64,000 bases of DNA. It comes from Hydrotalea sp. Its GTDB lineage: Bacteria; Bacteroidota; Bacteroidia; Chitinophagales; Chitinophagaceae. The translations under genes and the position numbers were made by a program. The stretch covers positions 1 to 64,000 of the forward strand of contig DAHXOT010000033.1 of the NCBI GenBank assembly GCA_027364735.1, read 5' to 3'. The notes beneath the pieces were generated by a model. That model was not told the origin of the DNA. It worked only from the letters and a program-made list of their open reading frames with translations, and did not search any database. This document shows positions 1 to 64,000 of this stretch, in pieces; positions within the stretch are counted from its first letter, which is position 1, and each line of letters opens with the position of its first letter.

Positions 1-21
1 GCAGAATATGTTCTCATCTTT

Positions 22-60
22 TGTAACTTTAATCATCAGCAGTTCCGGGCAGGACATTTT
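22..60. repeat. Intergenic repeat, copy 1
   Basis: This stretch resembles 810-857. Both read roughly as TGTAACTTTA, TTCATC, AGCAG, then a GGGC-rich block followed by ATTTT. It lies upstream of the toxin-antitoxin pair, whereas copy 2 lies upstream of the broken barrel gene. The bases between it and the antitoxin gene include GTTGTGCG at 93-100, the exact inverse of CGCACAAC at 701-708, so the gene pair is bracketed by inverted 8-mers. The function is unknown; a cassette-type boundary is one possibility. Confidence 0.4.
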
Positions 61-149
61 TCAAATGCCCTGCCGAACGCAAAGCTGTAACCGTTGTGCG
101 TCACCTTTCCGACTGCAAATAAATCGACAGAATATCGTAAATTTGAAAC

Positions 150-368
150 ATGAAAATAGCACTTCAATATTTAAATGACATTAATGGCAAGACACAAGCT
201 GTTCAATTGCCTTTGACAGAATGGGAGAAACTCCTTAACAAACTAAAAAAGTATGAGCAGGCTTTAAAACTAAAGTCCGACCTAAAAGAAGCATTTGAGG
301 ACGTTGCTGCTCTTAGAAAAATAAAAGGGCACAAACAAACACTAAATGAGTTTCTAAATGAAGTTTAG
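150..368 (+). CDS. Putative antitoxin of a RelE/ParE-type pair
   Basis: This is a 72-residue, charged, probably all-helical protein with no membrane segment. Its last 11 bases overlap the start of a RelE/ParE-like toxin gene, the usual arrangement for a type II antitoxin that is co-translated with and neutralises its partner. I do not recognise a specific DNA-binding fold, so the antitoxin call rests mainly on size, position and overlap. A Lys/Leu/Glu-rich helix runs through residues 25-55. The pair probably autoregulates its own promoter, as most such pairs do, but I see no clear operator. Confidence 0.65.
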   Translation: MKIALQYLNDINGKTQAVQLPLTEWEKLLNKLKKYEQALKLKSDLKEAFEDVAALRKIKGHKQTLNEFLNEV

Positions 369-693
369 TGTTATACCCAGCGACAAATTTAAACGAGAAG
401 CCAAGCGGCTTATTAAAAAGTATCCCTCTCTTAAACAAGAACTTGCTGACCTAAGTGCTTTGCTTGAAAAAGCACCAGAAACAGGCACACCTTTGGGTAA
501 TGAGACTTATAAAATAAGGATTGCTATCAAAAGCAAAGGGAAAGGAAAAAGTGGTGGAGCAAGAGTTATCACTTACTTAGTCACAGAAAATAACGAAGTT
601 TATCTGCTGACAATGTATGACAAATCAGAGTTCGATAACATAGACGATAAAGCAATTAAAGTAATCATCAAAAGTTTGCAATCAGACAAATAA
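358..693 (+). CDS. RelE/ParE-family toxin
   Basis: This 111-residue basic protein has the RelE/ParE layout: an N-terminal helical pair (residues 8-40) and then a beta-sheet core carrying GKGKSGGARVI and VYLLTMYDKSE. These match the Lys/Arg-rich active strand and the hydrophobic core strand typical of the family. Members act as mRNA interferases or gyrase poisons, and which applies here cannot be told. The ATG overlaps the end of the antitoxin gene, implying translational coupling. The pair stands alone between repeat-like intergenic stretches, as expected of a mobile or cassette-borne stabilisation module. Confidence 0.8.
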   Translation: MKFSVIPSDKFKREAKRLIKKYPSLKQELADLSALLEKAPETGTPLGNETYKIRIAIKSKGKGKSGGARVITYLVTENNEVYLLTMYDKSEFDNIDDKAIKVIIKSLQSDK

Positions 694-884
694 GCACGAA
701 CGCACAACATGAGGTTTGATGCAAGTGTGGCTGGACGTTGTTGGCATTGGCAGTAGTTCGCTACTCGGCTTCAGTCCGGGCTGGACGGAATACTATTTAG
801 TTTTTAACCTGTACTTTTAGTTCATCATTCAGCAGCGGTTTTGGGCGGGTAATTTTACACATCACTTTCATTCAAAGCAATAAA
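694..884. other. Gene-free stretch with repeat-like, GC-richer sequence
   Basis: No convincing gene is seen. The segment begins with CGCACAAC (701-708), inverse to GTTGTGCG at 93-100, and is visibly richer in G and C than its surroundings. It contains GGGCTGGACGGAAT (778-791), close to GGGCAGACGGAAT at 2900-2912 downstream of the hydrolase gene, and the second copy of the upstream repeat at 810-857. The pattern suggests a repeated intergenic element rather than decayed coding DNA. Confidence 0.45.
810..857. repeat. Intergenic repeat, copy 2
   Basis: This is an imperfect copy of 22-60 with the same order of short blocks (TGTACTTTTA, TTCATC, AGCAG, GGGCGGG, AATTTT). It ends about 28 bases before the start codon of the disrupted barrel gene, much as copy 1 precedes the antitoxin gene. 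It could carry the promoter of a cassette-like unit. Confidence 0.4.
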
Positions 885-1462
885 ATGAGAAGGATTATAT
901 TGGTAGCAATCATCAATATTTGTTTTATAACACACTCTTTTGGGCAAGTAAATTGGGGTTACAAAGCAGGACTTAATTTATCAAAAATTAGCAATTCATC
1001 TCATAATGACTTTACCTCAAACTTGATTTTAATACCGGCAGTTTAGCAAAATTTAAACTTGATAAAAACTATTTCTTAAACATAGAATGTCTTTTATCGT
1101 TAAAAGGGTTTAATAGCGTATTAATTCCAAATGGAACAACTGCTACAAATCTTTCTTATCTAACATTGCCAATTTTGTTTGAGTATAAGACATCCAAAAT
1201 ATTGTATTTTCAACTTGGCCCGGAACTGAATTATTTAATTGCTGCTAAAATGAAAAATAGTAGTATGAATGAAGGTGTTATGGATAATTATAAAAAGTTT
1301 GACATTTCAGTTGCAGGTGGAGTAGGGTATAATTTTTCTAAAAAGATAAGTTTGGAAACACGATATATATTTGGTCTATCTCAAATAAATGCAAAACCAG
1401 ATATTTTGGGTTCTGCATATAACAGAACTTTTCAAATCAATCTAATTTATTGGTTCAAGTAG
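885..1462 (+). pseudogene. Outer-membrane beta-barrel protein, frameshifted
   Basis: An ATG at 885 opens a reading frame with a signal peptide ending SFGQ and then the Bacteroidota barrel opening NWGYKAGLNLSKIS. This frame stops at TAG 1044-1046. The rest of the barrel continues in another frame from about 1022 (FNTGSLAKFKLDKNYFLNIE) to the stop at 1460-1462, ending in alternating strands typical of OMP_b-brl/PorT-like small barrels. Joined, the product would be about 190 residues, normal for this family. The net shift lies between about 1015 and 1045. The intact downstream frame alone lacks a signal peptide, so it is unlikely to work by itself. A sequencing error would look the same. Confidence 0.7.
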
Positions 1463-1491
1463 GCAGAAAAATTGCTACAAAAAATTCTTAA

Positions 1492-2871
1492 ATGAAAAAG
1501 ACAATAACATTACTACTGATAGTTTTTACTTCATTCACTATGTATGGTCAAGACATTACAGGACAATGGAATGGGGTTCTAAAAACTCAAGGAATACAAT
1601 TAAGAGTTGTATTTCACATAAGCAAAACAGATACAGGGTATAGTTCTATAATGGACAGCCCTGACCAAGGAGTAAAAGGATTTACTGTTTCAATCACAAC
1701 ATTTGAAAATTCAAAACTAATATTGAAATCCACCCTTGCCAGATTTGAATATAATGGTGATTTGAAAGATACAATGATAGTAGGAACATTCAAGCAAAAT
1801 GGCATCTCATTTCCTCTTAATTTATCGAGATCCCAAAAAGAGTCTATCCAAAATACATTTGTTAAAAGATCGCAGGAGCCTATAAAACCCTATTCTTATT
1901 ATTTAGAAGATGTAATTTTTAAAAATAATAAAACGAATATTACATTAGCCGGCACTTTAACCTTGCCAAAAAAAGAAGGAATTTATCCTGCGGTAATTTT
2001 AATAACAGGAAGTGGTCCTCAAAATAGAGATGAAGAAATATTCGGACACAAACCTTTTCTCGTAATATCAGATTATTTAACAAGAAATGGGATTGCAGTT
2101 TTGAGATATGATGACAGAGGCGTTGCTAAATCTACAGGAGATTTTAAAACTGCAACTACTTTTGATTTTGCATCTGATGTAGAAAGTGCTATTTCTTATT
2201 TAAAAACCAGAAAAGAAATTAACGTAAAGAAAATTGGTTTAATTGGGCACAGCGAAGGTGGAATCATCGCTCCCATGGTTGCTGCAAAGTATAAGGATAT
2301 TGATTTTATTGTTTTATTAGCTGGCTCTGGACTTCAAGGCAATAAGTTACTGCTTTTACAAAAAGAAAAAATTGAACGGGCAATGCATATTGATGAACAG
2401 ACAATTGATAAAGGACAAAAAATTTTCAATGGAGCTTACAACATTGTTCTTCATTCGGCAGTAGATAGTAATTTAAAAAATGAAATCGCCACTTATTTTA
2501 GGAAGTCTTTTGGCAGTGGAACAACAGAAGAACAAATAAATGCCATTACAAATCAAATAGTAAACCCTTGGATGATTAATTTCATAAAGTTCAATCCTGT
2601 AGCAACATTAGAGAAAGTGAAATGCCCGGTTTTAGCAATTGGTGGAGAAAAGGATTTACAAGTTCCGGCTAAAGAAAACCTCAATACAATTAAAATTGCA
2701 TTAGAGAAAGGTGGAAATAAAAATATTACAACAAAAATATTTCCGAATTTAAACCATCTTTTCCAAGATTGTAAAACTGGATTACCGAACGAATATTCGG
2801 AAATTGAAGAAACGTTTTCGCCAGCAGCATTAAACGAAATAACAAAATGGATTAAGATGCAGGTTGACTAA
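1492..2871 (+). CDS. Secreted alpha/beta hydrolase
   Basis: This 459-residue protein has a signal peptide ending TMYGQ (about residue 20). Residues 21-115 form an N-terminal beta-rich domain starting DITGQWNG, and an alpha/beta-hydrolase domain covers about 135-455. The nucleophile elbow GHSEGG puts the catalytic Ser at 254. Asp388 in GGEKDLQVP and His422 in NLNHLFQD complete the expected triad, and LITGSGPQNRDE (170-181) looks like the oxyanion-hole loop. The protein is periplasmic or cell-surface, probably an esterase or peptidase-like hydrolase of the serine aminopeptidase (Hydrolase_4) group. The substrate is unknown. It follows the broken barrel gene by 29 bases in the same direction. 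Confidence 0.85.
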   Translation: MKKTITLLLIVFTSFTMYGQDITGQWNGVLKTQGIQLRVVFHISKTDTGYSSIMDSPDQGVKGFTVSITTFENSKLILKSTLARFEYNGDLKDTMIVGTFKQNGISFPLNLSRSQKESIQNTFVKRSQEPIKPYSYYLEDVIFKNNKTNITLAGTLTLPKKEGIYPAVILITGSGPQNRDEEIFGHKPFLVISDYLTRNGIAVLRYDDRGVAKSTGDFKTATTFDFASDVESAISYLKTRKEINVKKIGLIGHSEGGIIAPMVAAKYKDIDFIVLLAGSGLQGNKLLLLQKEKIERAMHIDEQTIDKGQKIFNGAYNIVLHSAVDSNLKNEIATYFRKSFGSGTTEEQINAITNQIVNPWMINFIKFNPVATLEKVKCPVLAIGGEKDLQVPAKENLNTIKIALEKGGNKNITTKIFPNLNHLFQDCKTGLPNEYSEIEETFSPAALNEITKWIKMQVD

Positions 2872-3248
2872 AATTCTGCTAACAATGGTTTAGCAAGTTG
2901 GGCAGACGGAATAACAATGCGCATTTGTAATTCTGTTCAGCTTTTGTTCTTCACTTCAACTTTATATTTTCAATCGGCATAAGCTACATTCATACAGAAT
3001 TCTAATTTTCTATAATCGGTAATGCCTTAACCTTGTATGCTGCCCAAAGAATAATATACCACCACCCATAACTTTGCACGCTGATTCACGCAAGCCCCAA
3101 TTGCCAAGTGCTTAGAAGTGCCACTGTACAAATCCCTCGCTAATAATTGATTGAACTATCCTGTTCAAAATTTTTTCAGTCCGTATGTTTACCCTTTAGT
3201 ATTATAATTGTTGGTAGAAGAATATTACAAATTTTTGACAATCCGTTT
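2872..3248. other. Gene-free stretch with inverted repeat and promoter-like box
   Basis: No gene is apparent. TTGGGCAG (2898-2905) and its inverse CTGCCCAA (3040-3047) bracket about 150 bases, recalling a cassette-boundary element. GGGCAGACGGAAT at 2900-2912 resembles 778-791. A TAACTTTG box at 3069-3076 fits the Bacteroidota -7 pattern but has no obvious partner upstream. Confidence 0.4.
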
Positions 3249-3278
3249 TTTGGTCATTTGGTTTAAAGATTACTTTTG
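3249..3278 (+). promoter_or_regulatory. Promoter of the exporter operon
   Basis: TTTG at 3249-3252 and TACTTTTG at 3271-3278 match the Bacteroidota -33 (TTTG) and -7 (TAnnTTTG) elements with 18 bases between them. The start codon at 3286 is only 7 bases after the -7 box, so the leader would be extremely short or absent. Confidence 0.55.
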
Positions 3279-3285
3279 CCACGCA

Positions 3286-3591
3286 ATGAAAAAAATAACC
3301 ATTTTACTGTTTATAATTTTTGCTACGGCGCAACTGGCACCGGCAGTAATGGTGTTTTTTTCAAAAACAACCTCTGTTTTAATAGCCGATAAAGACAAAG
3401 GTGAAGAGAAAGGAAACATTACAGATAATACTGACAGTACTGACAATAATAAAGTGAAAAAGGATTATGCTGATTTTTTACCTCAATCAGCTATTTTCAC
3501 CATTAAAGTTAATCTAATTTTCCACCTAACTGAAAAGATTCATCCTTTCCCTTACTCGGAAAAGCCCACACCACCTCCTAATGTTTGTTAA
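3286..3591 (+). CDS. Small exported protein heading exporter operon, unknown function
   Basis: I chose ATG 3286 (101 residues). It follows a promoter closely and starts with a signal-like segment (MKKITILLFIIFATAQLAPA), whereas an upstream in-frame TTG would lie inside the promoter region. After the leader come a charged, Asn/Asp/Lys-rich linker (about 38-60) and a C-terminal part with HPFPYSEKPTPPPNVC, ending in Cys. I recognise no family with certainty. It sits 73 bases upstream of an ABC-HlyD-TolC set, so it could be an accessory factor, a substrate or a sensor for that exporter. This is inference from position only. Confidence 0.6.
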   Translation: MKKITILLFIIFATAQLAPAVMVFFSKTTSVLIADKDKGEEKGNITDNTDSTDNNKVKKDYADFLPQSAIFTIKVNLIFHLTEKIHPFPYSEKPTPPPNVC

Positions 3592-3616
3592 TTAGATTGA
3601 TTTTCTAATTATTTTC

Positions 3617-3633
3617 CTCATGCTTTGCATGAG
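3617..3633 (+). other. Small hairpin between exported protein and ABC gene
   Basis: CTCATGC-TTT-GCATGAG is a perfect 7-bp stem with a 3-base loop. It lies 25 bases after the small gene and 31 bases before the ABC gene. There is no T run, so it is more likely an RNA processing or stability element than a terminator. Confidence 0.4.
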
Positions 3634-3664
3634 TGATTTTGTGTAACCAATTAACAAATATAAA

Positions 3665-5329
3665 ATGTCTACAACCATAAGCCCAATTGCAAGGATTTTC
3701 AACCTTGTAAAACTGGAACATAAAGAAATAACTGCTATATATTTTTTTGCCATACTCAGTGGATTAATTCAGCTGTCGCTGCCACTTGGTGTGCAGGCCA
3801 TTATTGGCTTTGTAATGGGTGGTGCCATGTCTACTTCACTTATTATTCTGATTGTACTGGTTATTCTCGGTGTGCTGTTTACTGGATTAATGCAAATAAG
3901 CCAAATGCGGCTGAACGAAAAAGTGCAACAGAAAATTTTTGTTCGCTATTCATTCGCTTTTGCAGAACGGCTGCCCAAACTCGATTTAAAAAAAACAGAT
4001 AGTTATTATTTGCCGGAACTCGTTAATCATTTTTTTGAGATAACTATTCTGCAAAAAGGGTTATCTAAAATGTTGTTTGAAATTCCTGCTGCTACTATAC
4101 AGGTATTATTCGGTTTGATATTACTTACATTTTATCATCCTGCATTCATATTTTTTGGCTTGATACTGGTTTTTCTTCTATGGCTGGTTCTTTATTATAC
4201 CGGCAACAGCGGAATGCAAACCAGTTTGCAAGAAAGCAACAGCAAATATGCTATCGCTGCTTGTTTTCAAGAAATGGCCCGAGCAATAAAGTCGTTAAAA
4301 TTTTCAAGTGGTGCAAAATATCATTTACAAAAAACAGATGACGAAGTGAGCCGTTATTTAGATTTCAGAACAGCACATTTTAAAATTCTTTTACAGCAAT
4401 TCTATGCATTAGTTGGCTTTAAAACCATTATAACTGCCGCCATGATGATTGTAGGATCCATTCTTTTGCTAAACCAGCAATTGAATATTGGGCAGTTCAT
4501 TGCAGCGGAGATTGTTATTATTCTTGTCATCAATTCTGTAGAAAAATTAATTGGTAATCTCGATAATGTGTATGATGTTCTTACAGCAATTGATAAGCTT
4601 GGCAAGTTTACAGATAAACCCGTTGAAGAAAATGGAACGCTTCAACTTATTCCTACCAATAATGGTGTTTCAGTAAAAATGGAAAACGTTTCTTTTGGAT
4701 ATACGCCTGATAAAAAAGTGTTTAATAAAATATCTTTAAAAATAAACGCAGGCGAAAAAGTTGCGGTGGCCGGAATGGATGGAAAAGGCAAATCAACACT
4801 TTTGAAACTGTTTACGGGTTCCTATAAAGATTTTGAAGGAGCGATTTTGATTAACAATGTTCCTATCGGGAATTATGATCTGGCATCGCTCCGTTCTCAA
4901 ACTGGTATCATGCTCAGTCAGCAGGACATTTTCCAGGGTACTTTAATTGATAATATTACAATGGGCAACCCTGGAGTTTCCTTACAAAGGGTAAATGAAC
5001 TGGCAGAAAAAACAGGATTGCTTTCCTACATAGCAACACTTAGTCTTGGGTATGATACAAAATTGGATGCGGCAGGCATTCGTTTACCAAGAAACGTGGT
5101 ACATAAAATTTTACTGGTTCGGGCATTGGTACATAACCCTTCCTTGTTATTGTTGGAAGAACCCTGGCAGGGCCTTGAGGAGAATAATAAAAAACAGGTA
5201 CAGGAAACATTGTTGCGTGAAAGTAAAAACACAACGATGCTGGTGGTAACAAATGATAGCCAATTTTTAGAGCAATGTAGTAAGGTTATTTATTTGAATG
5301 AAAATGGAATTACTATAAAAGAAAATTAA
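3665..5329 (+). CDS. ABC exporter, fused membrane and degenerate ATPase domains
   Basis: This 554-residue inner-membrane half-transporter has several hydrophobic segments in residues 20-300 and a nucleotide-binding domain in 335-550. The layout resembles type I secretion exporters without a peptidase domain. The Walker A GMDGKGKST (370-378) is intact. Where LSGGQ is expected the sequence reads LPRNVVHKI (474-482). The Walker B region reads LLLLEEP, so the usual Asp is Glu498. The D-loop is WQGLEE, and the switch His is replaced by Asn530 (VVTNDSQ). ATP could still bind, but hydrolysis may be weak or need a partner. HlyD- and TolC-type genes follow directly, so it probably powers a tripartite exporter. 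The cargo is unknown. Confidence 0.85.
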   Translation: MSTTISPIARIFNLVKLEHKEITAIYFFAILSGLIQLSLPLGVQAIIGFVMGGAMSTSLIILIVLVILGVLFTGLMQISQMRLNEKVQQKIFVRYSFAFAERLPKLDLKKTDSYYLPELVNHFFEITILQKGLSKMLFEIPAATIQVLFGLILLTFYHPAFIFFGLILVFLLWLVLYYTGNSGMQTSLQESNSKYAIAACFQEMARAIKSLKFSSGAKYHLQKTDDEVSRYLDFRTAHFKILLQQFYALVGFKTIITAAMMIVGSILLLNQQLNIGQFIAAEIVIILVINSVEKLIGNLDNVYDVLTAIDKLGKFTDKPVEENGTLQLIPTNNGVSVKMENVSFGYTPDKKVFNKISLKINAGEKVAVAGMDGKGKSTLLKLFTGSYKDFEGAILINNVPIGNYDLASLRSQTGIMLSQQDIFQGTLIDNITMGNPGVSLQRVNELAEKTGLLSYIATLSLGYDTKLDAAGIRLPRNVVHKILLVRALVHNPSLLLLEEPWQGLEENNKKQVQETLLRESKNTTMLVVTNDSQFLEQCSKVIYLNENGITIKEN

Positions 5330-5339
5330 AATAACTGCA

Positions 5340-6659
5340 ATGACACGGAATTCAAACTATGTATCCTATAGCAAAATATACCTGCATAACGAAAGCAGTC
5401 GCATCCGTTATTGGTTTTATGGCTTTATTATTTTACTGATCATCTTTCTTTTTTTACCATGGACGCAAAACATAAGAGCTAAAGGTACAGTAACTACATT
5501 AAGGCAGGAACAACGGCCACAGCAAATGAACACTATCATACCAGGAAAGATTGTGAAGTGGCATGTGAGGGAAGGCGATTTTGTAAAAGCTGGTGATACA
5601 ATTGTGCAACTTGCCGAAATAAAAGATGATTATCTCGACCCTTCACTCGTGAGCAGAACTAAAGAACAGTTAACAGCCAAAGAACTTTCTGTTGATTATT
5701 ATCAGAACAAAGTAGAGGTAACAGAATCGCAGATTAACGCATTAAATGCAGGTAGAGATTTAAAAAAGAATCAATTGCAGAATAAAATGCTGCAAGTACA
5801 ACTGAAAGTACAAAGCGATAGTATGGACTTGATAGCAGCAATTAATGATTTTAAAATTGCTGATGTGCAGTACAAACGTCAAAAAACAATGTTTGATAGT
5901 GGACTGGTTTCTCTTACACAATTAGAACAACGCAACCAAGTGTATCAATCTGCAATGGCAAAAAAAGTTTCAGCAGAAAATAAACTCGCTGCGGCACGAC
6001 AAGATTTAATCATCACCCAAATTGAAATGAACAGTGTGGAACAAGAGTATGCAGAAAAAATTTCAAAAACACAGGGCGAGCAATTTCAATCATTATCACA
6101 AATAGCAACCGGTAAGGGAGATATTGCAAAATTGCAAAATCAATACACCAATTATAGCATAAGGAATGGCTTGTATTATATCACAGCACCGCAGAGCGGG
6201 CAGGTAACAAAAGCAAAAAAAGCCGGTATTGGTGAGATAGTGAAAGAAGGTGAAATGCTGATTGAGATTGTGCCTGATAAAATTCAGTATGCTACTGAGT
6301 TGTTTGTAAAACCAGTTGATTTACCATTAGTGGCCAAAGGGCAAAAGGTTCGTTTTCTTTTCGATGGTTTTCCCGCAATTGTTTTTAGTGGATGGCCCAA
6401 TGCAAGCTATGGCACTTTTGGTGGTATCATTGTAGCAGTTGAAAATTCAGTAAGTGTGAATGGAAAGTTTCGTGTGCTAGTGGCTGAAGATCCGAATGAT
6501 AAACCATGGCCTCAGCAATTGAAAGTAGGAACCGGAGCAAACGGAATTGCATTATTGAAGAATGTACCGGTATGGTATGAATTGTGGCGAAACGTGAATG
6601 GCTTTCCGCCGGATTATTATAAACCGTCTACTGAACAGAAAAAATTAAAAGAACAATGA
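5340..6659 (+). CDS. HlyD-family periplasmic adaptor
   Basis: This 439-residue protein has a short cytoplasmic N-terminus, one membrane segment at about 25-42 and a lipoyl-like half (IPGKIVKWHVREGDFVKAGD). A long predicted coiled coil follows at about 100-260. The second lipoyl half and beta-barrel (YYITAPQSGQVTKAKKAG) complete the membrane-fusion-protein plan. It would bridge the ABC protein to the outer-membrane channel encoded next. It starts 10 bases after the ABC gene and overlaps the TolC-type gene by 4 bases (ATGA), so the three are co-translated. Confidence 0.9.
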   Translation: MTRNSNYVSYSKIYLHNESSRIRYWFYGFIILLIIFLFLPWTQNIRAKGTVTTLRQEQRPQQMNTIIPGKIVKWHVREGDFVKAGDTIVQLAEIKDDYLDPSLVSRTKEQLTAKELSVDYYQNKVEVTESQINALNAGRDLKKNQLQNKMLQVQLKVQSDSMDLIAAINDFKIADVQYKRQKTMFDSGLVSLTQLEQRNQVYQSAMAKKVSAENKLAAARQDLIITQIEMNSVEQEYAEKISKTQGEQFQSLSQIATGKGDIAKLQNQYTNYSIRNGLYYITAPQSGQVTKAKKAGIGEIVKEGEMLIEIVPDKIQYATELFVKPVDLPLVAKGQKVRFLFDGFPAIVFSGWPNASYGTFGGIIVAVENSVSVNGKFRVLVAEDPNDKPWPQQLKVGTGANGIALLKNVPVWYELWRNVNGFPPDYYKPSTEQKKLKEQ

Positions 6660-8080
6660 AAATTAAAATAACAATTCTATTCTTTTTTATAACAAAACTT
6701 CTTTCTGCACAAACTATTATGGTGCATAGTAAGGATAGTTTACAAACATTATCTGAAAAGCAGGTGATGGAAATTGTAAAGCAGTTTCACCCGGTAGCTA
6801 AACAGGCAGATATTAATATTGAAAAAGCTAAAGCAGATATAACAACAGCAAGGGGAATGTTTGATCCCCTGCTTTCCACCAAAATAAGTAACAAAACTTT
6901 TGATGGCACGGAATATTATAATCATTTTCAACCCGAGTTGGTAATACCAACTTGGTATGGAATTGAAATTAATGCAGGGTTGGAAAACCTGAGTGGTAGC
7001 AGAACCGATCCGCAGGAAACATTGGGTAAAACAAGTTTTGCCGGCATCACCGTACCGCTTGCAAAGAATTTATTAATGGATAAAAGAAGAGCAGCATTAC
7101 AGCAAGCAAAAATTTTTAAACAATTAAGTGAAGTAGAGAGAAGAGCAATACTAAATGATTTGCTACTCGATGCAATGAAAACATACTGGCAATGGGTACG
7201 AGAATATCAAGTGATGAAAGTGATTAGTGATGCAGTAAAAGTGAATGAAAAAAGATTTGAATTAGTAAAAGTTGCTTTTCGCCAGGGCGACCGTCCGGCA
7301 ATTGATACGCTGGAAGCATTGGTGCAGTTGCAAAATTTTAAACTGATGTTGAATGAATCACAACTAAATTTTCAGAATGCAGGTCTTGAGCTTTCTGTTT
7401 TTTTGTGGAATAAAAATGCAGAACCAATTACACTGCTTGTATCTGTTGTTCCTGATGATGATTGGAAAAAAATCAACATCACTGAATCTTCATTGCCATT
7501 ACTTGAAGATTTGGTGAATACCGCTAAAACCAATCATCCTGATTTATTGCAATATAATTTTAAGTTGGATGTACTTGATGTAGAAAAGAAATTAAAATTG
7601 CAAAACTTGTTACCAAGTGTAAACTTTCGTTACAATCAATTGGGAAAGGGATATGACATTATCAAAAATACAGCAGCTCCTTTATTTGAAAACAATTATC
7701 AATACGGTATTAGTTTTGGGATTCCGCTGCGATTATCAGAAGACCGTGGTGAATATAAAAAAGCGAAACTAAAAATACAGGAAACAAACTTGCAACGCAG
7801 CCAAAAAACACTGAGCGTAGAAAATAAGGTAAGAACCTATTACAACGAGTTGCTAACGCTTCGCAGTCAGGTGGCTTTACAACAGCAGCAGTATAATAAT
7901 TATTTGGTTTTGCAGCGTGGAGAGGAAACGAAATTCTTTAATGGAGAAAGTTCCTTGTTTCTTGTAAACAATCGGGAGAATAAAGCATTAGAGGCTTTGC
8001 AAAAATTAGCTGAATTGCAAACAAAGTATTTTAAAACGCTCAATAATCTTTATTGGGCAAGTGGGATATTAGTGCAATAA
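6656..8080 (+). CDS. TolC-family outer-membrane efflux channel
   Basis: This 474-residue protein has a signal peptide (about 1-19, ending LLSAQ) and two helical/strand repeats of the outer-membrane efflux protein family, each with a long alpha-helical hairpin rich in Gln, Lys and Leu. The length is normal for TolC-like channels. The start codon overlaps the adaptor stop by 4 bases. It should trimerise in the outer membrane and form the exit duct for the ABC-HlyD pump. Heavy-metal efflux channels share this fold, but the adjacent ABC gene argues for an ABC-driven system rather than RND efflux. Confidence 0.88.
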   Translation: MKIKITILFFFITKLLSAQTIMVHSKDSLQTLSEKQVMEIVKQFHPVAKQADINIEKAKADITTARGMFDPLLSTKISNKTFDGTEYYNHFQPELVIPTWYGIEINAGLENLSGSRTDPQETLGKTSFAGITVPLAKNLLMDKRRAALQQAKIFKQLSEVERRAILNDLLLDAMKTYWQWVREYQVMKVISDAVKVNEKRFELVKVAFRQGDRPAIDTLEALVQLQNFKLMLNESQLNFQNAGLELSVFLWNKNAEPITLLVSVVPDDDWKKINITESSLPLLEDLVNTAKTNHPDLLQYNFKLDVLDVEKKLKLQNLLPSVNFRYNQLGKGYDIIKNTAAPLFENNYQYGISFGIPLRLSEDRGEYKKAKLKIQETNLQRSQKTLSVENKVRTYYNELLTLRSQVALQQQQYNNYLVLQRGEETKFFNGESSLFLVNNRENKALEALQKLAELQTKYFKTLNNLYWASGILVQ

Positions 8081-8101
8081 TAAAATTAAACATTAAACCA
8101 A

Positions 8102-8142
8102 CCACATCAATTGATTAATGCTTTTCTATCAACTGTATGTGG
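8102..8142 (+). terminator. Interrupted hairpin after the exporter operon
   Basis: CCACAT (8102-8107) pairs with ATGTGG (8137-8142), and inside it TTGAT (8111-8115) pairs with ATCAA (8128-8132). It sits 22 bases after the TolC-type gene. No strong T run follows, so termination is only one possibility. Confidence 0.3.
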
Positions 8143-8168
8143 CACGCTTTAAACTTTAAAATCAAAAA

Positions 8169-8951
8169 ATGATACAACTAATTGGGCTGCTTGCAATTTC
8201 TTGGTTACTAATCTGGCTTTTTGAAAAAGGGAACTTATCGGTTTTAGGATTGGCACCTACTAAAGATAGACTGAAATATTTCGCAATCCTTTTTATTGTT
8301 TCTGCCATACTTTCTGCGACAGCTTTTCTTTTGAGAATGTACATTGCAAAAGAAGAATACACAATATCTCAATCTTTGACAACAAAGACAGTTTTACTTG
8401 AAACCTGGTATCAGTTCAGGACAGTTTTGACAGAAGAATTACTTTGCAGGGGTATGTTACTTTACATTCTAATTAAAAAAATTGGCAGACAAACTTTCTT
8501 CGAAACATTTTCAGCAGAAAATACAGCGGAAAATATGAGCAAGTATTTAGAAGAAGGTTTTTCATTGGAAAAATTAACCAACGAACTTAATAATAGCAAC
8601 GCTGAATTTTATTTTGCAACACTTGGTAATAATGTAATTGGATATTTAAAACTCAATTTTGGTCAATCGCAAACGGAATTAAAAGATAACAATGCAGTTG
8701 AAGTGGAGAGAATTTATGTGCTAAAAGAATTTCATGGTAAAAAGGTTGGTCAATTGCTGTATAACAAAGCCATTGAAGTGGCACAACGATTAAATGCACA
8801 CTATGTTTGGTTAGGTGTTTGGGAAAAAAATATAAGAGCTATTAATTTTTATAAAAAAAATGGGTTTATAGAATTTGATAAACATATTTTTAAATTAGGC
8901 AATGACGAGCAAACTGATATTATGATGAAATTACCAATAAGCAACAATTGA
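8169..8951 (+). CDS. Chimeric CPBP-protease / GNAT acetyltransferase ORF
   Basis: This is a 260-residue in-frame fusion of two unrelated partial families. Residues 1-103 look like the N-terminal half of a CPBP intramembrane protease: two hydrophobic segments and the first motif EExxxR as E89-E90-LLC-R94. The later His motifs of that family are absent. From about residue 105 the sequence becomes a GNAT acetyltransferase (IGRQTFFETFSAENTAENM onward, with VERIYVLKEFHGKKVGQLLY as the acetyl-CoA site and NFYKKNGF near the end). The GNAT part lacks its usual first strand and helix. The join is near 8478-8493, where both families have a KKIG-like stretch. Deletion between two neighbouring genes is the simplest origin. 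The protease part is probably dead; the acetyltransferase may be impaired. Confidence 0.75.
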   Translation: MIQLIGLLAISWLLIWLFEKGNLSVLGLAPTKDRLKYFAILFIVSAILSATAFLLRMYIAKEEYTISQSLTTKTVLLETWYQFRTVLTEELLCRGMLLYILIKKIGRQTFFETFSAENTAENMSKYLEEGFSLEKLTNELNNSNAEFYFATLGNNVIGYLKLNFGQSQTELKDNNAVEVERIYVLKEFHGKKVGQLLYNKAIEVAQRLNAHYVWLGVWEKNIRAINFYKKNGFIEFDKHIFKLGNDEQTDIMMKLPISNN

Positions 8952-8975
8952 TTATTATAGGCAAACTATAGAACT

Positions 8976-9485
8976 ATGTCCAAAAAAGTAGCTTTTTCTG
9001 AGAAACAACGATTTAAAAAATATTGGGTTTGGCTAATCTTATTTGGCTTAAACGGACTTTTTATTTTTGGGTTGATTAAGCAAGTAATTTTAGGATACCA
9101 ATTTGGAGATAAGCCAATGTCGAATATGGGACTTATTGTAGTAACCATTTTAGCACTTTTACTCTCCGTACTATTTTTCAATTTTCGGCTTGAAACAAAT
9201 ATTACAACGGATGGAATTTATGTACGATTTTTCCCATTTCAATTGAAATTTAAATTTTATTCGTGGAAGAAAATTGACCAATCATTTGTTAGAGAATATC
9301 ATCCAATTGCTGAGTTTGGTGGTTGGGGTATTCGTGGGTTTAGCAAAAACAGAGCTTTCAATGTTTCAGGCAACAAGGGTATTCAACTTATAATGCAAGA
9401 TGGTTCTAAAATTCTTATTGGAACAAACAAAGCTGATGAAGCAAAAGAGATTTTAAAACAGCTTGGGCATTTAACAGCAACTTAA
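8976..9485 (+). CDS. Two-helix membrane protein with PH-like tail, unknown function
   Basis: This 169-residue protein has two membrane segments (about residues 16-38 and 50-70). A cytoplasmic beta-rich domain follows (FRLETNITTDGIYVRFFPF, WGIRGFSKNRAF, GIQLIMQDGSKILIGT). The strand order and the Ile-Gly-Thr end recall small bacterial PH-like membrane proteins, though I cannot name the family with certainty. It starts 24 bases after the chimeric ORF. No partner suggests a role. Confidence 0.65.
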   Translation: MSKKVAFSEKQRFKKYWVWLILFGLNGLFIFGLIKQVILGYQFGDKPMSNMGLIVVTILALLLSVLFFNFRLETNITTDGIYVRFFPFQLKFKFYSWKKIDQSFVREYHPIAEFGGWGIRGFSKNRAFNVSGNKGIQLIMQDGSKILIGTNKADEAKEILKQLGHLTAT

Positions 9486-9637
9486 TGGCATCATACAACT
9501 ATTATAGTTAATAGTTTTCGTAGTTATAAATTCATAATTTATTAATTTTTAATGTTATTAAAATAACTTAGTTTTATTGTACAATTTTCAATTCTACAGT
9601 TCCTAAATCCACTTACGTTATACATAACATAATTAGC
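9486..9637. other. AT-rich intergenic stretch with palindrome
   Basis: This is strongly AT-rich DNA. GTTAT-AC-ATAAC at 9617-9628 is a 12-base palindrome located 10 bases before the lipoprotein start codon, and could be an operator or part of a cassette-like boundary. No other signal is seen. Confidence 0.25.
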
Positions 9638-10738
9638 ATGAAAAATTGTATTATAATTATAGGAATCCTAATTTTTTTTAGTTGCAAAAAAACTATAACA
9701 GTAATCAAAGAAGTTCCAATAGTACATTCATATTCGTGGAGTTACGATTCGTCATTATATGGCTATAATAAACTAATACTTTCATCGGTTAAAGTAAATG
9801 ATTCAACATTAGCTTGTTTTAACAAACAAGTAATGACGTATATTAATTCCAACATGTTAAACGGTTCAACTTTTGGTGCAATATTGGGAACCTATTATGG
9901 AGAATTGATACCGCTTTCCTTGTCTCAGCATATTGGCGTTTTCCCCACCGATTCAAATAGTTTAAGAGTTTTTTCCAGTACCAATCCTAATTGGAATTAT
10001 GGCGGTTTTATATTTAGACCAATATATTCTAATTCAGCAACCTCAATTAAAGGATTTCCTTTAGCAAACAGTGGAGGCGGTTATCCAATTGTAAACAATA
10101 AATATGTTTTAGCACCTGTTGAAATTGATTATGTAAAAGAAACTGCTAAATGTAATTTAATAAGGGTTGATTCAACAAATGGAATGCCCGGTTCTGTGCA
10201 GTTTGGTGCTTCAAAAGATATTATTTTAACTCCGGCACCATCAACACTTGGGTTTAGTTCAGGAAATTATTATTCTGCTGCTTTTTTTAATCGCTTCTTC
10301 CTTACTTTATCTGATCAGTTTTATCGTATTGATACGTTGGGAAACATCAAATCATTCGGATATGGCCCCTTGCCAATAACCAATGGTAGGGTATCACAAA
10401 TGTTTTCAATAGATAACTATTTATTTGCCATCACAGATTCGGATATATTAGTGTCATCCGATTTTGGTGAAACATGGTCTGTTTTTTTAAGTAAGCCGGG
10501 CTATCAATATTTAATTCCTACCTATCAAAGTGTTGGAGGCGAACTATATGCGTATTATTTGTCGCAAATATGGAAAATCACCTTATCCGGAAGCACATTA
10601 AAATATGTTGAATTGGATAATGATGGGTTAAAAACAAATCAAATTACCGGAATTAATAAAGTTGGAAAATATGCTTTTGTTTCCACCTTAGCTGGCCTTT
10701 ATTATAGAGATACTGCAAGTTTAAATACGCCCAAATAA
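9638..10738 (+). CDS. Lipoprotein with an Asp-box motif, propeller-like
   Basis: This 366-residue protein has a lipobox with Cys16 (IFFSC), so it should be lipid-anchored. The remainder is rich in Ser, Thr, Tyr and Gly and in short beta strands. SSDFGETW at 273-280 is a textbook Asp-box (BNR) motif, found in sialidase-like and Vps10-like beta-propellers. Only one clear copy is visible and no catalytic sialidase Arg triad was identified, so an enzyme call is not justified. A surface-attached propeller of unknown ligand is the best description. It stands alone with AT-rich spacers on both sides. Confidence 0.7.
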   Translation: MKNCIIIIGILIFFSCKKTITVIKEVPIVHSYSWSYDSSLYGYNKLILSSVKVNDSTLACFNKQVMTYINSNMLNGSTFGAILGTYYGELIPLSLSQHIGVFPTDSNSLRVFSSTNPNWNYGGFIFRPIYSNSATSIKGFPLANSGGGYPIVNNKYVLAPVEIDYVKETAKCNLIRVDSTNGMPGSVQFGASKDIILTPAPSTLGFSSGNYYSAAFFNRFFLTLSDQFYRIDTLGNIKSFGYGPLPITNGRVSQMFSIDNYLFAITDSDILVSSDFGETWSVFLSKPGYQYLIPTYQSVGGELYAYYLSQIWKITLSGSTLKYVELDNDGLKTNQITGINKVGKYAFVSTLAGLYYRDTASLNTPK

Positions 10739-10829
10739 AACACTTTCACTATATTGATAGTAGAATGATGCGTACTAATCAACTGCGTGTTGAATGAAAT
10801 TTTGCGAATAATTTTTTAAAATTCTATTT

Positions 10830-10837
10830 TACTTTTG
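10830..10837 (+). promoter_or_regulatory. -7 box upstream of TSUP gene
   Basis: TACTTTTG fits the Bacteroidota -7 consensus TAnnTTTG. A TTTG at 10801-10804 lies 25 bases upstream, somewhat farther than usual. Transcription would start near 10843 and include a 27-codon upstream frame before the permease gene. Confidence 0.35.
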
Positions 10838-10850
10838 TGTAAATCTTGGA

Positions 10851-10934
10851 ATGAAAATTGCAATTCTTGTTCCTACAGCAATTCTGAATAACCAACTTTA
10901 TTACCTTGAACTGAAAGTAAAAAAATGGAAATAA
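10851..10934 (+). CDS. Possible 27-residue leader peptide overlapping TSUP start
   Basis: ATG 10851 opens a 27-codon frame (MKIAILVPTAILNNQLYYL then ELKVKKWK) that stops at 10932-10934, overlapping the first 10 bases of the permease gene in another frame. Its ATG lies 14 bases after a -7 box. It could couple translation to the permease or be chance; no homology is recognised. Confidence 0.25.
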   Translation: MKIAILVPTAILNNQLYYLELKVKKWK

Positions 10935-11698
10935 TTATCATTTCAGTTGCAGCCTTTTTTGTTGCTATCCTAACATTTTTTTCAGGGTTTGGCTTAGGAA
11001 CAATTCTAACACCTGTGTTTATGATTTTTTTTCCTGTTGACTTGGCAATTGCATTAACAGGTATTGTTCACTTCTGCAACAACCTTTTCAAATTGCTGTT
11101 AGTTGGACGGCAAGCTGACAAACAAGTACTTATCGGTTTTGGTATTCCTGCAGTAATTGCGGCATTACTTGGCTCTTGGTTACTTTTAAATATCACCGAC
11201 CTTCAACCACTTTTTGTTTATCAACTATTTGGCCGGACAATTGAAGTATTTCCTGTAAAGTTTATCATCTCTATGCTGCTCATCATTTTTATATTTATTG
11301 ATTCAATTCCATATTTCAATAACCTGCAATTCAGTAAGGGCAAACTTTCAATTGGTGGTGCATTGAGCGGTTTTTTTGGAGGATTATCCGGCAATCAAGG
11401 AGCATTACGAAGTGCATTTTTAATTAAAGCGGGACTTTCTAAAGAAGCCTTTGTTGCAACAGCGGTAGTAGTTTCAACCTTTGTTGATTTTACACGACTT
11501 AGTGTTTATGCTACAAGGTTTACCAAAGCGGGACTTTCCGACAATTTTACTTTAGTTATCAGTGCCACTTTATCGGCCATTGTTGGTGCTTACATTGGTA
11601 ATAAACTTTTAAAGAAAGTAACGATAAAATTTTTGCAACTGACAGTAGTTATTATACTAATAATTATTTCATTTGCTTTGGGAGCAGGACTAATATAA
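10925..11698 (+). CDS. TSUP (TauE/SafE) family membrane permease
   Basis: This 257-residue, very hydrophobic protein has about eight membrane segments and the family's repeated pattern. The opening has GFGLGTILTPVFMIFFP and the second half has the paired GALSGFFGGLSGNQGALRS. TSUP proteins move sulfite, sulfonates, thiosulfate or organic acids across the inner membrane, and the substrate cannot be read from sequence. No sulfur genes are adjacent. ATG 10925 is preceded by an A-rich stretch and overlaps a short upstream frame. Confidence 0.88.
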   Translation: MEIIIISVAAFFVAILTFFSGFGLGTILTPVFMIFFPVDLAIALTGIVHFCNNLFKLLLVGRQADKQVLIGFGIPAVIAALLGSWLLLNITDLQPLFVYQLFGRTIEVFPVKFIISMLLIIFIFIDSIPYFNNLQFSKGKLSIGGALSGFFGGLSGNQGALRSAFLIKAGLSKEAFVATAVVVSTFVDFTRLSVYATRFTKAGLSDNFTLVISATLSAIVGAYIGNKLLKKVTIKFLQLTVVIILIIISFALGAGLI

Positions 11699-12121
11699 GA
11701 ACGATATATATGATGAACAAAAGAACAGCTATGAACCTTTACTTCACCTTCTAATTCCCAAAAAAGAAGAAGCCAAGCAAAAGCTACCTAGGCTTATTCA
11801 AATTTCTTAATACATCAGCTTCAGTTCTTTTGTTGAAAGTTGCCTTAAGGCAACTTTTTTATTTTTCTATACAAAGTATATTATGGATATCAACTTCATT
11901 TATGCAACTGTGTTGAACATTTTACTAAATTCTTCAGCTCCGTAAAAAATATATATTAGCTGCAATCATAGAATTATAATGACAGTACAACCTAAAATGA
12001 AGTGTTGAAATGCTACATTTATTGATGCACATTAGCTTAACAAATTACTAAAAAAGAAACTGAAAAGGAATTATAATAGAAAGGGAAATAGGATAATGTA
12101 ATTTTTATCTGTTAACTTTAT
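11699..12121. other. Gene-free stretch with terminator and possible coding remnant
   Basis: Frame 11712-11810 reads as protein-like sequence without a start (YEPLLHLLIPKKEEAKQKL, then PRLIQIS and a stop), possibly the C-terminal stub of a lost gene. A terminator follows at 11837-11866. From about 11880 to 12121 the DNA is AT-rich and I see no gene. Confidence 0.3.
11837..11866 (+). terminator. Rho-independent terminator
   Basis: AAGTTGCCTTAAGGCAACTT (11837-11856) is a perfect palindrome followed by a T-rich tract to about 11866. The stem is about 8 bp with a TTAA loop. It would end transcripts from the permease gene, and its symmetry with flanking A's may allow action in both directions. Confidence 0.75.
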
Positions 12122-12204
12122 TTAGGATTATTTTATGTAAAACTGTATTAGGATTATTAGCCACATAGTGTAAACTCTTTTTAGGATCAGACATAAGTAA
12201 ACTT
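12122..12204 (+). repeat. Three TTAGGAT direct repeats, likely operator array
   Basis: TTAGGAT occurs at 12122-12128, 12148-12154 and 12181-12187. Each is followed by a GTAAA(A)CT-like block (ATGTAAAACT, GTGTAAACTC, AAGTAAACTT). Unit spacing is 26 and 33 bases. The array ends about 50 bases before the start codon of the hemerythrin-like fusion gene, a good position for an activator or repressor to control that gene and ndh. Confidence 0.5.
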
Positions 12205-12253
12205 GCAGGCAGTAACATCTACGAAAATTCTTGGTACAAATAAAAAACTAAAA

Positions 12254-13021
12254 ATGAATAATTACGAAACAGCTGTTGAAGCATTAAATGCTTTGTATGT
12301 TAAAGGATATACTACCGATTTTTCTTTATTACAAGAAGCCGATTGCATTTATTGCAATAATAGTAACCATTCGTTAAATGCAGACGAATTTATGATTGAT
12401 GAAGTACATCGCTTTGAAGGTAATACTGACCCAGGTGATGAATTAGTTGTATATGCTATTTCCTCCTTAAAATTCAATATAAAGGGTACACTGTTGAATG
12501 CATACGGCATATATGCGGATTCTCATAATTCTAAAATTATGGAGAAACTAAAATACCATTACGAGTCTAAAGTAAAACCTATTAAGAGATTCAACGAATT
12601 GCTCTCTTTAAGCAGAGAACATCATCATGCTTTATTGCTTTGCTGGAAAATTAAAGCTGGGCTTAAGAAAAATATTGAGGTATCAAGAATTTACAATTAT
12701 GTATTATGGTTTTCTGAAAAACATCTTCTACCTCATTTTATATTAGAAGAAAAGTATGTTTTTCCTTTGCTTAATAATGCGAATAGTAAAAAAGCTTTGG
12801 AACAACATCAGCAATTGAAAAATTTCATTCAAAACGATAAACACGACAAGGAAAAACTATTACAATTTCAAGAGCTTTTAAATGAGCATATTCACTTTGA
12901 AGAAAGAATTTTATTTAATGAAGTTCAAAAAAGTGAAGGAGTTAAGCGTCTGCAATTGGTTAAGCAATTACAGAGCAATGAAAGATTTTGTGATAATGAA
13001 ACAGATCCTTTTTGGAAATGA
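12254..13021 (+). CDS. PRPP-synthetase-like small domain fused to hemerythrin-like domain
   Basis: I chose ATG 12254 (255 residues) because the N-terminal domain begins at NNYETAVEALNALYVKGYT, as in short Bacteroidota proteins commonly named phosphoribosylpyrophosphate synthetase although they lack that enzyme's active site. That domain covers about 1-90 (FEGNTDPGDELVVYAI). Residues 115-230 form a hemerythrin/HHE-like four-helix domain with candidate metal ligands H123-H125, H161 with E165/E166, H185, and H212/H214 with E216/E217. Such domains bind di-iron and sense or handle O2, NO or iron. The stop overlaps the ndh start (ATGA). Repeats upstream suggest regulated expression. A redox- or oxygen-responsive role is inference. 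Confidence 0.75.
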   Translation: MNNYETAVEALNALYVKGYTTDFSLLQEADCIYCNNSNHSLNADEFMIDEVHRFEGNTDPGDELVVYAISSLKFNIKGTLLNAYGIYADSHNSKIMEKLKYHYESKVKPIKRFNELLSLSREHHHALLLCWKIKAGLKKNIEVSRIYNYVLWFSEKHLLPHFILEEKYVFPLLNNANSKKALEQHQQLKNFIQNDKHDKEKLLQFQELLNEHIHFEERILFNEVQKSEGVKRLQLVKQLQSNERFCDNETDPFWK

Positions 13022-14277
13022 AAAAGAAGGTAATTATCATAGGAGGTGGTTTTGCGGGTTTACAACTTGTGAAAAGGGTAAACAAAAAAATGTTTGATGT
13101 TTTGCTATTAGATCGCTTGAACCATCATCAGTTTCAACCCTTATTTTATCAGGTGGCAACTTCACAACTTGAACCATCAAGTATATCATTCCCTTTACGC
13201 CATATTTTTAATAAATCGAAATCAACACAAATACGTTTAGCCGATGTAAAATATATTAATCCCACAAAAAATGAATTAGAAACTAATATAGGCACCTTTA
13301 ATTATGACTATTTAATTATTGCTGCAGGATGCAAATCCAATTTTTTTAATAATACCTCAATAGAAGAATATGCTTTCACACTAAAAACAACCTATGATGC
13401 TATTGCCATACGTAATCACATTATCACTGTTTTTGAGAAAACATTAAGTGCTGATGACCAAGAAAAGCAACATTTGCTGAATCTTGTAATTGTTGGTGCC
13501 GGGCCAACAGGAGTTGAATTAGCCGGTGCTTTTGCAGAGATAAAAAGAGACATATTGCCAAAAGATTATCCTGGTATTGATTTTTCCAAATTTTCAATTT
13601 ATTTAGTTGAGGGAAGTAAGTACACTTTAAGTAATATGAGCGATATAGCTAAGCAAGCATCTTTCAAATATTTACATCAATTAGGTGTGAAAATTATAAC
13701 TGAAACTTTTGTAAAAAACTATGATGGAGAGTTTGTAGTACTTTCTAATGGAGAAAAAATTTCCTCTTCTACGCTTATTTGGGCTGCGGGTGTAACAGGT
13801 AATAAAATAGATGGATTACCCGACTATTGCTGGATAGCTAACAACCGCATAATTGTTGATAGATATAATAAGGTGCAAGGGTTTGAAAATATTTATGCTG
13901 TTGGAGACATAGCTTTTATGGTAACACCAAAAAATCCGAAAGGGCATCCACAAGTTGCAAATGTTGCTATTAATCAAGCGAGGCTATTAGCTAAAAATAT
14001 TTTAAAATATACTAAGGGTAAACCGCTAACAGAATACGAGTATAAAGATTTGGGTACAATGGCAACAATAGGTAGAAACAAAGCAGTTGTAGACTTACCA
14101 TTTATAAATTTCAAAGGCTATTTAGCTTGGGTAGTGTGGATGTTTTTACATTTAATGTTAATACTTTCTGTAAGAAATAAGCTTATCATTTTTGTTAACT
14201 GGGCTTGGAGTTATTTCACAAAGGATAGCTCATTAAGACTAATTCTAACATCAACAAAGAAAAAGTTTGACCAGTGA
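13018..14277 (+). CDS. ndh: Type II NADH dehydrogenase (NDH-2)
   Basis: This 419-residue flavoprotein starts at ATG 13018, overlapping the preceding stop by 4 bases. The FAD motif is VIIIGGGFAGLQ (5-16). The NAD(H)-binding motif is VIVGAGPTGVELAGAFAE at about residues 160-177. The second flavin motif is IYAVGDIAF, and the C-terminal amphipathic/hydrophobic part (AWVVWMFLHLMLIL) anchors it to the inner membrane. It oxidises NADH and reduces quinone without pumping protons. Coupling to a hemerythrin-like protein suggests that respiration is tuned to oxygen or redox state. Confidence 0.9.
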   Translation: MKKKVIIIGGGFAGLQLVKRVNKKMFDVLLLDRLNHHQFQPLFYQVATSQLEPSSISFPLRHIFNKSKSTQIRLADVKYINPTKNELETNIGTFNYDYLIIAAGCKSNFFNNTSIEEYAFTLKTTYDAIAIRNHIITVFEKTLSADDQEKQHLLNLVIVGAGPTGVELAGAFAEIKRDILPKDYPGIDFSKFSIYLVEGSKYTLSNMSDIAKQASFKYLHQLGVKIITETFVKNYDGEFVVLSNGEKISSSTLIWAAGVTGNKIDGLPDYCWIANNRIIVDRYNKVQGFENIYAVGDIAFMVTPKNPKGHPQVANVAINQARLLAKNILKYTKGKPLTEYEYKDLGTMATIGRNKAVVDLPFINFKGYLAWVVWMFLHLMLILSVRNKLIIFVNWAWSYFTKDSSLRLILTSTKKKFDQ

Positions 14278-14526
14278 ATATAATCGCCAATCCACAAACA
14301 AAGTATTGTCGCAATTATCGCTGGCAAGCAAAATTCAGTAGTAATACTGCTATAAAAATTTGGCACTACATTCAGCCGGTGATTTCCAAAAATCATCAAT
14401 TACAAAGCTCTAAAATAGTATATTGAACTTTTCAACAACATTGAATAAGCTTATGAAATTTTTGATTTATAATTTTTGTGTAATGAAATAATATATACTT
14501 TTATCTTTTCGAAAATACCTCTCAAA

Positions 14527-14945
14527 ATGAATAAATATCTATTAACCCTTTTTTTTTTTCGGTTCTTCAATCTTCCAAAATATTCGCACAAAAAACTCTT
14601 GCAACTGATAGTTCTTCTAAAGAAGTAAAACTCAAATTTTCTGGCTACGAGGGCATAGTTATTATTAGCTATGTTGACAATGGCGGATTTTTGAATTTTA
14701 CAGGACCAAGTCTGAACATGAGTTTCAAACAACGTAAAATAATTTTTGGAATGTTACCTTCACTTCGTTTTAAGGAAGATAATTCAAAAATTAAAAATTC
14801 ATTTATAATACCTATTTTGGGTATTGGCTTTACTTATTGCTACAAAAAATTTGCTATGCAGGTGCCATTATATTATGAACCCAAAACAGCCGTAAATAAT
14901 GGAAGATGGATTGTTGGTATTGGAGTAGGAATGAAATTAAACTAA
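14527..14945 (+). pseudogene. Secreted/outer-membrane protein interrupted at a T11 run
   Basis: ATG 14527 opens MNKYLLTLFFF and then enters 11 consecutive T's (14549-14559), after which this frame stops at the TAA near 14626. Reading one frame over from TCG 14559 restores a typical leader (SVLQSSKIFAQ). The protein then continues through the frame ending at 14945 (GYEGIVIISYVDNGGFLNFTG, LGIGFTYCYKK, WIVGIGVGMKLN), about 139 residues in total. With 12 or 9 T's the gene would be intact. A small exported beta-rich protein is likely. The lesion may be slipped-strand phase variation, decay or a base-calling error. Confidence 0.65.
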
Positions 14946-15107
14946 AGTATAGTAGCCACCCTACCTTACCATAATGCTGATTTTGGTTTAGTAAGTATCT
15001 TTTCGTAGCCATATTTGTTTATGGTGAAAACTGGTCGAATACAAAACTGCATAGTTGTTGAGCAGCTTATTAAAACTTTAAGTTGTCTAATAAGAAATTG
15101 CCATAAA

Positions 15108-15512
15108 ATGAAAAACATTCAATATCTATTGATTCTTTTTTGCTTTTTTATTGCATGTAAGAAAGATTGCCATATTTCTAATACTTCTGCCATTGTAGGT
15201 CAATGGAGATGGATTAAATCAACCGGCGGAATTGGAAATATTTACCAAACTCCCGAAAATAGTGGGTATTCTTGGAACATAGAATTAAATAAAAATTTTA
15301 CTTGTTATCAAAGTGGTGTTCTTTTTTTAAATGGAAATGGCTGGTATACTCTTTCTGATGATACTAACTCTGGCAGAAAGATAAATCACATTGCTATAAC
15401 TGTTAATAATCAAACTATCGACTTTAATTATTTTCTTATTTCTAATGATACGTTAAGATTAGATAATCGTATAGACACTGATGGGCTCTCTTATTTTCTT
15501 GTTAGAAAGTAG
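15108..15512 (+). CDS. Lipocalin-like lipoprotein, unknown function
   Basis: This 134-residue protein uses ATG 15108, directly before a lipoprotein leader with Cys17 (CFFIAC); longer in-frame starts would bury the leader. After the lipobox, VGQWRWIKSTGG opens a beta-rich domain resembling the lipocalin-like proteins common in Bacteroidota, with ITVNNQTIDFNYFLISNDTL as further strands. It should be a lipid-anchored periplasmic or surface protein of unknown ligand. Confidence 0.7.
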   Translation: MKNIQYLLILFCFFIACKKDCHISNTSAIVGQWRWIKSTGGIGNIYQTPENSGYSWNIELNKNFTCYQSGVLFLNGNGWYTLSDDTNSGRKINHIAITVNNQTIDFNYFLISNDTLRLDNRIDTDGLSYFLVRK

Positions 15513-15591
15513 CAACTTCGGCTACCAAGAGGATTTGTACTTTTATCAGTCAGTATTTTTCCATAAGCCCAACTGACGAAATTCTATTATC

Positions 15592-15599
15592 CTACCTTT
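15592..15599 (+). promoter_or_regulatory. -7 box of SnoaL-like lipoprotein gene
   Basis: TACCTTTG matches TAnnTTTG exactly and lies 40 bases before the start codon. No clear TTG is seen at the expected -33 distance. Confidence 0.4.
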
Positions 15600-15638
15600 G
15601 GCGGCAAATATTTTGAAACGATAAAAACCAAGAAAGAA

Positions 15639-16148
15639 GTGAAATTGAAAACAACATTTATTGCTTATTCTTTCTGTACTTTATTTGTAGTATTGATGTC
15701 TTGCAATGCCACAAAAAATACGCAAAAGCTTATATCTAAACAAGTGTACATTCCGACCGATAAATTATTGTATGATACAATTATAAAACAAGACAGTTGT
15801 TTGTTTGCAGCTTTTAATGCCAGAAATATCACGGCTCTTACTTCGTATTTCACAGGCCAACTGGAGGTGTATCAAGACAATACCGGATTGAGAAATTATG
15901 ACGAAGCAATTCAAGCATTTACCCAACTTTTTAAAATGAATTATGTATTAACAAGAACCCCAATAATTGAAAGTATTGAAGTGTATCCTATTAAAAATTA
16001 TGGAGCAATTGAAACAGGAAAACACGTTTTTTGCCATACTGAAGATGGAAAGTTAGAATGTGCTACTTTTAAATTTGTTCATATTTGGGAGAACAAAAGT
16101 GGACAATGGAAAGTTGCAAAAATTATTACTTACGATCACAAAATGTAG
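15639..16148 (+). CDS. SnoaL/DUF4440-like lipoprotein
   Basis: This 169-residue protein starts at GTG 15639, preceded by AGAAAGAA as a likely ribosome site. The lipobox Cys is at 22 (VVLMSC). The body fits the NTF2/SnoaL-like cone: a helical start (DSCLFAAFNARNITALTSYF), then strands ending in FVHIWENKSGQWKVAKIITYDH, typical of DUF4440 proteins. No catalytic function can be assigned. It is presumably a periplasmic lipid-anchored binding protein. Confidence 0.75.
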   Translation: MKLKTTFIAYSFCTLFVVLMSCNATKNTQKLISKQVYIPTDKLLYDTIIKQDSCLFAAFNARNITALTSYFTGQLEVYQDNTGLRNYDEAIQAFTQLFKMNYVLTRTPIIESIEVYPIKNYGAIETGKHVFCHTEDGKLECATFKFVHIWENKSGQWKVAKIITYDHKM

Positions 16149-16276
16149 ATAGGGTAGTGCTAATAAGCAGATATACAAAAGCATTCATTAACGAAAAAAT
16201 TGCTGACAATCTTTAACTTTTTGTAACTAAAACTCGGTGTTAATACTAAGCAACAAACATTATCTTTAGTAATAAA

Positions 16277-16828
16277 ATGAAACTAATGAAATATTTTTTG
16301 TTTTTTTTATTTTCAATTTTAATACTTTCAGTTAAAGCACAAAACCCTAAAAAAATAATGAAAGAGCAAGGTAATGTACCTGTGTTTTTTATTGATAGCA
16401 TTCGTGTTAGCAAGTCGAAATTGATGCAATATCCTTCAGAACAAATTTCGGCTGTATCAGTTTACAAAGATTCAAATGCTGTAAAATTAGTTGGAGAAGA
16501 AGGTAAAAATGGCGTAGTATATGTAGAAACAAAAAAGTTTGTAAAAAATCGTTATTGGAAATATTTTAGTTCTAAATCTGAAAAATATTTGGCAATAGTA
16601 CCGAATCCGCGAAGCGATACAGCAATTCAATACATTATAAATGATAAAGTTTTAAAAACAAATTTCGAAAGCGATTTATCTCAAATTAATGACTCAGTTT
16701 TTAAAGAGATAATAATAATTGATAAAAATGAATTAAAGAGGAAATATGCAATTGAGGGTAAAAATTTTGGCGTAATCATAAAGACAATAAAGCCTATTGA
16801 TTTGCACCAATCAAAAACAAAGTTTTGA
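16277..16828 (+). CDS. Secreted protein with two TonB-plug-like modules
   Basis: This 183-residue protein has a signal peptide (about 1-21, ending SVKAQ). Residues 33-87 (PVFFIDSIRVSKSKL, ISAVSVYKDSNAVKLVGEEG, KNGVVYVETKK) resemble the plug of SusC/RagA-type TonB-dependent receptors, in which a listed name, a KD-x-A segment and a GxxGxNGV turn recur. A weaker second copy spans about 112-172 (IQYIINDKVL, FGVIIKTIK). There is no barrel. Plug-only proteins may act in signalling or as dominant partners, but no role is established here. Confidence 0.55.
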   Translation: MKLMKYFLFFLFSILILSVKAQNPKKIMKEQGNVPVFFIDSIRVSKSKLMQYPSEQISAVSVYKDSNAVKLVGEEGKNGVVYVETKKFVKNRYWKYFSSKSEKYLAIVPNPRSDTAIQYIINDKVLKTNFESDLSQINDSVFKEIIIIDKNELKRKYAIEGKNFGVIIKTIKPIDLHQSKTKF

Positions 16829-16871
16829 ACGGCCTACAATAATCATATTTATTTCATTTGGCCAAAAAGAT

Positions 16872-16890
16872 TCACAAAATAATATTGTGA
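16872..16890. promoter_or_regulatory. Palindromic operator-like site
   Basis: TCACAA-N7-TTGTGA is a 6-bp inverted repeat about 107 bases before the PepSY gene. It could bind a dimeric regulator; nothing else supports it. Confidence 0.25.
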
Positions 16891-16955
16891 TAACATTGGT
16901 TCACTTTATTTTAGCAATTGTTAATTCCGTTAGTTACAACTTCCAAATTAAAATA

Positions 16956-16986
16956 AGCAAACAAACAAACAATCAATCAATCAACC
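16956..16986. repeat. Tetranucleotide repeats (CAAA and TCAA)
   Basis: About three CAAA units run directly into about three TCAA units just before the PepSY gene, ending roughly 10 bases from its start codon. Such tracts can change length by slippage and alter ribosome access. Confidence 0.5.
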
Positions 16987-16996
16987 AATACTGTTT

Positions 16997-17782
16997 ATGG
17001 CAAAAAGCAAACATTATTACATACGAAAAACACATCGTTGGCTGGGCGTTATTTTAGGCATTCAGTTTTTGTTATGGACAATTGGTGGATTGTATTTCAG
17101 TTGGAGTAATATAGATGAAGTGCATGGCGATTTTCAAAAGAAACCTGCACCGCTCTTATCGTCTAATATTTCATTGGTTAGCCCATCAATAGCGTTGGAT
17201 ACAATAAATAAATTTCATCGAATTGATTCAGTTGTATCTGTTCATTTGATTGAAATTTTCGGTAAACCTTTTTATCAGATTTCTTGTATAAATGCTACTA
17301 ACAACAAAGCGAATCCTAAACATGGCATGCAGGTAATGAACTATCTTGCCAATGCAGAAACGGGGCAGCTACGTGAACCATTAACAAAAGAAGAAGCAGT
17401 TAATATAGCTAAAATGCGATTTAATGGTGAACCAAAAGTAACAACTGTTGAATACTTAACAAGTGCAGATAGCCATCATGAATATAGAGAAAGTCCATTG
17501 CCTGCTTATGCTATTACATTCGAGCATCCTTCTACAACAACGGTGTATGTTGCAACTGAATTAGGAACCGTTCAAAAATTTAGGAATAATAAATGGCGGA
17601 TGTTTGACTTTCTATGGATGATGCACACAATGGATTATGAGAGTAGAGATTATTTTGGAAATTGGTTACTTCGTGCTTTTTCTGTTTTTGGATTGGTAAC
17701 TGTGTTAAGTGGGTTTGTGCTGTTTTTTATCAGCTCAAAGAAAAGAAAGAAAAAATCTTTCAATTTTACAACTTTGAATTAA
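16997..17782 (+). CDS. PepSY-domain membrane protein
   Basis: This 261-residue protein opens with YYIRKTHRWLGVILGIQFLLW, the classic start of PepSY-associated membrane proteins, giving a membrane segment at about 14-36. A large periplasmic part contains PepSY-like blocks (LTKEEAVNIAKMRFNGEPKV, LPAYAITFEHPSTTTVYV), and a second membrane segment lies at about 222-245, followed by a Lys/Arg-rich tail. Relatives often sit with siderophore receptors or act in iron reduction. No such gene is adjacent, so a role in metal handling is only a guess. Confidence 0.85.
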   Translation: MAKSKHYYIRKTHRWLGVILGIQFLLWTIGGLYFSWSNIDEVHGDFQKKPAPLLSSNISLVSPSIALDTINKFHRIDSVVSVHLIEIFGKPFYQISCINATNNKANPKHGMQVMNYLANAETGQLREPLTKEEAVNIAKMRFNGEPKVTTVEYLTSADSHHEYRESPLPAYAITFEHPSTTTVYVATELGTVQKFRNNKWRMFDFLWMMHTMDYESRDYFGNWLLRAFSVFGLVTVLSGFVLFFISSKKRKKKSFNFTTLN

Positions 17783-17877
17783 GATACAAGCATACATCTT
17801 GTCTTGTGTTTTTAACGAATGAAAATTTTAAAATTGATTAAAAAAATTGCAGTGTAAATATAATTCATGCTGATTGG

Positions 17878-17890
17878 TAGAGTAGCAGCA
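17878..17890 (+). repeat. 13-base repeat TAGAGTAGCAGCA, copy 1
   Basis: TAGAGTAGCAGCA recurs exactly at 18398-18410, so the two copies flank the VOC-family gene as direct repeats 520 bases apart. A related block (GAAGCAGCAATGAAATACG) lies near 24978. These may be short dispersed repeats or scars of insertion. Confidence 0.4.
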
Positions 17891-17921
17891 ATATGCAATT
17901 TCTTATTACAATACTTGTACT

Positions 17922-18278
17922 ATGCTAACAAACATACATCCAAAATTGCCAATGCGCAACAAAACAATTACCAAGCAGTTCTATATAAATAAATTAGGCT
18001 TTCAAAAATTTGGGGATGTTGATTTTGATGAATATTTGATGGTATATAGAGACAATATACAAATTCATTTTTTCGAGTTTAAAGATCTTGATCCTACCAT
18101 AAATTATGGGCAAGTTTATATTAGAACTGATGATATTGAAACTCTGTATTATTCACTCTTAGAGCGGAATATAAGTATTCATCCTGCGGGAAATTTGCAA
18201 ATAAAGCCATGGGGGCAGAAAGAATTTTCATTGCTTGATCCCGATAATAATTTACTAACTTTCGGGCAGAGTATATAA
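17922..18278 (+). CDS. Glyoxalase/bleomycin-resistance (VOC) family protein
   Basis: This 118-residue single-domain protein opens HPKLPMRNKTITKQFYINKLGF, the usual start of bleomycin-resistance-like VOC proteins. The paired beta-alpha-beta units include IQIHFFEFKDL and GQVYIRTDDIETLYYSL, ending at FSLLDPDNNLLTFGQ. The His and Glu in the expected metal-site strands (HFFE) are present. Members sequester drugs or act on small molecules, and the substrate is unknown. Direct 13-base repeats flank the gene. Confidence 0.82.
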   Translation: MLTNIHPKLPMRNKTITKQFYINKLGFQKFGDVDFDEYLMVYRDNIQIHFFEFKDLDPTINYGQVYIRTDDIETLYYSLLERNISIHPAGNLQIKPWGQKEFSLLDPDNNLLTFGQSI

Positions 18279-18397
18279 TAGGTTGAAGTATTTTGAAATA
18301 CCGCTATTATTGATGATTTCAATCGCTTTTTTTCTTTTAAAAAATCGGCAGCTCATTTGCAAGACACTTTCTCAACTTTTCAATAATTATTTTTTAA

Positions 18398-18410
18398 TAG
18401 AGTAGCAGCA
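18398..18410 (+). repeat. 13-base repeat TAGAGTAGCAGCA, copy 2
   Basis: This is an exact copy of 17878-17890 on the other side of the VOC gene, here followed by GATACGAAAA. Confidence 0.4.
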
Positions 18411-18565
18411 GATACGAAAATGGGAAATATTATTTCCTTTTTATTTACATTTTTTTTCGATAAACTTTCTCTTAAATGGCATAAGATTATCCACAAGTTT
18501 TCAGCATCTTTTAATTTGTACATAACTTATAATTGAAGTAAAGAAATTACCAGACTCCTTTCTTT

Positions 18566-18573
18566 TAATTTTG
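18566..18573 (+). promoter_or_regulatory. Candidate -7 box for the glycan operon
   Basis: TAATTTTG matches TAnnTTTG, 33 bases before the first gene of the long plus-strand block. The nearest upstream TTG (18533-18535) is 30 bases away, longer than usual, so support is partial. Confidence 0.35.
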
Positions 18574-18605
18574 ACAAAACTGGTTTTAACTACTTACAAC
18601 CCATT

Positions 18606-19388
18606 ATGTATAAAACTCAAATTCAGAGTAACACCATCTTGTTGCTGGCAGGATTGGGTGTGCTTATGCTGATAACTTCATGCGTTAGTACTAAAAAATT
18701 CATTTATTTTAATGATTTGCCCAAAGATTCTTCTGTAATACATATCAGCGATATGGCTTGGCCTAATAGCTATATTCAAAAAGATGACATTTTAGATATA
18801 AGAATTTCGGGTAAAAATGAAGTAACTGCTGCTGACTTTAATAAACGAAGCGAAAACTTTACGATAGGGCAAGAAATTGCACCACAATATATTGTTGATA
18901 AAGATGGTAATATTGATATATATATGGTTGGTAAAATTCATGTAGATGGATTAAGCGAACAAGAAGTAAAGGAAAAAATATCAAAAGCCATCAGTTCAAT
19001 TTTATTACAGCCTGCTGTAAGTGTGCGTATAGTAAACTTTCGGTTTACTGTAATTGGCGAAGTAAAAAGTCCGGGTTCTTTCTCCATTAATCACGAAAAA
19101 ATATCTGTATTAGAAGCACTTGGTTTTGCAGGTGATATGACTAATTATTCTAAACGAAATAATGTAAAAATATACAGAGACAGTTCGGGCGTTAGGCAAA
19201 TTGGTATTCTTGATTTTAATAGCAGAAACTTACTTAACTCTCCCTTTTTCTATTTAAAAAGAAATGATGTGATTTTAGTGGATGCAGATATAAGAAGAAG
19301 ACAAGCTAATGATGTATACCCCCGACTCTCATTAGCAGTTAGTGCGTTAAGTGGTCTTTTTGCTATCTATGTTTTTTTACGTAAATAA
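18606..19388 (+). CDS. wza: Wza-like polysaccharide export lipoprotein
   Basis: This 260-residue outer-membrane lipoprotein has Cys26 in LITSC. A Poly_export domain covers about 45-150 (IQKDDILDIRISGKNEVTAAD, QYIVDKDGNIDIYMVGKI). An SLBB domain follows (FTVIGEVKSPGSFSI), and the C-terminal hydrophobic stretch (LSLAVSALSGLFAIYVFL) would cross the membrane. It should form the outer-membrane channel for the glycan made by this locus. It is the first gene of the plus-strand block and lies 14 bases before its kinase partner. Confidence 0.92.
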   Translation: MYKTQIQSNTILLLAGLGVLMLITSCVSTKKFIYFNDLPKDSSVIHISDMAWPNSYIQKDDILDIRISGKNEVTAADFNKRSENFTIGQEIAPQYIVDKDGNIDIYMVGKIHVDGLSEQEVKEKISKAISSILLQPAVSVRIVNFRFTVIGEVKSPGSFSINHEKISVLEALGFAGDMTNYSKRNNVKIYRDSSGVRQIGILDFNSRNLLNSPFFYLKRNDVILVDADIRRRQANDVYPRLSLAVSALSGLFAIYVFLRK

Positions 19389-19402
19389 TTTTAAAAAGAA
19401 GA

Positions 19403-21778
19403 ATGAGTTATCCTTTAGGAATACAACCCGAATCTGAATATGCAATACAACCGGCATCGAGCCCATCACAACTCGATATGAAGAAATTGCTATATAAGAT
19501 TGCCGGTATGTTGCCTTGGATAGTTGTTTGTGTTTTATTGGCTTATTTTACAGCCGTATTGTATTTACGTTACACACCCTCTAAACATCAAGTGGTTGCT
19601 AAGCTATTAGTAAAAAAAGAAGAAGAAGCCAATCTAGATTATGTTGTATTAAAGGAACTGGGTGTAACACAATCTTTTGATGATATATTCAATCAAATGG
19701 ATATTATTAAAGCAACTACTTTACTGGAAAGATTAGTTGATTCTCTAAACTTAAATATCCATATTCGGCAAGAAGGAAGAGTTACTAAACAACAAATTTA
19801 TGGCGATGAAATTCCCTTTCAATTACAAATTATTCACTTAAATGATAAGCCTAAAACCAGCACATACAAACTGAATTTAGATAGAGATGGATTTGAATTA
19901 TTGGGAAATGGCGAAAAAAGAAACTATAAATTTGGTGATATTGTAGAAACAAATTATGCTTCTATTACTGTAGAAAGAAATCCGGAAGCAAAAATTAATC
20001 CCGGTGGCTATACCATAGAATTTGCAGATAAACATCAAGAAGCACTTTCTTTGCGAGATAAACTAACTGTTAATTTATCGAATGATAAGGGAGGAAGTAT
20101 TGTAGAAATTTCAATGATTGATCAAATTCCTGAAAGAGGAATAGAAATTTTAAATAAACTAATTGATGTATTTAATGCGGCTGATTTAGAAGATAAGAAT
20201 TTAGTTACTAAACGAACTATCAAGTTTTTAAATGATAGAATTGATTCTGTTAGTTACGAGCTTAATAAATTAGAATATGCGGCCCAATTATATAAAAGCC
20301 AAAATAAAATAACTGATGTTGCTATTCAAGGTGGTTCATTCCAAAATCAGGCATTATTGGTAGATAATGAAAAGATAAAACAATTAGGTCAACTCAAAAT
20401 CTTAGAAGCTTTAGAATCGTACATCAAAAACTTTCGTTCTACCAACGATATTATTCCTTCTACCATGGGAATAGGCGAAGAATCGCTCAAAAAAATTATT
20501 AATCAGCATAACGATTTAGTTTTTGAAAAACAGGTGTTAGAACAAAAAAGTTCTCCGCTCGATCCCGGATTAAAAAAAGCTACTCAGGATATTATTAATA
20601 TACGTGAAAACTTAATTCACAATATTTCAATTCTTAAAAAATCGTACGAAACAACTGCACACGATTTAGAAATGAGTTATGATGATTTGGAGAATAAAAT
20701 TTCTGAATTACCAAGAAATGAAAGAGAATTATTACGCTTAAAAAGAATGGCAAGTGTGAAGGAAGGATTATATAAATATCTTTTACAGAAAGAAGAGGAA
20801 GCACAACTTTTATTAGCCTCAAATATCAATAATACCAGAGTAGTTGATTATGCCAGCGATATGGGAACAAAAACACCTAATAAAACCATGATTAGGCTAT
20901 TGGCAATAATTGTAGGTATTTTATTTCCGGTAATAATTATTATTACAAAGGATATGCTTAACAATAAGGTAACCGATAAAAAAGAAATAGAAAATAGTAC
21001 TTCGGTGCCTATTGTAGGCGAACTTTCTTATTTAAAAAGAAGAAAAGGAGTTATAGTAAATACATCGGGTAAAAACCCAATTGGTGAGCAATTTAGATTA
21101 TTAAGAACCAATATACATTATTTAGTTCCGGCGGGTTATCAACTTAAAACAATACTAATATCATCCTTTATAAGTGGAGAAGGTAAAAGTTTTGTTTCAT
21201 TAAATTTGGCTAATTCTTTAGCTACAACCGGTGCCAAAACAATCATTCTTGAGTTCGATTTGAGAAATCCTCGGTTAAGTAAAATGCTTAAAGTTGATAA
21301 CGAACTTGGTCTATCGAATTATATAGCCGGAAATGTTTCCATACAAGAAATTATTAAACAAGTTGCAGAAATAAATAACACTAGCATTATTACATCGGGA
21401 CCAATACCTTCTAATCCTGCAGAATTATTATTGAGTCCTAAAACAGCAGAATTATTTAGCTATTTGCAAAAAGAATTTGATTATATTATTATTGATACAG
21501 CACCGGTAGGATTGGTTACAGATGCTTTATTAATTGAAAAATATACCGATGTAACTTTGTGTATCATCAGGCATAGGCTTACTTTAAAAGCAGTACTTCC
21601 ATATATTGATAAGCTGAACAATGAAAAGAAGTTTAAAAATATGGGTATTGTAGTAAACAGCATAAAGCGTGATGGAAGTTATGGTTACAGTTTTGGTTTT
21701 GGATATAGTTATAGCTATTATTTAAATGAGAAGCGAAAGGTGTTTTTAAAACATATTTTACCTTTTATTGAAAGCTAA
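19403..21778 (+). CDS. wzc: Wzc-like chain-length regulator and tyrosine autokinase
   Basis: This 791-residue inner-membrane protein has a first membrane segment at about 30-55, a periplasmic Wzz domain with long coiled coil (about 260-450) and a second membrane segment at about 500-518. The cytoplasmic BY-kinase domain follows: Walker A SGEGKSF near 592, a Walker A' region ILEFDLRNPRLSK and Walker B YIIIDTAPVGLVTD. A Tyr-rich tail (YGYSFGFGYSYSYY) provides autophosphorylation sites and is followed by about 17 more residues. It sets chain length and gates export with the Wza-like protein. The CpsB/YwqE-type phosphatase at 49316 is the likely antagonist. Confidence 0.92.
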   Translation: MSYPLGIQPESEYAIQPASSPSQLDMKKLLYKIAGMLPWIVVCVLLAYFTAVLYLRYTPSKHQVVAKLLVKKEEEANLDYVVLKELGVTQSFDDIFNQMDIIKATTLLERLVDSLNLNIHIRQEGRVTKQQIYGDEIPFQLQIIHLNDKPKTSTYKLNLDRDGFELLGNGEKRNYKFGDIVETNYASITVERNPEAKINPGGYTIEFADKHQEALSLRDKLTVNLSNDKGGSIVEISMIDQIPERGIEILNKLIDVFNAADLEDKNLVTKRTIKFLNDRIDSVSYELNKLEYAAQLYKSQNKITDVAIQGGSFQNQALLVDNEKIKQLGQLKILEALESYIKNFRSTNDIIPSTMGIGEESLKKIINQHNDLVFEKQVLEQKSSPLDPGLKKATQDIINIRENLIHNISILKKSYETTAHDLEMSYDDLENKISELPRNERELLRLKRMASVKEGLYKYLLQKEEEAQLLLASNINNTRVVDYASDMGTKTPNKTMIRLLAIIVGILFPVIIIITKDMLNNKVTDKKEIENSTSVPIVGELSYLKRRKGVIVNTSGKNPIGEQFRLLRTNIHYLVPAGYQLKTILISSFISGEGKSFVSLNLANSLATTGAKTIILEFDLRNPRLSKMLKVDNELGLSNYIAGNVSIQEIIKQVAEINNTSIITSGPIPSNPAELLLSPKTAELFSYLQKEFDYIIIDTAPVGLVTDALLIEKYTDVTLCIIRHRLTLKAVLPYIDKLNNEKKFKNMGIVVNSIKRDGSYGYSFGFGYSYSYYLNEKRKVFLKHILPFIES

Positions 21779-21784
21779 AAATGC

Positions 21785-21838
21785 GGTATTGAAAATAATT
21801 ATTACAATACCAACTTTTATATTCACACTGTGAGTGAA
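21785..21838 (+). promoter_or_regulatory. Two hairpins in the leader of the UpxY gene
   Basis: GGTATTG (21785-21791) pairs with CAATACC (21805-21811), and TTCAC (21822-21826) pairs with GTGAA (21834-21838). They lie between the kinase gene and the antiterminator gene. They may pause polymerase or form an antiterminator loading site. A TATATTTG box at 21872-21879 sits almost on the start codon. Confidence 0.35.
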
Positions 21839-21882
21839 GTGGCGGAGCTGTATATAATAATAATTGAATAGTATATTTGCTT

Positions 21883-22395
21883 ATGATAGGAAAAGAGAAA
21901 AAATGGTATGCACTTTATACCAAACCAAGATGGGAAAAAAAAGTAGATGCAATTTTGATTCGAAAAGGAATAAATAGTTGGTGCCCAGTTCAAAAAATAC
22001 AACGCCAATGGAGTGATAGAAAAAAAGTAATTGAAGAACCTCTTTTTAAATCGTATGTTTTTATACAAATTAATGAAGAGGAAAGGCTAAAAGTTATAAC
22101 AACAGACGGCGTATTAAATTTGGTACATTATTTAGGCAAGCCCGCCATAATAAGAGATGAGGAAATAGAATTAATTCAAAAATATCTTGGGGAAAAAGAA
22201 GCAAAAATTCAGGTAATTTCTCTTGAAGGGTTTAAAGAAAATACGAAAGTAAAAATTAGTCATGGTGTATTTATGGATAATGAAGGAACTGTTCTGCGAG
22301 GCGGTAAGAAAAAAGTATATGTTCAATTGCAAAGTTTAGGGCAAATAATGGTTGTTGAATTTCCGGTTGAATATCTTATACCTATAAATAAATAA
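21883..22395 (+). CDS. UpxY-type NusG-family antiterminator
   Basis: This 170-residue protein starts at ATG 21883, preferred over the TTG 6 bases upstream. KKWYALYTKPRWEKKVDAIL opens a NusG N-terminal domain, with PLFKSYVFIQI as its conserved core. A C-terminal KOW-like part (KVKISHGVFMDNEGTVLRG) completes the NusG plan. In Bacteroides such specialised NusG paralogues let polymerase read through long capsule operons. Here it is third, after wza and wzc, so it could serve the remaining 28 kb of the block. Confidence 0.88.
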   Translation: MIGKEKKWYALYTKPRWEKKVDAILIRKGINSWCPVQKIQRQWSDRKKVIEEPLFKSYVFIQINEEERLKVITTDGVLNLVHYLGKPAIIRDEEIELIQKYLGEKEAKIQVISLEGFKENTKVKISHGVFMDNEGTVLRGGKKKVYVQLQSLGQIMVVEFPVEYLIPINK

Positions 22396-22396
22396 A

Positions 22397-23392
22397 TTGA
22401 AAATTCTTTTAGTTGGGTTAGGCTCAATAGGCAAACGACATTTGCAAAACATAATTCATTTAGGTTATACAGATATTTCTATTGTTTCCAGAACGCCAAT
22501 TTTGCCAATAGAATTTTCTGCATATCAACTATATCCAACTATTCAATCTGCTATTGCCAATAATCACTTTCATAAAGCAATTATTTGTTTGCCTACATCA
22601 ATACATATTGATGCTTTATTACAATTATTAGATGCAGGAGTTGAAACCATTTATCTCGAAAAGCCTGTTAGTAATAACTATAATAAAATAGAAATGGTTC
22701 AACAGCTTATTCAACAAAAAAAATCAAAAGTTTATGTTGGATATGATTTTCATTACGATTTGGGTTTGCAAAAAATAAAAAAACTTATCTCTTTAAACAC
22801 AATAGGAACAATAGTTTCGGTAAATGCACAGGTTGGGCAATATTTGCCCGATTGGCGTCCGCATGAAAATTATAAAAATGGAATGAGTGCAAAAAAAGAA
22901 ACAGGTGGCGGAGTTTTATTAGATCTAATTCACGAATTCGATTATTTATATTGGTTATTAGGTAATATAAATATGGTAGCTTCTTTAAATAAAAATTCTA
23001 ATGCTCTGCAAATAGAAACTGAAGATATTGCCGAAGTATTATTGCAATTTCAAAATGGCATTATTGGAACTATTCACTTAGATTATTTACAGCAAAAATT
23101 AATTCGCAATTGTTTGTTTACCGGAAGTGAAGGCTCTATTTATTGGGATTTAACCACCACAAAAGTACATTGGATATTAAAAGACAAATCTGAGTACGAA
23201 TATAGTTATGCAGGTTTTCAGCGAAACGATAGATTTATTAATTGTATCAAAGATTTTTTGGAAGAAAAATCGAACGAGTATACAACCTTTTTTGAACAAG
23301 CACTTACAAGTTTGAAATTAGTGATTGCAGCAAAATATTCATCAAACAATAACGTTTTTGTACCATTAGATTCATTTAATCCTATCATTTAA
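22397..23392 (+). CDS. Gfo/Idh/MocA-family sugar oxidoreductase
   Basis: This 331-residue protein probably starts at TTG 22397, one base after the previous stop, because the Rossmann motif follows at once (LLVGLGSIGKRHLQNI). EKPVSNN is the conserved EKP segment of the family. The C-terminal half has the substrate-binding sheet (GGGVLLDLIHEFDYLYWLLG). It uses NAD(P) to oxidise or reduce a sugar or nucleotide sugar. Next to a CMP-sugar synthetase and a PtmA-like SDR it resembles the Campylobacter ptm flagellin-glycan cluster, where a Gfo/Idh gene is also present. The exact reaction is unknown. Confidence 0.85.
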   Translation: MKILLVGLGSIGKRHLQNIIHLGYTDISIVSRTPILPIEFSAYQLYPTIQSAIANNHFHKAIICLPTSIHIDALLQLLDAGVETIYLEKPVSNNYNKIEMVQQLIQQKKSKVYVGYDFHYDLGLQKIKKLISLNTIGTIVSVNAQVGQYLPDWRPHENYKNGMSAKKETGGGVLLDLIHEFDYLYWLLGNINMVASLNKNSNALQIETEDIAEVLLQFQNGIIGTIHLDYLQQKLIRNCLFTGSEGSIYWDLTTTKVHWILKDKSEYEYSYAGFQRNDRFINCIKDFLEEKSNEYTTFFEQALTSLKLVIAAKYSSNNNVFVPLDSFNPII

Positions 23393-23394
23393 TT

Positions 23395-24090
23395 ATGTTT
23401 ATTTTAGGAACCATTTGTTGTAGAGGCGGAAGTAAAGGCGTTCCGGGTAAAAATATTAAACCCTTATTAGGTAAACCTTTAATTGCGTATACCATAGAAA
23501 CAGCAAAACAATCATTGCTGTTAAACGATACAATTATTTCAACCGATGATGAACAAATTGCTGCAACTGCTAAACTATATGGAGCAAATATTCCTTTCAT
23601 GCGACCCGCAAATTTAGCAACCGATACTGCCAGTAAATGGCCGGTATTTATTCATGCGGTAGAAACATACGAAAAACTACATCATGTTGTTGTTGATTAT
23701 GTAGTAGATATGGATGTAACAGTGCCTTTAAAAAATGTTGCAGATATAGATGGAGCCATTCAATTGGCATTAAACGATAAAAATGTTGATGTAGTAATTA
23801 CAGGTTACGAACCCGAGCGTAATCCTTATTTTAATATGATGGAAATAAATGAAAATGGATATGCAGAAATTGTAAAAAAAATGGATAAACCAATTGTTCG
23901 CCGCCAAGATGCACCTGCTGTTTATAGTTTAACACCTGCAGCGTATGTAGTTAAAAAATCTGCATTGTATGAATTTGAACATTGGAGTAAAGCAAAGTGT
24001 AAAATTTATCCAATTCCACGAGAACGGGCTGTTGATATTGACACAGAAATTGATTTTAAAATTGTTGAATTTTTAATAACTAAACAATGA
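23395..24090 (+). CDS. CMP-nonulosonate (acylneuraminate-type) cytidylyltransferase
   Basis: This 231-residue protein has the CMP-sialate synthetase signature near its start (CRGGSKGVPGKNIKPLLGKP), the ISTDDEQIA segment and DMDVTVPLKN, which corresponds to the metal-binding loop. It activates a nine-carbon acid sugar with CTP. PtmB/LegF-like activity (CMP-legionaminate) fits the neighbours better than CMP-Neu5Ac because of the SDR and Gfo/Idh genes. It overlaps the SDR gene by 4 bases (ATGA). Sugar specificity cannot be decided from sequence alone. Confidence 0.88.
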   Translation: MFILGTICCRGGSKGVPGKNIKPLLGKPLIAYTIETAKQSLLLNDTIISTDDEQIAATAKLYGANIPFMRPANLATDTASKWPVFIHAVETYEKLHHVVVDYVVDMDVTVPLKNVADIDGAIQLALNDKNVDVVITGYEPERNPYFNMMEINENGYAEIVKKMDKPIVRRQDAPAVYSLTPAAYVVKKSALYEFEHWSKAKCKIYPIPRERAVDIDTEIDFKIVEFLITKQ

Positions 24091-24884
24091 GTATAAATCT
24101 TTTCGATTTAACTGATAGAGTTGCTATTATTACAGGAGGTGCCGGTTTATTGGCCTACGAGCATGCCATTGCTTTAAGTGCTTATGGAGCCAAAATTATT
24201 TTAACCGACTTTAATGAAGATAAATGCAAAATGGCGGTTGCGGAACTGCAAAAGCTACATATTAATGCTGTTGCAAAATATTGTGATGTTACCCAAAAGC
24301 AAAGTTGGGAAAAACTATTGATAGAAGTAATGAATGAGTTTGGTAAAGTGGATATTTTAATAAACAATGCAGGATTTACTAACCAAAGTAAGAGTGCCAA
24401 TTTTGATGCAAGTTTCGAAAATTTTCCTTTGGAAGATTGGAATGCTATTATGAATGTTAATTTAACCGGAGCATTTTTAGGATGTCAGACTATTGGTAAA
24501 CAAATGTTGGTACAAGGGAAAGGAAGTATTATCAATATTGCATCGTTGTATGGAGTGGTTAGTCCTAATCATGCTATTTATCCCGGTACCGGAATTTCAC
24601 AACCTGTTGCATATAGTGTAAGTAAACATGGTGTTGTGGCATTAACAAAATATATAGCCACTTTGTGGGCCAGCAAAGGTGTTCGTGTAAATGCTTTAAC
24701 ACCCGGCGGTATTTTTAATAATCATCAAGGATTATTTTTAGAACGTTTTCAGCAGCTTAATCCCATAGGAAGAATGAGCGATAAAACAGAATTGCGTGGC
24801 GGTATTGTTTATTTGGCAAGCGATGCCAGCAGTCATGTTGTTGGGCATAATTTGATTATTGATGGTGGGTGGACGGTTTGGTAA
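24087..24884 (+). CDS. PtmA-like short-chain dehydrogenase/reductase
   Basis: This 265-residue SDR has the cofactor motif ITGGAGLLAYEHA (16-28), where the usual TGxxxGxG is slightly altered. NNAG follows at about residue 92, with the catalytic Ser in INIASLYG and YSVSKH as the YxxxK pair. The length and the insert VSPNHAIYPGTG recall PtmA of Campylobacter flagellin glycosylation. It should reduce or oxidise a sugar intermediate. It is coupled to the cytidylyltransferase by ATGA overlap and separated from the NeuB-like gene by a 158-base gap. Confidence 0.82.
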   Translation: MSINLFDLTDRVAIITGGAGLLAYEHAIALSAYGAKIILTDFNEDKCKMAVAELQKLHINAVAKYCDVTQKQSWEKLLIEVMNEFGKVDILINNAGFTNQSKSANFDASFENFPLEDWNAIMNVNLTGAFLGCQTIGKQMLVQGKGSIINIASLYGVVSPNHAIYPGTGISQPVAYSVSKHGVVALTKYIATLWASKGVRVNALTPGGIFNNHQGLFLERFQQLNPIGRMSDKTELRGGIVYLASDASSHVVGHNLIIDGGWTVW

Positions 24885-24965
24885 ATTTGATGTATTAATA
24901 GGTAGTTCTATAAAATTTTACTGCAAACTTAACTTAGCATATTGTACAATATTGATTATAAAGTA

Positions 24966-25012
24966 CAAGTGTGCGACGCAACGAAGCAGCAATGAAATAC
25001 GAAAGTTTGCTT
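24966..25012. repeat. Intergenic repeat-like element with GTGCGACGCAAC
   Basis: GTGCGACGCAAC near 24970-24981 recurs inverted (GTTGCGTCGCAC) at 29832-29843, in the gap before the KdsC-like gene. It is followed by GAAGCAGCAATGAAATACG and a GCTTC that can pair with GAAGC. This part resembles the AGTAGCAGCA repeats at 17878 and 18398. It looks like a dispersed short repeat in spacers of the locus. Confidence 0.4.
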
Positions 25013-25042
25013 CAAAAATAAAACTCTAAATTATTAAGCATA

Positions 25043-26083
25043 GTGAAACCATATTTTGAAATTGCCGGTAGAAAAATTGGGTACGATTATACACCCTTGG
25101 TAATTGCTGAGATTGGCATTAATCATGAAGGAAATTTAGCAACTGCAAAAGCTATGGTGGATGCGGCTTTTAGTGCAGGTGTCGAGGTGGTAAAACATCA
25201 AACACATATTGTGGAAGATGAAATGAGTAGTGCTGCAAAAAATACTATTCCGGGAAATGCAGATATTAGTATTTACGAAATTATGCGGCGTTGTTCGTTG
25301 GATGAAGAAGCTGAGTTGGAGTTGAAAAAATATGTTGAAAGTAAAGGAATGATTTTTATATCAACACCATTTAGTAGAGCTGCAGCCGATCGGTTACATA
25401 AATGGAATGTACCCGCTTATAAAATTGGAAGTGGTGAGTGCAATAATTATCCATTATTAAATCATATTGCAGCTTTTGGTAAACCCATTATTTTAAGTAC
25501 CGGAATGAACACGATTGAAAGTGTAGCAAAAGCGGTTGCAATTTTTAAAAAATATCATGTGCCTTATGCATTATTGCATACAACCAACTTATATCCAACG
25601 CCCAATCATTTGGTGCGATTAGGAGCAATGGTTGAATTGCAAAATAATTTTCCGGATGCAGTTGTTGGATTAAGTGATCATACCTTAACCAATCATGCAT
25701 GTTGGGGAGCGGTTGCTTTAGGTGCAAGTATTTTGGAAAGGCATTTTACTGATAATATGAATCGCCCCGGTCCGGATATTATTTGTTCAATGGATCCGAA
25801 AGCTTGCAGCGAATTAATTGAAGGAGCAAAAATTTTGCAACAACAGCGTGGTGGTGTAAAAGGGCCGGCTGAAGAAGAACAGGTAACTATTGATTTTGCA
25901 TTTGCCACTATTTGTTCTATTAAATCAATAAAGAAAGGCGAAGTATTTACCAAAGAAAATATTTGGGTAAAGCGGCCCGGCAAAGGCGGAATATTAGCCG
26001 AAGATTATAATAAAGTGGTAGGAAAAATTGCAGCACATGATATAGCCAATGATGTGCAAATAGTATGGAGTGATATTGTATGA
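25043..26083 (+). CDS. neuB: NeuB-family nonulosonic acid synthase
   Basis: This 346-residue protein starts at GTG 25043. The NeuB barrel opens with [19 protein letters not shown] and carries [32 protein letters not shown] and VGLSDHT. The C-terminal SAF/antifreeze-like domain ([19 protein letters not shown]) caps the active site in the dimer. The enzyme condenses phosphoenolpyruvate with a six-carbon N-acyl sugar. With the NeuC-like and CMP-transferase genes it forms the core of a nonulosonate pathway, probably legionaminate-type (LegI/PtmC). It overlaps the formyltransferase gene by 4 bases. Confidence 0.92.
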
Positions 26084-26892
26084 TGCGAATAGCTATTTTA
26101 ACAGGTAACGAATTAAGGCATCAATTTTTTAGAAAACGAATTGCCTTAACCACCGGTATTGAAGTAGTTCAATCTTTTTGTGAAACTGCACAGCAATTAA
26201 TTGCCGAAGAAATAACAGAAGAAAATGTATTGCGTCATCAACACTTGCAAGCAAGATTACAATCAGAAAAAGATTTTTTTGAATTGTTTACAAATACAGT
26301 TGATGACAAATCGAATGCTATGATAATTGAGCGAGGCACTATTAATGATGAAGAATATATAAAAGCTATTTTGGAATTAGATATTGATTTAATTGTTGTG
26401 TACGGCTCTTCAATATTAAAAAATAATTGGTTACAATTATTTCCTAAAAAAATAATCAATGTGCATCTTGGATTATCTCCGTATTATCGTGGTTCTGCAA
26501 CAAATTATTGGCCATTGATAGATGGTTTGCCGGAATGTGTGGGTGCTACTTTTATGTTTATAGATGAAGGAATTGATACAGGTGAAATCATACATCAAAT
26601 GCGGGCAAGCTATCAATATTTTGATACGCCATCAACAGTTGGCAATAGATTAATTAAAGATATGACTGCCGTTTTTGCTTCCATCATACTTCAATTTAAT
26701 TCTTTGCAAAAGCCTGGTAATATTAATTTTCACCCATTTAGAAAACTTTGTAGAAATAAAGATTATTCCGAAAATTCAGTTGATATAATATATAAAAATT
26801 TTTCCGGTAACATGATTGAAGAATATCTGAATCATCAACTTGAACGCGATAGTGTATTTCCAATTGTTCAAAATTTTGCTTTGCAATTATGA
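26080..26892 (+). CDS. Sugar N-formyltransferase-like protein
   Basis: This 270-residue protein belongs to the formyltransferase fold: [20 protein letters not shown], then [19 protein letters not shown] with the conserved His (Asn-His pattern), and [12 protein letters not shown] with the catalytic Asp. Free-standing relatives in glycan clusters transfer a formyl group from N10-formyltetrahydrofolate to an amino sugar. The fMet-tRNA role is unlikely given the context and missing C-terminal OB domain. It overlaps both neighbours by ATGA, placing it firmly between the NeuB-like synthase and the deacetylase. An N-formylated sugar is a reasonable inference. Confidence 0.8.
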
Positions 26893-27812
26893 TAAAGGCA
26901 GTGATGTATCATTATATCCGAAAGCCAAGTGAAGAATATCCGTTCTTTAAATTTCTGCATATTAATGACTTCAAAAAACAGTTAGATTATTTTCAAGAAA
27001 AATATACCATTTTACATCCTTCTGTTTTAGTGGATAAGCAATTGCAAAGTGGCGTTATACTTACTTTTGATGATGGAGTAAAAGATCATTTTAATTTTGT
27101 ATTGCCCGAATTAATGAAAAGAAAAATTTCGGGTATTTTTTATGTTTCTACCGGCATGTATGCCAATAAAAAATTACTCGATGTTCATCGCTTACACATT
27201 TTGCTTGGCAAATTTGGAGGCGAATTTATTTATAAGCAAATAATGGCTTGCATCAATCAATCCATGTTGGTTGATGCACATATCGAAGAGTTTAAAACAC
27301 TTACCTATACCTCTCAGAAAAATGATGCATTTACCGTATTGGTAAAGCGAATGATGAATTATTTTATTGGGTATCAATATCGTGAAGCTGTTATGGATAT
27401 TTTGATGAAAGATTTAATTGCAGATGAAGAAAAATTATGTAAGCAATTTTATCTTTCTGAAAATGATATTAAACAAATGCACAGTGCAGGAATGATAATA
27501 GGAAGCCATACTGCTCAGCATAAAGTGATGAGCAAATTATCATTAGTTGAACAAGAAAAAGAAATCAACGATTCATTTTCTTTTATCGATTCAGTTTTAG
27601 GTAAGCAAAGCATAAGAACTTTTTGCTACCCTTATGGAGGCTTTCATACATTTACCTCCGATACCGAAAAATTATTACATCAATACAATTGCAATTATGC
27701 TTTTAACGTTGAACCAAGAGATATTGAGTGGAATGATTTAATTCATAAACAACAAGCATTACCTCGATATGATTGTAATGTATTTCCTTACGGAAAAATT
27801 TGGGAGAATTGA
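26889..27812 (+). CDS. NodB-type polysaccharide/sugar deacetylase
   Basis: This 307-residue protein carries the metal-dependent deacetylase motifs GVILTFDDGVKDH (catalytic Asp pair) and GSHTAQH (His-box), and a later CYPYGG motif typical of NodB-fold enzymes. There is no signal peptide, so it should act in the cytoplasm on a soluble or lipid-linked sugar rather than on exported polymer. It overlaps the formyltransferase gene by 4 bases and abuts the NeuC-like gene. Removal of an N-acetyl before N-formylation would explain the pairing; this is inference. Confidence 0.85.
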   Translation: MIKAVMYHYIRKPSEEYPFFKFLHINDFKKQLDYFQEKYTILHPSVLVDKQLQSGVILTFDDGVKDHFNFVLPELMKRKISGIFYVSTGMYANKKLLDVHRLHILLGKFGGEFIYKQIMACINQSMLVDAHIEEFKTLTYTSQKNDAFTVLVKRMMNYFIGYQYREAVMDILMKDLIADEEKLCKQFYLSENDIKQMHSAGMIIGSHTAQHKVMSKLSLVEQEKEINDSFSFIDSVLGKQSIRTFCYPYGGFHTFTSDTEKLLHQYNCNYAFNVEPRDIEWNDLIHKQQALPRYDCNVFPYGKIWEN

Positions 27813-28934
27813 ATGAAAAAGAAAATAGTTTTTTTAACTGGAACTAGAGCCGATTTTGGTAAGCTGAAATCTTTAATTCAGGGAATCAAAAATAGCAATC
27901 AGTTTGAAGTGCACATTTTTGCCACAGGTATGCACATGGATATGAAATATGGGTTTACGGTAAATGAAATTATCAAATGTGGTTTCGATAATATTTTTCG
28001 TTATATCAATCATGATAATGAAAGCTTAATGGAAATAACACTTGCCAATACTATTGAAGGTTTGGCAAGATATGTTCGATTAATTCAGCCTGAATTAATT
28101 GTAGTACATGGAGATAGAGTAGAAGCATTGGCTGGTGCAACGGTTGGTGCGTTGAATAATATTTTGGTAGCACATATTGAAGGAGGAGAATTAAGTGGTA
28201 CGGTAGATGAATTAATTCGTCATGCCGTTTCTAAATTAAGTCATACTCATTTTGTAGCCAATGATGATGCCAAAAAACGTTTAATGCAAATGGGCGAATT
28301 GGAAAAAAGTATTTATGTAATTGGCTCTCCAGATATGGATGTAATGCTATCTAATAAATTGCCTTCATGGAGTTTTGTAAAAGAAAAATATGAAATTCCT
28401 TTCGATCGTTTTGCAATTTCCATGTTTCATCCGGTTACTACCGAAATAGAAAAAATGGATGAATATGCTGAAGAATATTTGAAAGCACTTACTTTATCGC
28501 AACAAAATTATATTATCATTTATCCGAACAATGATAAAGGTGCAGACTTTATTTTATCTAAATTAAAACACCTTCAACACAACAACTCATTCCGATTGTT
28601 TCCTTCCGTTCGATTCGAAAATTTTTTAGTAATGATGAAACAATCTATGTTTATTATTGGCAATTCCAGTGCAGGTATTAGAGAAGCACCTTATTATGGA
28701 TTACCTACTGTTAATGTAGGAACCAGGCAAAATGGAAGAACCAATAACCCCGATATTATTCATACAGGGTATTATCATTCAGAAATTATTACTGCAATTC
28801 ATAGGGCATTGGAATTACAATTGTTGCCTAAAAAACTTTTTGGTGATGGAAAAAGCAACGAAAAATTTGTTGCAATATTACAGTCGGATACATTCTGGAA
28901 TACGTTTAAGCAAAAACAATTTAACGATAATTAA
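27813..28934 (+). CDS. neuC: NeuC-like hydrolysing UDP-sugar 2-epimerase
   Basis: This 373-residue GT-B-fold enzyme opens FLTGTRADFGKLKSLIQGI, the NeuC/LegG signature rather than the WecB-type GTRPE. HGDRVEALAGATVGALNN, AHIEGGELSGTVDELIRHA and IGNSSAGIREAPYYGLPTVN are also present. It removes UDP and epimerises carbon 2, giving the substrate of the NeuB-like synthase. It starts on the base after the deacetylase stop. Legionaminate-type LegG is favoured by context, but ManNAc production cannot be ruled out. Confidence 0.9.
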   Translation: MKKKIVFLTGTRADFGKLKSLIQGIKNSNQFEVHIFATGMHMDMKYGFTVNEIIKCGFDNIFRYINHDNESLMEITLANTIEGLARYVRLIQPELIVVHGDRVEALAGATVGALNNILVAHIEGGELSGTVDELIRHAVSKLSHTHFVANDDAKKRLMQMGELEKSIYVIGSPDMDVMLSNKLPSWSFVKEKYEIPFDRFAISMFHPVTTEIEKMDEYAEEYLKALTLSQQNYIIIYPNNDKGADFILSKLKHLQHNNSFRLFPSVRFENFLVMMKQSMFIIGNSSAGIREAPYYGLPTVNVGTRQNGRTNNPDIIHTGYYHSEIITAIHRALELQLLPKKLFGDGKSNEKFVAILQSDTFWNTFKQKQFNDN

Positions 28935-28958
28935 AACTGTACTTATATTTTATAATTC

Positions 28959-29804
28959 ATGCATTCACGAATTAAAACTGTAATAGAAGCTAAAAAGTCT
29001 AAAAAACTTTTCAATTTCAGCGAATTTATTCGATACAAAGATTTATTGTATTTTATGGTATTACGTGATGTAACAGTATTGTATAAACAAACAATTTTAG
29101 GTTTTGCTTGGGCAATAATTAATCCTCTTTTTCAAATAGTAGTTTTTAGTTTAATTTTTGGTAAGTTAGTAGGCGTAAAACCCGATATTAATAATATGCC
29201 TTATCCTATCTTTTCTTGTTTAGCTGTAATTCCATGGACCTACTTTTCTAATTCACTCAATGCTTCGGGCAGCAGTTTAATCAACGCAAATAATATTCTT
29301 TCTAAAGTATATTTTCCTAGAATGATATTGCCCTTAGTGCCTGTTTTATCAAAACTGGTAGATTTTTCAATTTCTTTTCTCATCCTTATTGCCATGATGT
29401 TTTTTTATCGGTATCATCCCGGAAATAATATTGTATTTGTTATTATTCCATTATTCTTAGCTATCATTACTTCAGCTGGTTTGGGTTTTTGGTTTTCTGC
29501 ATTATCCATCCAATATCGCGATTTTAAATTTGCACTATCCTTCATGTTACCATTATTAATGTACATAGCTCCTGTTGCATTTCCGGCTTCAAAAGTGTTA
29601 CATACTTTAGGCAATACATGGTATCGGGTTTATGCAATGTATCCAATGGTTGGTGCAATAGAAGGATTTAGAAATTGTTTCTCTGCCAATGCATCCATTC
29701 CATGGAACTTACTGTTGATAAGTTATATAAGTGCTATTGCCTTATTTATAAGTGGTGCATGGTATTTTAAAAAAACAGAAAAATATTTTGCAGATATAGT
29801 GTAA
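28959..29804 (+). CDS. wzm: Wzm-type ABC-2 polysaccharide permease
   Basis: This 281-residue inner-membrane protein has six hydrophobic segments and the ABC-2 opening RDVTVLYKQTILGFAWAIIN, as in O-antigen and teichoic-acid exporters. Its ATPase partner is at 30366, separated by a KdsC-like phosphatase gene. It should export a lipid-linked glycan across the inner membrane. Confidence 0.9.
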   Translation: MHSRIKTVIEAKKSKKLFNFSEFIRYKDLLYFMVLRDVTVLYKQTILGFAWAIINPLFQIVVFSLIFGKLVGVKPDINNMPYPIFSCLAVIPWTYFSNSLNASGSSLINANNILSKVYFPRMILPLVPVLSKLVDFSISFLILIAMMFFYRYHPGNNIVFVIIPLFLAIITSAGLGFWFSALSIQYRDFKFALSFMLPLLMYIAPVAFPASKVLHTLGNTWYRVYAMYPMVGAIEGFRNCFSANASIPWNLLLISYISAIALFISGAWYFKKTEKYFADIV

Positions 29805-29826
29805 CCTGCAAATACACACTACTCAA

Positions 29827-29848
29827 CATTGTTGCGTCGCACTCTTCA
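29827..29848. repeat. Inverted copy of the GTGCGACGCAAC element
   Basis: GTTGCGTCGCAC (29832-29843) is the exact reverse complement of the 12-mer near 24970. Both occupy spacers inside the glycan block. TATCTTTA just downstream is near the -7 consensus, so an internal promoter before the phosphatase gene is possible. Confidence 0.35.
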
Positions 29849-29880
29849 ACTATAGTATCTTTAATCAACAAAAATATTCA

Positions 29881-30357
29881 ATGAAAATAAAATTATTTCT
29901 TACCGATGTTGATGGCGTATTAACCGATGCAGGCATGTATTATACCGAAAGTGGAGATGAATTTAAAAAGTTTAATACCCACGACGGTATGGGCTTAATG
30001 TTATTAAAAGAAAAAGGAATTAAGCGAGGTATAATTACAACCGAAAACACAAAAATTGTTGAGCGAAGGGCAGCAAAACTTAAAATGGATTATCTATATC
30101 AAGGAAAAGGTTTTGGCAATAAATTAGAAGCTGCATTAGAAATTTGTGAAAAAGAAGGTATTAGTATTAAAGAGGCAGCATATATTGGCGATGATATTAA
30201 TTGTATAGAACTTTTACAAGCAGTAGGAATAGCTGCTTGTCCTGCTAATGCTTTGCCACCGGTAAAAGCGATACCCGGAATTATACAGTTGCAAAAAAGC
30301 GGAGGCGATGGTGCCGTAAGAGAATTTATAGATTTGATTTTAGCAGATAAAATTTAA
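29881..30357 (+). CDS. KdsC-like HAD phosphatase
   Basis: This 158-residue small HAD protein opens KLFLTDVDGVLTDAGMYY (DxD nucleophile and acid/base), has GIITTE as the second motif and GDDINCIELL as the last. It lacks a large cap, like KdsC and nonulosonate-9-phosphate phosphatases. The last motif has Cys where many relatives carry Asp, but the DD pair remains. It could release Kdo or a nonulosonic acid from its phosphate. It sits between the genes for the two halves of the ABC exporter. A NeuC-NeuB route normally needs no phosphatase, so its substrate is an open question. Confidence 0.82.
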   Translation: MKIKLFLTDVDGVLTDAGMYYTESGDEFKKFNTHDGMGLMLLKEKGIKRGIITTENTKIVERRAAKLKMDYLYQGKGFGNKLEAALEICEKEGISIKEAAYIGDDINCIELLQAVGIAACPANALPPVKAIPGIIQLQKSGGDGAVREFIDLILADKI

Positions 30358-30365
30358 AATGAATA

Positions 30366-31649
30366 ATGGCTAAGAACATTGCAATAAAAGTTACCAATTT
30401 ATCTAAAGCATACCGCATAGGATTAAAAAGAGCCAAAGACAAAACTTTAGTTGAATCTTTCATTCGAACAGTGCAATATCCTTTTATCAACTTTAAACGC
30501 ATAACCAGCTTAAAAAAATTAAATAGCAATTCTCAAGGCGATGATGTGTTTTGGGCTAATAAACATATTTCGTTTGAAGTGCATGAAGGAGAAGTATTGG
30601 GAATTATAGGTAAAAATGGAGCCGGTAAAAGTACACTACTAAAATTACTATCGCATATAACAGAGCCAACAGAAGGAAAAATTGAAATTTATGGTCGCGT
30701 AGCCAGTTTATTAGAAGTAGGCACAGGCTTTAATCCCGATTTAACAGGCAAAGAAAATATTTATCTTAACGGAACAATACTTGGATTAACAAAAAAAGAA
30801 ATTGATGCTCGATACAATGATATTGTTGAGTTTTCGGGAATAGAACAGTTTATAGAAACACCGGTAAAACGATATAGTAGTGGAATGAAGGTAAGATTGG
30901 CTTTTGCAGTTGCTGCTCATCTCGATCCGGAAGTATTAATTATAGACGAAGTGTTAGCAGTAGGCGATGCAGAATTTCAAAAAAAATGTTTGGGAAAAGT
31001 ACATTCAATTGCCAGTACCGAAGGCAGAACTGTATTGTTTGTATCGCATGATATGGCTGCTATTAAAAGCTTATGCTCTCGGGCTTTGTTATTGCAGAAA
31101 GGAAAAGTTATTGCCGATGGTAACCCTGCCGAAGTGGTTGATTTTTATTTAAAAAATAATACATCTAAACCCGAAAATCAATTACGTGTTGATGAAATGA
31201 AAAGAAGTGGCAATGGAAAATTTAAAGCCACCGGTATTGAATTTTTAAATGATAAAATGGAGCAAGTTGCTGTATTAGAAAGTGGCATGAATTTAAATAT
31301 CAAAATTTATTATGAATGTTTTGCCAAGCCAATCAATCCTGTAATAAACCTCTTAATTAAAAATAATTTACAATTACCGGTAGTTAATTTATTAACACGT
31401 GTTGCATACAATGGCATTATTAAACTAAAAAACGAAGGCTACATAATTTGTAACATTCCCAAATTGCCATTAATGGCCGGAAGATATTTTATTGATTTAT
31501 CTTTTAAGTTCGATTTTGAGTTTACAGATTATATTGAAGATATTGTTACAATTGATGTAGAAAAAGGCGATTATTATGCAACGGGAAAAATGTTAGATTC
31601 AATGCGTGATGGTATTTTAATTTATCACGAATGGAAAATTGATGAATAG
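30366..31649 (+). CDS. wzt: Wzt-type ABC ATPase with C-terminal glycan-binding domain
   Basis: This 427-residue protein has an ATPase domain in residues 1-250: Walker A GKNGAGKST, signature YSSGMKVRLAFA and Walker B VLIIDEVLAVGD, all canonical. Residues from about 275 form an extra beta-rich domain like the carbohydrate-binding tail of Wzt exporters (FKATGIEFLNDKMEQVAVLE, YFIDLSFKFDFEF). In known cases this tail recognises the capped non-reducing end of the finished glycan. It pairs with the permease at 28959. Confidence 0.92.
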   Translation: MAKNIAIKVTNLSKAYRIGLKRAKDKTLVESFIRTVQYPFINFKRITSLKKLNSNSQGDDVFWANKHISFEVHEGEVLGIIGKNGAGKSTLLKLLSHITEPTEGKIEIYGRVASLLEVGTGFNPDLTGKENIYLNGTILGLTKKEIDARYNDIVEFSGIEQFIETPVKRYSSGMKVRLAFAVAAHLDPEVLIIDEVLAVGDAEFQKKCLGKVHSIASTEGRTVLFVSHDMAAIKSLCSRALLLQKGKVIADGNPAEVVDFYLKNNTSKPENQLRVDEMKRSGNGKFKATGIEFLNDKMEQVAVLESGMNLNIKIYYECFAKPINPVINLLIKNNLQLPVVNLLTRVAYNGIIKLKNEGYIICNIPKLPLMAGRYFIDLSFKFDFEFTDYIEDIVTIDVEKGDYYATGKMLDSMRDGILIYHEWKIDE

Positions 31650-31697
31650 TTGATGTAAACTTTTATTCTTTATAACAAAGATTGTTAACGATACTTC

Positions 31698-33113
31698 ATG
31701 AAAGTAAAAAAGCGAATTGCCATAACAATTAGTTTTAGTTTCTCTATCAGATATATTATACGAACCGGTTTACTTGAGCAAATAAAAACTTTTGCAGAGC
31801 CTGTAATATGTATTTTCTGGAATCAGGAAGATGTGATAAAAGAATTGCAGGATAAAGGTTTTGAAGTACATATAGTTGCAGAATCTGTTAAGAGTAATGA
31901 ATATGCCAATATTAGGTATAAATTAGATTATTGGTTTAGACATTTTCAACTAAAAAGTTATTCAAAAAATTTTGAACCACGTTATCTCGAAAAATTTAAG
32001 CCATTAAAAAAAGTAATTAAAAACAGACTTCGAGAATACTTTAATGTATTCAAATTGTATATTCCCGGTTATCTTTCCAAATTGCAATCACTCGAAAAAA
32101 AATTGTTACAGACTGATACCAACTATAACGAGATGATTGATTTGATTCAACGCTTACAACTTGATGCGGTTTTTTCTGTAACTCCTTTTCATACTCAGGA
32201 AGATATTTTTTTGCGTGCCGCAAAAGCGAGTAATAAAAAAATGATTACTTCTATTTTATCATTCGATAACATTGTTAAGCGTGGATGGATTCCTGTAAAC
32301 TACGATTGTTATATGGTTTGGAATAAATATAACGATGCAGAGTTGCGAAGAATTTATACTGAAGCTATTATTCAAAACAATGCGAATGTTACTATTGTAG
32401 GAGCGCCTCAATTCGACTTTTATAAAAAAAAGGAATATTTATTATCTCGTGAAGCATGGTTGCAATTAGTTGGATTACCCATTACCGATAGAAAAATTAT
32501 TTTGTATGCAGGTGGCCCTGTTAGCTTATTTCCTCAAGAGCCACAATTTTTACAGCACATTGTAGAAGCATTGGAAAACGGGTTGATAAAAGGAAACCCG
32601 ATTATTTTATTCCGTTGCCATCCAATTGATACAATTGAAAGATGGAAAAAAGTAATTCCATCTTCCGAGTATGTTTATTTCGATTTGTCTTGGACCGGTA
32701 ATTCAAAATTAACTTATGCTAATATTACCGATCAAGATATTATGAAACTCTGCTCCACGCTGCATTTTACAGATATTCATATTAATGTAGCATCCACTAT
32801 GACCATTGACGGAAGTGCCTATCACAAGCCTCAAATTTGTCCGGCTTACGATGAATTATATCCTAACGAGTTACATGCACTGTCAGGATTTTATACTCAA
32901 GAGCATTATAGTTATACTACAAAAACAGGTGGAATTACATTAGCAAAGAATAGAAAAGAATTAATTTATTGTATTAATGATGCTTTACAACACCCCGAAA
33001 ATTATATTAATAAGTGTAATGATGTAGTAAAGGAAGTAATAACTTTTACCGATGGAAAGTGTACAGAACGTGTGATAGCTGTTTTACAAAAAGAAGTAGA
33101 AAAAATAGTGTAA
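31698..33113 (+). CDS. Putative GT-B-type glycosyltransferase, family uncertain
   Basis: This 471-residue cytoplasmic protein has no membrane segment. The C-terminal half has GT-B-like signs: IILYAGGPVSLF at a domain start, ILFRCHPIDTIERW and HINVASTMTIDGSAYHKP, resembling the nucleotide-binding edge in glycerophosphotransferase- or capsule-type transferases. The N-terminal half has a basic helical insert (about 85-135). I cannot name the family. Position directly after wzt and one base before a GT4 gene suggests that it builds or caps the exported glycan. Confidence 0.6.
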   Translation: MKVKKRIAITISFSFSIRYIIRTGLLEQIKTFAEPVICIFWNQEDVIKELQDKGFEVHIVAESVKSNEYANIRYKLDYWFRHFQLKSYSKNFEPRYLEKFKPLKKVIKNRLREYFNVFKLYIPGYLSKLQSLEKKLLQTDTNYNEMIDLIQRLQLDAVFSVTPFHTQEDIFLRAAKASNKKMITSILSFDNIVKRGWIPVNYDCYMVWNKYNDAELRRIYTEAIIQNNANVTIVGAPQFDFYKKKEYLLSREAWLQLVGLPITDRKIILYAGGPVSLFPQEPQFLQHIVEALENGLIKGNPIILFRCHPIDTIERWKKVIPSSEYVYFDLSWTGNSKLTYANITDQDIMKLCSTLHFTDIHINVASTMTIDGSAYHKPQICPAYDELYPNELHALSGFYTQEHYSYTTKTGGITLAKNRKELIYCINDALQHPENYINKCNDVVKEVITFTDGKCTERVIAVLQKEVEKIV

Positions 33114-34351
33114 TGAAAATTGTTCATGTAGTTTTAAATTATTATCCTTCTATTGGTGGAACACAATGGTTATTTCAAAATATTTCTGAAAGGTTGGTGA
33201 AGAATTATGGCGATGATGTAACCGTATTAACCATAGATTCTTTTTATGCTTCTGAAAAGAAAAAATATAAAAAAATTCTTCTTCCCAAAGAAAACTATAA
33301 TGGGGTATACATTGAAAGGTTTCCTTTTATTCGATATCACTTGCCTTTATTTCGATTGATTAATAGAATTACTAATAAAATATTTCATTATCGTTTCGAA
33401 TGGGTGATTGAAAAATTATACGGACCGTTATCTATCAGTCTGAAAAAAAGATTAAATAGCATAGAGGCAGATGTAATTTGTGGTTCGTCTTCAGCTTATT
33501 CTTTTATGAATTATCCTTTAAGGCGAAAGGGTAATAGAAAACCATTTGTTTTTATGGGAGCAATTCACTTTGTTTCTCAAAATAATCAAACAGATATTTC
33601 ACAAAAAAAACTCGCTGCAATTCAACAATCCGAAATGTATATTGCTAATACACAATTCGAAAAAGATAAGTTAATTGCTTTAAAAGTTCCTGCAGAAAAT
33701 ATTGCTGTAATAGGTTGCGGAGTTGATATAGATAATTTTGGTTATGAGGCAGATTTGAATTTACGCAATGAATTGCATATTGATGATACCGATATTGTAT
33801 TTGGTTTTGTGGGCAGACAAGAGCCTGTAAAGAGTTTAGATATTTTAATTAAAGCTTTTGTTATACTATCTGCAAAATATGCCAATGCTAAATTAGTGAT
33901 TGCCGGAGCCGATTCGTGGTACACTTCCGAGTTAAAAAAAATGATAGATACTGCCGAGTGTGCCAATAATATTGTTTTGTTAAGTAATATAGATGAGCAA
34001 CAAAAAATACAGCTACTTCAGTCTATAGATATTTTTGTTTCGGCATCGGCGAGTGAATCGTTTGGAATTGTATTTATTGAAGCATGGGCATGCAAAAAAC
34101 CTGTAATTGGTGCAAATGTTGGAGCAATTAATTGTGTAATTGATGATGGAATAAACGGCTTATTATTTAACCCTTTTGATGCAAATGATTTAAGCGATAA
34201 AATGAAGTTGTTAATTGAGCAAAAAAATACACGAAATGCAATGGGCGATCGTGGTTACAAAAAAGTACAACAACAATATACTTGGGATATCATTACAGAA
34301 AAATATAGAAATACGTACAAGAAAGCTATCTTAAAATTTAAGAATAACTAA
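33113..34351 (+). CDS. GT4-family glycosyltransferase
   Basis: This 412-residue protein uses ATG 33113, overlapping the previous stop by one base (TAATG). It opens KIVHVVLNYYPSIGGTQW, the donor-domain loop of GT4 enzymes. IVFGFVGRQEPVKSLDILI marks the start of the second Rossmann domain, and SASESFGIVFIEAWACKKPV carries the E-x7-E nucleotide-sugar motif. It is a retaining glycosyltransferase of the glycan assembly line; donor and acceptor are unknown. Confidence 0.9.
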   Translation: MKIVHVVLNYYPSIGGTQWLFQNISERLVKNYGDDVTVLTIDSFYASEKKKYKKILLPKENYNGVYIERFPFIRYHLPLFRLINRITNKIFHYRFEWVIEKLYGPLSISLKKRLNSIEADVICGSSSAYSFMNYPLRRKGNRKPFVFMGAIHFVSQNNQTDISQKKLAAIQQSEMYIANTQFEKDKLIALKVPAENIAVIGCGVDIDNFGYEADLNLRNELHIDDTDIVFGFVGRQEPVKSLDILIKAFVILSAKYANAKLVIAGADSWYTSELKKMIDTAECANNIVLLSNIDEQQKIQLLQSIDIFVSASASESFGIVFIEAWACKKPVIGANVGAINCVIDDGINGLLFNPFDANDLSDKMKLLIEQKNTRNAMGDRGYKKVQQQYTWDIITEKYRNTYKKAILKFKNN

Positions 34352-34358
34352 TTAACTC

Positions 34359-36215
34359 ATGTGTGGTATTGTAGGTGTATTACAACAGCAGCAACCTGAA
34401 AGTCAATCAGCATTTATTAATTGGGCTTTAGAAGCCATGCATCATCGAGGTCCGGATTCTAATGGCAATTGGCATGATGCTGTATTTCATACAGGTTTTG
34501 TACGATTATCAATAAGAGATTTATCACACCATGGTAATCAGCCCATGCATTCTCAATGCGGCAGGTATGTTATTGTATTTAATGGAGAAATTTATAATTC
34601 GGATAATTTTAAAGCTGCAATTATTAAAGATGGAATTCAATTTAAATCAACTTCCGATACAGAAGTATTATTAAATGCACTCATTAAGTGGCCACCCCAA
34701 GAGATATTGCCTAAATTAAATGGAATGTTTGCATTTGCTTTTTATGATAAACAGGAACAAAAGTTATTATTGGCAAGAGATAGATTAGGCATTAAGCCGT
34801 TATATTTAGGATGGAGTAGGGATGGCATTGTATTTAGCTCTCAATACGATCATATTATTAATCATCCTTATTGTAAAAGTAATTCTATTAATGCAGATGC
34901 CTTTTCACAATATATTAGTTTAGGTTATATCCCCGATAAAGCTGGTATCATTCAAAATACCATGTTATTTCCACATGGTTATTATGCAACGGTTTCTTTA
35001 AATGCAAGTATCAGTTTTCATGAATATTATGCGTATCCTGTTGCAGCAAATAAACACAATAGCAATAACTTAAGTGAAGTATTGCAACAAAGTGTAGAAC
35101 AGCAATTAGTAAGCGATGTGCCTTTGGGAACTTTTATGAGTGGAGGAATTGATAGTACATTGGTTACATCTTATGCAGTTAATAAAGTAAATAATATACA
35201 ATCATTTACAATTGGTGTTGAAAACAGTGAAATGGATGAAAGTGAAGCTGCACAAGGTTTCGCAAATATTTTTAAAACAAATCATCATTGTACTTTTATA
35301 AAGAACTCTGATGTGTTGAACATGATAGAGGAAAACTTTAAAGCTTATTCCGAACCTTTTGCCGATTATTCATCCTTACCAACTTTATTATTATCAAAAA
35401 TTGCAAAAGAAAAGGTAACTGTTGTTTTAAGTGGCGATGGGGGAGATGAGTTGTTTTGGGGGTATCCTAGAAATCAAAAAATTATTCAACATGCTCAGGC
35501 TTTTAAGGAAAGCATAGCTATTCGGAATGTACAATTCTTAAAAGAAAAACTATTGCAACCTTCGGAACGGCACTATTTTAAACGTCATTTGTTTACCGAT
35601 GATTATATTCATTATTATTATAAATCTATTTTTATTAACGGAGCCGAATTTTGGATGAATAGATTAATAAAAGAAACAAAAAAAGATCCCTATTTTTTAA
35701 ATAAAATAATTCCTGAAAGAAACGATTTGAATAATGTATCAATGCTGATGAATAAAATAAGAAAAGTTGAAGTTGATTTGCATTTACAAAGAATTTTACT
35801 GAAAGTAGATAGAGCAAGTATGATGCATAGTTTAGAAGTGCGAGTGCCTTTATTAGATAACGAGGTAATAGATTATAGTACTTTAGTTAATTATAAAGAT
35901 TGTATTGTAAATGCACATGGAAAATATAATTTGAAAAAAATATTGGCTGCTATTACTAATGACTCATTGGTATATCAACCTAAAAAAGGATTTACAGTTC
36001 CATTAGCATTATGGATGCGGCATGAATTATACAATGAAATAAGTAATACTATATTAACGATGCCTTTACATTGGCAGTTGTTTTTCAATAAAAAAACCTT
36101 GCAGCAAATGTTGATAAATCATCAGTCAGGCAAGCAAGATAACAGTTGGATTTTATGGGCAATTTATTCGTTAATAAAATGGGATAATATACATAGAAAT
36201 AAATTTAAAAATTAA
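34359..36215 (+). CDS. asnB: AsnB-like glutamine amidotransferase
   Basis: This 618-residue protein begins MCGIVGV, with Cys2 as the glutaminase nucleophile once Met is removed. The N-terminal Ntn domain includes MHHRGPDSNG and FNGEIYNS. The synthetase domain has the PP-loop FMSGGIDSTLV and LSGDGGDELFWGYPR. Such proteins make asparagine, but copies inside O-antigen clusters (WbpS-type) turn sugar carboxylates into amides. With a diacetamido-uronate set downstream, a uronamide-forming role is plausible. Its position in the block supports a glycan role over amino-acid synthesis. Confidence 0.87.
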   Translation: MCGIVGVLQQQQPESQSAFINWALEAMHHRGPDSNGNWHDAVFHTGFVRLSIRDLSHHGNQPMHSQCGRYVIVFNGEIYNSDNFKAAIIKDGIQFKSTSDTEVLLNALIKWPPQEILPKLNGMFAFAFYDKQEQKLLLARDRLGIKPLYLGWSRDGIVFSSQYDHIINHPYCKSNSINADAFSQYISLGYIPDKAGIIQNTMLFPHGYYATVSLNASISFHEYYAYPVAANKHNSNNLSEVLQQSVEQQLVSDVPLGTFMSGGIDSTLVTSYAVNKVNNIQSFTIGVENSEMDESEAAQGFANIFKTNHHCTFIKNSDVLNMIEENFKAYSEPFADYSSLPTLLLSKIAKEKVTVVLSGDGGDELFWGYPRNQKIIQHAQAFKESIAIRNVQFLKEKLLQPSERHYFKRHLFTDDYIHYYYKSIFINGAEFWMNRLIKETKKDPYFLNKIIPERNDLNNVSMLMNKIRKVEVDLHLQRILLKVDRASMMHSLEVRVPLLDNEVIDYSTLVNYKDCIVNAHGKYNLKKILAAITNDSLVYQPKKGFTVPLALWMRHELYNEISNTILTMPLHWQLFFNKKTLQQMLINHQSGKQDNSWILWAIYSLIKWDNIHRNKFKN

Positions 36216-36218
36216 GAA

Positions 36219-37400
36219 GTGAGAATTTGCATAGTAGTTGTTAGTTTCCCAAATGTTAGTGAAACATTTATACTTAATAAGGTGGCTGCATTAGCCAGCC
36301 ATGGGCATAATGTACAAGTAGTATGTGAAAAAAGAGAGAATGTAGGAGCATTTTATGAAGCATATTCAATTAAATCTTCACAAGTTACTGTTCACAATTT
36401 GCTATTACCCACATCCAAAGCATCGATAATTAAACAGTTACTTTTTCATCCTGCTTTATTTGTACAATCATTTTCATTATCAAGTAATGAATTTAAGAAA
36501 AGGTTTAAAAATAATTTCTACATTTCATTTTTCTCCAAGTTAAAACCCGATATTATACATTTTGAATTTTCAGGATTAGGCGTTTCTTTTCTTTCTATTA
36601 TCGATCATTTAAAATGTAAATCAGTAGTAAGTTGCAGAGGAACTGCCGAAAAATTAAAATTGCAATTTGATGAGAAACGAAAAGTAGGATTAAAAACTTT
36701 ATTTTCGAAAGTAGATTTAATTCATTGTGTATCTAACGACATGAAGCTAACGATACTACCTTATTGCACCAACAGCGAAAAAATATTTATCAATACTCCT
36801 GCAATTGATCCTAATTTTTTTCAACCGGCTATTCATAAAAAACAAAACACTAAACTTATTATTGTATCGGTTGGTCGCTTAACTTTTTTAAAAGGCTATA
36901 TTATTGGCTTTCTTGCTATGAAAGAATTAAAAGCAAAAGGAATTGAGTTTGAATGGAAAATTATTGGCGATGGTAGTGATATGGAGCATCTTTTATTTCA
37001 TAGGCAATACCTTAATTTAAAGGATGAAGTGTTTTTACTTGGAAAAAGAAATAAAGAAGAAATTAATGAAATTTTAGGTAGTGCAGATATTTTTATGCTT
37101 ACCAGTTTTTCTGAAGGAATACCTAATGTAGTATTAGAAGCAATGAGCAAAGAATTACCTGTTGTTTGTAGTAGGTGTGGAGGTATTGAAGAAGTAATTA
37201 CACAGGAAGAAGATGGATTTTTAGCTGATATTTACGATTATGAAAGCATAGCAAAATATATAATTATGCTTGCTAACAATGATTCGTTGAGAAAAAAAAT
37301 TGGTGTTAATGCAAGAAAAAAAATAATCGAAAAATTTACCCTTCAGCAGCAAACACAAATTTTTGAAAAACATTATCGAACAATTTTGCAAAACAAATAA
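36219..37400 (+). CDS. GT4-family glycosyltransferase
   Basis: This 393-residue protein starts at GTG 36219, three bases after the previous stop. VVSFPNVSETFILNKVAAL is the usual opening of colanic-acid-type GT4 enzymes. LIIVSVGRLTFLKGYIIGF and TSFSEGIPNVVLEAMSKELP carry the second-domain glycine loop and the E-x7-E motif. It is expected to add one sugar to the repeat unit or its lipid carrier. Confidence 0.9.
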   Translation: MRICIVVVSFPNVSETFILNKVAALASHGHNVQVVCEKRENVGAFYEAYSIKSSQVTVHNLLLPTSKASIIKQLLFHPALFVQSFSLSSNEFKKRFKNNFYISFFSKLKPDIIHFEFSGLGVSFLSIIDHLKCKSVVSCRGTAEKLKLQFDEKRKVGLKTLFSKVDLIHCVSNDMKLTILPYCTNSEKIFINTPAIDPNFFQPAIHKKQNTKLIIVSVGRLTFLKGYIIGFLAMKELKAKGIEFEWKIIGDGSDMEHLLFHRQYLNLKDEVFLLGKRNKEEINEILGSADIFMLTSFSEGIPNVVLEAMSKELPVVCSRCGGIEEVITQEEDGFLADIYDYESIAKYIIMLANNDSLRKKIGVNARKKIIEKFTLQQQTQIFEKHYRTILQNK

Positions 37401-37401
37401 A

Positions 37402-38754
37402 TTGATTTTTTCTTTTATAAAATATACACAGGCGGGATGGTATTTTAATTTAATTCCTTTAATAAAAAAAGATATTCCAACTTGCTATTATCATCCTTAT
37501 TTAATGCAGTTGCCACTCAAAGAGGAAATTGTGTTAGATATTAATTATCAAACTTCATCTGCTCAATATGCAGATGCCGGATATAGGTTATGGCATAAAG
37601 GAATTCTTTTGCATTGCGATGAACAAGTTATTACAGAAATACAAGCTTTGCCACGCCCTTCAGTACAAGATGAGTATAGGTTTATTGCCAAATATTGGGG
37701 AACAAAATGGATTATTCTTATTTTTTTAATTCGATTCTGTTGTTTTAAAAATCCTTTTAAAGAAGTAATCGGCTTTCTAAAAGCCTATGCAATTAAGAAA
37801 GTAAACTTATATGAGCAAATAAATAATTGGGATGATTATCATAGTTTTCATTCTAACTTAATTGATTCAAATCCTTTTGTATCTGTTATTATTCCTACTT
37901 TAAATAGATACCAATATTTAAAAGATGTATTAACTGATTTAGAAAATCAATCTTATCAAAATTTTGAGGTTATTATAATAGATCAGTCTGATAATTTTGA
38001 TTCCAATTTTTATACGCCTTTTAAATTAAACTTAAATATTGTTCATCAAAAAGAGAAACTATTGTGGACTGCCAGAAACTTTGCTGTTAAAGAAAGCAAG
38101 TCGCCTTATCTTTTATTTTTTGATGACGATTCAAGAGTGGAATCTGATTGGATAAAGCACCATTTGAAATGTTTAGATTTTTTTAATGCCGATATTTCCG
38201 CAGGTGTTTCTATTTCTGTTGTGGGCGGTAGAATTCCTAAAAATTATGATTTCTTTCGGTGGGCCGATCAGTTTGATAGTGGTAATGCAATGGTGAAAAG
38301 AAGTGTATTTGAAAAAATTGGATTATTCGATTTGCAATTTAATAAGCAAAGTATGGGTGATGGTGAATTTGGATTGCGTGCTTATTTAAATGGATGCATT
38401 TCAATTTCTAATCCATATTCCAAACGTGTGCATTTAAAAGTTAGCGCCGGCGGATTACGTGAAATTGGTCATTGGGATGGGTTTAGACCCAAAAAATTAT
38501 TTGCCCCAAAACCGGTACCCAGTGTTATTTATTTGTACAAAAAATATTTCTCTAAAAAATTATATCGCAGTGTAATATTGTCGGGTATTGCTTTGTCTAA
38601 TATTCCCTACAGAAAAAAAGGTAATACTATTGCGTTATTAGTAAGTATTTTTCTTGCAATTCCTAAATTGCCATTACTAATATTTCAATTTAGAAAATCA
38701 TTATCTATTGCTAATAAAATGTTGGAAGAAGGAGATAAAATTCAGTGGCTATAA
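37402..38754 (+). CDS. GT2-family glycosyltransferase with N-terminal extension
   Basis: I place the start at TTG 37402, one base after the previous stop, giving 450 residues; a longer frame from 37363 would overlap the upstream gene. About 155 residues of unknown structure precede the GT2 (GT-A) domain, which opens VSVIIPTLNRYQYLKDVL. FFDDDSRVESDW holds the DxD-like metal site and MGDGEFGLRAYLNG the ED-type acceptor motif. The tail has a hydrophobic segment that may dock at the membrane. Donor and acceptor are unknown. Confidence 0.82.
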   Translation: MIFSFIKYTQAGWYFNLIPLIKKDIPTCYYHPYLMQLPLKEEIVLDINYQTSSAQYADAGYRLWHKGILLHCDEQVITEIQALPRPSVQDEYRFIAKYWGTKWIILIFLIRFCCFKNPFKEVIGFLKAYAIKKVNLYEQINNWDDYHSFHSNLIDSNPFVSVIIPTLNRYQYLKDVLTDLENQSYQNFEVIIIDQSDNFDSNFYTPFKLNLNIVHQKEKLLWTARNFAVKESKSPYLLFFDDDSRVESDWIKHHLKCLDFFNADISAGVSISVVGGRIPKNYDFFRWADQFDSGNAMVKRSVFEKIGLFDLQFNKQSMGDGEFGLRAYLNGCISISNPYSKRVHLKVSAGGLREIGHWDGFRPKKLFAPKPVPSVIYLYKKYFSKKLYRSVILSGIALSNIPYRKKGNTIALLVSIFLAIPKLPLLIFQFRKSLSIANKMLEEGDKIQWL

Positions 38755-40082
38755 ATACCAATTTTATTCGGGCATCTACGTATAAGCCTAATCATCTTAT
38801 CTTAATTAAATATGCTATTGCAATAGCTGTAGGTTTGGTGATAGGAAAAAAAGTTGTTCCCGGAAATGTTATGAGTATAGTACAATTTGCGGGTATAGCA
38901 ATTTGTTTTTGGTATGGTATAAAAGAAAACTACAACAAGTTATTTAGTGTATTGCCCTATGTATGTTACAACGAGGCATATATGCGTGGGTTTATAAAAT
39001 CTTTTCCTTATTTAGCACTTCAGTACTTTTTTATTTTTTTGTTTGGCTATTTATTCTTTAAAAATATTTCTACCAAAAAAGCACATACAAATGCTTATTT
39101 GTTAATGTTGGTATATGGTATATTAGAATTTATCCAATCATTTTTTCCGGATGATCCAGATCTGTTACGCCCCATTATTGTAAATAGTATTGCATTAATT
39201 GTTATTATAGTTTGGGCATCATTCAATCAACTAACTCCCGTTATAATCCATAAAACGCTCACCAATATTAAAGTAGCGTCTATTTACTTAGCAAGTATTG
39301 TTTATGTAGCACATTTAGATGGTGGCATTACTTACAATACACAATCTAATTTTGGTTCAAGTAATGGATTAGCTCCGGTTCAATTAAGTGCATATTTGGG
39401 CTTAGGTTGTATTTTACTTTTATTTTCTTTTATGAATGCCGAAGAACGAAAATTTAGGTTATACAATATTGCATTATTTGCTTATTCGGTAACTGTAATG
39501 GTGTTAACTTTTTCTCGCGGTGGGTTATATTTTTTAGGCATTGTTTTATTGTTGTTTTTTTATTTTAATAGAGTGCAGTTAGGCAAATATGCTAAATTGC
39601 TTTTTTTAATACCTATAGGTTTGGGAATATTTAGTTATGTTCGAGATCAAACAGGTGGTGCAATTGTAAAAAGATACGAAAGGCAAGATGCCTCTAATAG
39701 AGGTGTTTTAGTACTTCAAGGATTTAGGCTTTTTTTCGAAGAGCCTTTACTGGGCGTTGGAACAGGCAATTATGCCACACAAGTTTTTTTGCGTAAATAT
39801 TACGACCGTGTATCTACTGCACATAACGAATTTGTTAGAGCTGCAGCCGAACATGGAATTTGGGGTTTACTTTGTTATTGGGGATTTTTTATTTGGATAT
39901 TTCGAGTCATCATTTTGCGAAATGGCCCTAATAAAGAGTATTCTCTATATTTTTTAACCTTGTTTTGCTTAATAATAATTCATAACGGACTTAAAATTTC
40001 TATTCAACCATTATTAATGATAATGGCTATTGCTAACCCAAATACCTTATTACATAAGAAAAAAGCCTATGCAAAAAGTTGA
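38745..40082 (+). CDS. O-antigen ligase/polymerase-like membrane protein
   Basis: This 445-residue integral membrane protein starts at GTG 38745, overlapping the previous gene by 10 bases, with about 11 hydrophobic segments. LTFSRGGLYFLGI and the large loop with EEPLLGVGTGNYATQVF and STAHNEFVRAAAEHGIWGL are characteristic of the Wzy_C/WaaL family. It would polymerise repeat units or ligate a finished glycan to its anchor in the periplasm. No Wzx flippase is found in the window, so a ligase working after ABC export is as likely as a polymerase. Confidence 0.87.
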   Translation: MAINTNFIRASTYKPNHLILIKYAIAIAVGLVIGKKVVPGNVMSIVQFAGIAICFWYGIKENYNKLFSVLPYVCYNEAYMRGFIKSFPYLALQYFFIFLFGYLFFKNISTKKAHTNAYLLMLVYGILEFIQSFFPDDPDLLRPIIVNSIALIVIIVWASFNQLTPVIIHKTLTNIKVASIYLASIVYVAHLDGGITYNTQSNFGSSNGLAPVQLSAYLGLGCILLLFSFMNAEERKFRLYNIALFAYSVTVMVLTFSRGGLYFLGIVLLLFFYFNRVQLGKYAKLLFLIPIGLGIFSYVRDQTGGAIVKRYERQDASNRGVLVLQGFRLFFEEPLLGVGTGNYATQVFLRKYYDRVSTAHNEFVRAAAEHGIWGLLCYWGFFIWIFRVIILRNGPNKEYSLYFLTLFCLIIIHNGLKISIQPLLMIMAIANPNTLLHKKKAYAKS

Positions 40083-40716
40083 GATAAGTTCTTTAAACGA
40101 TTTAAATCAGTTGGCAAGATGCCATATCGACTGCTTTCCCGATACATTGGCAAGTGTATTGGGTATGAACTATGTACGAAAAAGACTTGAATGGTTATTA
40201 GTAGATACTGATAGATTTATGTTACATATTAGAAACGAGCAAAACGAAATTGTTGGCTATTGTGCAGGCTCTATTTTATATAGAATAGGAGAAGGTAGTA
40301 GTAGTAATATGTTTCAATATGCTTTTAAAGAAGCAATTGTAGGTATTCTGCAAAAGCCATACTTAATATTTAATAAACAAGTTATTAAATTATATCCCTT
40401 CATCTTCAAAAATATTAAAAGAAAAATACGCCATTTAATTAGTAAACCAAAACCCATTTCGGCTATTACCCAAAAAAACAATATAGCAAAAGCAGGATTG
40501 GTTGTTATTGGAATTGAAAGTGCCTATAGAGGAACGGGAATGTTTATTCAATTAATGAATGAATTTGAAAAGCAAATGATTGAACGTAAACAACAGCATG
40601 TAAAACTTTCTGTTAAACAAAAAAATGGAAGAGCTATTGCCGCGTATGAAAAAATGGGATGGATAAAAATTGAAACACTTGGCGATACTTTTGTAATGAG
40701 TAAAAGTTTGTGGTAA
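40069..40716 (+). CDS. GNAT-family N-acetyltransferase
   Basis: This 215-residue protein uses ATG 40069, overlapping the ligase-like gene by 14 bases. GLVVIGIESAYRGTGMFIQL contains the acetyl-CoA pyrophosphate loop (YRGTGM), followed by NGRAIAAYEKMGW, the usual GNAT end. In a glycan locus it may N-acetylate a 4-amino sugar, the PglD/LegH step that otherwise lacks a gene here, or O-acetylate a residue. Confidence 0.82.
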   Translation: MQKVEISSLNDLNQLARCHIDCFPDTLASVLGMNYVRKRLEWLLVDTDRFMLHIRNEQNEIVGYCAGSILYRIGEGSSSNMFQYAFKEAIVGILQKPYLIFNKQVIKLYPFIFKNIKRKIRHLISKPKPISAITQKNNIAKAGLVVIGIESAYRGTGMFIQLMNEFEKQMIERKQQHVKLSVKQKNGRAIAAYEKMGWIKIETLGDTFVMSKSLW

Positions 40717-41744
40717 CCAATAATAAAATATTAATTGTAGGATTATTTCTTTCCGAGAAAAACAAACATAAAATATATCGAACAGCTGCTGATCAGTTGG
40801 CAGAGTTGTTATCAAAAAATAATTATTCCATTATTAAAGTATCCTATCACATAGGAAAAATTAAACGGTTTGCCGATACTTTAATAACCATATTTCTAAA
40901 AAGGAAAGAATATCAAATTGCAATTGTTCCTTTATACGGAGGAACTGCCAGTTTATTTTGGGCTCAATCGGCCATCATGCTATTAAAATTACTCAATAAA
41001 AAAATAATCTTAATTATTCATGGTGGCTCAATACCTCAGCGTATGGAGCATCAAGCTAATCGTTATTTACGTGTAATTGATAAAGCAGATGTGGTAGTTT
41101 GTCCTTCTAATTTTATTGTTCAAACTTTAGAAAAATACCAGCATAAAGCAGTGTTGATAGAAAATGTGCTTAATGTAAATGAGTATACCTTTCAGAATAA
41201 AAATAAATTTCTTCCAAACTTATTTTGGATGCGAACATTTGAAGATGTGTATCATCCAATAATGGCAGTAAACGTATTGCATCAGTTGAAGAAAAATTAC
41301 CCTACTGCAAAAATGATTATGGCAGGCCATGATAGAGGATTATTACCCGCCGTTAAACAATTAGCTACAGAATTAAACGTTATTGATAGTATAGTATTTC
41401 CCGGGTACATTACTAATGAAGAAAAAAATAAAATTGCCCAAGAATATGATATACATATTTGTACCAATAAAATTGATAATGCACCGGTAAGTATGATTGA
41501 AATGATGTGTTTGGGTTTGCCGATTGTTAGCGTTAATTCGGGTGGAATTCCTTTTTTGGTAACAGATAATTTTAATGCTCTTTTAGTGAATGTGGACGAT
41601 GTTGCATCAATGGTTGAGAAGATTTCGTTGATAATTGACAATCCTGAAATTGGAAAAAAATTAGTGCAAAATGGTATAGCAACTTCCTCTCAATATGACG
41701 AATCGGTTATCATAAAAAAATGGAACTTTTTATTGCGTAATTGA
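40710..41744 (+). CDS. GT4-family glycosyltransferase
   Basis: This 344-residue protein starts at GTG 40710, overlapping the GNAT gene by 7 bases. The acceptor domain is short. The donor half has MIMAGHDRGLLPAVKQLATE, SIVFPGYITNEEKNKIAQEY and APVSMIEMMCLGLPIVSVN with the E-x7-type motif. This is a GT4-like transferase on the small side for its family. The acceptor is unknown. Confidence 0.85.
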   Translation: MVTNNKILIVGLFLSEKNKHKIYRTAADQLAELLSKNNYSIIKVSYHIGKIKRFADTLITIFLKRKEYQIAIVPLYGGTASLFWAQSAIMLLKLLNKKIILIIHGGSIPQRMEHQANRYLRVIDKADVVVCPSNFIVQTLEKYQHKAVLIENVLNVNEYTFQNKNKFLPNLFWMRTFEDVYHPIMAVNVLHQLKKNYPTAKMIMAGHDRGLLPAVKQLATELNVIDSIVFPGYITNEEKNKIAQEYDIHICTNKIDNAPVSMIEMMCLGLPIVSVNSGGIPFLVTDNFNALLVNVDDVASMVEKISLIIDNPEIGKKLVQNGIATSSQYDESVIIKKWNFLLRN

Positions 41745-41754
41745 ATCTATTTCT

Positions 41755-42768
41755 ATGAACAAAATAAAATTTGCAATTGTAGGTTGTGGTAGAATTGCAC
41801 AAAGACATGCAGAACATATAAACAGTTTTGGAAAGTTAGTTGCTGTATGCGATATAGCATTTGAAAAAGCCATTGCTTTAAGCGAAAAATACGAGGCAGT
41901 TGCGTATAAATTAATTGATGAAATGTTGCAGGTTGAAAAAGAAATTCAAGTTGTAGCAATTTGTACGCCTAATGGGTTACATGCACAACATGCCATTAAA
42001 GCATTAAAAGCAGGCTATCATGTATTGGTAGAAAAACCTATGGCATTAACGGTATATGATTGTGGAGAAATGATTAAAGCTGCCGAAAAAGCCAATAGGC
42101 GTTTATTTGCTATTAAACAAAATAGGTTTAATCCGCCGGTGGCTGCAGTTAAGGAAGCTATTGATAAAGGTATTTTAGGAAAAATTTATAGCGTTCAATT
42201 AAGTTGCTTTTGGAATAGAAATAAAGATTATTATGAAAATTCTTGGAAAGGAACTAAAGAGTTGGATGGTGGAACTTTATTTACGCAGTTTAGTCATTTT
42301 GTTGATTTATTGTATTGGTTAATTGGCGATATTAAGCGAGCTTTTGCATTAACAGCCAATTTTGCTCACGAAGGTATTATTGAGTTTGAGGATACAGGTG
42401 CAGTTGCCATTGAATTTTATAATGGTGCAATTGGTACAATTAATTATACAGTGAATAGCTATAAAAAAAATATGGAAGGATCCATTACAATATTTGCTGA
42501 AAAAGGTACTGTAAAAATTGGTGGTCAATATTTGAATGAATTAGAATACCAATCTATTGAAGGATTTGAATTTAAAGATTTACCCGAGGGTAAAGGCCCC
42601 AATAATTATGGTACTTATGTTGGCTCTATGAGTAATCACGATAAAATTTATCAAAATGTTATTGATGTATTACAGAAAGATGAATCAATTTCTACGAATT
42701 CTTTTGAAGCATTAAAAACAGTAGAAATTATTGATAAAATATATCAATCAGCTAAACACGTACAATAA
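41755..42768 (+). CDS. WbpB/WlbA-like nucleotide-sugar 3-dehydrogenase
   Basis: This 337-residue Gfo/Idh protein opens FAIVGCGRIAQRHAEHIN, carries VLVEKPMALTVYDCGEM and ends in the usual substrate domain (GGTLFTQFSHFVDLLYWLIG). Acetyltransferase and aminotransferase genes follow directly. This is the WbpB-WbpD-WbpE order that converts UDP-GlcNAcA to UDP-2,3-diacetamido-glucuronate in Pseudomonas and Bordetella. It would oxidise carbon 3. The preceding 6-dehydrogenase (WbpA) is not in the window. Confidence 0.87.
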   Translation: MNKIKFAIVGCGRIAQRHAEHINSFGKLVAVCDIAFEKAIALSEKYEAVAYKLIDEMLQVEKEIQVVAICTPNGLHAQHAIKALKAGYHVLVEKPMALTVYDCGEMIKAAEKANRRLFAIKQNRFNPPVAAVKEAIDKGILGKIYSVQLSCFWNRNKDYYENSWKGTKELDGGTLFTQFSHFVDLLYWLIGDIKRAFALTANFAHEGIIEFEDTGAVAIEFYNGAIGTINYTVNSYKKNMEGSITIFAEKGTVKIGGQYLNELEYQSIEGFEFKDLPEGKGPNNYGTYVGSMSNHDKIYQNVIDVLQKDESISTNSFEALKTVEIIDKIYQSAKHVQ

Positions 42769-42770
42769 CA

Positions 42771-43235
42771 ATGCAACCAAAAATATTTCAATCGGCTATT
42801 CGCAATGTTGTATTTGGAGAAAATGTAAAAGTAGTAGAACCTTGTAATTTGTATGAGTGTACAATTGGTAACAATACTTTTATTGGACCATTTGTTGAAA
42901 TTCAAAAAGGCGTAGTAGTAGGCAATAATTGTAAAATTCAATCGCATAGTTTTATTTGCGAATTAGTTACCATTGGTAATAACTGTTTTATTGGTCATGG
43001 TGTAATGTTTATTAACGATTTATTTGAAAATGGTGCTCCTGCCGGAGGCGATGCAACATTATGGCACGCAACTACCATTGGTAATAATGTTTCCATTGGA
43101 AGTAATGCAACCATTCTTCCTGTATCTATTTGCGATAAAGTGGTAATTGGTGCAGGTGCAGTTGTTACAAAAAATATTGTTCAGTCGGGCGTTTATGTTG
43201 GTAACCCTGCAAAACTTATCAGAGTAATAGAATAA
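42771..43235 (+). CDS. WbpD/WlbB-like left-handed helix acetyltransferase
   Basis: This 154-residue protein is made of hexapeptide repeats (GNNTFIGPFVEIQKGVVVGN, TIGNNVSIGSNATILP), and DATLWHATTIGNN contains a His suitable for catalysis. It should transfer acetyl from acetyl-CoA to the 3-amino group made by the aminotransferase next door. It starts 2 bases after the dehydrogenase gene. Confidence 0.9.
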   Translation: MQPKIFQSAIRNVVFGENVKVVEPCNLYECTIGNNTFIGPFVEIQKGVVVGNNCKIQSHSFICELVTIGNNCFIGHGVMFINDLFENGAPAGGDATLWHATTIGNNVSIGSNATILPVSICDKVVIGAGAVVTKNIVQSGVYVGNPAKLIRVIE

Positions 43236-43260
43236 TCTTCTTAATTCCATAAATTATTGT

Positions 43261-44367
43261 ATGCATATTCCTTTTGTTGATTTAAAAATTCAGTATCAGT
43301 CAATTAAAAACCAAATTGATAATGCTATTGAACAGGTAATAACAGAAACTGCATTTATTGGGGGTAAATATGTACAACAATTTGAAAAAGCATTTGCCGA
43401 CTTTTATGGCTCAAAACACTGTATTAGTTGTGCCAATGGAACAGATTCGTTATATATTATAATGAAAATGTTAGGGATTGGAATAGGAGATGAAGTGATA
43501 ACTGTTGCCAATAGCTGGATTAGTAGTAGTGAAACCATTTCTCAAACAGGTGCTACTCCTGTTTTTGTTGATATTCATCCAAATTATTATTCAATAGATG
43601 AAACCTTAATTGAGTCTAAAATTACTTCTAAAACAAAAGCCATTATTCCGGTTCACTTGCAAGGTCAAATGTGTAATATGGCTGCTATTGCGGCATTGTG
43701 TGAAAAATATCATTTGTTGCTTATAGAAGATTGTGCTCAAGCTCATTTAAGTGAATACAACAATGTGCGGGCAGGATTAACAGGTATTGCAGCATCTTTT
43801 AGTTTTTATCCGGGGAAAAATTTAGGAGCTTATGGCGATGCAGGCTGTATTATTACTAACGATGATGCATTGGCTACAAAATGTAAAATGTTTGCTCGCC
43901 ACGGTGCTTTAATAAAACATCAGCATGTTATGGAGGGAATTAATTCTCGAATGGATGGAATGCAAGCCGCTATTTTATTGGCAAAATTACCCTTCATGCA
44001 AAAATGGACTGAGCAACGAATTGCTAATGCAGCCTATTATCAAAAAATATTGAATGAGGTGGATGAAATTATTTTGCCAATGGTTCGTCCCAATACCAAG
44101 CATACGTATCATTTATATGTTATTCTGGCTAAACAAAGAAATGAATTGGCTAAATTTTTACATGAAAAAGGAATAGAAACTACCATACATTATCCTACAC
44201 CTTTGCCACTGATGGAAGCGTATCAATATTTGCATTACTCAGAAAAAGATATTCCTGTTTCGGCAAAATATAAAGATGAAATTCTTTCATTACCCATGTT
44301 TCCTGAATTAACCGAATTACAGATGAATTATATAGCCGAAACGATAAAAGCATTCTACACAAAATGA
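43261..44367 (+). CDS. WbpE/WlbC-like DegT aminotransferase
   Basis: This 368-residue PLP enzyme of the DegT/DnrJ/EryC1 family has FVDLKIQYQSIKNQIDNAIE at the start, IEDCAQAHLSEYN with the PLP Asp and SFYPGKNLGAYGDAG with the Schiff-base Lys. In this gene order it would aminate the 3-keto sugar from the dehydrogenase. It ends overlapping the next glycosyltransferase gene by 4 bases. Confidence 0.9.
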   Translation: MHIPFVDLKIQYQSIKNQIDNAIEQVITETAFIGGKYVQQFEKAFADFYGSKHCISCANGTDSLYIIMKMLGIGIGDEVITVANSWISSSETISQTGATPVFVDIHPNYYSIDETLIESKITSKTKAIIPVHLQGQMCNMAAIAALCEKYHLLLIEDCAQAHLSEYNNVRAGLTGIAASFSFYPGKNLGAYGDAGCIITNDDALATKCKMFARHGALIKHQHVMEGINSRMDGMQAAILLAKLPFMQKWTEQRIANAAYYQKILNEVDEIILPMVRPNTKHTYHLYVILAKQRNELAKFLHEKGIETTIHYPTPLPLMEAYQYLHYSEKDIPVSAKYKDEILSLPMFPELTELQMNYIAETIKAFYTK

Positions 44368-45362
44368 TTCTTTCAATTATTTGTCCCACTTTTAATGAAG
44401 AAAAATATATTGAACAAACCATCAACAGTTTTATTCAGCAGCAATGCAATTCCTTCGATTTGGAAATTTTAATTTGCGATGGAATGAGTACAGATAATAC
44501 AAGAAAAATTGTTCAATCATTTCAAGAAAAATATACAAACATTCGCTTAGTAGATAATATTAAACGCAAAACACCTTTTGCATTTAATATAGGATTAAAA
44601 GAAGCCAAAGGAGAATATGTTGCCATTTTAGGTGCTCATACAAAATACGAGAATAATTATTTGCAAGCTTGTTTTGATGCATTAATTGAAACCAACTCAA
44701 TTGGTTGTTCGGGTAGAGTAATAACCGAATCGGCATTTAATACAATGCAGGCAAAGCTAAGCGAATGGGTAATGCAAAGCAGCTTTGGCGTTTCGGGTAA
44801 TTCGTTTAGAGTAATGAAAGAAGGATATGTTTATTCGGTAAATTTTCCGGTGTTTCAAAAGCAAGCATTAATTGAACTTGGAGGGTATGATGAAACATTT
44901 ATACGCAACCAAGATAATAATATGAATCAGCGATTATTAGATGCAGGACACCAATTGTATTGCACTTGGAAAACAAAATGCTTTTATCGGCCACCGGCCA
45001 ATATTAATAAGTTGTTTAATTATGCGTACACTAATGGATGGTGGAATGCCAATAGTTTTATTGTTCATAGAAAAAGCATGCGATGGCATCATTTTATTCC
45101 ATTTGTATTTGCAATAGCTATCATCTTTTCATTGGTGGCTGGTATTATTGGCTATTATGTATCATCATCATTTATTTATTTAGGTTTGTTTGTATTAATT
45201 GTGTTATTGCATGCCATGGTTGGCGTATTAGCTACTATTCAATTGCTAATACTAAAATTTGATTATAGAAAAATATTTTTGCCTTTCATTTTTTTCGGGT
45301 TTCATTTCAGTTATGGCTGGGGAACTATCAAAGGCTTTATACAAAAGCTAATAAAAAAATAA
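44364..45362 (+). CDS. GT2-family glycosyltransferase with membrane tail
   Basis: This 332-residue ExoA-like enzyme has ILSIICPTFNEEKYIEQTIN at the start of a GT-A domain, ILICDGMSTDNTRKIV and the RNQDNNMNQRLLDAG acceptor motif. Two or three hydrophobic segments at about 250-325 anchor it to the inner membrane. It adds a sugar on the cytoplasmic face. It overlaps the DegT gene by 4 bases. Confidence 0.9.
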   Translation: MILSIICPTFNEEKYIEQTINSFIQQQCNSFDLEILICDGMSTDNTRKIVQSFQEKYTNIRLVDNIKRKTPFAFNIGLKEAKGEYVAILGAHTKYENNYLQACFDALIETNSIGCSGRVITESAFNTMQAKLSEWVMQSSFGVSGNSFRVMKEGYVYSVNFPVFQKQALIELGGYDETFIRNQDNNMNQRLLDAGHQLYCTWKTKCFYRPPANINKLFNYAYTNGWWNANSFIVHRKSMRWHHFIPFVFAIAIIFSLVAGIIGYYVSSSFIYLGLFVLIVLLHAMVGVLATIQLLILKFDYRKIFLPFIFFGFHFSYGWGTIKGFIQKLIKK

Positions 45363-46577
45363 ATGCTTATGAAAATACCATTTTCGCCTCCATATATTGA
45401 TGAAGATGTTGAAAAAGAAGTGCTGGATGCTTTGCGTAGTGGATGGATAACTACAGGCCCTAAAGTAAAAGCATTAGAGCAAGAAGTGATAACATATTGT
45501 AATGTAGAAGCAGCATTGGCAGTTAATTCGGCAACAAGTGGTATGATGCTGGCCTTACATTGGTTTGGCATTACTCATGGAGATGAAGTAATTATTCCTG
45601 CCTATACTTATGTTGCAACCGCTTTGGCAGTATTGCATATTGGTGCAAAACCGGTAATAGTAGATGTTGAGGACGATTTTAATATTTCTGTTCTAAAAAT
45701 TAAAGAAGCAATAACAGAAAAAACAAAAGCTATTATTCCGGTTGATTTTGCCGGCTGGCCTTGTAAATACGATGATATAAATGAATTGATCAATGAACCT
45801 GAGATTAAAAGTAAGTTTTTGCCAAAAGGCGAGAATCAAAATAAATTAGGAAGAATTTTAGTTGTAAGCGATGCGGCACATTCTATAGGAGCTACTTATA
45901 AAAATAAGAGAACAGGTAAGTTAACCGATATTACTGTTTTTTCTTTTCATGCAGTTAAAAATATTACTACTGCAGAAGGTGGAATGATATGTTTAAACCT
46001 GCCATCTGCATTTGATAATAAAGCAATTTATGCTACACTTCGGCTATGGAGTTTAAATGGCCAAACTAAAGATGCATTTTCAAAAACTCAAGCCGGTGGC
46101 TGGAAATATGATATTGTGTATCCGGGATTTAAAATCAATTTATCCGATATTGCTGCTGCAATAGGGCTGGCTCAAATAAAAAAATATAACAGTCAATTAT
46201 TAGTAGAAAGAAAAAGGGTATTTGATTTTTATAATACCGAGTTTGAAAAATATCATTGGGCATTATTACCTCCTTATAATTTAATTCATTCCTCTTCCAG
46301 TTATCATTTATACCCTTTGCGTATTAAAAATATTTCAGAACATCAACGCGATAGCATCATTGAAAAATTAGCTGCTAATGGTGTTTCGGTAAATGTTCAC
46401 TTTATCCCGTTACCTATGCTTACTGTATTTAAAAAAATGAATTATAGTATTCAACATTTCCCAATGGCATATACAAATTATGCCACAGAAATATCATTGC
46501 CAATTTATCCGCAATTAACCAATGTACAATGTGCCTATATTGTAAAGCAAATTGTTAATGCTGTAGCAGAGCTATAA
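45363..46577 (+). CDS. PglE-like DegT sugar aminotransferase
   Basis: This 404-residue PLP enzyme starts KIPFSPPYIDEDVEKEVLDA and RSGWITTGPKVKALE, typical for 4-keto-sugar aminotransferases. VVSDAAHSIGATY holds the PLP Asp and FSFHAVKNITTAEGG the Lys. Placed next to a PglC-like transferase and a PglF-like dehydratase, it should convert a UDP-4-keto-6-deoxy sugar to its 4-amino form, the bacillosamine route. It could equally serve the first steps of legionaminate synthesis. Confidence 0.88.
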   Translation: MLMKIPFSPPYIDEDVEKEVLDALRSGWITTGPKVKALEQEVITYCNVEAALAVNSATSGMMLALHWFGITHGDEVIIPAYTYVATALAVLHIGAKPVIVDVEDDFNISVLKIKEAITEKTKAIIPVDFAGWPCKYDDINELINEPEIKSKFLPKGENQNKLGRILVVSDAAHSIGATYKNKRTGKLTDITVFSFHAVKNITTAEGGMICLNLPSAFDNKAIYATLRLWSLNGQTKDAFSKTQAGGWKYDIVYPGFKINLSDIAAAIGLAQIKKYNSQLLVERKRVFDFYNTEFEKYHWALLPPYNLIHSSSSYHLYPLRIKNISEHQRDSIIEKLAANGVSVNVHFIPLPMLTVFKKMNYSIQHFPMAYTNYATEISLPIYPQLTNVQCAYIVKQIVNAVAEL

Positions 46578-46587
46578 ATTGTAATTA

Positions 46588-47193
46588 ATGATTCGATTTT
46601 TAGATATTATCATTGCTTTATTGGCACTATTAATTCTTTCTCCTTTTTTTATAATAGCTGCTATTATTATTAAGCTAACATCAAAAGGACCAATATTTTT
46701 TTTACAACAGCGTATTGGTAAGCATGGTATTGAATTTACTTTAATTAAGTTTCGAACCATGTACATTAATCGCCGTAATACCCATGCTATAACCGTTGGG
46801 GCAAGAGATAATAGAATAACGCCCGTTGGTTATTATTTTAGAAAGTTGAAAGTAGATGAATTGCCACAGCTAATTAATGTACTTATTGGCAATATGAGTT
46901 TGGTTGGACCAAGGCCCGAACTAAAAAAATTTGTGGATTTATATACAGATGATCAGCGTAATGTATTAAATGTTTTACCCGGTATAACAGATTATGCCTC
47001 TATTTATTTTAGAAACGAAAATGAATTATTGGCAAATAAAGACAATCCGGAACTTTTTTATATTGAACACATTATGCCTCAGAAAATTAAAATGAACCAA
47101 AAGTTTATACAAAACCCCTCTATAGGTTCCTACTTCAAAATACTTTGGTTAACTGCAATAAGTGTAATTAAGCAAATTCCTCCCTTAAAATAG
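46588..47193 (+). CDS. PglC-like initiating phosphosugar transferase
   Basis: This 201-residue protein has one N-terminal membrane hairpin (IIIALLALLILSPFFIIAAI) and the monotopic transferase core: KFRTMYINRR, KVDELPQLINVLIGNMSLV and GPRPELKKFVDLY. It moves a sugar-1-phosphate from a UDP-sugar to undecaprenyl phosphate, starting each glycan. The size fits the short PglC type rather than the long WcaJ type. With PglE- and PglF-like neighbours, the first sugar is probably a diacetamido-trideoxy hexose. Confidence 0.92.
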   Translation: MIRFLDIIIALLALLILSPFFIIAAIIIKLTSKGPIFFLQQRIGKHGIEFTLIKFRTMYINRRNTHAITVGARDNRITPVGYYFRKLKVDELPQLINVLIGNMSLVGPRPELKKFVDLYTDDQRNVLNVLPGITDYASIYFRNENELLANKDNPELFYIEHIMPQKIKMNQKFIQNPSIGSYFKILWLTAISVIKQIPPLK

Positions 47194-47303
47194 TATGTCA
47201 AACGATTAAATAAGTAGTTTATATAATTTATACGTTTATTTTTTCGTTATTTTGTAGTGAATTAGATTACAGCATTTATATTTTTTAGAAAATTGGTTAA
47301 AGC

Positions 47304-49298
47304 GTGATAGTATTTGTGAAAAAATTTAGATCATTTTTATTAAATGCAAGTATTGCTCCTAAATGGGCTGTATTAGCACTAGATATTTTCATTTCATGTT
47401 TTTCTATACTCTTGGCATTTGGACTTAGGTTTAACTTCGATTGGCAACATATTTTAGAAGAACAGCTATATAAAAACATTTTAATTGTTTTTATTATTAA
47501 CACTACGCTTTTTTATTTATTTAGAACCTATCAAGGTATTATTCGGTACTCGGGTACACAAGAAGCGTATAAAAGTGTGTGGGCTATATTTTATTCCTTT
47601 TTTATTTTACTTGTTATTAATGTTGCTTTAGGGGCATCTCATTTAAACCAGGTTTCGCCAATATCTGTTTTATTTATCTACTTTTTTATTACCTCATTTT
47701 CTTTATATGGCTATCGCTTATTAGTAAAAAATTTTTACAAATCGCAATCTTCAGGAAACGATACAATACATGTTGTTATTTATGGTGCTCAGCATAATGG
47801 TACGCTTTTAAAAAAAACAATTGAAGAAACATCGAATTATGAGTTTAAGGTAATTGCTTTTTTCGATAAACCCGAAGCTGGTGTAGTAGGTAAAACCATT
47901 GATCATGTTCAAGTTTTTCCTTTTTCAAGTGCCGGAACTATTTTTAAAGAATGGAAAATTAAAACACTGTTTTTTGCAAAAACAGATTTTGAGTTAGAAG
48001 AAAAAAATGAAATTGTAGATTTTTGTTTATCTCAAGGAATAAAAGTAATGAATATACCGCCTATGAACGATTGGATTCATGGGCATTTAAATATCAATCA
48101 GCTTCGCGAAGTTAATATTGAAGAACTTTTAGGTCGTACCCCAATTAATTTATACAATCAGCATGTAATTGATCATTTACGCGATAAAAAAATATTAATT
48201 ACCGGAGCTGCAGGATCAATAGGAAGCGAGTTGGCAAGGCAAATAGCAGCAGTATATCCGGCAGCATTAATTATTTGCGATCAAACTGAAAGCGGATTAT
48301 ATGAATTAGAATATGAATTGCAGCAAAAATTTAAATTAGGTAATGCCTTAAAAGTATTTTTGGGCGATATAAAAGATGAATATGCTATGAATAGCATGTT
48401 TAGCAGATTTTTACCACAAGTTGTTTTTCATGCTGCAGCCTATAAGCATGTGCCAATGATGGAAAATCATCCTTCTGAGGCAATTAGAAATAATGTTTTA
48501 GGAACAAAAGTACTTGCCGATTTATCGGAGATTTATGGTGTAGAGCGATTTTTATTTGTATCAACCGATAAAGCTATTAACCCTTCTAATGTAATGGGTG
48601 CATCGAAACGTATTGCTGAAATTTATTGCCAATCAATTCAAACAAGAGAATCGCCACCACATTGGGATAGTGGCATTATTCAAATGGTTGGAAAACCTAA
48701 AAGAACAAAATTTATTACTACTCGATTTGGTAATGTATTGGGCTCTAATGGTTCTGTGATTCCTCGATTTAAAGAACAAATAGCAAAAGGTGGACCTGTT
48801 ACTATTACGCATCCGGACATTATTAGATATTTTATGACCATTCCTGAATCATGTTCTTTAGTATTAGAAGCTATTACAATGGGAAATGGTGGTGAAATAT
48901 TTTTGTTTGATATGGGTGAACCGGTGAAAATTTTAGATTTAGCTAAAAAAATGATTCAACTTTCCGGTTTAGTTCCGGGGAAAGATATTGAACTGCGATT
49001 TACCGGATTGCGTCCGGGCGAAAAGCTATTTGAAGAGCTATTGAATAAAGAAGAAGAAGTAATACCTACGCACAACAAAAAAATATTAATTGCTAAAGTA
49101 ATTGAATACGATTTTGATCAAGTGTCTAAAAATATTGACTATTTAATAGGACTAAGTCTTAAAAATCAGGATGAAGATGTGGTAAAACAAATGAAGCGTA
49201 TTGTTCCTGAATACATAAGCAATAACTCCATCTACGAGTCAATTGATGGTGAAAGAATTGCCTCCTCATCTTTATATTCGGCATTAAGTGGAATGTAA
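47304..49298 (+). CDS. PglF/CapD-like membrane 4,6-dehydratase
   Basis: This 664-residue protein starts at GTG 47304. Four membrane segments (about 15-130) and a first Rossmann-like domain precede the SDR dehydratase domain: ILITGAAGSIGSELARQIAA, YKHVPMMENHPSEAIRNN and STDKAINPSNVMGASKR, with the Met-for-Tyr type active site usual for CapD. RPGEKLFEELL lies near the end. It converts UDP-GlcNAc to a 4-keto-6-deoxy sugar. A 110-base AT-rich gap precedes it. Confidence 0.92.
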   Translation: MIVFVKKFRSFLLNASIAPKWAVLALDIFISCFSILLAFGLRFNFDWQHILEEQLYKNILIVFIINTTLFYLFRTYQGIIRYSGTQEAYKSVWAIFYSFFILLVINVALGASHLNQVSPISVLFIYFFITSFSLYGYRLLVKNFYKSQSSGNDTIHVVIYGAQHNGTLLKKTIEETSNYEFKVIAFFDKPEAGVVGKTIDHVQVFPFSSAGTIFKEWKIKTLFFAKTDFELEEKNEIVDFCLSQGIKVMNIPPMNDWIHGHLNINQLREVNIEELLGRTPINLYNQHVIDHLRDKKILITGAAGSIGSELARQIAAVYPAALIICDQTESGLYELEYELQQKFKLGNALKVFLGDIKDEYAMNSMFSRFLPQVVFHAAAYKHVPMMENHPSEAIRNNVLGTKVLADLSEIYGVERFLFVSTDKAINPSNVMGASKRIAEIYCQSIQTRESPPHWDSGIIQMVGKPKRTKFITTRFGNVLGSNGSVIPRFKEQIAKGGPVTITHPDIIRYFMTIPESCSLVLEAITMGNGGEIFLFDMGEPVKILDLAKKMIQLSGLVPGKDIELRFTGLRPGEKLFEELLNKEEEVIPTHNKKILIAKVIEYDFDQVSKNIDYLIGLSLKNQDEDVVKQMKRIVPEYISNNSIYESIDGERIASSSLYSALSGM

Positions 49299-49315
49299 AT
49301 TTTCATAAGCTAATT

Positions 49316-50050
49316 ATGTTTTCTTTTTTTAAATCGCAATCAAAACTTATTGATCTTTCATTTCTTTCTGTTGATATGCACTCGCATTTATTGCCTGCAT
49401 TAGATGATGGTGCAAGTTCACTTAGCGATTCCATTTTTTTAATTAATGAATTACACGCTTTAGGCTATAAAAAATTAATTTGTACACCGCATGTATTAAG
49501 CGGTATTTACGATAATACAACGGATAAAATTAAAACGGCACTTGCACTACTTAACAATGAGTTGCAAAACCAAAATATACCGGTTGAAATTGCAGCGGCT
49601 GCCGAGTACATGGTTGATTTTGACTTTGAGTTAATGGTGGATAAAAAATTACCACTATTAACTTTTGGTAAGAATTATGTGCTGATAGAAATGTCGTATG
49701 TTGGGGCTTCTCCTAATATTGAAAAAGTTATTTTTAATTTACGCGTTGCTGGGTACGTGCCGGTAATTGCTCATCCTGAGAGATATAATTATTATCACAA
49801 ACAATTTAAATATTATTATGAATTGAAGGAAAGGGGTTGTTTATTGCAATTAAATTTACTTTCTTTAATGGGCTATTATGGCGGATATGTAAAAAAAATA
49901 GCCGAGCAACTTTTACACAATCAGATGATAGATTTTATTGGAACAGATTTACATCATCAGCAACATTTAATGGCGATTAAAAAATTTGTAGCAACTACCC
50001 ATTTTGCAGCTTTAATGAGTAATACTTCATTTTTAAATAATACTTTGTAA
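49316..50050 (+). CDS. CpsB/YwqE-type protein tyrosine phosphatase
   Basis: This 244-residue PHP-fold protein opens VDMHSHLLPALDDGASSLSD with the metal-binding HxH. TPHVLSGIYDN, EYMVDF, VIAHPERYNYY and FIGTDLHHQQH supply the other metal ligands. It would dephosphorylate the Wzc-like kinase at 19403, forming the on/off pair that controls polymer length. It is the last plus-strand gene of the block and converges on a minus-strand glycosyltransferase with 6 bases between. Confidence 0.92.
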   Translation: MFSFFKSQSKLIDLSFLSVDMHSHLLPALDDGASSLSDSIFLINELHALGYKKLICTPHVLSGIYDNTTDKIKTALALLNNELQNQNIPVEIAAAAEYMVDFDFELMVDKKLPLLTFGKNYVLIEMSYVGASPNIEKVIFNLRVAGYVPVIAHPERYNYYHKQFKYYYELKERGCLLQLNLLSLMGYYGGYVKKIAEQLLHNQMIDFIGTDLHHQQHLMAIKKFVATTHFAALMSNTSFLNNTL

Positions 50051-50056
50051 AAAGGG

Positions 50057-51190
50057 TTATTCGTTCCATATCCATTGTATTATTTGCTGAGCATTTTCAT
50101 TATTATTACAAATATTCTTCAAAAATTTTTGCCTTTTTTCAATTTGCAACGATGTATATGATTGTTGGTATAAATTTTTAATAGCCATTATAAATTCTTC
50201 CTCGGTATTGCAAATGGTGCATACCTCATCTACTGCCAATCCCTCTAAAGTTTCGTTGTTAGCAATACAATATCTTCCCGTAAATAAGGCATTAACTAAT
50301 TTTAGTTTTACACCTGTTGAACTAAAAGAAGGTAAAATGTTTATTTGAGCTTTTGCAATCATGTCTTGCATTTCTTTGTAAGTGGGGTTAGCAACTAAAC
50401 AAGTATATTTTTCTTTATGCAATAACCTTTCTATCTTTTTCGATGGATTTTTTCCTGTAACAACTAAGGGTAATTTTAGTTGATTAAATACATTTCTTAA
50501 TAACCAAATAACTGCTTTTTCGTTGCTTTCAACGCTTAAATCTCCATGATAAATACAATAACTGCCTTTTCCTTCATGTATGTTTAAATCCCAATCTTCA
50601 GGTATAAATACAGGCAAATAAAAAATGGGCTGATAGTTAAATTCATTTTGCAAAAAAGCCATATCACTTTTCGAAACTGCCCAAAACATGGTAGCTTTTG
50701 ATGCTATATTTTTTTCATATTTTTGTAATAAACGGCTCTCTCTGGAATAAAAAATTTTGTGTAAAAATGAAGTACTTGATTTTGATAGTGAGCGGTAATA
50801 AGTAAATTCAATATTATGTAGGCGAACATATTTTTTTCTCTCAATAAATCTATCATCATTCAGCAAATAAGTGCAGTGGATACCTTCCATTAAAATAGGA
50901 AAATCATCAAGTAAAAGATTATTCAGTAACTCGTCACTTTTTCTGCTTGCAACAATATATGGCAGGTGCAATGAAAATCCTTTATGCCCCAAGTTTCGTG
51001 AATAATAATTAATGCTAAAACAATATTTTTCTAATTCATCTTGCTTACCGGTTCCATAATCAAAGCAATGTAGGTGTATCTTAATGCCTTCTTTATGAAG
51101 AAATTTTATTTTGTAAAATAGATCGAATATGCCACCATAGTTCACAGGAAATGGAACAGTAAAACAAATAACATGCAAATGTTTTTCCAT
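50057..51190 (-). CDS. Glycosyltransferase, GT4-like
   Basis: This 377-residue minus-strand protein has FPVNYGGIFDLFYKIKFLHK as a GT-B acceptor-domain opening, YCIYHGDLSVESNEKAVIWL at the start of the donor domain and NILPSFSSTGVKLKLVNALF in the nucleotide-sugar site, where the family's usual Glu is replaced by Lys/Leu residues. It lies 11 bases downstream of a second minus-strand glycosyltransferase, so the two form an operon facing the main block. Confidence 0.8.
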   Translation of the reverse strand: MEKHLHVICFTVPFPVNYGGIFDLFYKIKFLHKEGIKIHLHCFDYGTGKQDELEKYCFSINYYSRNLGHKGFSLHLPYIVASRKSDELLNNLLLDDFPILMEGIHCTYLLNDDRFIERKKYVRLHNIEFTYYRSLSKSSTSFLHKIFYSRESRLLQKYEKNIASKATMFWAVSKSDMAFLQNEFNYQPIFYLPVFIPEDWDLNIHEGKGSYCIYHGDLSVESNEKAVIWLLRNVFNQLKLPLVVTGKNPSKKIERLLHKEKYTCLVANPTYKEMQDMIAKAQINILPSFSSTGVKLKLVNALFTGRYCIANNETLEGLAVDEVCTICNTEEEFIMAIKNLYQQSYTSLQIEKRQKFLKNICNNNENAQQIIQWIWNE

Positions 51191-51201
51191 ATCACAGAAG
51201 T

Positions 51202-52302
51202 TTAAACATTTGGTTTAAATAATTTATCATAAAACGATAATAATTTTATTTCTTCATTTTGCCAACATAAAATATTTCTGGCTAAGAAACAGTTTTTTCT
51301 AAGTTCGTTATATATAACATCATCATTCAATAATTTGTTTATGGCAGATGCAATTGTATTTGCCGATGTATCTTCAATTAACAGGGCTACATGATACATA
51401 CCATTTATTTTATGGTATTCCGGGTAATTGACACAAATCTGTGGAATGCCAGCCATTATATAATCGAAAAATTTATTAGAAAGTGAATAAATTTGATTTA
51501 AGCCTTTATGCTCAAATAACGTTAATCCAATGGTTGCAGTTGGCGTAAATTTTTGCAAGTTATCGGGTTGCAAATAACCTTGTAAAAAAATTTTATTAGT
51601 TAAATTATATTGATTAATTAAAGATTTAAGCTGGTAGTAATAATTTCCTTCACCAACAATATAAAGAGGATGGTTAACTTGTAGCATTGCCGGAATTAAC
51701 GTTTCAAAGCATCTGCCTTCGTTTACAGCTCCTTGATAAATAATAAATGTATCCAACTTTTTATCTTCTGTTGCAAGTATTGTTTTTTCAGGGAGGTTTC
51801 TAATAACTGCATAATTTACTTTATGTATATTCTTAAATTCTGTTTTAATAAAGTCATTAACCGTATATCCATATTTGAATTTAGGAATTGAAAATTGCTC
51901 AATTAACTTCCAAATTTTGTAAACAATTGGGCGAGTTACAATTTCTTTCTGTTGACTAAAGAATTCGTGGGCATCATAAATTCTTTTCTTTTTTTTAATA
52001 ATTGATGTTATTAAGCAAGGTAAAATAGTATCAATATCAATAGCACAAACGGCATCAAATGGATGTTTAAGTAATAATATTGTTAAGCGAACATTTAATA
52101 CAAGGTAAAATAGTATGCCTTTTTCAAAAAAACAGTTAACTCTTTTTTGAGTATATACTTCTTTCGTTAGGTTTATTGAGGTTCTTCTTTTTCTTCCAAC
52201 TAAAATAACAGAATAGCCATTATTCGATAATGATCTGCAAATTCTTTGCATTCGTTGGTCGTAGGAAAGGTCATTAGAAACCGTAAAAATAATTGTTGGC
52301 AA
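51202..52302 (-). CDS. Glycosyltransferase, GT4-like
   Basis: I place the start at TTG 52302 (366 residues). Relatives begin close to the block TIIFTVSNDLSYDQRMQRIC, and an upstream start at 52464 would overlap rpsO and its promoter. YDAHEFFSQQKEIV and FIIYQGAVNEGRCFETLIPA mark the two Rossmann domains, and SLSNKFFDYIMAGIPQICVN the donor-site motif. It shares a divergent upstream region with rpsO and probably forms a two-gene operon with the transferase that follows. Confidence 0.82.
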   Translation of the reverse strand: MPTIIFTVSNDLSYDQRMQRICRSLSNNGYSVILVGRKRRTSINLTKEVYTQKRVNCFFEKGILFYLVLNVRLTILLLKHPFDAVCAIDIDTILPCLITSIIKKKKRIYDAHEFFSQQKEIVTRPIVYKIWKLIEQFSIPKFKYGYTVNDFIKTEFKNIHKVNYAVIRNLPEKTILATEDKKLDTFIIYQGAVNEGRCFETLIPAMLQVNHPLYIVGEGNYYYQLKSLINQYNLTNKIFLQGYLQPDNLQKFTPTATIGLTLFEHKGLNQIYSLSNKFFDYIMAGIPQICVNYPEYHKINGMYHVALLIEDTSANTIASAINKLLNDDVIYNELRKNCFLARNILCWQNEEIKLLSFYDKLFKPNV

Positions 52303-52371
52303 ATAATAAATATTGTCTGTAATAAATATATTAACTAAAATTGCTTGTAAATGTAAAAACTTTAGCTGCAA

Positions 52372-52405
52372 TTTGCTATTTTTTAAGTAAAACTCCTTAC
52401 CTTTG
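52372..52405 (+). promoter_or_regulatory. rpsO promoter
   Basis: TTTG at 52372-52375 and TACCTTTG at 52398-52405, 22 bases apart, fit the Bacteroidota -33/-7 pattern. The -7 box ends 52 bases before the rpsO ATG. Confidence 0.6.
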
Positions 52406-52457
52406 CCGCCATAATTAAACAGAAGAAATTTTTTGGATGTTTTTAAAAGAAATTGAG

Positions 52458-52727
52458 ATGCCAATTACAAAAGAAAAAAAAGCAAATATTTTTGCAAACT
52501 TTGGCGGAAATGCTGCCAATACAGGTTCTATTGAGGCTCAGATAGCTTTATTAACAGAGCGTATCTCTCATATCAGTAATCACCTGCAAGCAAATAAAAA
52601 AGATTTTTCAACCCACAGAGGTTTAATGCAGTTAGTTGGTCAGCGTAAACGCTTGCTTACTTATTTACAAAGAACTAATCTTTCGGGTTATCGTGCGTTA
52701 ATTGAAAAATTAGGGTTAAGAAAGTAA
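52458..52727 (+). CDS. rpsO: 30S ribosomal protein S15
   Basis: This 89-residue protein uses ATG 52458, the standard length for S15. Conserved blocks include [20 protein letters not shown] and the C-terminal [21 protein letters not shown]15 binds the central domain of 16S rRNA early in small-subunit assembly. The gene has its own promoter and is followed by a strong terminator before pnp, an order found in many bacteria. Confidence 0.97.
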
Positions 52728-52752
52728 AAACTTATTATGTTAATAATATAAA

Positions 52753-52792
52753 ACTGTTCCCAACTATTTATTAAAGTTGGGAATAGTTTTTT
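52753..52792 (+). terminator. Rho-independent terminator after rpsO
   Basis: ACTGTTCCCAACT (52753-52765) pairs with AGTTGGGAATAGT (52775-52787), 13 bp with one G-T pair, and six T's follow. It may be partly read through into pnp. Confidence 0.85.
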
Positions 52793-52887
52793 GCATGATA
52801 CATACCCTATTTTCTTTTTAGTAAACAAAATTGTAAGGTGAAGATATTTTTCTGTAAATAGAAATGTATCTAAAAAATGTTAGAGCC

Positions 52888-55047
52888 ATGTTATCACAAC
52901 CCATTCAAGTAAGTTTTCAGTTACCAAATGGTAATGAAGTTTTTATAGAAACCGGTAAATTGGCCCGTCAGGCAGATGGAGCTGTTACGGTTCGCCAAGG
53001 TAATTGTATTTTATTAGCTACCGTTTGTGCTAATAAAGAACCTAAAGAGGGACAGTCATTTTTTCCATTAACTGTTGATTATCAAGAAAAATTTGCCTCT
53101 GCTGGTCGTATTCCAGGTTCTTTTTTCAAGCGTGAAGGTAAATTAAGTGATTATGAAGTATTGATAAGTCGTTTAATAGACCGTGCATTGCGTCCTCTTT
53201 TTCCGGAAGATTATCTTTGCGATGTACAAGTACTTGTAACTCTCATTTCATCAGATAAGGAAGTAATGCCCGATTCTTTGGCTTGTTTGGCTGCATCTGC
53301 TGCATTAGCTGTTTCTGATATTCCTATTAAAGAAATTATCTCAGAAGTAAGAGTTGGTAGAATTGATGGCGAGTATATCGTAAACCCTTATCGCTCTCAG
53401 TTAGAGAATGCCGATATGGATTTTATTGTAGGTGCAACTGAGAAAAACCTCATGATGGTAGAGGGTGAAAGCAGTGAATGTAGTGAGGAAGATTTAATTA
53501 AAGTGCTACAAACAGCCCACGATGCTATTCGAATTCAAATTGAAGCTCAGAAACAATTAAGAGATAAAAAAGGTATTTCAGAAAAACGCACTTATACAAA
53601 GCCTGAGCAAAATGAACTTTTACAGCAAAAAGTTAGTGATTTTGCAAAAGAAAAAATGTACACTATTGCCAAAAGTGCAACATCGAAAGAACAAAGAAGT
53701 GACGCTTTTACCGAGTTAAAAGAATCGCTCATAACAAGTTTAGGAGAAGAGGTGGAAGATAAAGACAAAAAATTAGCCACAAAATATTTTGATGATTTGC
53801 AATGGGAAGTGGTTAGAAATATGATTTTGGATGATAGAATGCGATTAGATGGCAGGAAATTAGATGAAGTTCGTCCTTTAGCTATGGAGGTAGATATTTT
53901 ACCCGCACCACATGGATCTGCTTTATTTACAAGAGGTGAAACTCAATCACTTACAACAGTTACTTTAGGAACACCTTTAGATAGATTATTAATTGAAAGT
54001 GCTGCATCTTCCGATTATGCAAGTTTTATTTTGCACTATAATTTCCCGCCATTTTCTACCGGTGAAATTAAACCAATGCGAGGGCCTGGCCGTCGCGAAG
54101 TTGGTCATGGTAATTTAGCCATGCGTAGCCTCAAGCAAATGTTGCCAGGAAATGATTATCCATACACCATCCGAGTGGTTAGTGATATTTTAGAATCGAA
54201 CGGTTCATCTTCCATGGCTACAGTTTGTGCCGGTTCATTGGCATTAATGGATGCAGGTGTGCCAATTCCAAAGCATGTAAGTGGAGTTGCAATGGGTTTA
54301 ATAACACGATCTTCAGATGGTAAAGCTGCTATATTAACCGATATTTTGGGTGATGAAGACCATTTGGGCGATATGGATTTTAAAGTTACAGGAACAAAAG
54401 ACGGTATTTGCGGTGTGCAGATGGATATAAAAATTGATGGATTAAGTATGGAACTTATGGCTGAAGCATTAGAACAGGCCCGAAAAGGAAGATTGCATAT
54501 TTTAGACGCTATGTACAATGCAATTGCTGCTGCACGTGCAGAGGTTAAGCCTCATACACCGAGAATGGAGAAATTATTTATTGATAAAGAATTTATTGGT
54601 GCTGTAATTGGGCCGCAAGGAAAAGTTATTCAAGAAATTCAAAGAGTTACCGGTACTACTATTAATATTGAAGAAGTTGGCAATATTGGCGAAGTAAGTA
54701 TATTTTCTCCTGAAAAAACGGGATTAGAAAAAGCTTTAGCATGGATTAAGGGATTGGTAGCTGTTCCTCAGGTAGGTGAAGTGTATGAGGCAACTGTAAA
54801 AGGTATTAAAGAGTTTGGTGCATTTGTAGAGTTTTTACCTAAAAAAGAAGGATTGTTACATATTAGCGAAATAAGCTGGAAGCGTTTAGAAACTATGGAA
54901 GGGGTATTAAAAGAAGGAGATAAAGTTAAAGTAAAACTAATTGGTATTGATCATAAAACAGGTAAGTTTAAATTGAGTAGAAAAGTATTGATACCTAGAC
55001 TGGAAATGAAGCCATCTGCTACTTCCGAAGAAAATCAAAATAATTAA
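52888..55047 (+). CDS. pnp: Polynucleotide phosphorylase
   Basis: The frame is open from ATG 52864, but ATG 52888 (719 residues) matches the family N-terminus best (MLSQPIQVSFQLP before ETGKLARQADGAV). Two RNase-PH-like domains include FFKREGKLSDYEVLISRLID and FNFPPFSTG-type core blocks (HYNFPPFSTGEIKPMRGPGR). A KH domain (FIGAVIGPQGKVIQEIQRVT) and an S1 domain (GAFVEFLPKKEGLLHISEIS) follow. It degrades RNA from the 3' end using phosphate and can add tails, acting in the degradosome. Confidence 0.96.
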   Translation: MLSQPIQVSFQLPNGNEVFIETGKLARQADGAVTVRQGNCILLATVCANKEPKEGQSFFPLTVDYQEKFASAGRIPGSFFKREGKLSDYEVLISRLIDRALRPLFPEDYLCDVQVLVTLISSDKEVMPDSLACLAASAALAVSDIPIKEIISEVRVGRIDGEYIVNPYRSQLENADMDFIVGATEKNLMMVEGESSECSEEDLIKVLQTAHDAIRIQIEAQKQLRDKKGISEKRTYTKPEQNELLQQKVSDFAKEKMYTIAKSATSKEQRSDAFTELKESLITSLGEEVEDKDKKLATKYFDDLQWEVVRNMILDDRMRLDGRKLDEVRPLAMEVDILPAPHGSALFTRGETQSLTTVTLGTPLDRLLIESAASSDYASFILHYNFPPFSTGEIKPMRGPGRREVGHGNLAMRSLKQMLPGNDYPYTIRVVSDILESNGSSSMATVCAGSLALMDAGVPIPKHVSGVAMGLITRSSDGKAAILTDILGDEDHLGDMDFKVTGTKDGICGVQMDIKIDGLSMELMAEALEQARKGRLHILDAMYNAIAAARAEVKPHTPRMEKLFIDKEFIGAVIGPQGKVIQEIQRVTGTTINIEEVGNIGEVSIFSPEKTGLEKALAWIKGLVAVPQVGEVYEATVKGIKEFGAFVEFLPKKEGLLHISEISWKRLETMEGVLKEGDKVKVKLIGIDHKTGKFKLSRKVLIPRLEMKPSATSEENQNN

Positions 55048-55062
55048 TATAATTAGAATTAA

Positions 55063-55086
55063 CCAACCCCGATTTTCGGGGTTTTT
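55063..55086 (+). terminator. Rho-independent terminator after pnp
   Basis: AACCCCGA (55065-55072), a TTT loop and TCGGGGTT (55076-55083) form a tight stem followed by a T run. It ends 11 bases before prmA. Confidence 0.88.
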
Positions 55087-55096
55087 ACTTTAGAAT

Positions 55097-55921
55097 ATGC
55101 GTTATATAGAAATTCAAGTTGATGAAGTAGCAGCAGTATCGGAAATTGTAATTGCCGAACTCTTTGAAATTGGATATGACGGTTTTGAAGAAAAAGATAC
55201 TCAATTAAATGCGTTTATAGAAGAATCGGCATTTAATGAAAATGATTTAATTTTAATTTTGAATAAATATCATTTAAATTATTCAAAATCAATAATTAAA
55301 GATGAAAATTGGAATCGCATTTGGGAAGCCAATTTTCAGCCGGTTGTTATAGATAATTTTGTTGCAGTGAGGGCTGAGTTTCATCAACCATTTACAGATG
55401 TTTTACATGAAATTGTAATTACTCCTAAAATGAGTTTTGGAACAGGGCATCATGCTACCACTTTTATGATGTTGCAATTAATGCGTACGATTAATTTTAC
55501 CAATAAAACGGTATTCGATTTTGGAACCGGCACAGGAATTTTAGCTATATTAGCCGAAAAGTTAGAAGCTAAAAAAATTATTGCTGGAGATAATGACGAT
55601 TGGAGCATTACTAACGCTGTTGAGAATGTGGCTACTAATCATTGTAAAAATATTTCCATTGAAAAAATAAGCGATGCAAAATCATCTATTGTATTCGACA
55701 TTATTATTGCGAACATTAATAAAAATATTATTCTCGAAAATTTGTCTAACTTAAATAATTGTTGCGTAGAAGATGGAGAGATTTTGTTAAGTGGATTGTT
55801 AGAAGAAGATGAAAAAGCTATTATAGAAGCCGTTGCAGAGTATGGTTGGAAATTGCAAACGGTAATTAAAAAAAGCGGCTGGATAGCAATGGACTATAAA
55901 AAAGTAAAAACGCTGCATTAA
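55097..55921 (+). CDS. prmA: Ribosomal protein L11 methyltransferase
   Basis: This 274-residue protein has an N-terminal substrate domain followed by a SAM-binding fold: TPKMSFGTGHHATTFMMLQL and VFDFGTGTGILAILAEKLEA, with IIANINKN as motif IV. The GTGHHATT segment is characteristic of PrmA. It trimethylates lysines of L11. The start lies just after the pnp terminator, so a separate promoter is expected but not evident. Confidence 0.93.
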   Translation: MRYIEIQVDEVAAVSEIVIAELFEIGYDGFEEKDTQLNAFIEESAFNENDLILILNKYHLNYSKSIIKDENWNRIWEANFQPVVIDNFVAVRAEFHQPFTDVLHEIVITPKMSFGTGHHATTFMMLQLMRTINFTNKTVFDFGTGTGILAILAEKLEAKKIIAGDNDDWSITNAVENVATNHCKNISIEKISDAKSSIVFDIIIANINKNIILENLSNLNNCCVEDGEILLSGLLEEDEKAIIEAVAEYGWKLQTVIKKSGWIAMDYKKVKTLH

Positions 55922-55958
55922 TTTACGTTAATAAATTATGAATTATCAAATGGATCGT

Positions 55959-55966
55959 TATCTTTG
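55959..55966 (+). promoter_or_regulatory. -7 box of plsY
   Basis: TATCTTTG matches TAnnTTTG exactly, 24 bases before ATG 55991. It also shows that the in-frame TTG at 55964 is not the start codon. Confidence 0.45.
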
Positions 55967-55990
55967 TTTTCACCACCAAACATATTTTCA

Positions 55991-56641
55991 ATGAATGAAT
56001 TCTTATTAATTATCATTGCTTATTTAATTGGTTCAATTCCTACCTCTGTTTGGGTTAGTAAATATTTTTTTGATATTGATATAAGAGATTACGGAAGTGG
56101 AAATGCGGGTGCAACTAATACTTACCGAGTATTAGGCAGCAGATGGGGTACATTTGTTATGGTTGTTGATATGTTAAAAGGAGTAATAGCTACATCATTA
56201 TATATATTAATGCCTTACTATTTAACTGATGAATGGAGTAGAACTAATTTTATGATTGGTTTAGGAATGGCATCAGTGGTAGGTCACATTTTTCCTCTTT
56301 GGGCAGGATTTAAAGGAGGCAAAGGTGTTGCTACTTTATTTGGAATGGCATTAGCAATTCAACCAATTGTAGCTATTAGTACTGTTGGTGTATTTTTAAT
56401 TGTACTATATCTTACTCGTTTTGTTTCATTAAGTTCAATATTAGCAGGTATTGCATTTATGGTTTTTATTCTTTTTATTTTTAACGAAAAAGAAACTTTA
56501 TACCGCATATTTGCCGTAATAGTTGCTTTACTAATTGTTCTTACCCACCAAAAAAATATATCTCGGTTATTAAAAGGCACCGAAAGTAAAGTTCCTATTT
56601 TGAAATATAGAGATCGCCGTCGTCAAAGAAAACGTGCTTAA
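55991..56641 (+). CDS. plsY: Acyl-phosphate glycerol-3-phosphate acyltransferase
   Basis: This 216-residue, five-helix membrane protein starts at ATG 55991, downstream of a promoter box. IIAYLIGSIPTSVWVSK, DYGSGNAGATNTYRVLG and WAGFKGGKGVATLFG are the three conserved PlsY loops for acyl-phosphate and glycerol phosphate. It makes lysophosphatidic acid in phospholipid synthesis. The tail is Arg-rich. Confidence 0.95.
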   Translation: MNEFLLIIIAYLIGSIPTSVWVSKYFFDIDIRDYGSGNAGATNTYRVLGSRWGTFVMVVDMLKGVIATSLYILMPYYLTDEWSRTNFMIGLGMASVVGHIFPLWAGFKGGKGVATLFGMALAIQPIVAISTVGVFLIVLYLTRFVSLSSILAGIAFMVFILFIFNEKETLYRIFAVIVALLIVLTHQKNISRLLKGTESKVPILKYRDRRRQRKRA

Positions 56642-56692
56642 TATTTCTATTCTATAAGCTTTAAATTTGCCTGCTAAATAGTTTTACTTTTT

Positions 56693-57499
56693 ATGAAAAA
56701 ATACTTTTTTATTGCTATACCGCTAATGGCTGTATTATTTTCTGCATGTCATAGAAATGCTATAACAGGAAGAAGTCAATTGTCGCTTGTTCCCGAAAGT
56801 GAAATGCAATCATTGGCTATTACACAGTATAAAACCTTTTTAAGTTCTAATAAGGTGGTACCTGCCAATACTAAGGATGCGGAAATGGTAAAACGTGTGG
56901 GTAACAAAATAGCTATGGCCATTACAAAATATTATACCAATATAGGAATGCCCGATGCATTAAAAGGATATAATTGGGAATTTAATTTAGTTGAATCGAA
57001 AGAAATTAATGCATGGTGCATGCCAGGGGGCAAAGTGGTAGTATATACCGGTATTTTACCAATAACCCAGAATGAAACTGCCTTAGCAATTGTATTGGGA
57101 CATGAAATTACTCACGCAGTTGTTGGTCATGGTCGGGAGAGAATGAGTCAGCAATTATTAGCACAAGGAATAGGTGTAATTGGTAATATTGCATTAAGTA
57201 ATAATCAGCAAACAGTTGATATATTCAATCAGTTATATACCCCAACTGCCGAAGTGGGTGTGTTATTACCCAACTCAAGACGGCAAGAGGCAGAGGCTGA
57301 TCATTACGGGTTAATTTTTGCAGCTATTGCCGGATATAATCCTGAAGAAGCAATTCCATTTTGGAAAAGAATGGCTGCTTTAGGTGGCCAAAAACCACCC
57401 GTTTGGTTAAGCGATCATCCTGCAGATGAAGAGCGTATAAAAAGTTTAGAAACCTTAATGCCCGAAGCCAAAAAATATTATTTAGCCGCTAAGCATTAA
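56693..57499 (+). CDS. M48-family metalloprotease lipoprotein
   Basis: This 268-residue protein has a lipobox Cys at 19 (LFSAC), placing it in the periplasm or at the outer membrane. The zinc motif HEITH lies in VLGHEITHAVVGHG and the third ligand Glu in RRQEAEADHYG. Relatives (BepA/LoiP-like) take part in quality control of outer-membrane proteins. It stands between plsY and a YdeI-like gene in the same direction. Confidence 0.92.
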   Translation: MKKYFFIAIPLMAVLFSACHRNAITGRSQLSLVPESEMQSLAITQYKTFLSSNKVVPANTKDAEMVKRVGNKIAMAITKYYTNIGMPDALKGYNWEFNLVESKEINAWCMPGGKVVVYTGILPITQNETALAIVLGHEITHAVVGHGRERMSQQLLAQGIGVIGNIALSNNQQTVDIFNQLYTPTAEVGVLLPNSRRQEAEADHYGLIFAAIAGYNPEEAIPFWKRMAALGGQKPPVWLSDHPADEERIKSLETLMPEAKKYYLAAKH

Positions 57500-57565
57500 A
57501 AAGGATGATTTAATAGATGCTTCAAATTTGTTTATCTTTTTCAATTAAATATCCTCCTTTTTTCC

Positions 57566-57573
57566 TAACTTTG
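57566..57573 (+). promoter_or_regulatory. -7 box upstream of YdeI-like gene
   Basis: TAACTTTG fits TAnnTTTG, 35 bases before ATG 57609. No well-spaced -33 box is visible. Confidence 0.35.
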
Positions 57574-57608
57574 CTTCCCATTCACATCACCTGAAATTGT
57601 TTTTAGGC

Positions 57609-58271
57609 ATGTCAAATCAGAGTTTGTTTGAAAAATTACAATTGCAAGACGAAAAAAATCTGTTAATTCAGGGATTGCCGTCTTCCATTGAAAAGCAGTT
57701 TGCAAAATTATCTTACGCCAAAAACGTAACACCTCTTTTAAAAAGTAAAAAAATAGATTTTGCCTTAGTGTTTGCTGTTAATCAGCAACAGCTAAACAAT
57801 ATTATGCGTGAAGTATTTACTGCTTTACACGAGGAAAGTAAATTATGGATTGCTTACCCCAAGCAAACAAGTAAAATTGTAAGCGATTTAAGTAGAGATG
57901 CGAGTTGGGATATTTTAGCACAAAATAATTATGAAGGGGTAAGTTTGGTAGCTTTAGATCATGTGTGGAGTGCGATGAGATTTAAAAAGAATGAGGCAAT
58001 GCTTTCATTATCAAATAGAGCTTCTGAAAAAAAAAGCAGTATTGATGGAGTAGATTTTGATAAAAGATTAGTAGTTCCTCCGGCAGAATTAGAAAGGGTT
58101 TTTATTAAGCATAAAAAAGCAAAAGAGTTCTTCTCAACACTTTCTTTTACCAACCAGAAAGAATATGTAATGTGGATTGAAGAAGCAAAAAAGGAAGAAA
58201 CAAAAAAAAGAAGATTAGAAGCAACCGTAGAAAAACTAATTGCCGGAAAAAAGAATCCTTCTGAAAAATAA
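57609..58271 (+). CDS. DUF3052-like domain fused to YdeI/OmpD-associated tail
   Basis: This 220-residue protein uses ATG 57609. Residues 1-125 resemble DUF3052-type proteins (NLLIQGLPSSIEKQFAKLSY, KLWIAYPKQTSKIVSDLSRD, LDHVWSAMRFKK). The C-terminal part (VVPPAELERVFIKHKKAKEF, SFTNQKEYVMWIEEAKKEET, RLEATVEKLIAGKK) is the YdeI/OmpD-associated module. The function is unknown; YdeI relatives were linked to peptide or stress resistance in enterics. The stop shares one base with the next start. Confidence 0.75.
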   Translation: MSNQSLFEKLQLQDEKNLLIQGLPSSIEKQFAKLSYAKNVTPLLKSKKIDFALVFAVNQQQLNNIMREVFTALHEESKLWIAYPKQTSKIVSDLSRDASWDILAQNNYEGVSLVALDHVWSAMRFKKNEAMLSLSNRASEKKSSIDGVDFDKRLVVPPAELERVFIKHKKAKEFFSTLSFTNQKEYVMWIEEAKKEETKKRRLEATVEKLIAGKKNPSEK

Positions 58272-58798
58272 TGAGCTTTATTAACATCGAAATAAAAGCT
58301 AAATGCTTTCATCCTGAAAAGGTGGAAGCATTTTTAATTAAAAATAATGCCAATTTTATTGGTACCGATTATCAAAAAGATACCTATTTTAACGTTCATT
58401 CGAGCAGATTAAAACTTAGGCAAGGGAATATCGAAAACAATCTTATTTATTACAATCGAACAGATCAAGCCGGACCTAAAAAATCGGACTTTATGCTAAC
58501 AAAAGTTATTGATGGTAAAGAGATGGAAAAATTATTAGCTGCTTCGTTGGGCATTAAAGTAATAGTTGAAAAAAAGCGAAAAATATTTTTTATTGATAAT
58601 GTGAAATTTCATTTAGATGAAATTGATTCGTTAGGCAGCTTTGTTGAAATTGAAGCAAGTAATAAAGATTTTCTCGAAAAATCAGTTGATGATTTAAGAG
58701 TTCAGTGTAATTTTTACATGCAAGAATTTAATATTCTGAAAGAAGATTTGATTAGTATCAGTTATAGCGATATGTTGTTAAATAAGGGAAAAGTGTAG
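58271..58798 (+). CDS. CYTH-domain protein (class IV adenylate cyclase/triphosphatase-like)
   Basis: This 175-residue protein has a start that overlaps the preceding stop by one base. INIEIKAKCFHPEKVEAFL carries the ExExK-type N-terminal motif of the CYTH fold. SRLKLRQGN and LDEIDSLGSFVEIEAS supply further charged strands lining the tunnel for triphosphate. Members are thiamine-triphosphatases, inorganic triphosphatases or CyaB-type cyclases, and the activity cannot be chosen from sequence. Confidence 0.82.
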   Translation: MSFINIEIKAKCFHPEKVEAFLIKNNANFIGTDYQKDTYFNVHSSRLKLRQGNIENNLIYYNRTDQAGPKKSDFMLTKVIDGKEMEKLLAASLGIKVIVEKKRKIFFIDNVKFHLDEIDSLGSFVEIEASNKDFLEKSVDDLRVQCNFYMQEFNILKEDLISISYSDMLLNKGKV

Positions 58799-58830
58799 TT
58801 GTTTAAAACTCTTTCCTTATTGGTGCATTG

Positions 58831-59319
58831 TTAGCCATCATCTCTATTATTTTCGCCTTGCCAATTATATCTTCTATGTCCTTCTAATCTTTCATTATTA
58901 TTGAACCTTTGATGCTCCCATCTACGGTTTTCAAAATTATTGTATCTGTTATAATTGTTGTTGTAATAATTATTTTCATTTCTATCTCTGTACCAATTTC
59001 TTCGCATGTATGGCCTTGATTCATTCATATACATTCTTCTTGCATGATTAAAATCTTCTCTTCTAAATCTGTGTGGAATAGTAGCAGAAAAAACCCAATT
59101 ACCATTATAGGCATATATATATTGGTGTGTAACTATATTGAAGTACATATCATAATCTGGATAATAATAATATTGATTATCCTCATCATCGTTAATTACT
59201 GAATGGTTGTATATGGGTGCAGCAATATATATTCCGGCATTGAATCTTATTTGCGCTTTTATTGTGTTTATAATAGAAACCAATAAAAATAAGGTGGTGA
59301 TGGTAATAATTTTTTTCAT
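58831..59319 (-). CDS. Secreted Asn/Tyr/Arg-rich protein, unknown function
   Basis: This 162-residue protein has a signal peptide ending NTIKAQ at about residue 22. A short conserved-looking part (YYYYPDYDMYFNIVTHQYIY, FSATIPHRFRREDFNHAR) is followed by a low-complexity tail of Asn, Tyr and Arg (about 105-160). Such proteins are frequent in Bacteroidota and have no known role. It is divergent from the RNA methyltransferase gene. Confidence 0.7.
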   Translation of the reverse strand: MKKIITITTLFLLVSIINTIKAQIRFNAGIYIAAPIYNHSVINDDEDNQYYYYPDYDMYFNIVTHQYIYAYNGNWVFSATIPHRFRREDFNHARRMYMNESRPYMRRNWYRDRNENNYYNNNYNRYNNFENRRWEHQRFNNNERLEGHRRYNWQGENNRDDG

Positions 59320-59457
59320 AGCTCATGGTTTTAATTAAATATAGCCAAACACGATGCCAAATTTTTATTAAACTGTTATAAAAATGCAAATGCTTTTACA
59401 ATTATTTTTTGCTTCTTTTTTTGTTTGAAGTACTTTGCTTAGGTTATTTTAATAATT

Positions 59458-60048
59458 ATGACACCAGAGAGAACAGAAAAACTATTACAGGTATTAAATA
59501 GCCGCCAAGCTAATCTTACGGTTGTAATGGAAAATGTACAGGATCCACACAATATTTCTGCAGTAATGAGAACATGCGATGCAGTAGGTATTCAGGATAT
59601 TTACATATTAAACACTAAAATTCCACGGCACAAAAAATTTGGAGCAAAAAGTAGTAGTAGTGCAGCGAAGTGGCTAACTATTCATGAATTTGACAATGTT
59701 GTAAGTTGTTTTAATGCATTGAGATTAAAATATGAAACTATATTAACTACGCATCTTTCAACAGATGCAATAAGTTTATATGATATTAATTTTACTAAGA
59801 GTATTGCATTGGTTTTTGGAAATGAACATAGTGGCGTAAGTGATGAAGTAAGAATATTGGCAGATGGAAATTTTATTATCCCACAAAAAGGAATTATTAG
59901 AAGCTTAAATATTTCTGTAGCATGTGCGGTAACAATTTATGAAGCATTTCGGCAAAAAAATATTGCGGGACATTATAACCAACCATCTTTATTGCAACAA
60001 CAAAGAAATGTATTATTAAAGGAATGGAAAATGTATGATGTTGTTTGA
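59458..60048 (+). CDS. SpoU-family tRNA/rRNA 2'-O-methyltransferase
   Basis: This 196-residue knotted methyltransferase has VVMENVQDPHNISAVMRTCD as motif 1 with the catalytic Arg, LVFGNEHSGVSDEV as motif 2 and IRSLNISVACAVTIYEAF as motif 3. The N-terminus resembles TrmH (tRNA Gm18) more than RlmB, as no L30-like domain precedes it. The C-terminal 20 residues are basic and Gln-rich. Confidence 0.88.
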   Translation: MTPERTEKLLQVLNSRQANLTVVMENVQDPHNISAVMRTCDAVGIQDIYILNTKIPRHKKFGAKSSSSAAKWLTIHEFDNVVSCFNALRLKYETILTTHLSTDAISLYDINFTKSIALVFGNEHSGVSDEVRILADGNFIIPQKGIIRSLNISVACAVTIYEAFRQKNIAGHYNQPSLLQQQRNVLLKEWKMYDVV

Positions 60049-60130
60049 AATTAGTATGAATGCTTTAAAGCTCTGCAAAAAGTATTTTATCTGAACAAAC
60101 ATTTTTCTCAGTTCTAAAAAAATAATTTCA

Positions 60131-60917
60131 ATGGGCTCACAATTAATACAAGGGAAACTTTGGGGGCAAAGACCAAAAGATTGGTCTGAAATTCAGGAGC
60201 AAACTGGTAAAGCAGGATATGATTTTGTTCTAACTCATTTATCAATTGCACCATCAACAAAATTACTTGACGTTGACTGCGGTTCTGGCTATTTTAGTAA
60301 ATTAGCAGTTGACAAAGGGATTGATGTGACTGGACTTGATGCGGCATCTGAACTAGTTGATGAAGCAAAAAAGAGAGTTCCCACTGCAAATTTTCTTGTA
60401 GGGGAAATGGAAGAAATGCCTTTTAAAGAGAAGTCTTTTGGTGTGGTTTGCGGATTCAACTCATTTCAATTCGCAGCGGATACTAAAAATGCACTTTTGG
60501 AAGCGAAAAGGGTTTTAAAAGATGGTGGAAAATTAGCAGTAATGATATAATGGGGGAACAAAGATGATTGCGAAGCTGCAACCTATTTAAAAGCCGTTGG
60601 TAGCTTATTACCTCCATTGCCACCGGGTGCCGGAGGACCTTTTGCTCTTTCAGAGAATGAATTATTGGAAAAGAAATTGGAGGAAATTGGTTTTAAGATA
60701 GTATCCAATACCGATATAGCGTCAATTTGGGATTATCCTGATACTAATACTGCATTAAGAGGACTATTATCTACCGGGTCCTGCAGCAAAAGCAATTGAA
60801 AATTCCGGCTTTGAAATAGTATATGCGACGGTTTTAAAAGCAGTACAATCTTATATGCAAAATAATGGCCACGTTGTGTATAATAATAAATTCAGGGTTG
60901 TAATTGCAGAAATGTAG
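60131..60917 (+). pseudogene. SAM-dependent methyltransferase, stop codon plus frameshift
   Basis: The first part (139 residues) has motif I LLDVDCGSGYFSKLAVDKGI and the later blocks of a class I methyltransferase, ending RVLKDGGKLAVMI at TAA 60548-60550. The same frame continues directly as WGNKDDCEAATYLKAVGSLL and GAGGPFALSENELLEKK to about 60776. There an extra G in ACCGGGTCCTGC shifts the frame, and the rest (AKAIENSGFEIVYATVLKAV) runs to TAG 60915-60917. Repaired, the protein would be about 261 residues, normal for its type. Two independent lesions favour true decay over one sequencing error. Confidence 0.75.
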
Positions 60918-60966
60918 TATTTCTACAACGCCCCATAACTTCAGCCAACATTGGTATTAACTAAAA

Positions 60967-61449
60967 ATGAAAAAAGTATTTATAACTATTAGTTTTATTA
61001 GCATTGCTTTTTTGGGCATAAGTCAGTCAATTAAAAAAGTAAAAATAAACGACTTGTTGCAAGAGATAAATGCTTCTGCAGAGCCTACAATTATTAATTT
61101 TTGGGCAAGTTGGTGTAAACCTTGTTTGGAAGAAATTCCATGGATGGAGCAAAATGTTGATTCGATAAAAAATACGCCCATAAAACTAATTTTAGTTAGC
61201 CTAGATATCAAAGCCGATTATCCCGATAATATAACAGCATTTGTTCAAAAAAATAAATATCATTCAGAAGTGGTATGGTTAGATGAATCGAACGCAAATA
61301 TGTATTGCCCTAAAATTGATAGAGATTGGTTTGGCAATTTACCGGTTACCTTATTTATTAATCGTAAAAAAGGATACCGAAAGTTTTATAATCAACAAAT
61401 TTCAGCACCTCAATTTAAAATAGCATTGCAAAAATTGTTGAATAATTAA
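60967..61449 (+). CDS. Periplasmic TlpA-like thioredoxin-fold protein
   Basis: This 160-residue protein has a signal peptide of about 20 residues (ending GISQS). IINFWASWCKPCLEEIPWME contains the redox pair Cys-Lys-Pro-Cys. The cis-Pro region follows at NLPVTLFINRKKG. It probably reduces disulphides or assists cytochrome maturation in the periplasm. It converges on the BrkB-like gene with one base between. Confidence 0.9.
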   Translation: MKKVFITISFISIAFLGISQSIKKVKINDLLQEINASAEPTIINFWASWCKPCLEEIPWMEQNVDSIKNTPIKLILVSLDIKADYPDNITAFVQKNKYHSEVVWLDESNANMYCPKIDRDWFGNLPVTLFINRKKGYRKFYNQQISAPQFKIALQKLLNN

Positions 61450-61450
61450 A

Positions 61451-62401
61451 TTACTCATTCAATTCCTTTTTATTTCTTCTTTCTACTTCAGATTGTAAAT
61501 GGGTTAAACTAACATTTAGCTCGAAGCCAATTAATAAAATAAGCGAGTTAATGTATAATAAAAACATAATAATGAGTATGGTGCCAATAGAACCATATAT
61601 TTTATTATAATTAGCAAAATGATTTACCCAGTAAGAAAAAACAATTGTTGTAAAAAGTGTAAGCGTTGTAGCAAGAATTGAACCGGGAGAAATAATATCC
61701 CAACGTTTTTTTACCGATGGTGCAAATTTGTAGATAAGTGAAATGCCAAAAAAAATGAGAGCAATAACAATAATCCATCTTAAAACATTCCACCAAGGCA
61801 AAATCTCTTTTCGCTTAAAGTGAAAAAGCTTTTTTAAAATACTTGCTAATTCATCTTGCCCAATCATCATAACAGTAGAAAGAATAACCAAGAGTATTAA
61901 AATTAGTGTAAGCTGAATTGCCCGAACTCTTTTATGTAAGAAAAACTGTTTTTTTTCGGAAATAGATTTATCAAAAGTTCTAATTACGCCAATCATTGCA
62001 TTAGAGGCGTAAAACATTACTAATAAAAAGCCAAACGAAAAAACACCTACATGTTTTTTAAGCATTTCATTTACTAATGTTTCAATAAGTTTAAATGAGT
62101 TTGAATTAGGCGATAAGTCTTTAAACAACCCTAAAATTTCGGCTTTTGTATTAAACGATTCCGGCAAATAGGGTATAATAGAAAATAGAAATAAAATTGC
62201 TGCCGGTAGCGCTTGAATTAAGTTAAAAGAGATAGCTGCAGCTCTTTCGTTTAAACCAATTTTATTTACTTGCTGAAAGAAAAATTTTATTACATCAAAT
62301 AACGGAATTCTCTTAAATCCGGGAATATAAAGGTGTTTACTTTTTTTAATGATAAAAGCAATAGGAGGTAGGTTAATTAGTATCTTTTCAAACTTTGTCA
62401 C
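61451..62401 (-). CDS. YihY/BrkB-family membrane protein
   Basis: This 316-residue protein has six membrane segments and the family start IGLNERAAAISFNLIQALPA, with FGFLLVMFYASNAMIGVIRT and YGSIGTILIIMFLLYINSLI. The YihY family is often labelled ribonuclease BN by mistake; its true role, possibly in envelope transport, is unknown. It overlaps mltG by 4 bases and is therefore co-translated with it. Confidence 0.92.
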   Translation of the reverse strand: MTKFEKILINLPPIAFIIKKSKHLYIPGFKRIPLFDVIKFFFQQVNKIGLNERAAAISFNLIQALPAAILFLFSIIPYLPESFNTKAEILGLFKDLSPNSNSFKLIETLVNEMLKKHVGVFSFGFLLVMFYASNAMIGVIRTFDKSISEKKQFFLHKRVRAIQLTLILILLVILSTVMMIGQDELASILKKLFHFKRKEILPWWNVLRWIIVIALIFFGISLIYKFAPSVKKRWDIISPGSILATTLTLFTTIVFSYWVNHFANYNKIYGSIGTILIIMFLLYINSLILLIGFELNVSLTHLQSEVERRNKKELNE

Positions 62402-63456
62402 TCTTGAGGTATTTGATTATTTGCTTGCTTTCTTTTCATCCAAATATCCAAAGCTTTTTGATATTCTTTTGCATAAGCATTATGCTCGGCATAATTGCTA
62501 CTAAAATGATGGTATCCGCTAAAATCGGCTTTTGCAACAAAAAAAAGATAGCTTGTTTTGGGCGCATTTAAAACTATATCTATAGTATTTGCCGATGGTG
62601 TGCAGATAGGCCCTGGCGGTAATCCTTTATTTTTATAGGTATTAAATGGAGATTTAATGGTTAAATATTTTTCGTAAATGCGAGTAAGCGAAAAGTCTTT
62701 CATAGCATATTTAATAGAAGGGCAAGCTTGTAATGGCATATTTTTGTTTAGCCTGTTAATATATACACTTGCAATTTTTTCTTTATCATCATCTTTATTA
62801 GTTTCTTCTTCAACTATAGATGCTAATATGTATGTTTTGGTAGTGGTAAAATGTAATGCTTCGGCTTTTTCTGTTCTATCATTTTTTTGCCAAAAGCTTA
62901 CACTTGTTTGATATAGTTTATTAAATATTTTTCGTAAGGGAGTATTCCAATAGAAAGTATAGGTATTGGGAATGATAATACTAAAAATCGTATTGGTATC
63001 AACATGATATTCTTTTAAAGAATCGTTAGAGGAAAGAAATTGCATTACAGCAGCAGAATCGGTTAAAAAGTTTTTTCCTATTAGTTTAGCAAGATCTTCT
63101 TTTACTCGTAGTTTGTTTATTACTAAATTAATTTGAGCTTGATGATTATTTTTTAATTTTCGAGCAATACTTAATAAACTTTCTCCCTTTTTTATTTCGT
63201 ATTTACCGGGCTTTAAATTTGCCCAAATATTAAGCTGTGTAGATAATAAGGAAAAGGTAGAAGTATGCGTTATAATATTTTGTTCTGCCAATAAATTAAT
63301 CACATTTTCTTTATTGTTTTTTCCTTCTTCAATAATAATATATTTTACTTTTTCTGAAAATGCAGTGCCTGAGCCAACTACCCAATACACTACCATTATA
63401 GCTGTAATTAGTACAATGAATAAAAATGAATAAAATAACTTCTTCATAAAGTTCAA
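62398..63456 (-). CDS. mltG: Endolytic murein transglycosylase MltG
   Basis: This 352-residue inner-membrane protein has one N-terminal membrane segment (about 5-25) and a LysM-like part (KPGKYEIKKGESLLSIARKL). The YceG catalytic domain follows, with the Glu-rich ASIVEEETNKDDDKEKIASV, PLQACPSIKYAM and INTYNT-type loop (SPFNTYKNKGLPPGPICTPS). It cuts nascent glycan strands in peptidoglycan synthesis. Confidence 0.94.
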   Translation of the reverse strand: MNFMKKLFYSFLFIVLITAIMVVYWVVGSGTAFSEKVKYIIIEEGKNNKENVINLLAEQNIITHTSTFSLLSTQLNIWANLKPGKYEIKKGESLLSIARKLKNNHQAQINLVINKLRVKEDLAKLIGKNFLTDSAAVMQFLSSNDSLKEYHVDTNTIFSIIIPNTYTFYWNTPLRKIFNKLYQTSVSFWQKNDRTEKAEALHFTTTKTYILASIVEEETNKDDDKEKIASVYINRLNKNMPLQACPSIKYAMKDFSLTRIYEKYLTIKSPFNTYKNKGLPPGPICTPSANTIDIVLNAPKTSYLFFVAKADFSGYHHFSSNYAEHNAYAKEYQKALDIWMKRKQANNQIPQE

Positions 63457-63461
63457 GATAA

Positions 63462-63500
63462 AACAAAAAACCCTGTTCGCAAATTCATTCGAACAGGGTT
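63462..63500 (-). terminator. Rho-independent terminator after secG
   Basis: AACCCTGTTCG (63469-63479) pairs with CGAACAGGGTT (63490-63500), 11 bp. On the minus strand it is followed by a T-rich stretch, so it ends the secG transcript before mltG. Confidence 0.85.
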
Positions 63501-63519
63501 AAATTAAATTTAAGTAAAA

Positions 63520-63867
63520 CTATTTTTTTGGTTGTGGTGCTGCAGGTAATGTTGTTGTATTAGCCGGAGCACTTTGAGTTGGTATTGTAGTACTTGTATT
63601 TACTTTATTTAAATTAGAAGTATCTACAGCACTGGTAGTATTTCCTTTAAAAATTAAAGTAGAAAATAGAGCTAACAAGGCAATGATGCCTGCAAAAAGC
63701 CATGTGCCTTTTTCTAAAACATCGGTAGTTTGTTTTACTCCCATGAACTGATTGCTTAAACCGCCCACATTACCGGCCAATCCGCCACCTTTTGGGTTCT
63801 GAATTAATACAACAAAACCTAAAGCTACACAAGCCAAAACAATTAAAATTACAAATACGATTTGCAT
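63520..63867 (-). CDS. secG: SecG subunit of the Sec translocase
   Basis: This 115-residue protein has two membrane segments (about 3-22 and 54-74) joined by the conserved loop VLIQNPKGGGLAGNVGG and SNQFMGVKQTTDVLEKGTW. The Ser/Thr/Pro/Ala-rich tail after residue 80 is of low complexity, as in other Bacteroidota SecG. SecG assists SecYEA in protein export. A TPR gene lies immediately upstream on the same strand. Confidence 0.95.
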   Translation of the reverse strand: MQIVFVILIVLACVALGFVVLIQNPKGGGLAGNVGGLSNQFMGVKQTTDVLEKGTWLFAGIIALLALFSTLIFKGNTTSAVDTSNLNKVNTSTTIPTQSAPANTTTLPAAPQPKK

Positions 63868-63869
63868 AA

Positions 63870-64000
63870 TTATATTCCTTTTAATTCTTGAATTTTAGCG
63901 GCAAAGTAAGATGATTTTTCAGGATATAAAAAACTTAATTTTATATATAACTGAACTGCTTTATCTAATTTACCTTGTTTTATAAATACTTCGGCCATAG
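63870..64000 (-). CDS. TPR-repeat protein, C-terminal end (cut by window edge)
   Basis: Only the last 43 codons are present, ending at the TAA 63870-63872, two bases before the secG start. The segment AEVFIKQGKLDKAVQLYIKL and LYPEKSSYFAAKIQELKGI reads as a final tetratricopeptide repeat. Close spacing implies co-transcription with secG. The rest of the protein lies outside the window. Confidence 0.7.
   Translation of the reverse strand, partial: MAEVFIKQGKLDKAVQLYIKLSFLYPEKSSYFAAKIQELKGI

Follow-up and report, generated by a model that had tools for sequence, protein, structure and literature searches.

The exporter operon in the 64-kb window (the whole stretch of Hydrotalea sp. DNA that was analysed) encodes a member of an ABC-type family that is widespread among bacteria (Bacteroidota) and whose ATPase part, judged from its motifs, is disabled in almost every member. 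One large branch that is apparently functional has lost the nucleotide-binding domain (NBD) altogether, suggesting that these pumps run on another energy source. All results are computational; they establish degeneration across the family, purifying selection, and loss of the NBD with retention of the operon. The energy probably does not come from ATP hydrolysis, and we favor, with moderate confidence, a tripartite exporter family that has become independent of canonical ATP hydrolysis and in which the pair of transmembrane domains (TMDs) is most likely driven by an ion gradient.

ORF calls place a small ORF and the genes for an ABC protein, an HlyD adaptor, and a TolC channel in line on the forward strand (Table 1), confirming the four-gene operon described in an earlier note on this DNA. 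Pfam backs the last three genes, with ABC_membrane and ABC_tran both above cut-off in the ABC protein, and gives no family match for the small protein of the window. No TetR gene adjoins the window operon. In a comparison set of 60 related genomes, one genome per species, orthologues at 38–95% identity stand well apart from ordinary paralogues at ~25%, and the order ABC-HlyD-TolC is retained at nearly all orthologous loci, with a single ABC subunit per operon at family loci. No recurring cargo gene was found among the operon neighbors at family loci, and no RTX or other protein cargo gene was seen adjoining the operon. After the operon, the ORF at 8169–8951 resembles a truncated CPBP-type membrane protease (EELLCRGM) in its N-terminal third and continues as a GNAT acetyltransferase; Pfam matches the GNAT part only, and the two may have been fused by deletion.

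Table 1. Features of the exporter operon, in window positions.
Feature	Position	Strand	Description
Bacteroidota-type promoter (putative)	3249-3278	+	-33 TTTG, 3249-3252; -7 TACTTTTG, 3271-3278
Small ORF	3286-3591	+	101 aa, end ...TPPPNVC; signal/TM-like start, acidic Lys/Glu patch; candidate translation-arrest leader peptide
PPPN codons	3571-3582	+	within the small protein family, PPP[NDE] alone is strictly conserved in sequence
5' arm of predicted 13-bp RNA stem	3581-3593	+	pairs with 3649-3661; would be covered by a ribosome pausing at PPPN
Hairpin CTCATGC-TTT-GCATGAG	3617-3633	+	between small gene and ABC gene
3' arm of predicted 13-bp RNA stem	3649-3661	+	ends 3 nt before the ABC start codon
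ABC exporter-like protein	3665-5329	+	554 aa; TMD residues ~1-330, degenerate NBD ~336-554
HlyD-type periplasmic adaptor	5340-6659	+	Pfam HlyD_3
TolC-type outer-membrane channel	6656-8080	+	Pfam OEP; start overlaps HlyD gene end

The earlier note had reported that the ABC protein keeps Walker A and departs from the canonical sequence in the signature, Walker B, D-loop, and switch His, and all of these are as it stated. Walker A (GMDGKGKST, with K376) is intact, the signature reads LPRNVVHKI instead of LSGGQ, E498 replaces the Walker B Asp (LLLLE-E), the D-loop is QGLEE, and the switch His has become N530. The catalytic Glu (E499), absent from that note, is retained. AlphaFold predicts a full type IV exporter fold for the window protein (pLDDT 86) with the NBD fold intact, and the model matches PDB structures of PCAT1, TAP, TM287/288, and HlyB with TMq up to 0.90. 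The protein therefore belongs with ABC exporters by fold but not by the functional ATPase motifs, that is, LSGGQ, the Walker B Asp, and the switch His.

These changes are common to orthologues at 38–60% identity. The earlier note had named canonical homologues as the sign that this copy is simply decaying; we searched for them, and none with a Gly-Gly signature occurs inside the family (0/66 NBD-bearing members, Bacteroidota). Among the same 66 members, the Walker B Asp is retained in 10 and the switch His is mostly Asn or another residue, while the Walker A Lys is retained in 63 (lost in three) and the catalytic position is acidic in 58. Because ten distant relatives keep the Walker B Asp (10/10), the catalytic Glu (9/10), and the His (7/10), the ancestor of the family was probably near-canonical, with degeneration following later. 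The dN/dS values between the window genome and its congener are 0.065 (TMD) and 0.070 (NBD); the window NBD is therefore not free to drift. A pseudogene-like copy undergoing simple decay could account for degenerate motifs, but this explanation is already contradicted by the changes common to orthologues, the dN/dS of ~0.07, and an operon intact at nearly all loci; we give it a negligible chance, and decay of the window copy alone is rejected. The common motif changes and purifying selection thus bear out the proposal that these proteins form a genuine subfamily, with an ATPase site whose degeneracy is conserved.

Conservation is distributed differently from that of a canonical exporter. Across 14 genomes, the mean identity to the window protein is 0.54 for the TMD versus 0.43 for the NBD, with the TMD higher in all 14, whereas a canonical exporter from the same genomes shows the reverse pattern (TMD 0.47 versus NBD 0.72; paired p 1.2e-4). 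ATP probably retains some role in NBD-bearing members, given that the window NBD evolves under constraint and still has Walker A and the catalytic Glu. One alternative is that NBD-bearing members, including the window copy, are still run by ATP, perhaps slowly, through an atypical site made of Walker A, Glu at Walker B, and a catalytic Glu/Asp, and that only the NBD-less clade has switched energy source. The retention of the Walker A Lys and of the acidic catalytic residue in most members, the NBD dN/dS, and the predicted intact NBD fold all speak for it; yet the signature Gly-Gly is missing throughout, the His is mostly replaced, even the Walker A Lys has been lost in three members, and the NBD is less conserved than the TMD. 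We regard it as rather unlikely. The unusual use of ATP that the earlier note suggested is possible for the window copy but offers no explanation for the NBD-less clade.

Searches with a TMD profile found that degeneration has gone beyond what the earlier note guessed, to a whole clade without an NBD. The NBD-less proteins are 332–369 aa long and end just past TM6. They form one clade in the tree (support 100/100, one change of state), sister to the long NBD-bearing form L152; several independent losses are rejected by this single origin. One further candidate (L114) was dismissed as a separate NBD-less case, as its gene is merely cut by a contig end. A profile of the NBD-less clade retrieved 80 loci in named genomes, 63 of them NBD-less, with carriers in Pedobacter, Mucilaginibacter, Sphingobacterium, Dyadobacter, Chitinophaga rhizophila, Hymenobacter, Spirosoma, Larkinella, and others. 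At these 63 loci, HlyD is present in all and TolC in 61, the HlyD gene usually overlaps the TMD gene stop (8 bp), and the closest pairs of NBD-less TMDs have dN/dS of 0.03–0.07. In ten NBD-less genomes no family-like NBD was found elsewhere, the best matches being ordinary ABC proteins at ≤31% identity. The retained adaptor and channel, the low dN/dS, and the lack of a family NBD elsewhere together indicate that a TMD-HlyD-TolC machine is maintained without an ATPase of its own. For one NBD-less member (L110), a model with moderate confidence (pLDDT 74) matches the TMDs of those structures that the window protein resembles. A single genome has three family copies (L195, L196, G937:C7), of which one has an NBD and two are NBD-less.

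The ICL1 motif PELxNRFFD, in the coupling-helix region, is kept in NBD-less members (E118 in 28/28), and the L110 model has a short helix at 121–128. This retention, which sets them apart from SbmA, leaves room for a docking partner. In TAP, TM287/288, and TmrAB, as is common, a half-exporter with one degenerate site acts as a partner. Both this precedent and the kept coupling-helix region would fit a degenerate protein whose partner is a canonical ABC subunit, or the docking of a separate ATPase in trans. However, each operon encodes only one ABC subunit, the search of the ten NBD-less genomes (which covers family-like NBDs) found no solitary one, and although four further exporters of the window genome pass the Pfam cut-off, the one sampled has canonical orthologues (LSGGE/Q). 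Pairing or docking in trans is improbable in our judgment, though a distant generic ATPase could still act in trans.

The leading inference remains ion-gradient coupling, which on the parallel with SbmA is the most likely energy source. An ABC-derived TMD dimer in the inner membrane would form a tripartite envelope exporter with the HlyD adaptor and the TolC channel. The window NBD is still folded, as predicted, and may bind ATP through its kept Walker A, but has lost the parts for sensing and hydrolyzing ATP across the dimer interface (LSGGQ, Walker B Asp, and switch His). The TMD pair would then alternate on an ion gradient, as in SbmA, passing substrate to HlyD-TolC. A TetR-type regulator adjoins the operon in 43/103 loci, which fits inducible small-molecule efflux; the frequent TetR control suggests that export of small molecules may be inducible, and we infer both the export direction and the small-molecule substrate. 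Positions 85 and 282 are acidic in 104/104 members and position 293 in 103/104; E282 lies in TM6, where the aligned residue in PCAT1 is Asn. These three positions may be candidates for coupling, though they are suggestive only: the distant near-canonical members also have acidic residues at 85 and 282, which are thus not specific to ATP-free forms. The loss of catalysis while the TMD and channel parts are kept could also mean that the TMD is a passive or gated conduit, or an anchor for HlyD-TolC, that performs no active transport, with any NBD acting as a CFTR-like regulatory ATP sensor. Strong TMD conservation, including the intracellular loops and the acidic TM residues, instead suggests conformational cycling, and TetR regulation fits efflux; we consider a conduit or anchor quite unlikely.

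Several known systems resemble the gradient-driven exporter proposed here. SbmA is a type IV ABC-exporter TMD that lacks an NBD and has become proton-coupled (PMC13316013). The SbmA/BacA (SLiPT) secondary peptide transporters share with the NBD-less clade, though not with the window protein, a TMD of this type whose NBD is lost (PMC13316013); in our family, by contrast, the TMD works with HlyD and TolC, the coupling helices are not lost, as the ICL1 motif attests, and there is no TM0 domain. Neither the window protein nor the NBD-less L052 gave a Pfam SbmA/BacA match. Type I secretion and tripartite ABC exporters (HlyB-HlyD-TolC, LapB/LssB) share the gene order ABC-HlyD-TolC, which the window has, and the type IV exporter fold (PCAT1, HlyB), and some family members have a ~150-aa N-terminal domain where the C39-like domain sits. 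The differences here are an ATPase site that is degenerate or absent, frequent TetR control, and no protein cargo gene seen adjoining. The window proteins fall far below the NCBIfam type I secretion cut-offs (LssB 195.5 versus 693.1 bits, type_I_hlyD 82.9 versus 208.65 bits, and type_I_sec_TolC 52.2 versus 225.15 bits). Members of ~640–830 aa carry an N-terminal extension (L117-L122, L124-L128), possibly a diverged C39-like domain; in the two ~730-aa members tested, this domain received no Pfam name. Heterodimeric exporters such as TAP, TM287/288, and TmrAB also have a degenerate ATP site, but only one subunit is encoded here, and both sites of a homodimer would be degenerate.

The energized inner-membrane parts of tripartite pumps in a current review are ABC, RND, and MFS transporters (PMC8277102). 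We found no report in the open-access literature of a Bacteroidetes ABC-HlyD-TolC system that is degenerate or ATP-free. As the family includes near-canonical, degenerate, and NBD-less members, the switch from primary to secondary transport, parallel to that of SbmA, can be tested directly, and annotations as "ABC transporter ATP-binding protein" in Bacteroidota may mislead on the energy source. A bolder combined reading is doubtful but conceivable: a new energy class of tripartite Gram-negative exporter, in which an ATPase-free ABC TMD is run by an ion gradient together with HlyD-TolC, with members such as the window copy as living intermediates between ATP-driven and ATP-free pumps, and with the operon controlled by a PPP[NDE]-ended arrest peptide like SulP operons of this phylum.

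The small gene at the head of the operon is far less constant than the degenerate ATPase. It heads 17/103 loci, TetR takes its place in 43, neither was seen in 43, and the two never occur together (103 loci, counted without kinship correction). Of the joint conservation that the earlier note proposed to check, the motif changes stand (no Gly-Gly signature in 66/66), but co-conservation of the upstream small gene is not supported. Nor does the protein qualify as a co-conserved partner or cargo, a role disfavored by its restricted distribution, its replacement by TetR, and the presence of relatives before SulP transporters. Little of the protein sequence is conserved across the family beyond a hydrophobic start, an acidic patch of Lys/Glu, and PPP[NDE] at the C-terminus; the terminal Cys that had drawn attention is real in the window copy but not conserved across the family, whereas the PPP[NDE] tail is. 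Tails of this kind occur in 17/66 small ORFs directly upstream of the ABC gene versus 5/2641 elsewhere (no correction for kinship). The -7 box lies 10–22 nt before the small-gene ATG in 13/18 small-headed loci versus 10/1114 control ORFs (again uncorrected for kinship), and a transcript would therefore begin at or just before that ATG. The suggestion that the operon has its own promoter gains from this recurring position, though not from the isolated pattern, which the window contains no more often than chance predicts (5 found versus 7.8 expected).

We tentatively propose, from sequence features, that the small protein may be a translation-arrest peptide. Like published arrest peptides (PMC10987492), it is encoded by a small upstream ORF, has an N-terminal secretion/TM signal (judged by eye from the hydrophobic N-terminus) and a conserved C-terminus, and has a spacer of >30 aa. 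SecM, ApdA, and the Bacteroidota NAP-stop/NSP-stop uORFs, which lie upstream of sec/yidC genes (PMC10987492), likewise combine an N-terminal localization signal, a long spacer, and a conserved Pro-containing C-terminus; Bacteroidota have Pro-stop arrest candidates before sec genes (PMC10987492). The differences are the PPP[NDE] motif and a position upstream of transporters rather than protein-localization genes. In SecM-SecA a stem masks the downstream start; the window has a predicted 13-bp pairing between the codons that follow PPP and the sequence just upstream of the ABC start (z -3.63). A stem over the downstream start (p≤0.02) occurs in 6/23 loci including the window versus 2/53 control gene pairs, without correction for kinship, but the Pedobacter- and Sphingobacterium-type loci that were tested lack it. 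Thr before PPP is reported to weaken stalling in E. coli (PMC4176338), and Thr directly precedes PPP in the window protein. The hairpin at 3617–3633 is a perfect 7 bp and is present in the congener (L031) too.

A profile search placed relatives of the small protein before SulP transporters in other genomes and in the window genome itself (C11:128515-128811), and four of the five PPP[NDE]-tailed small ORFs found elsewhere are SulP-linked. PPP-ended small proteins lie directly upstream of SulP anion transporters at L313 (G000:C11:128515-128811), L304-L307, L314, and L315, and some SulP-linked PPP-ended small genes have a stem that covers the start of SulP. In some relatives of the window's own family, SulP and carbonic anhydrase genes are in line with the operon; at two loci (L131 and L134), SulP, carbonic anhydrase, ABC, HlyD, and TolC genes follow one another on one strand, and at L134 a PPP-ended small gene precedes SulP.
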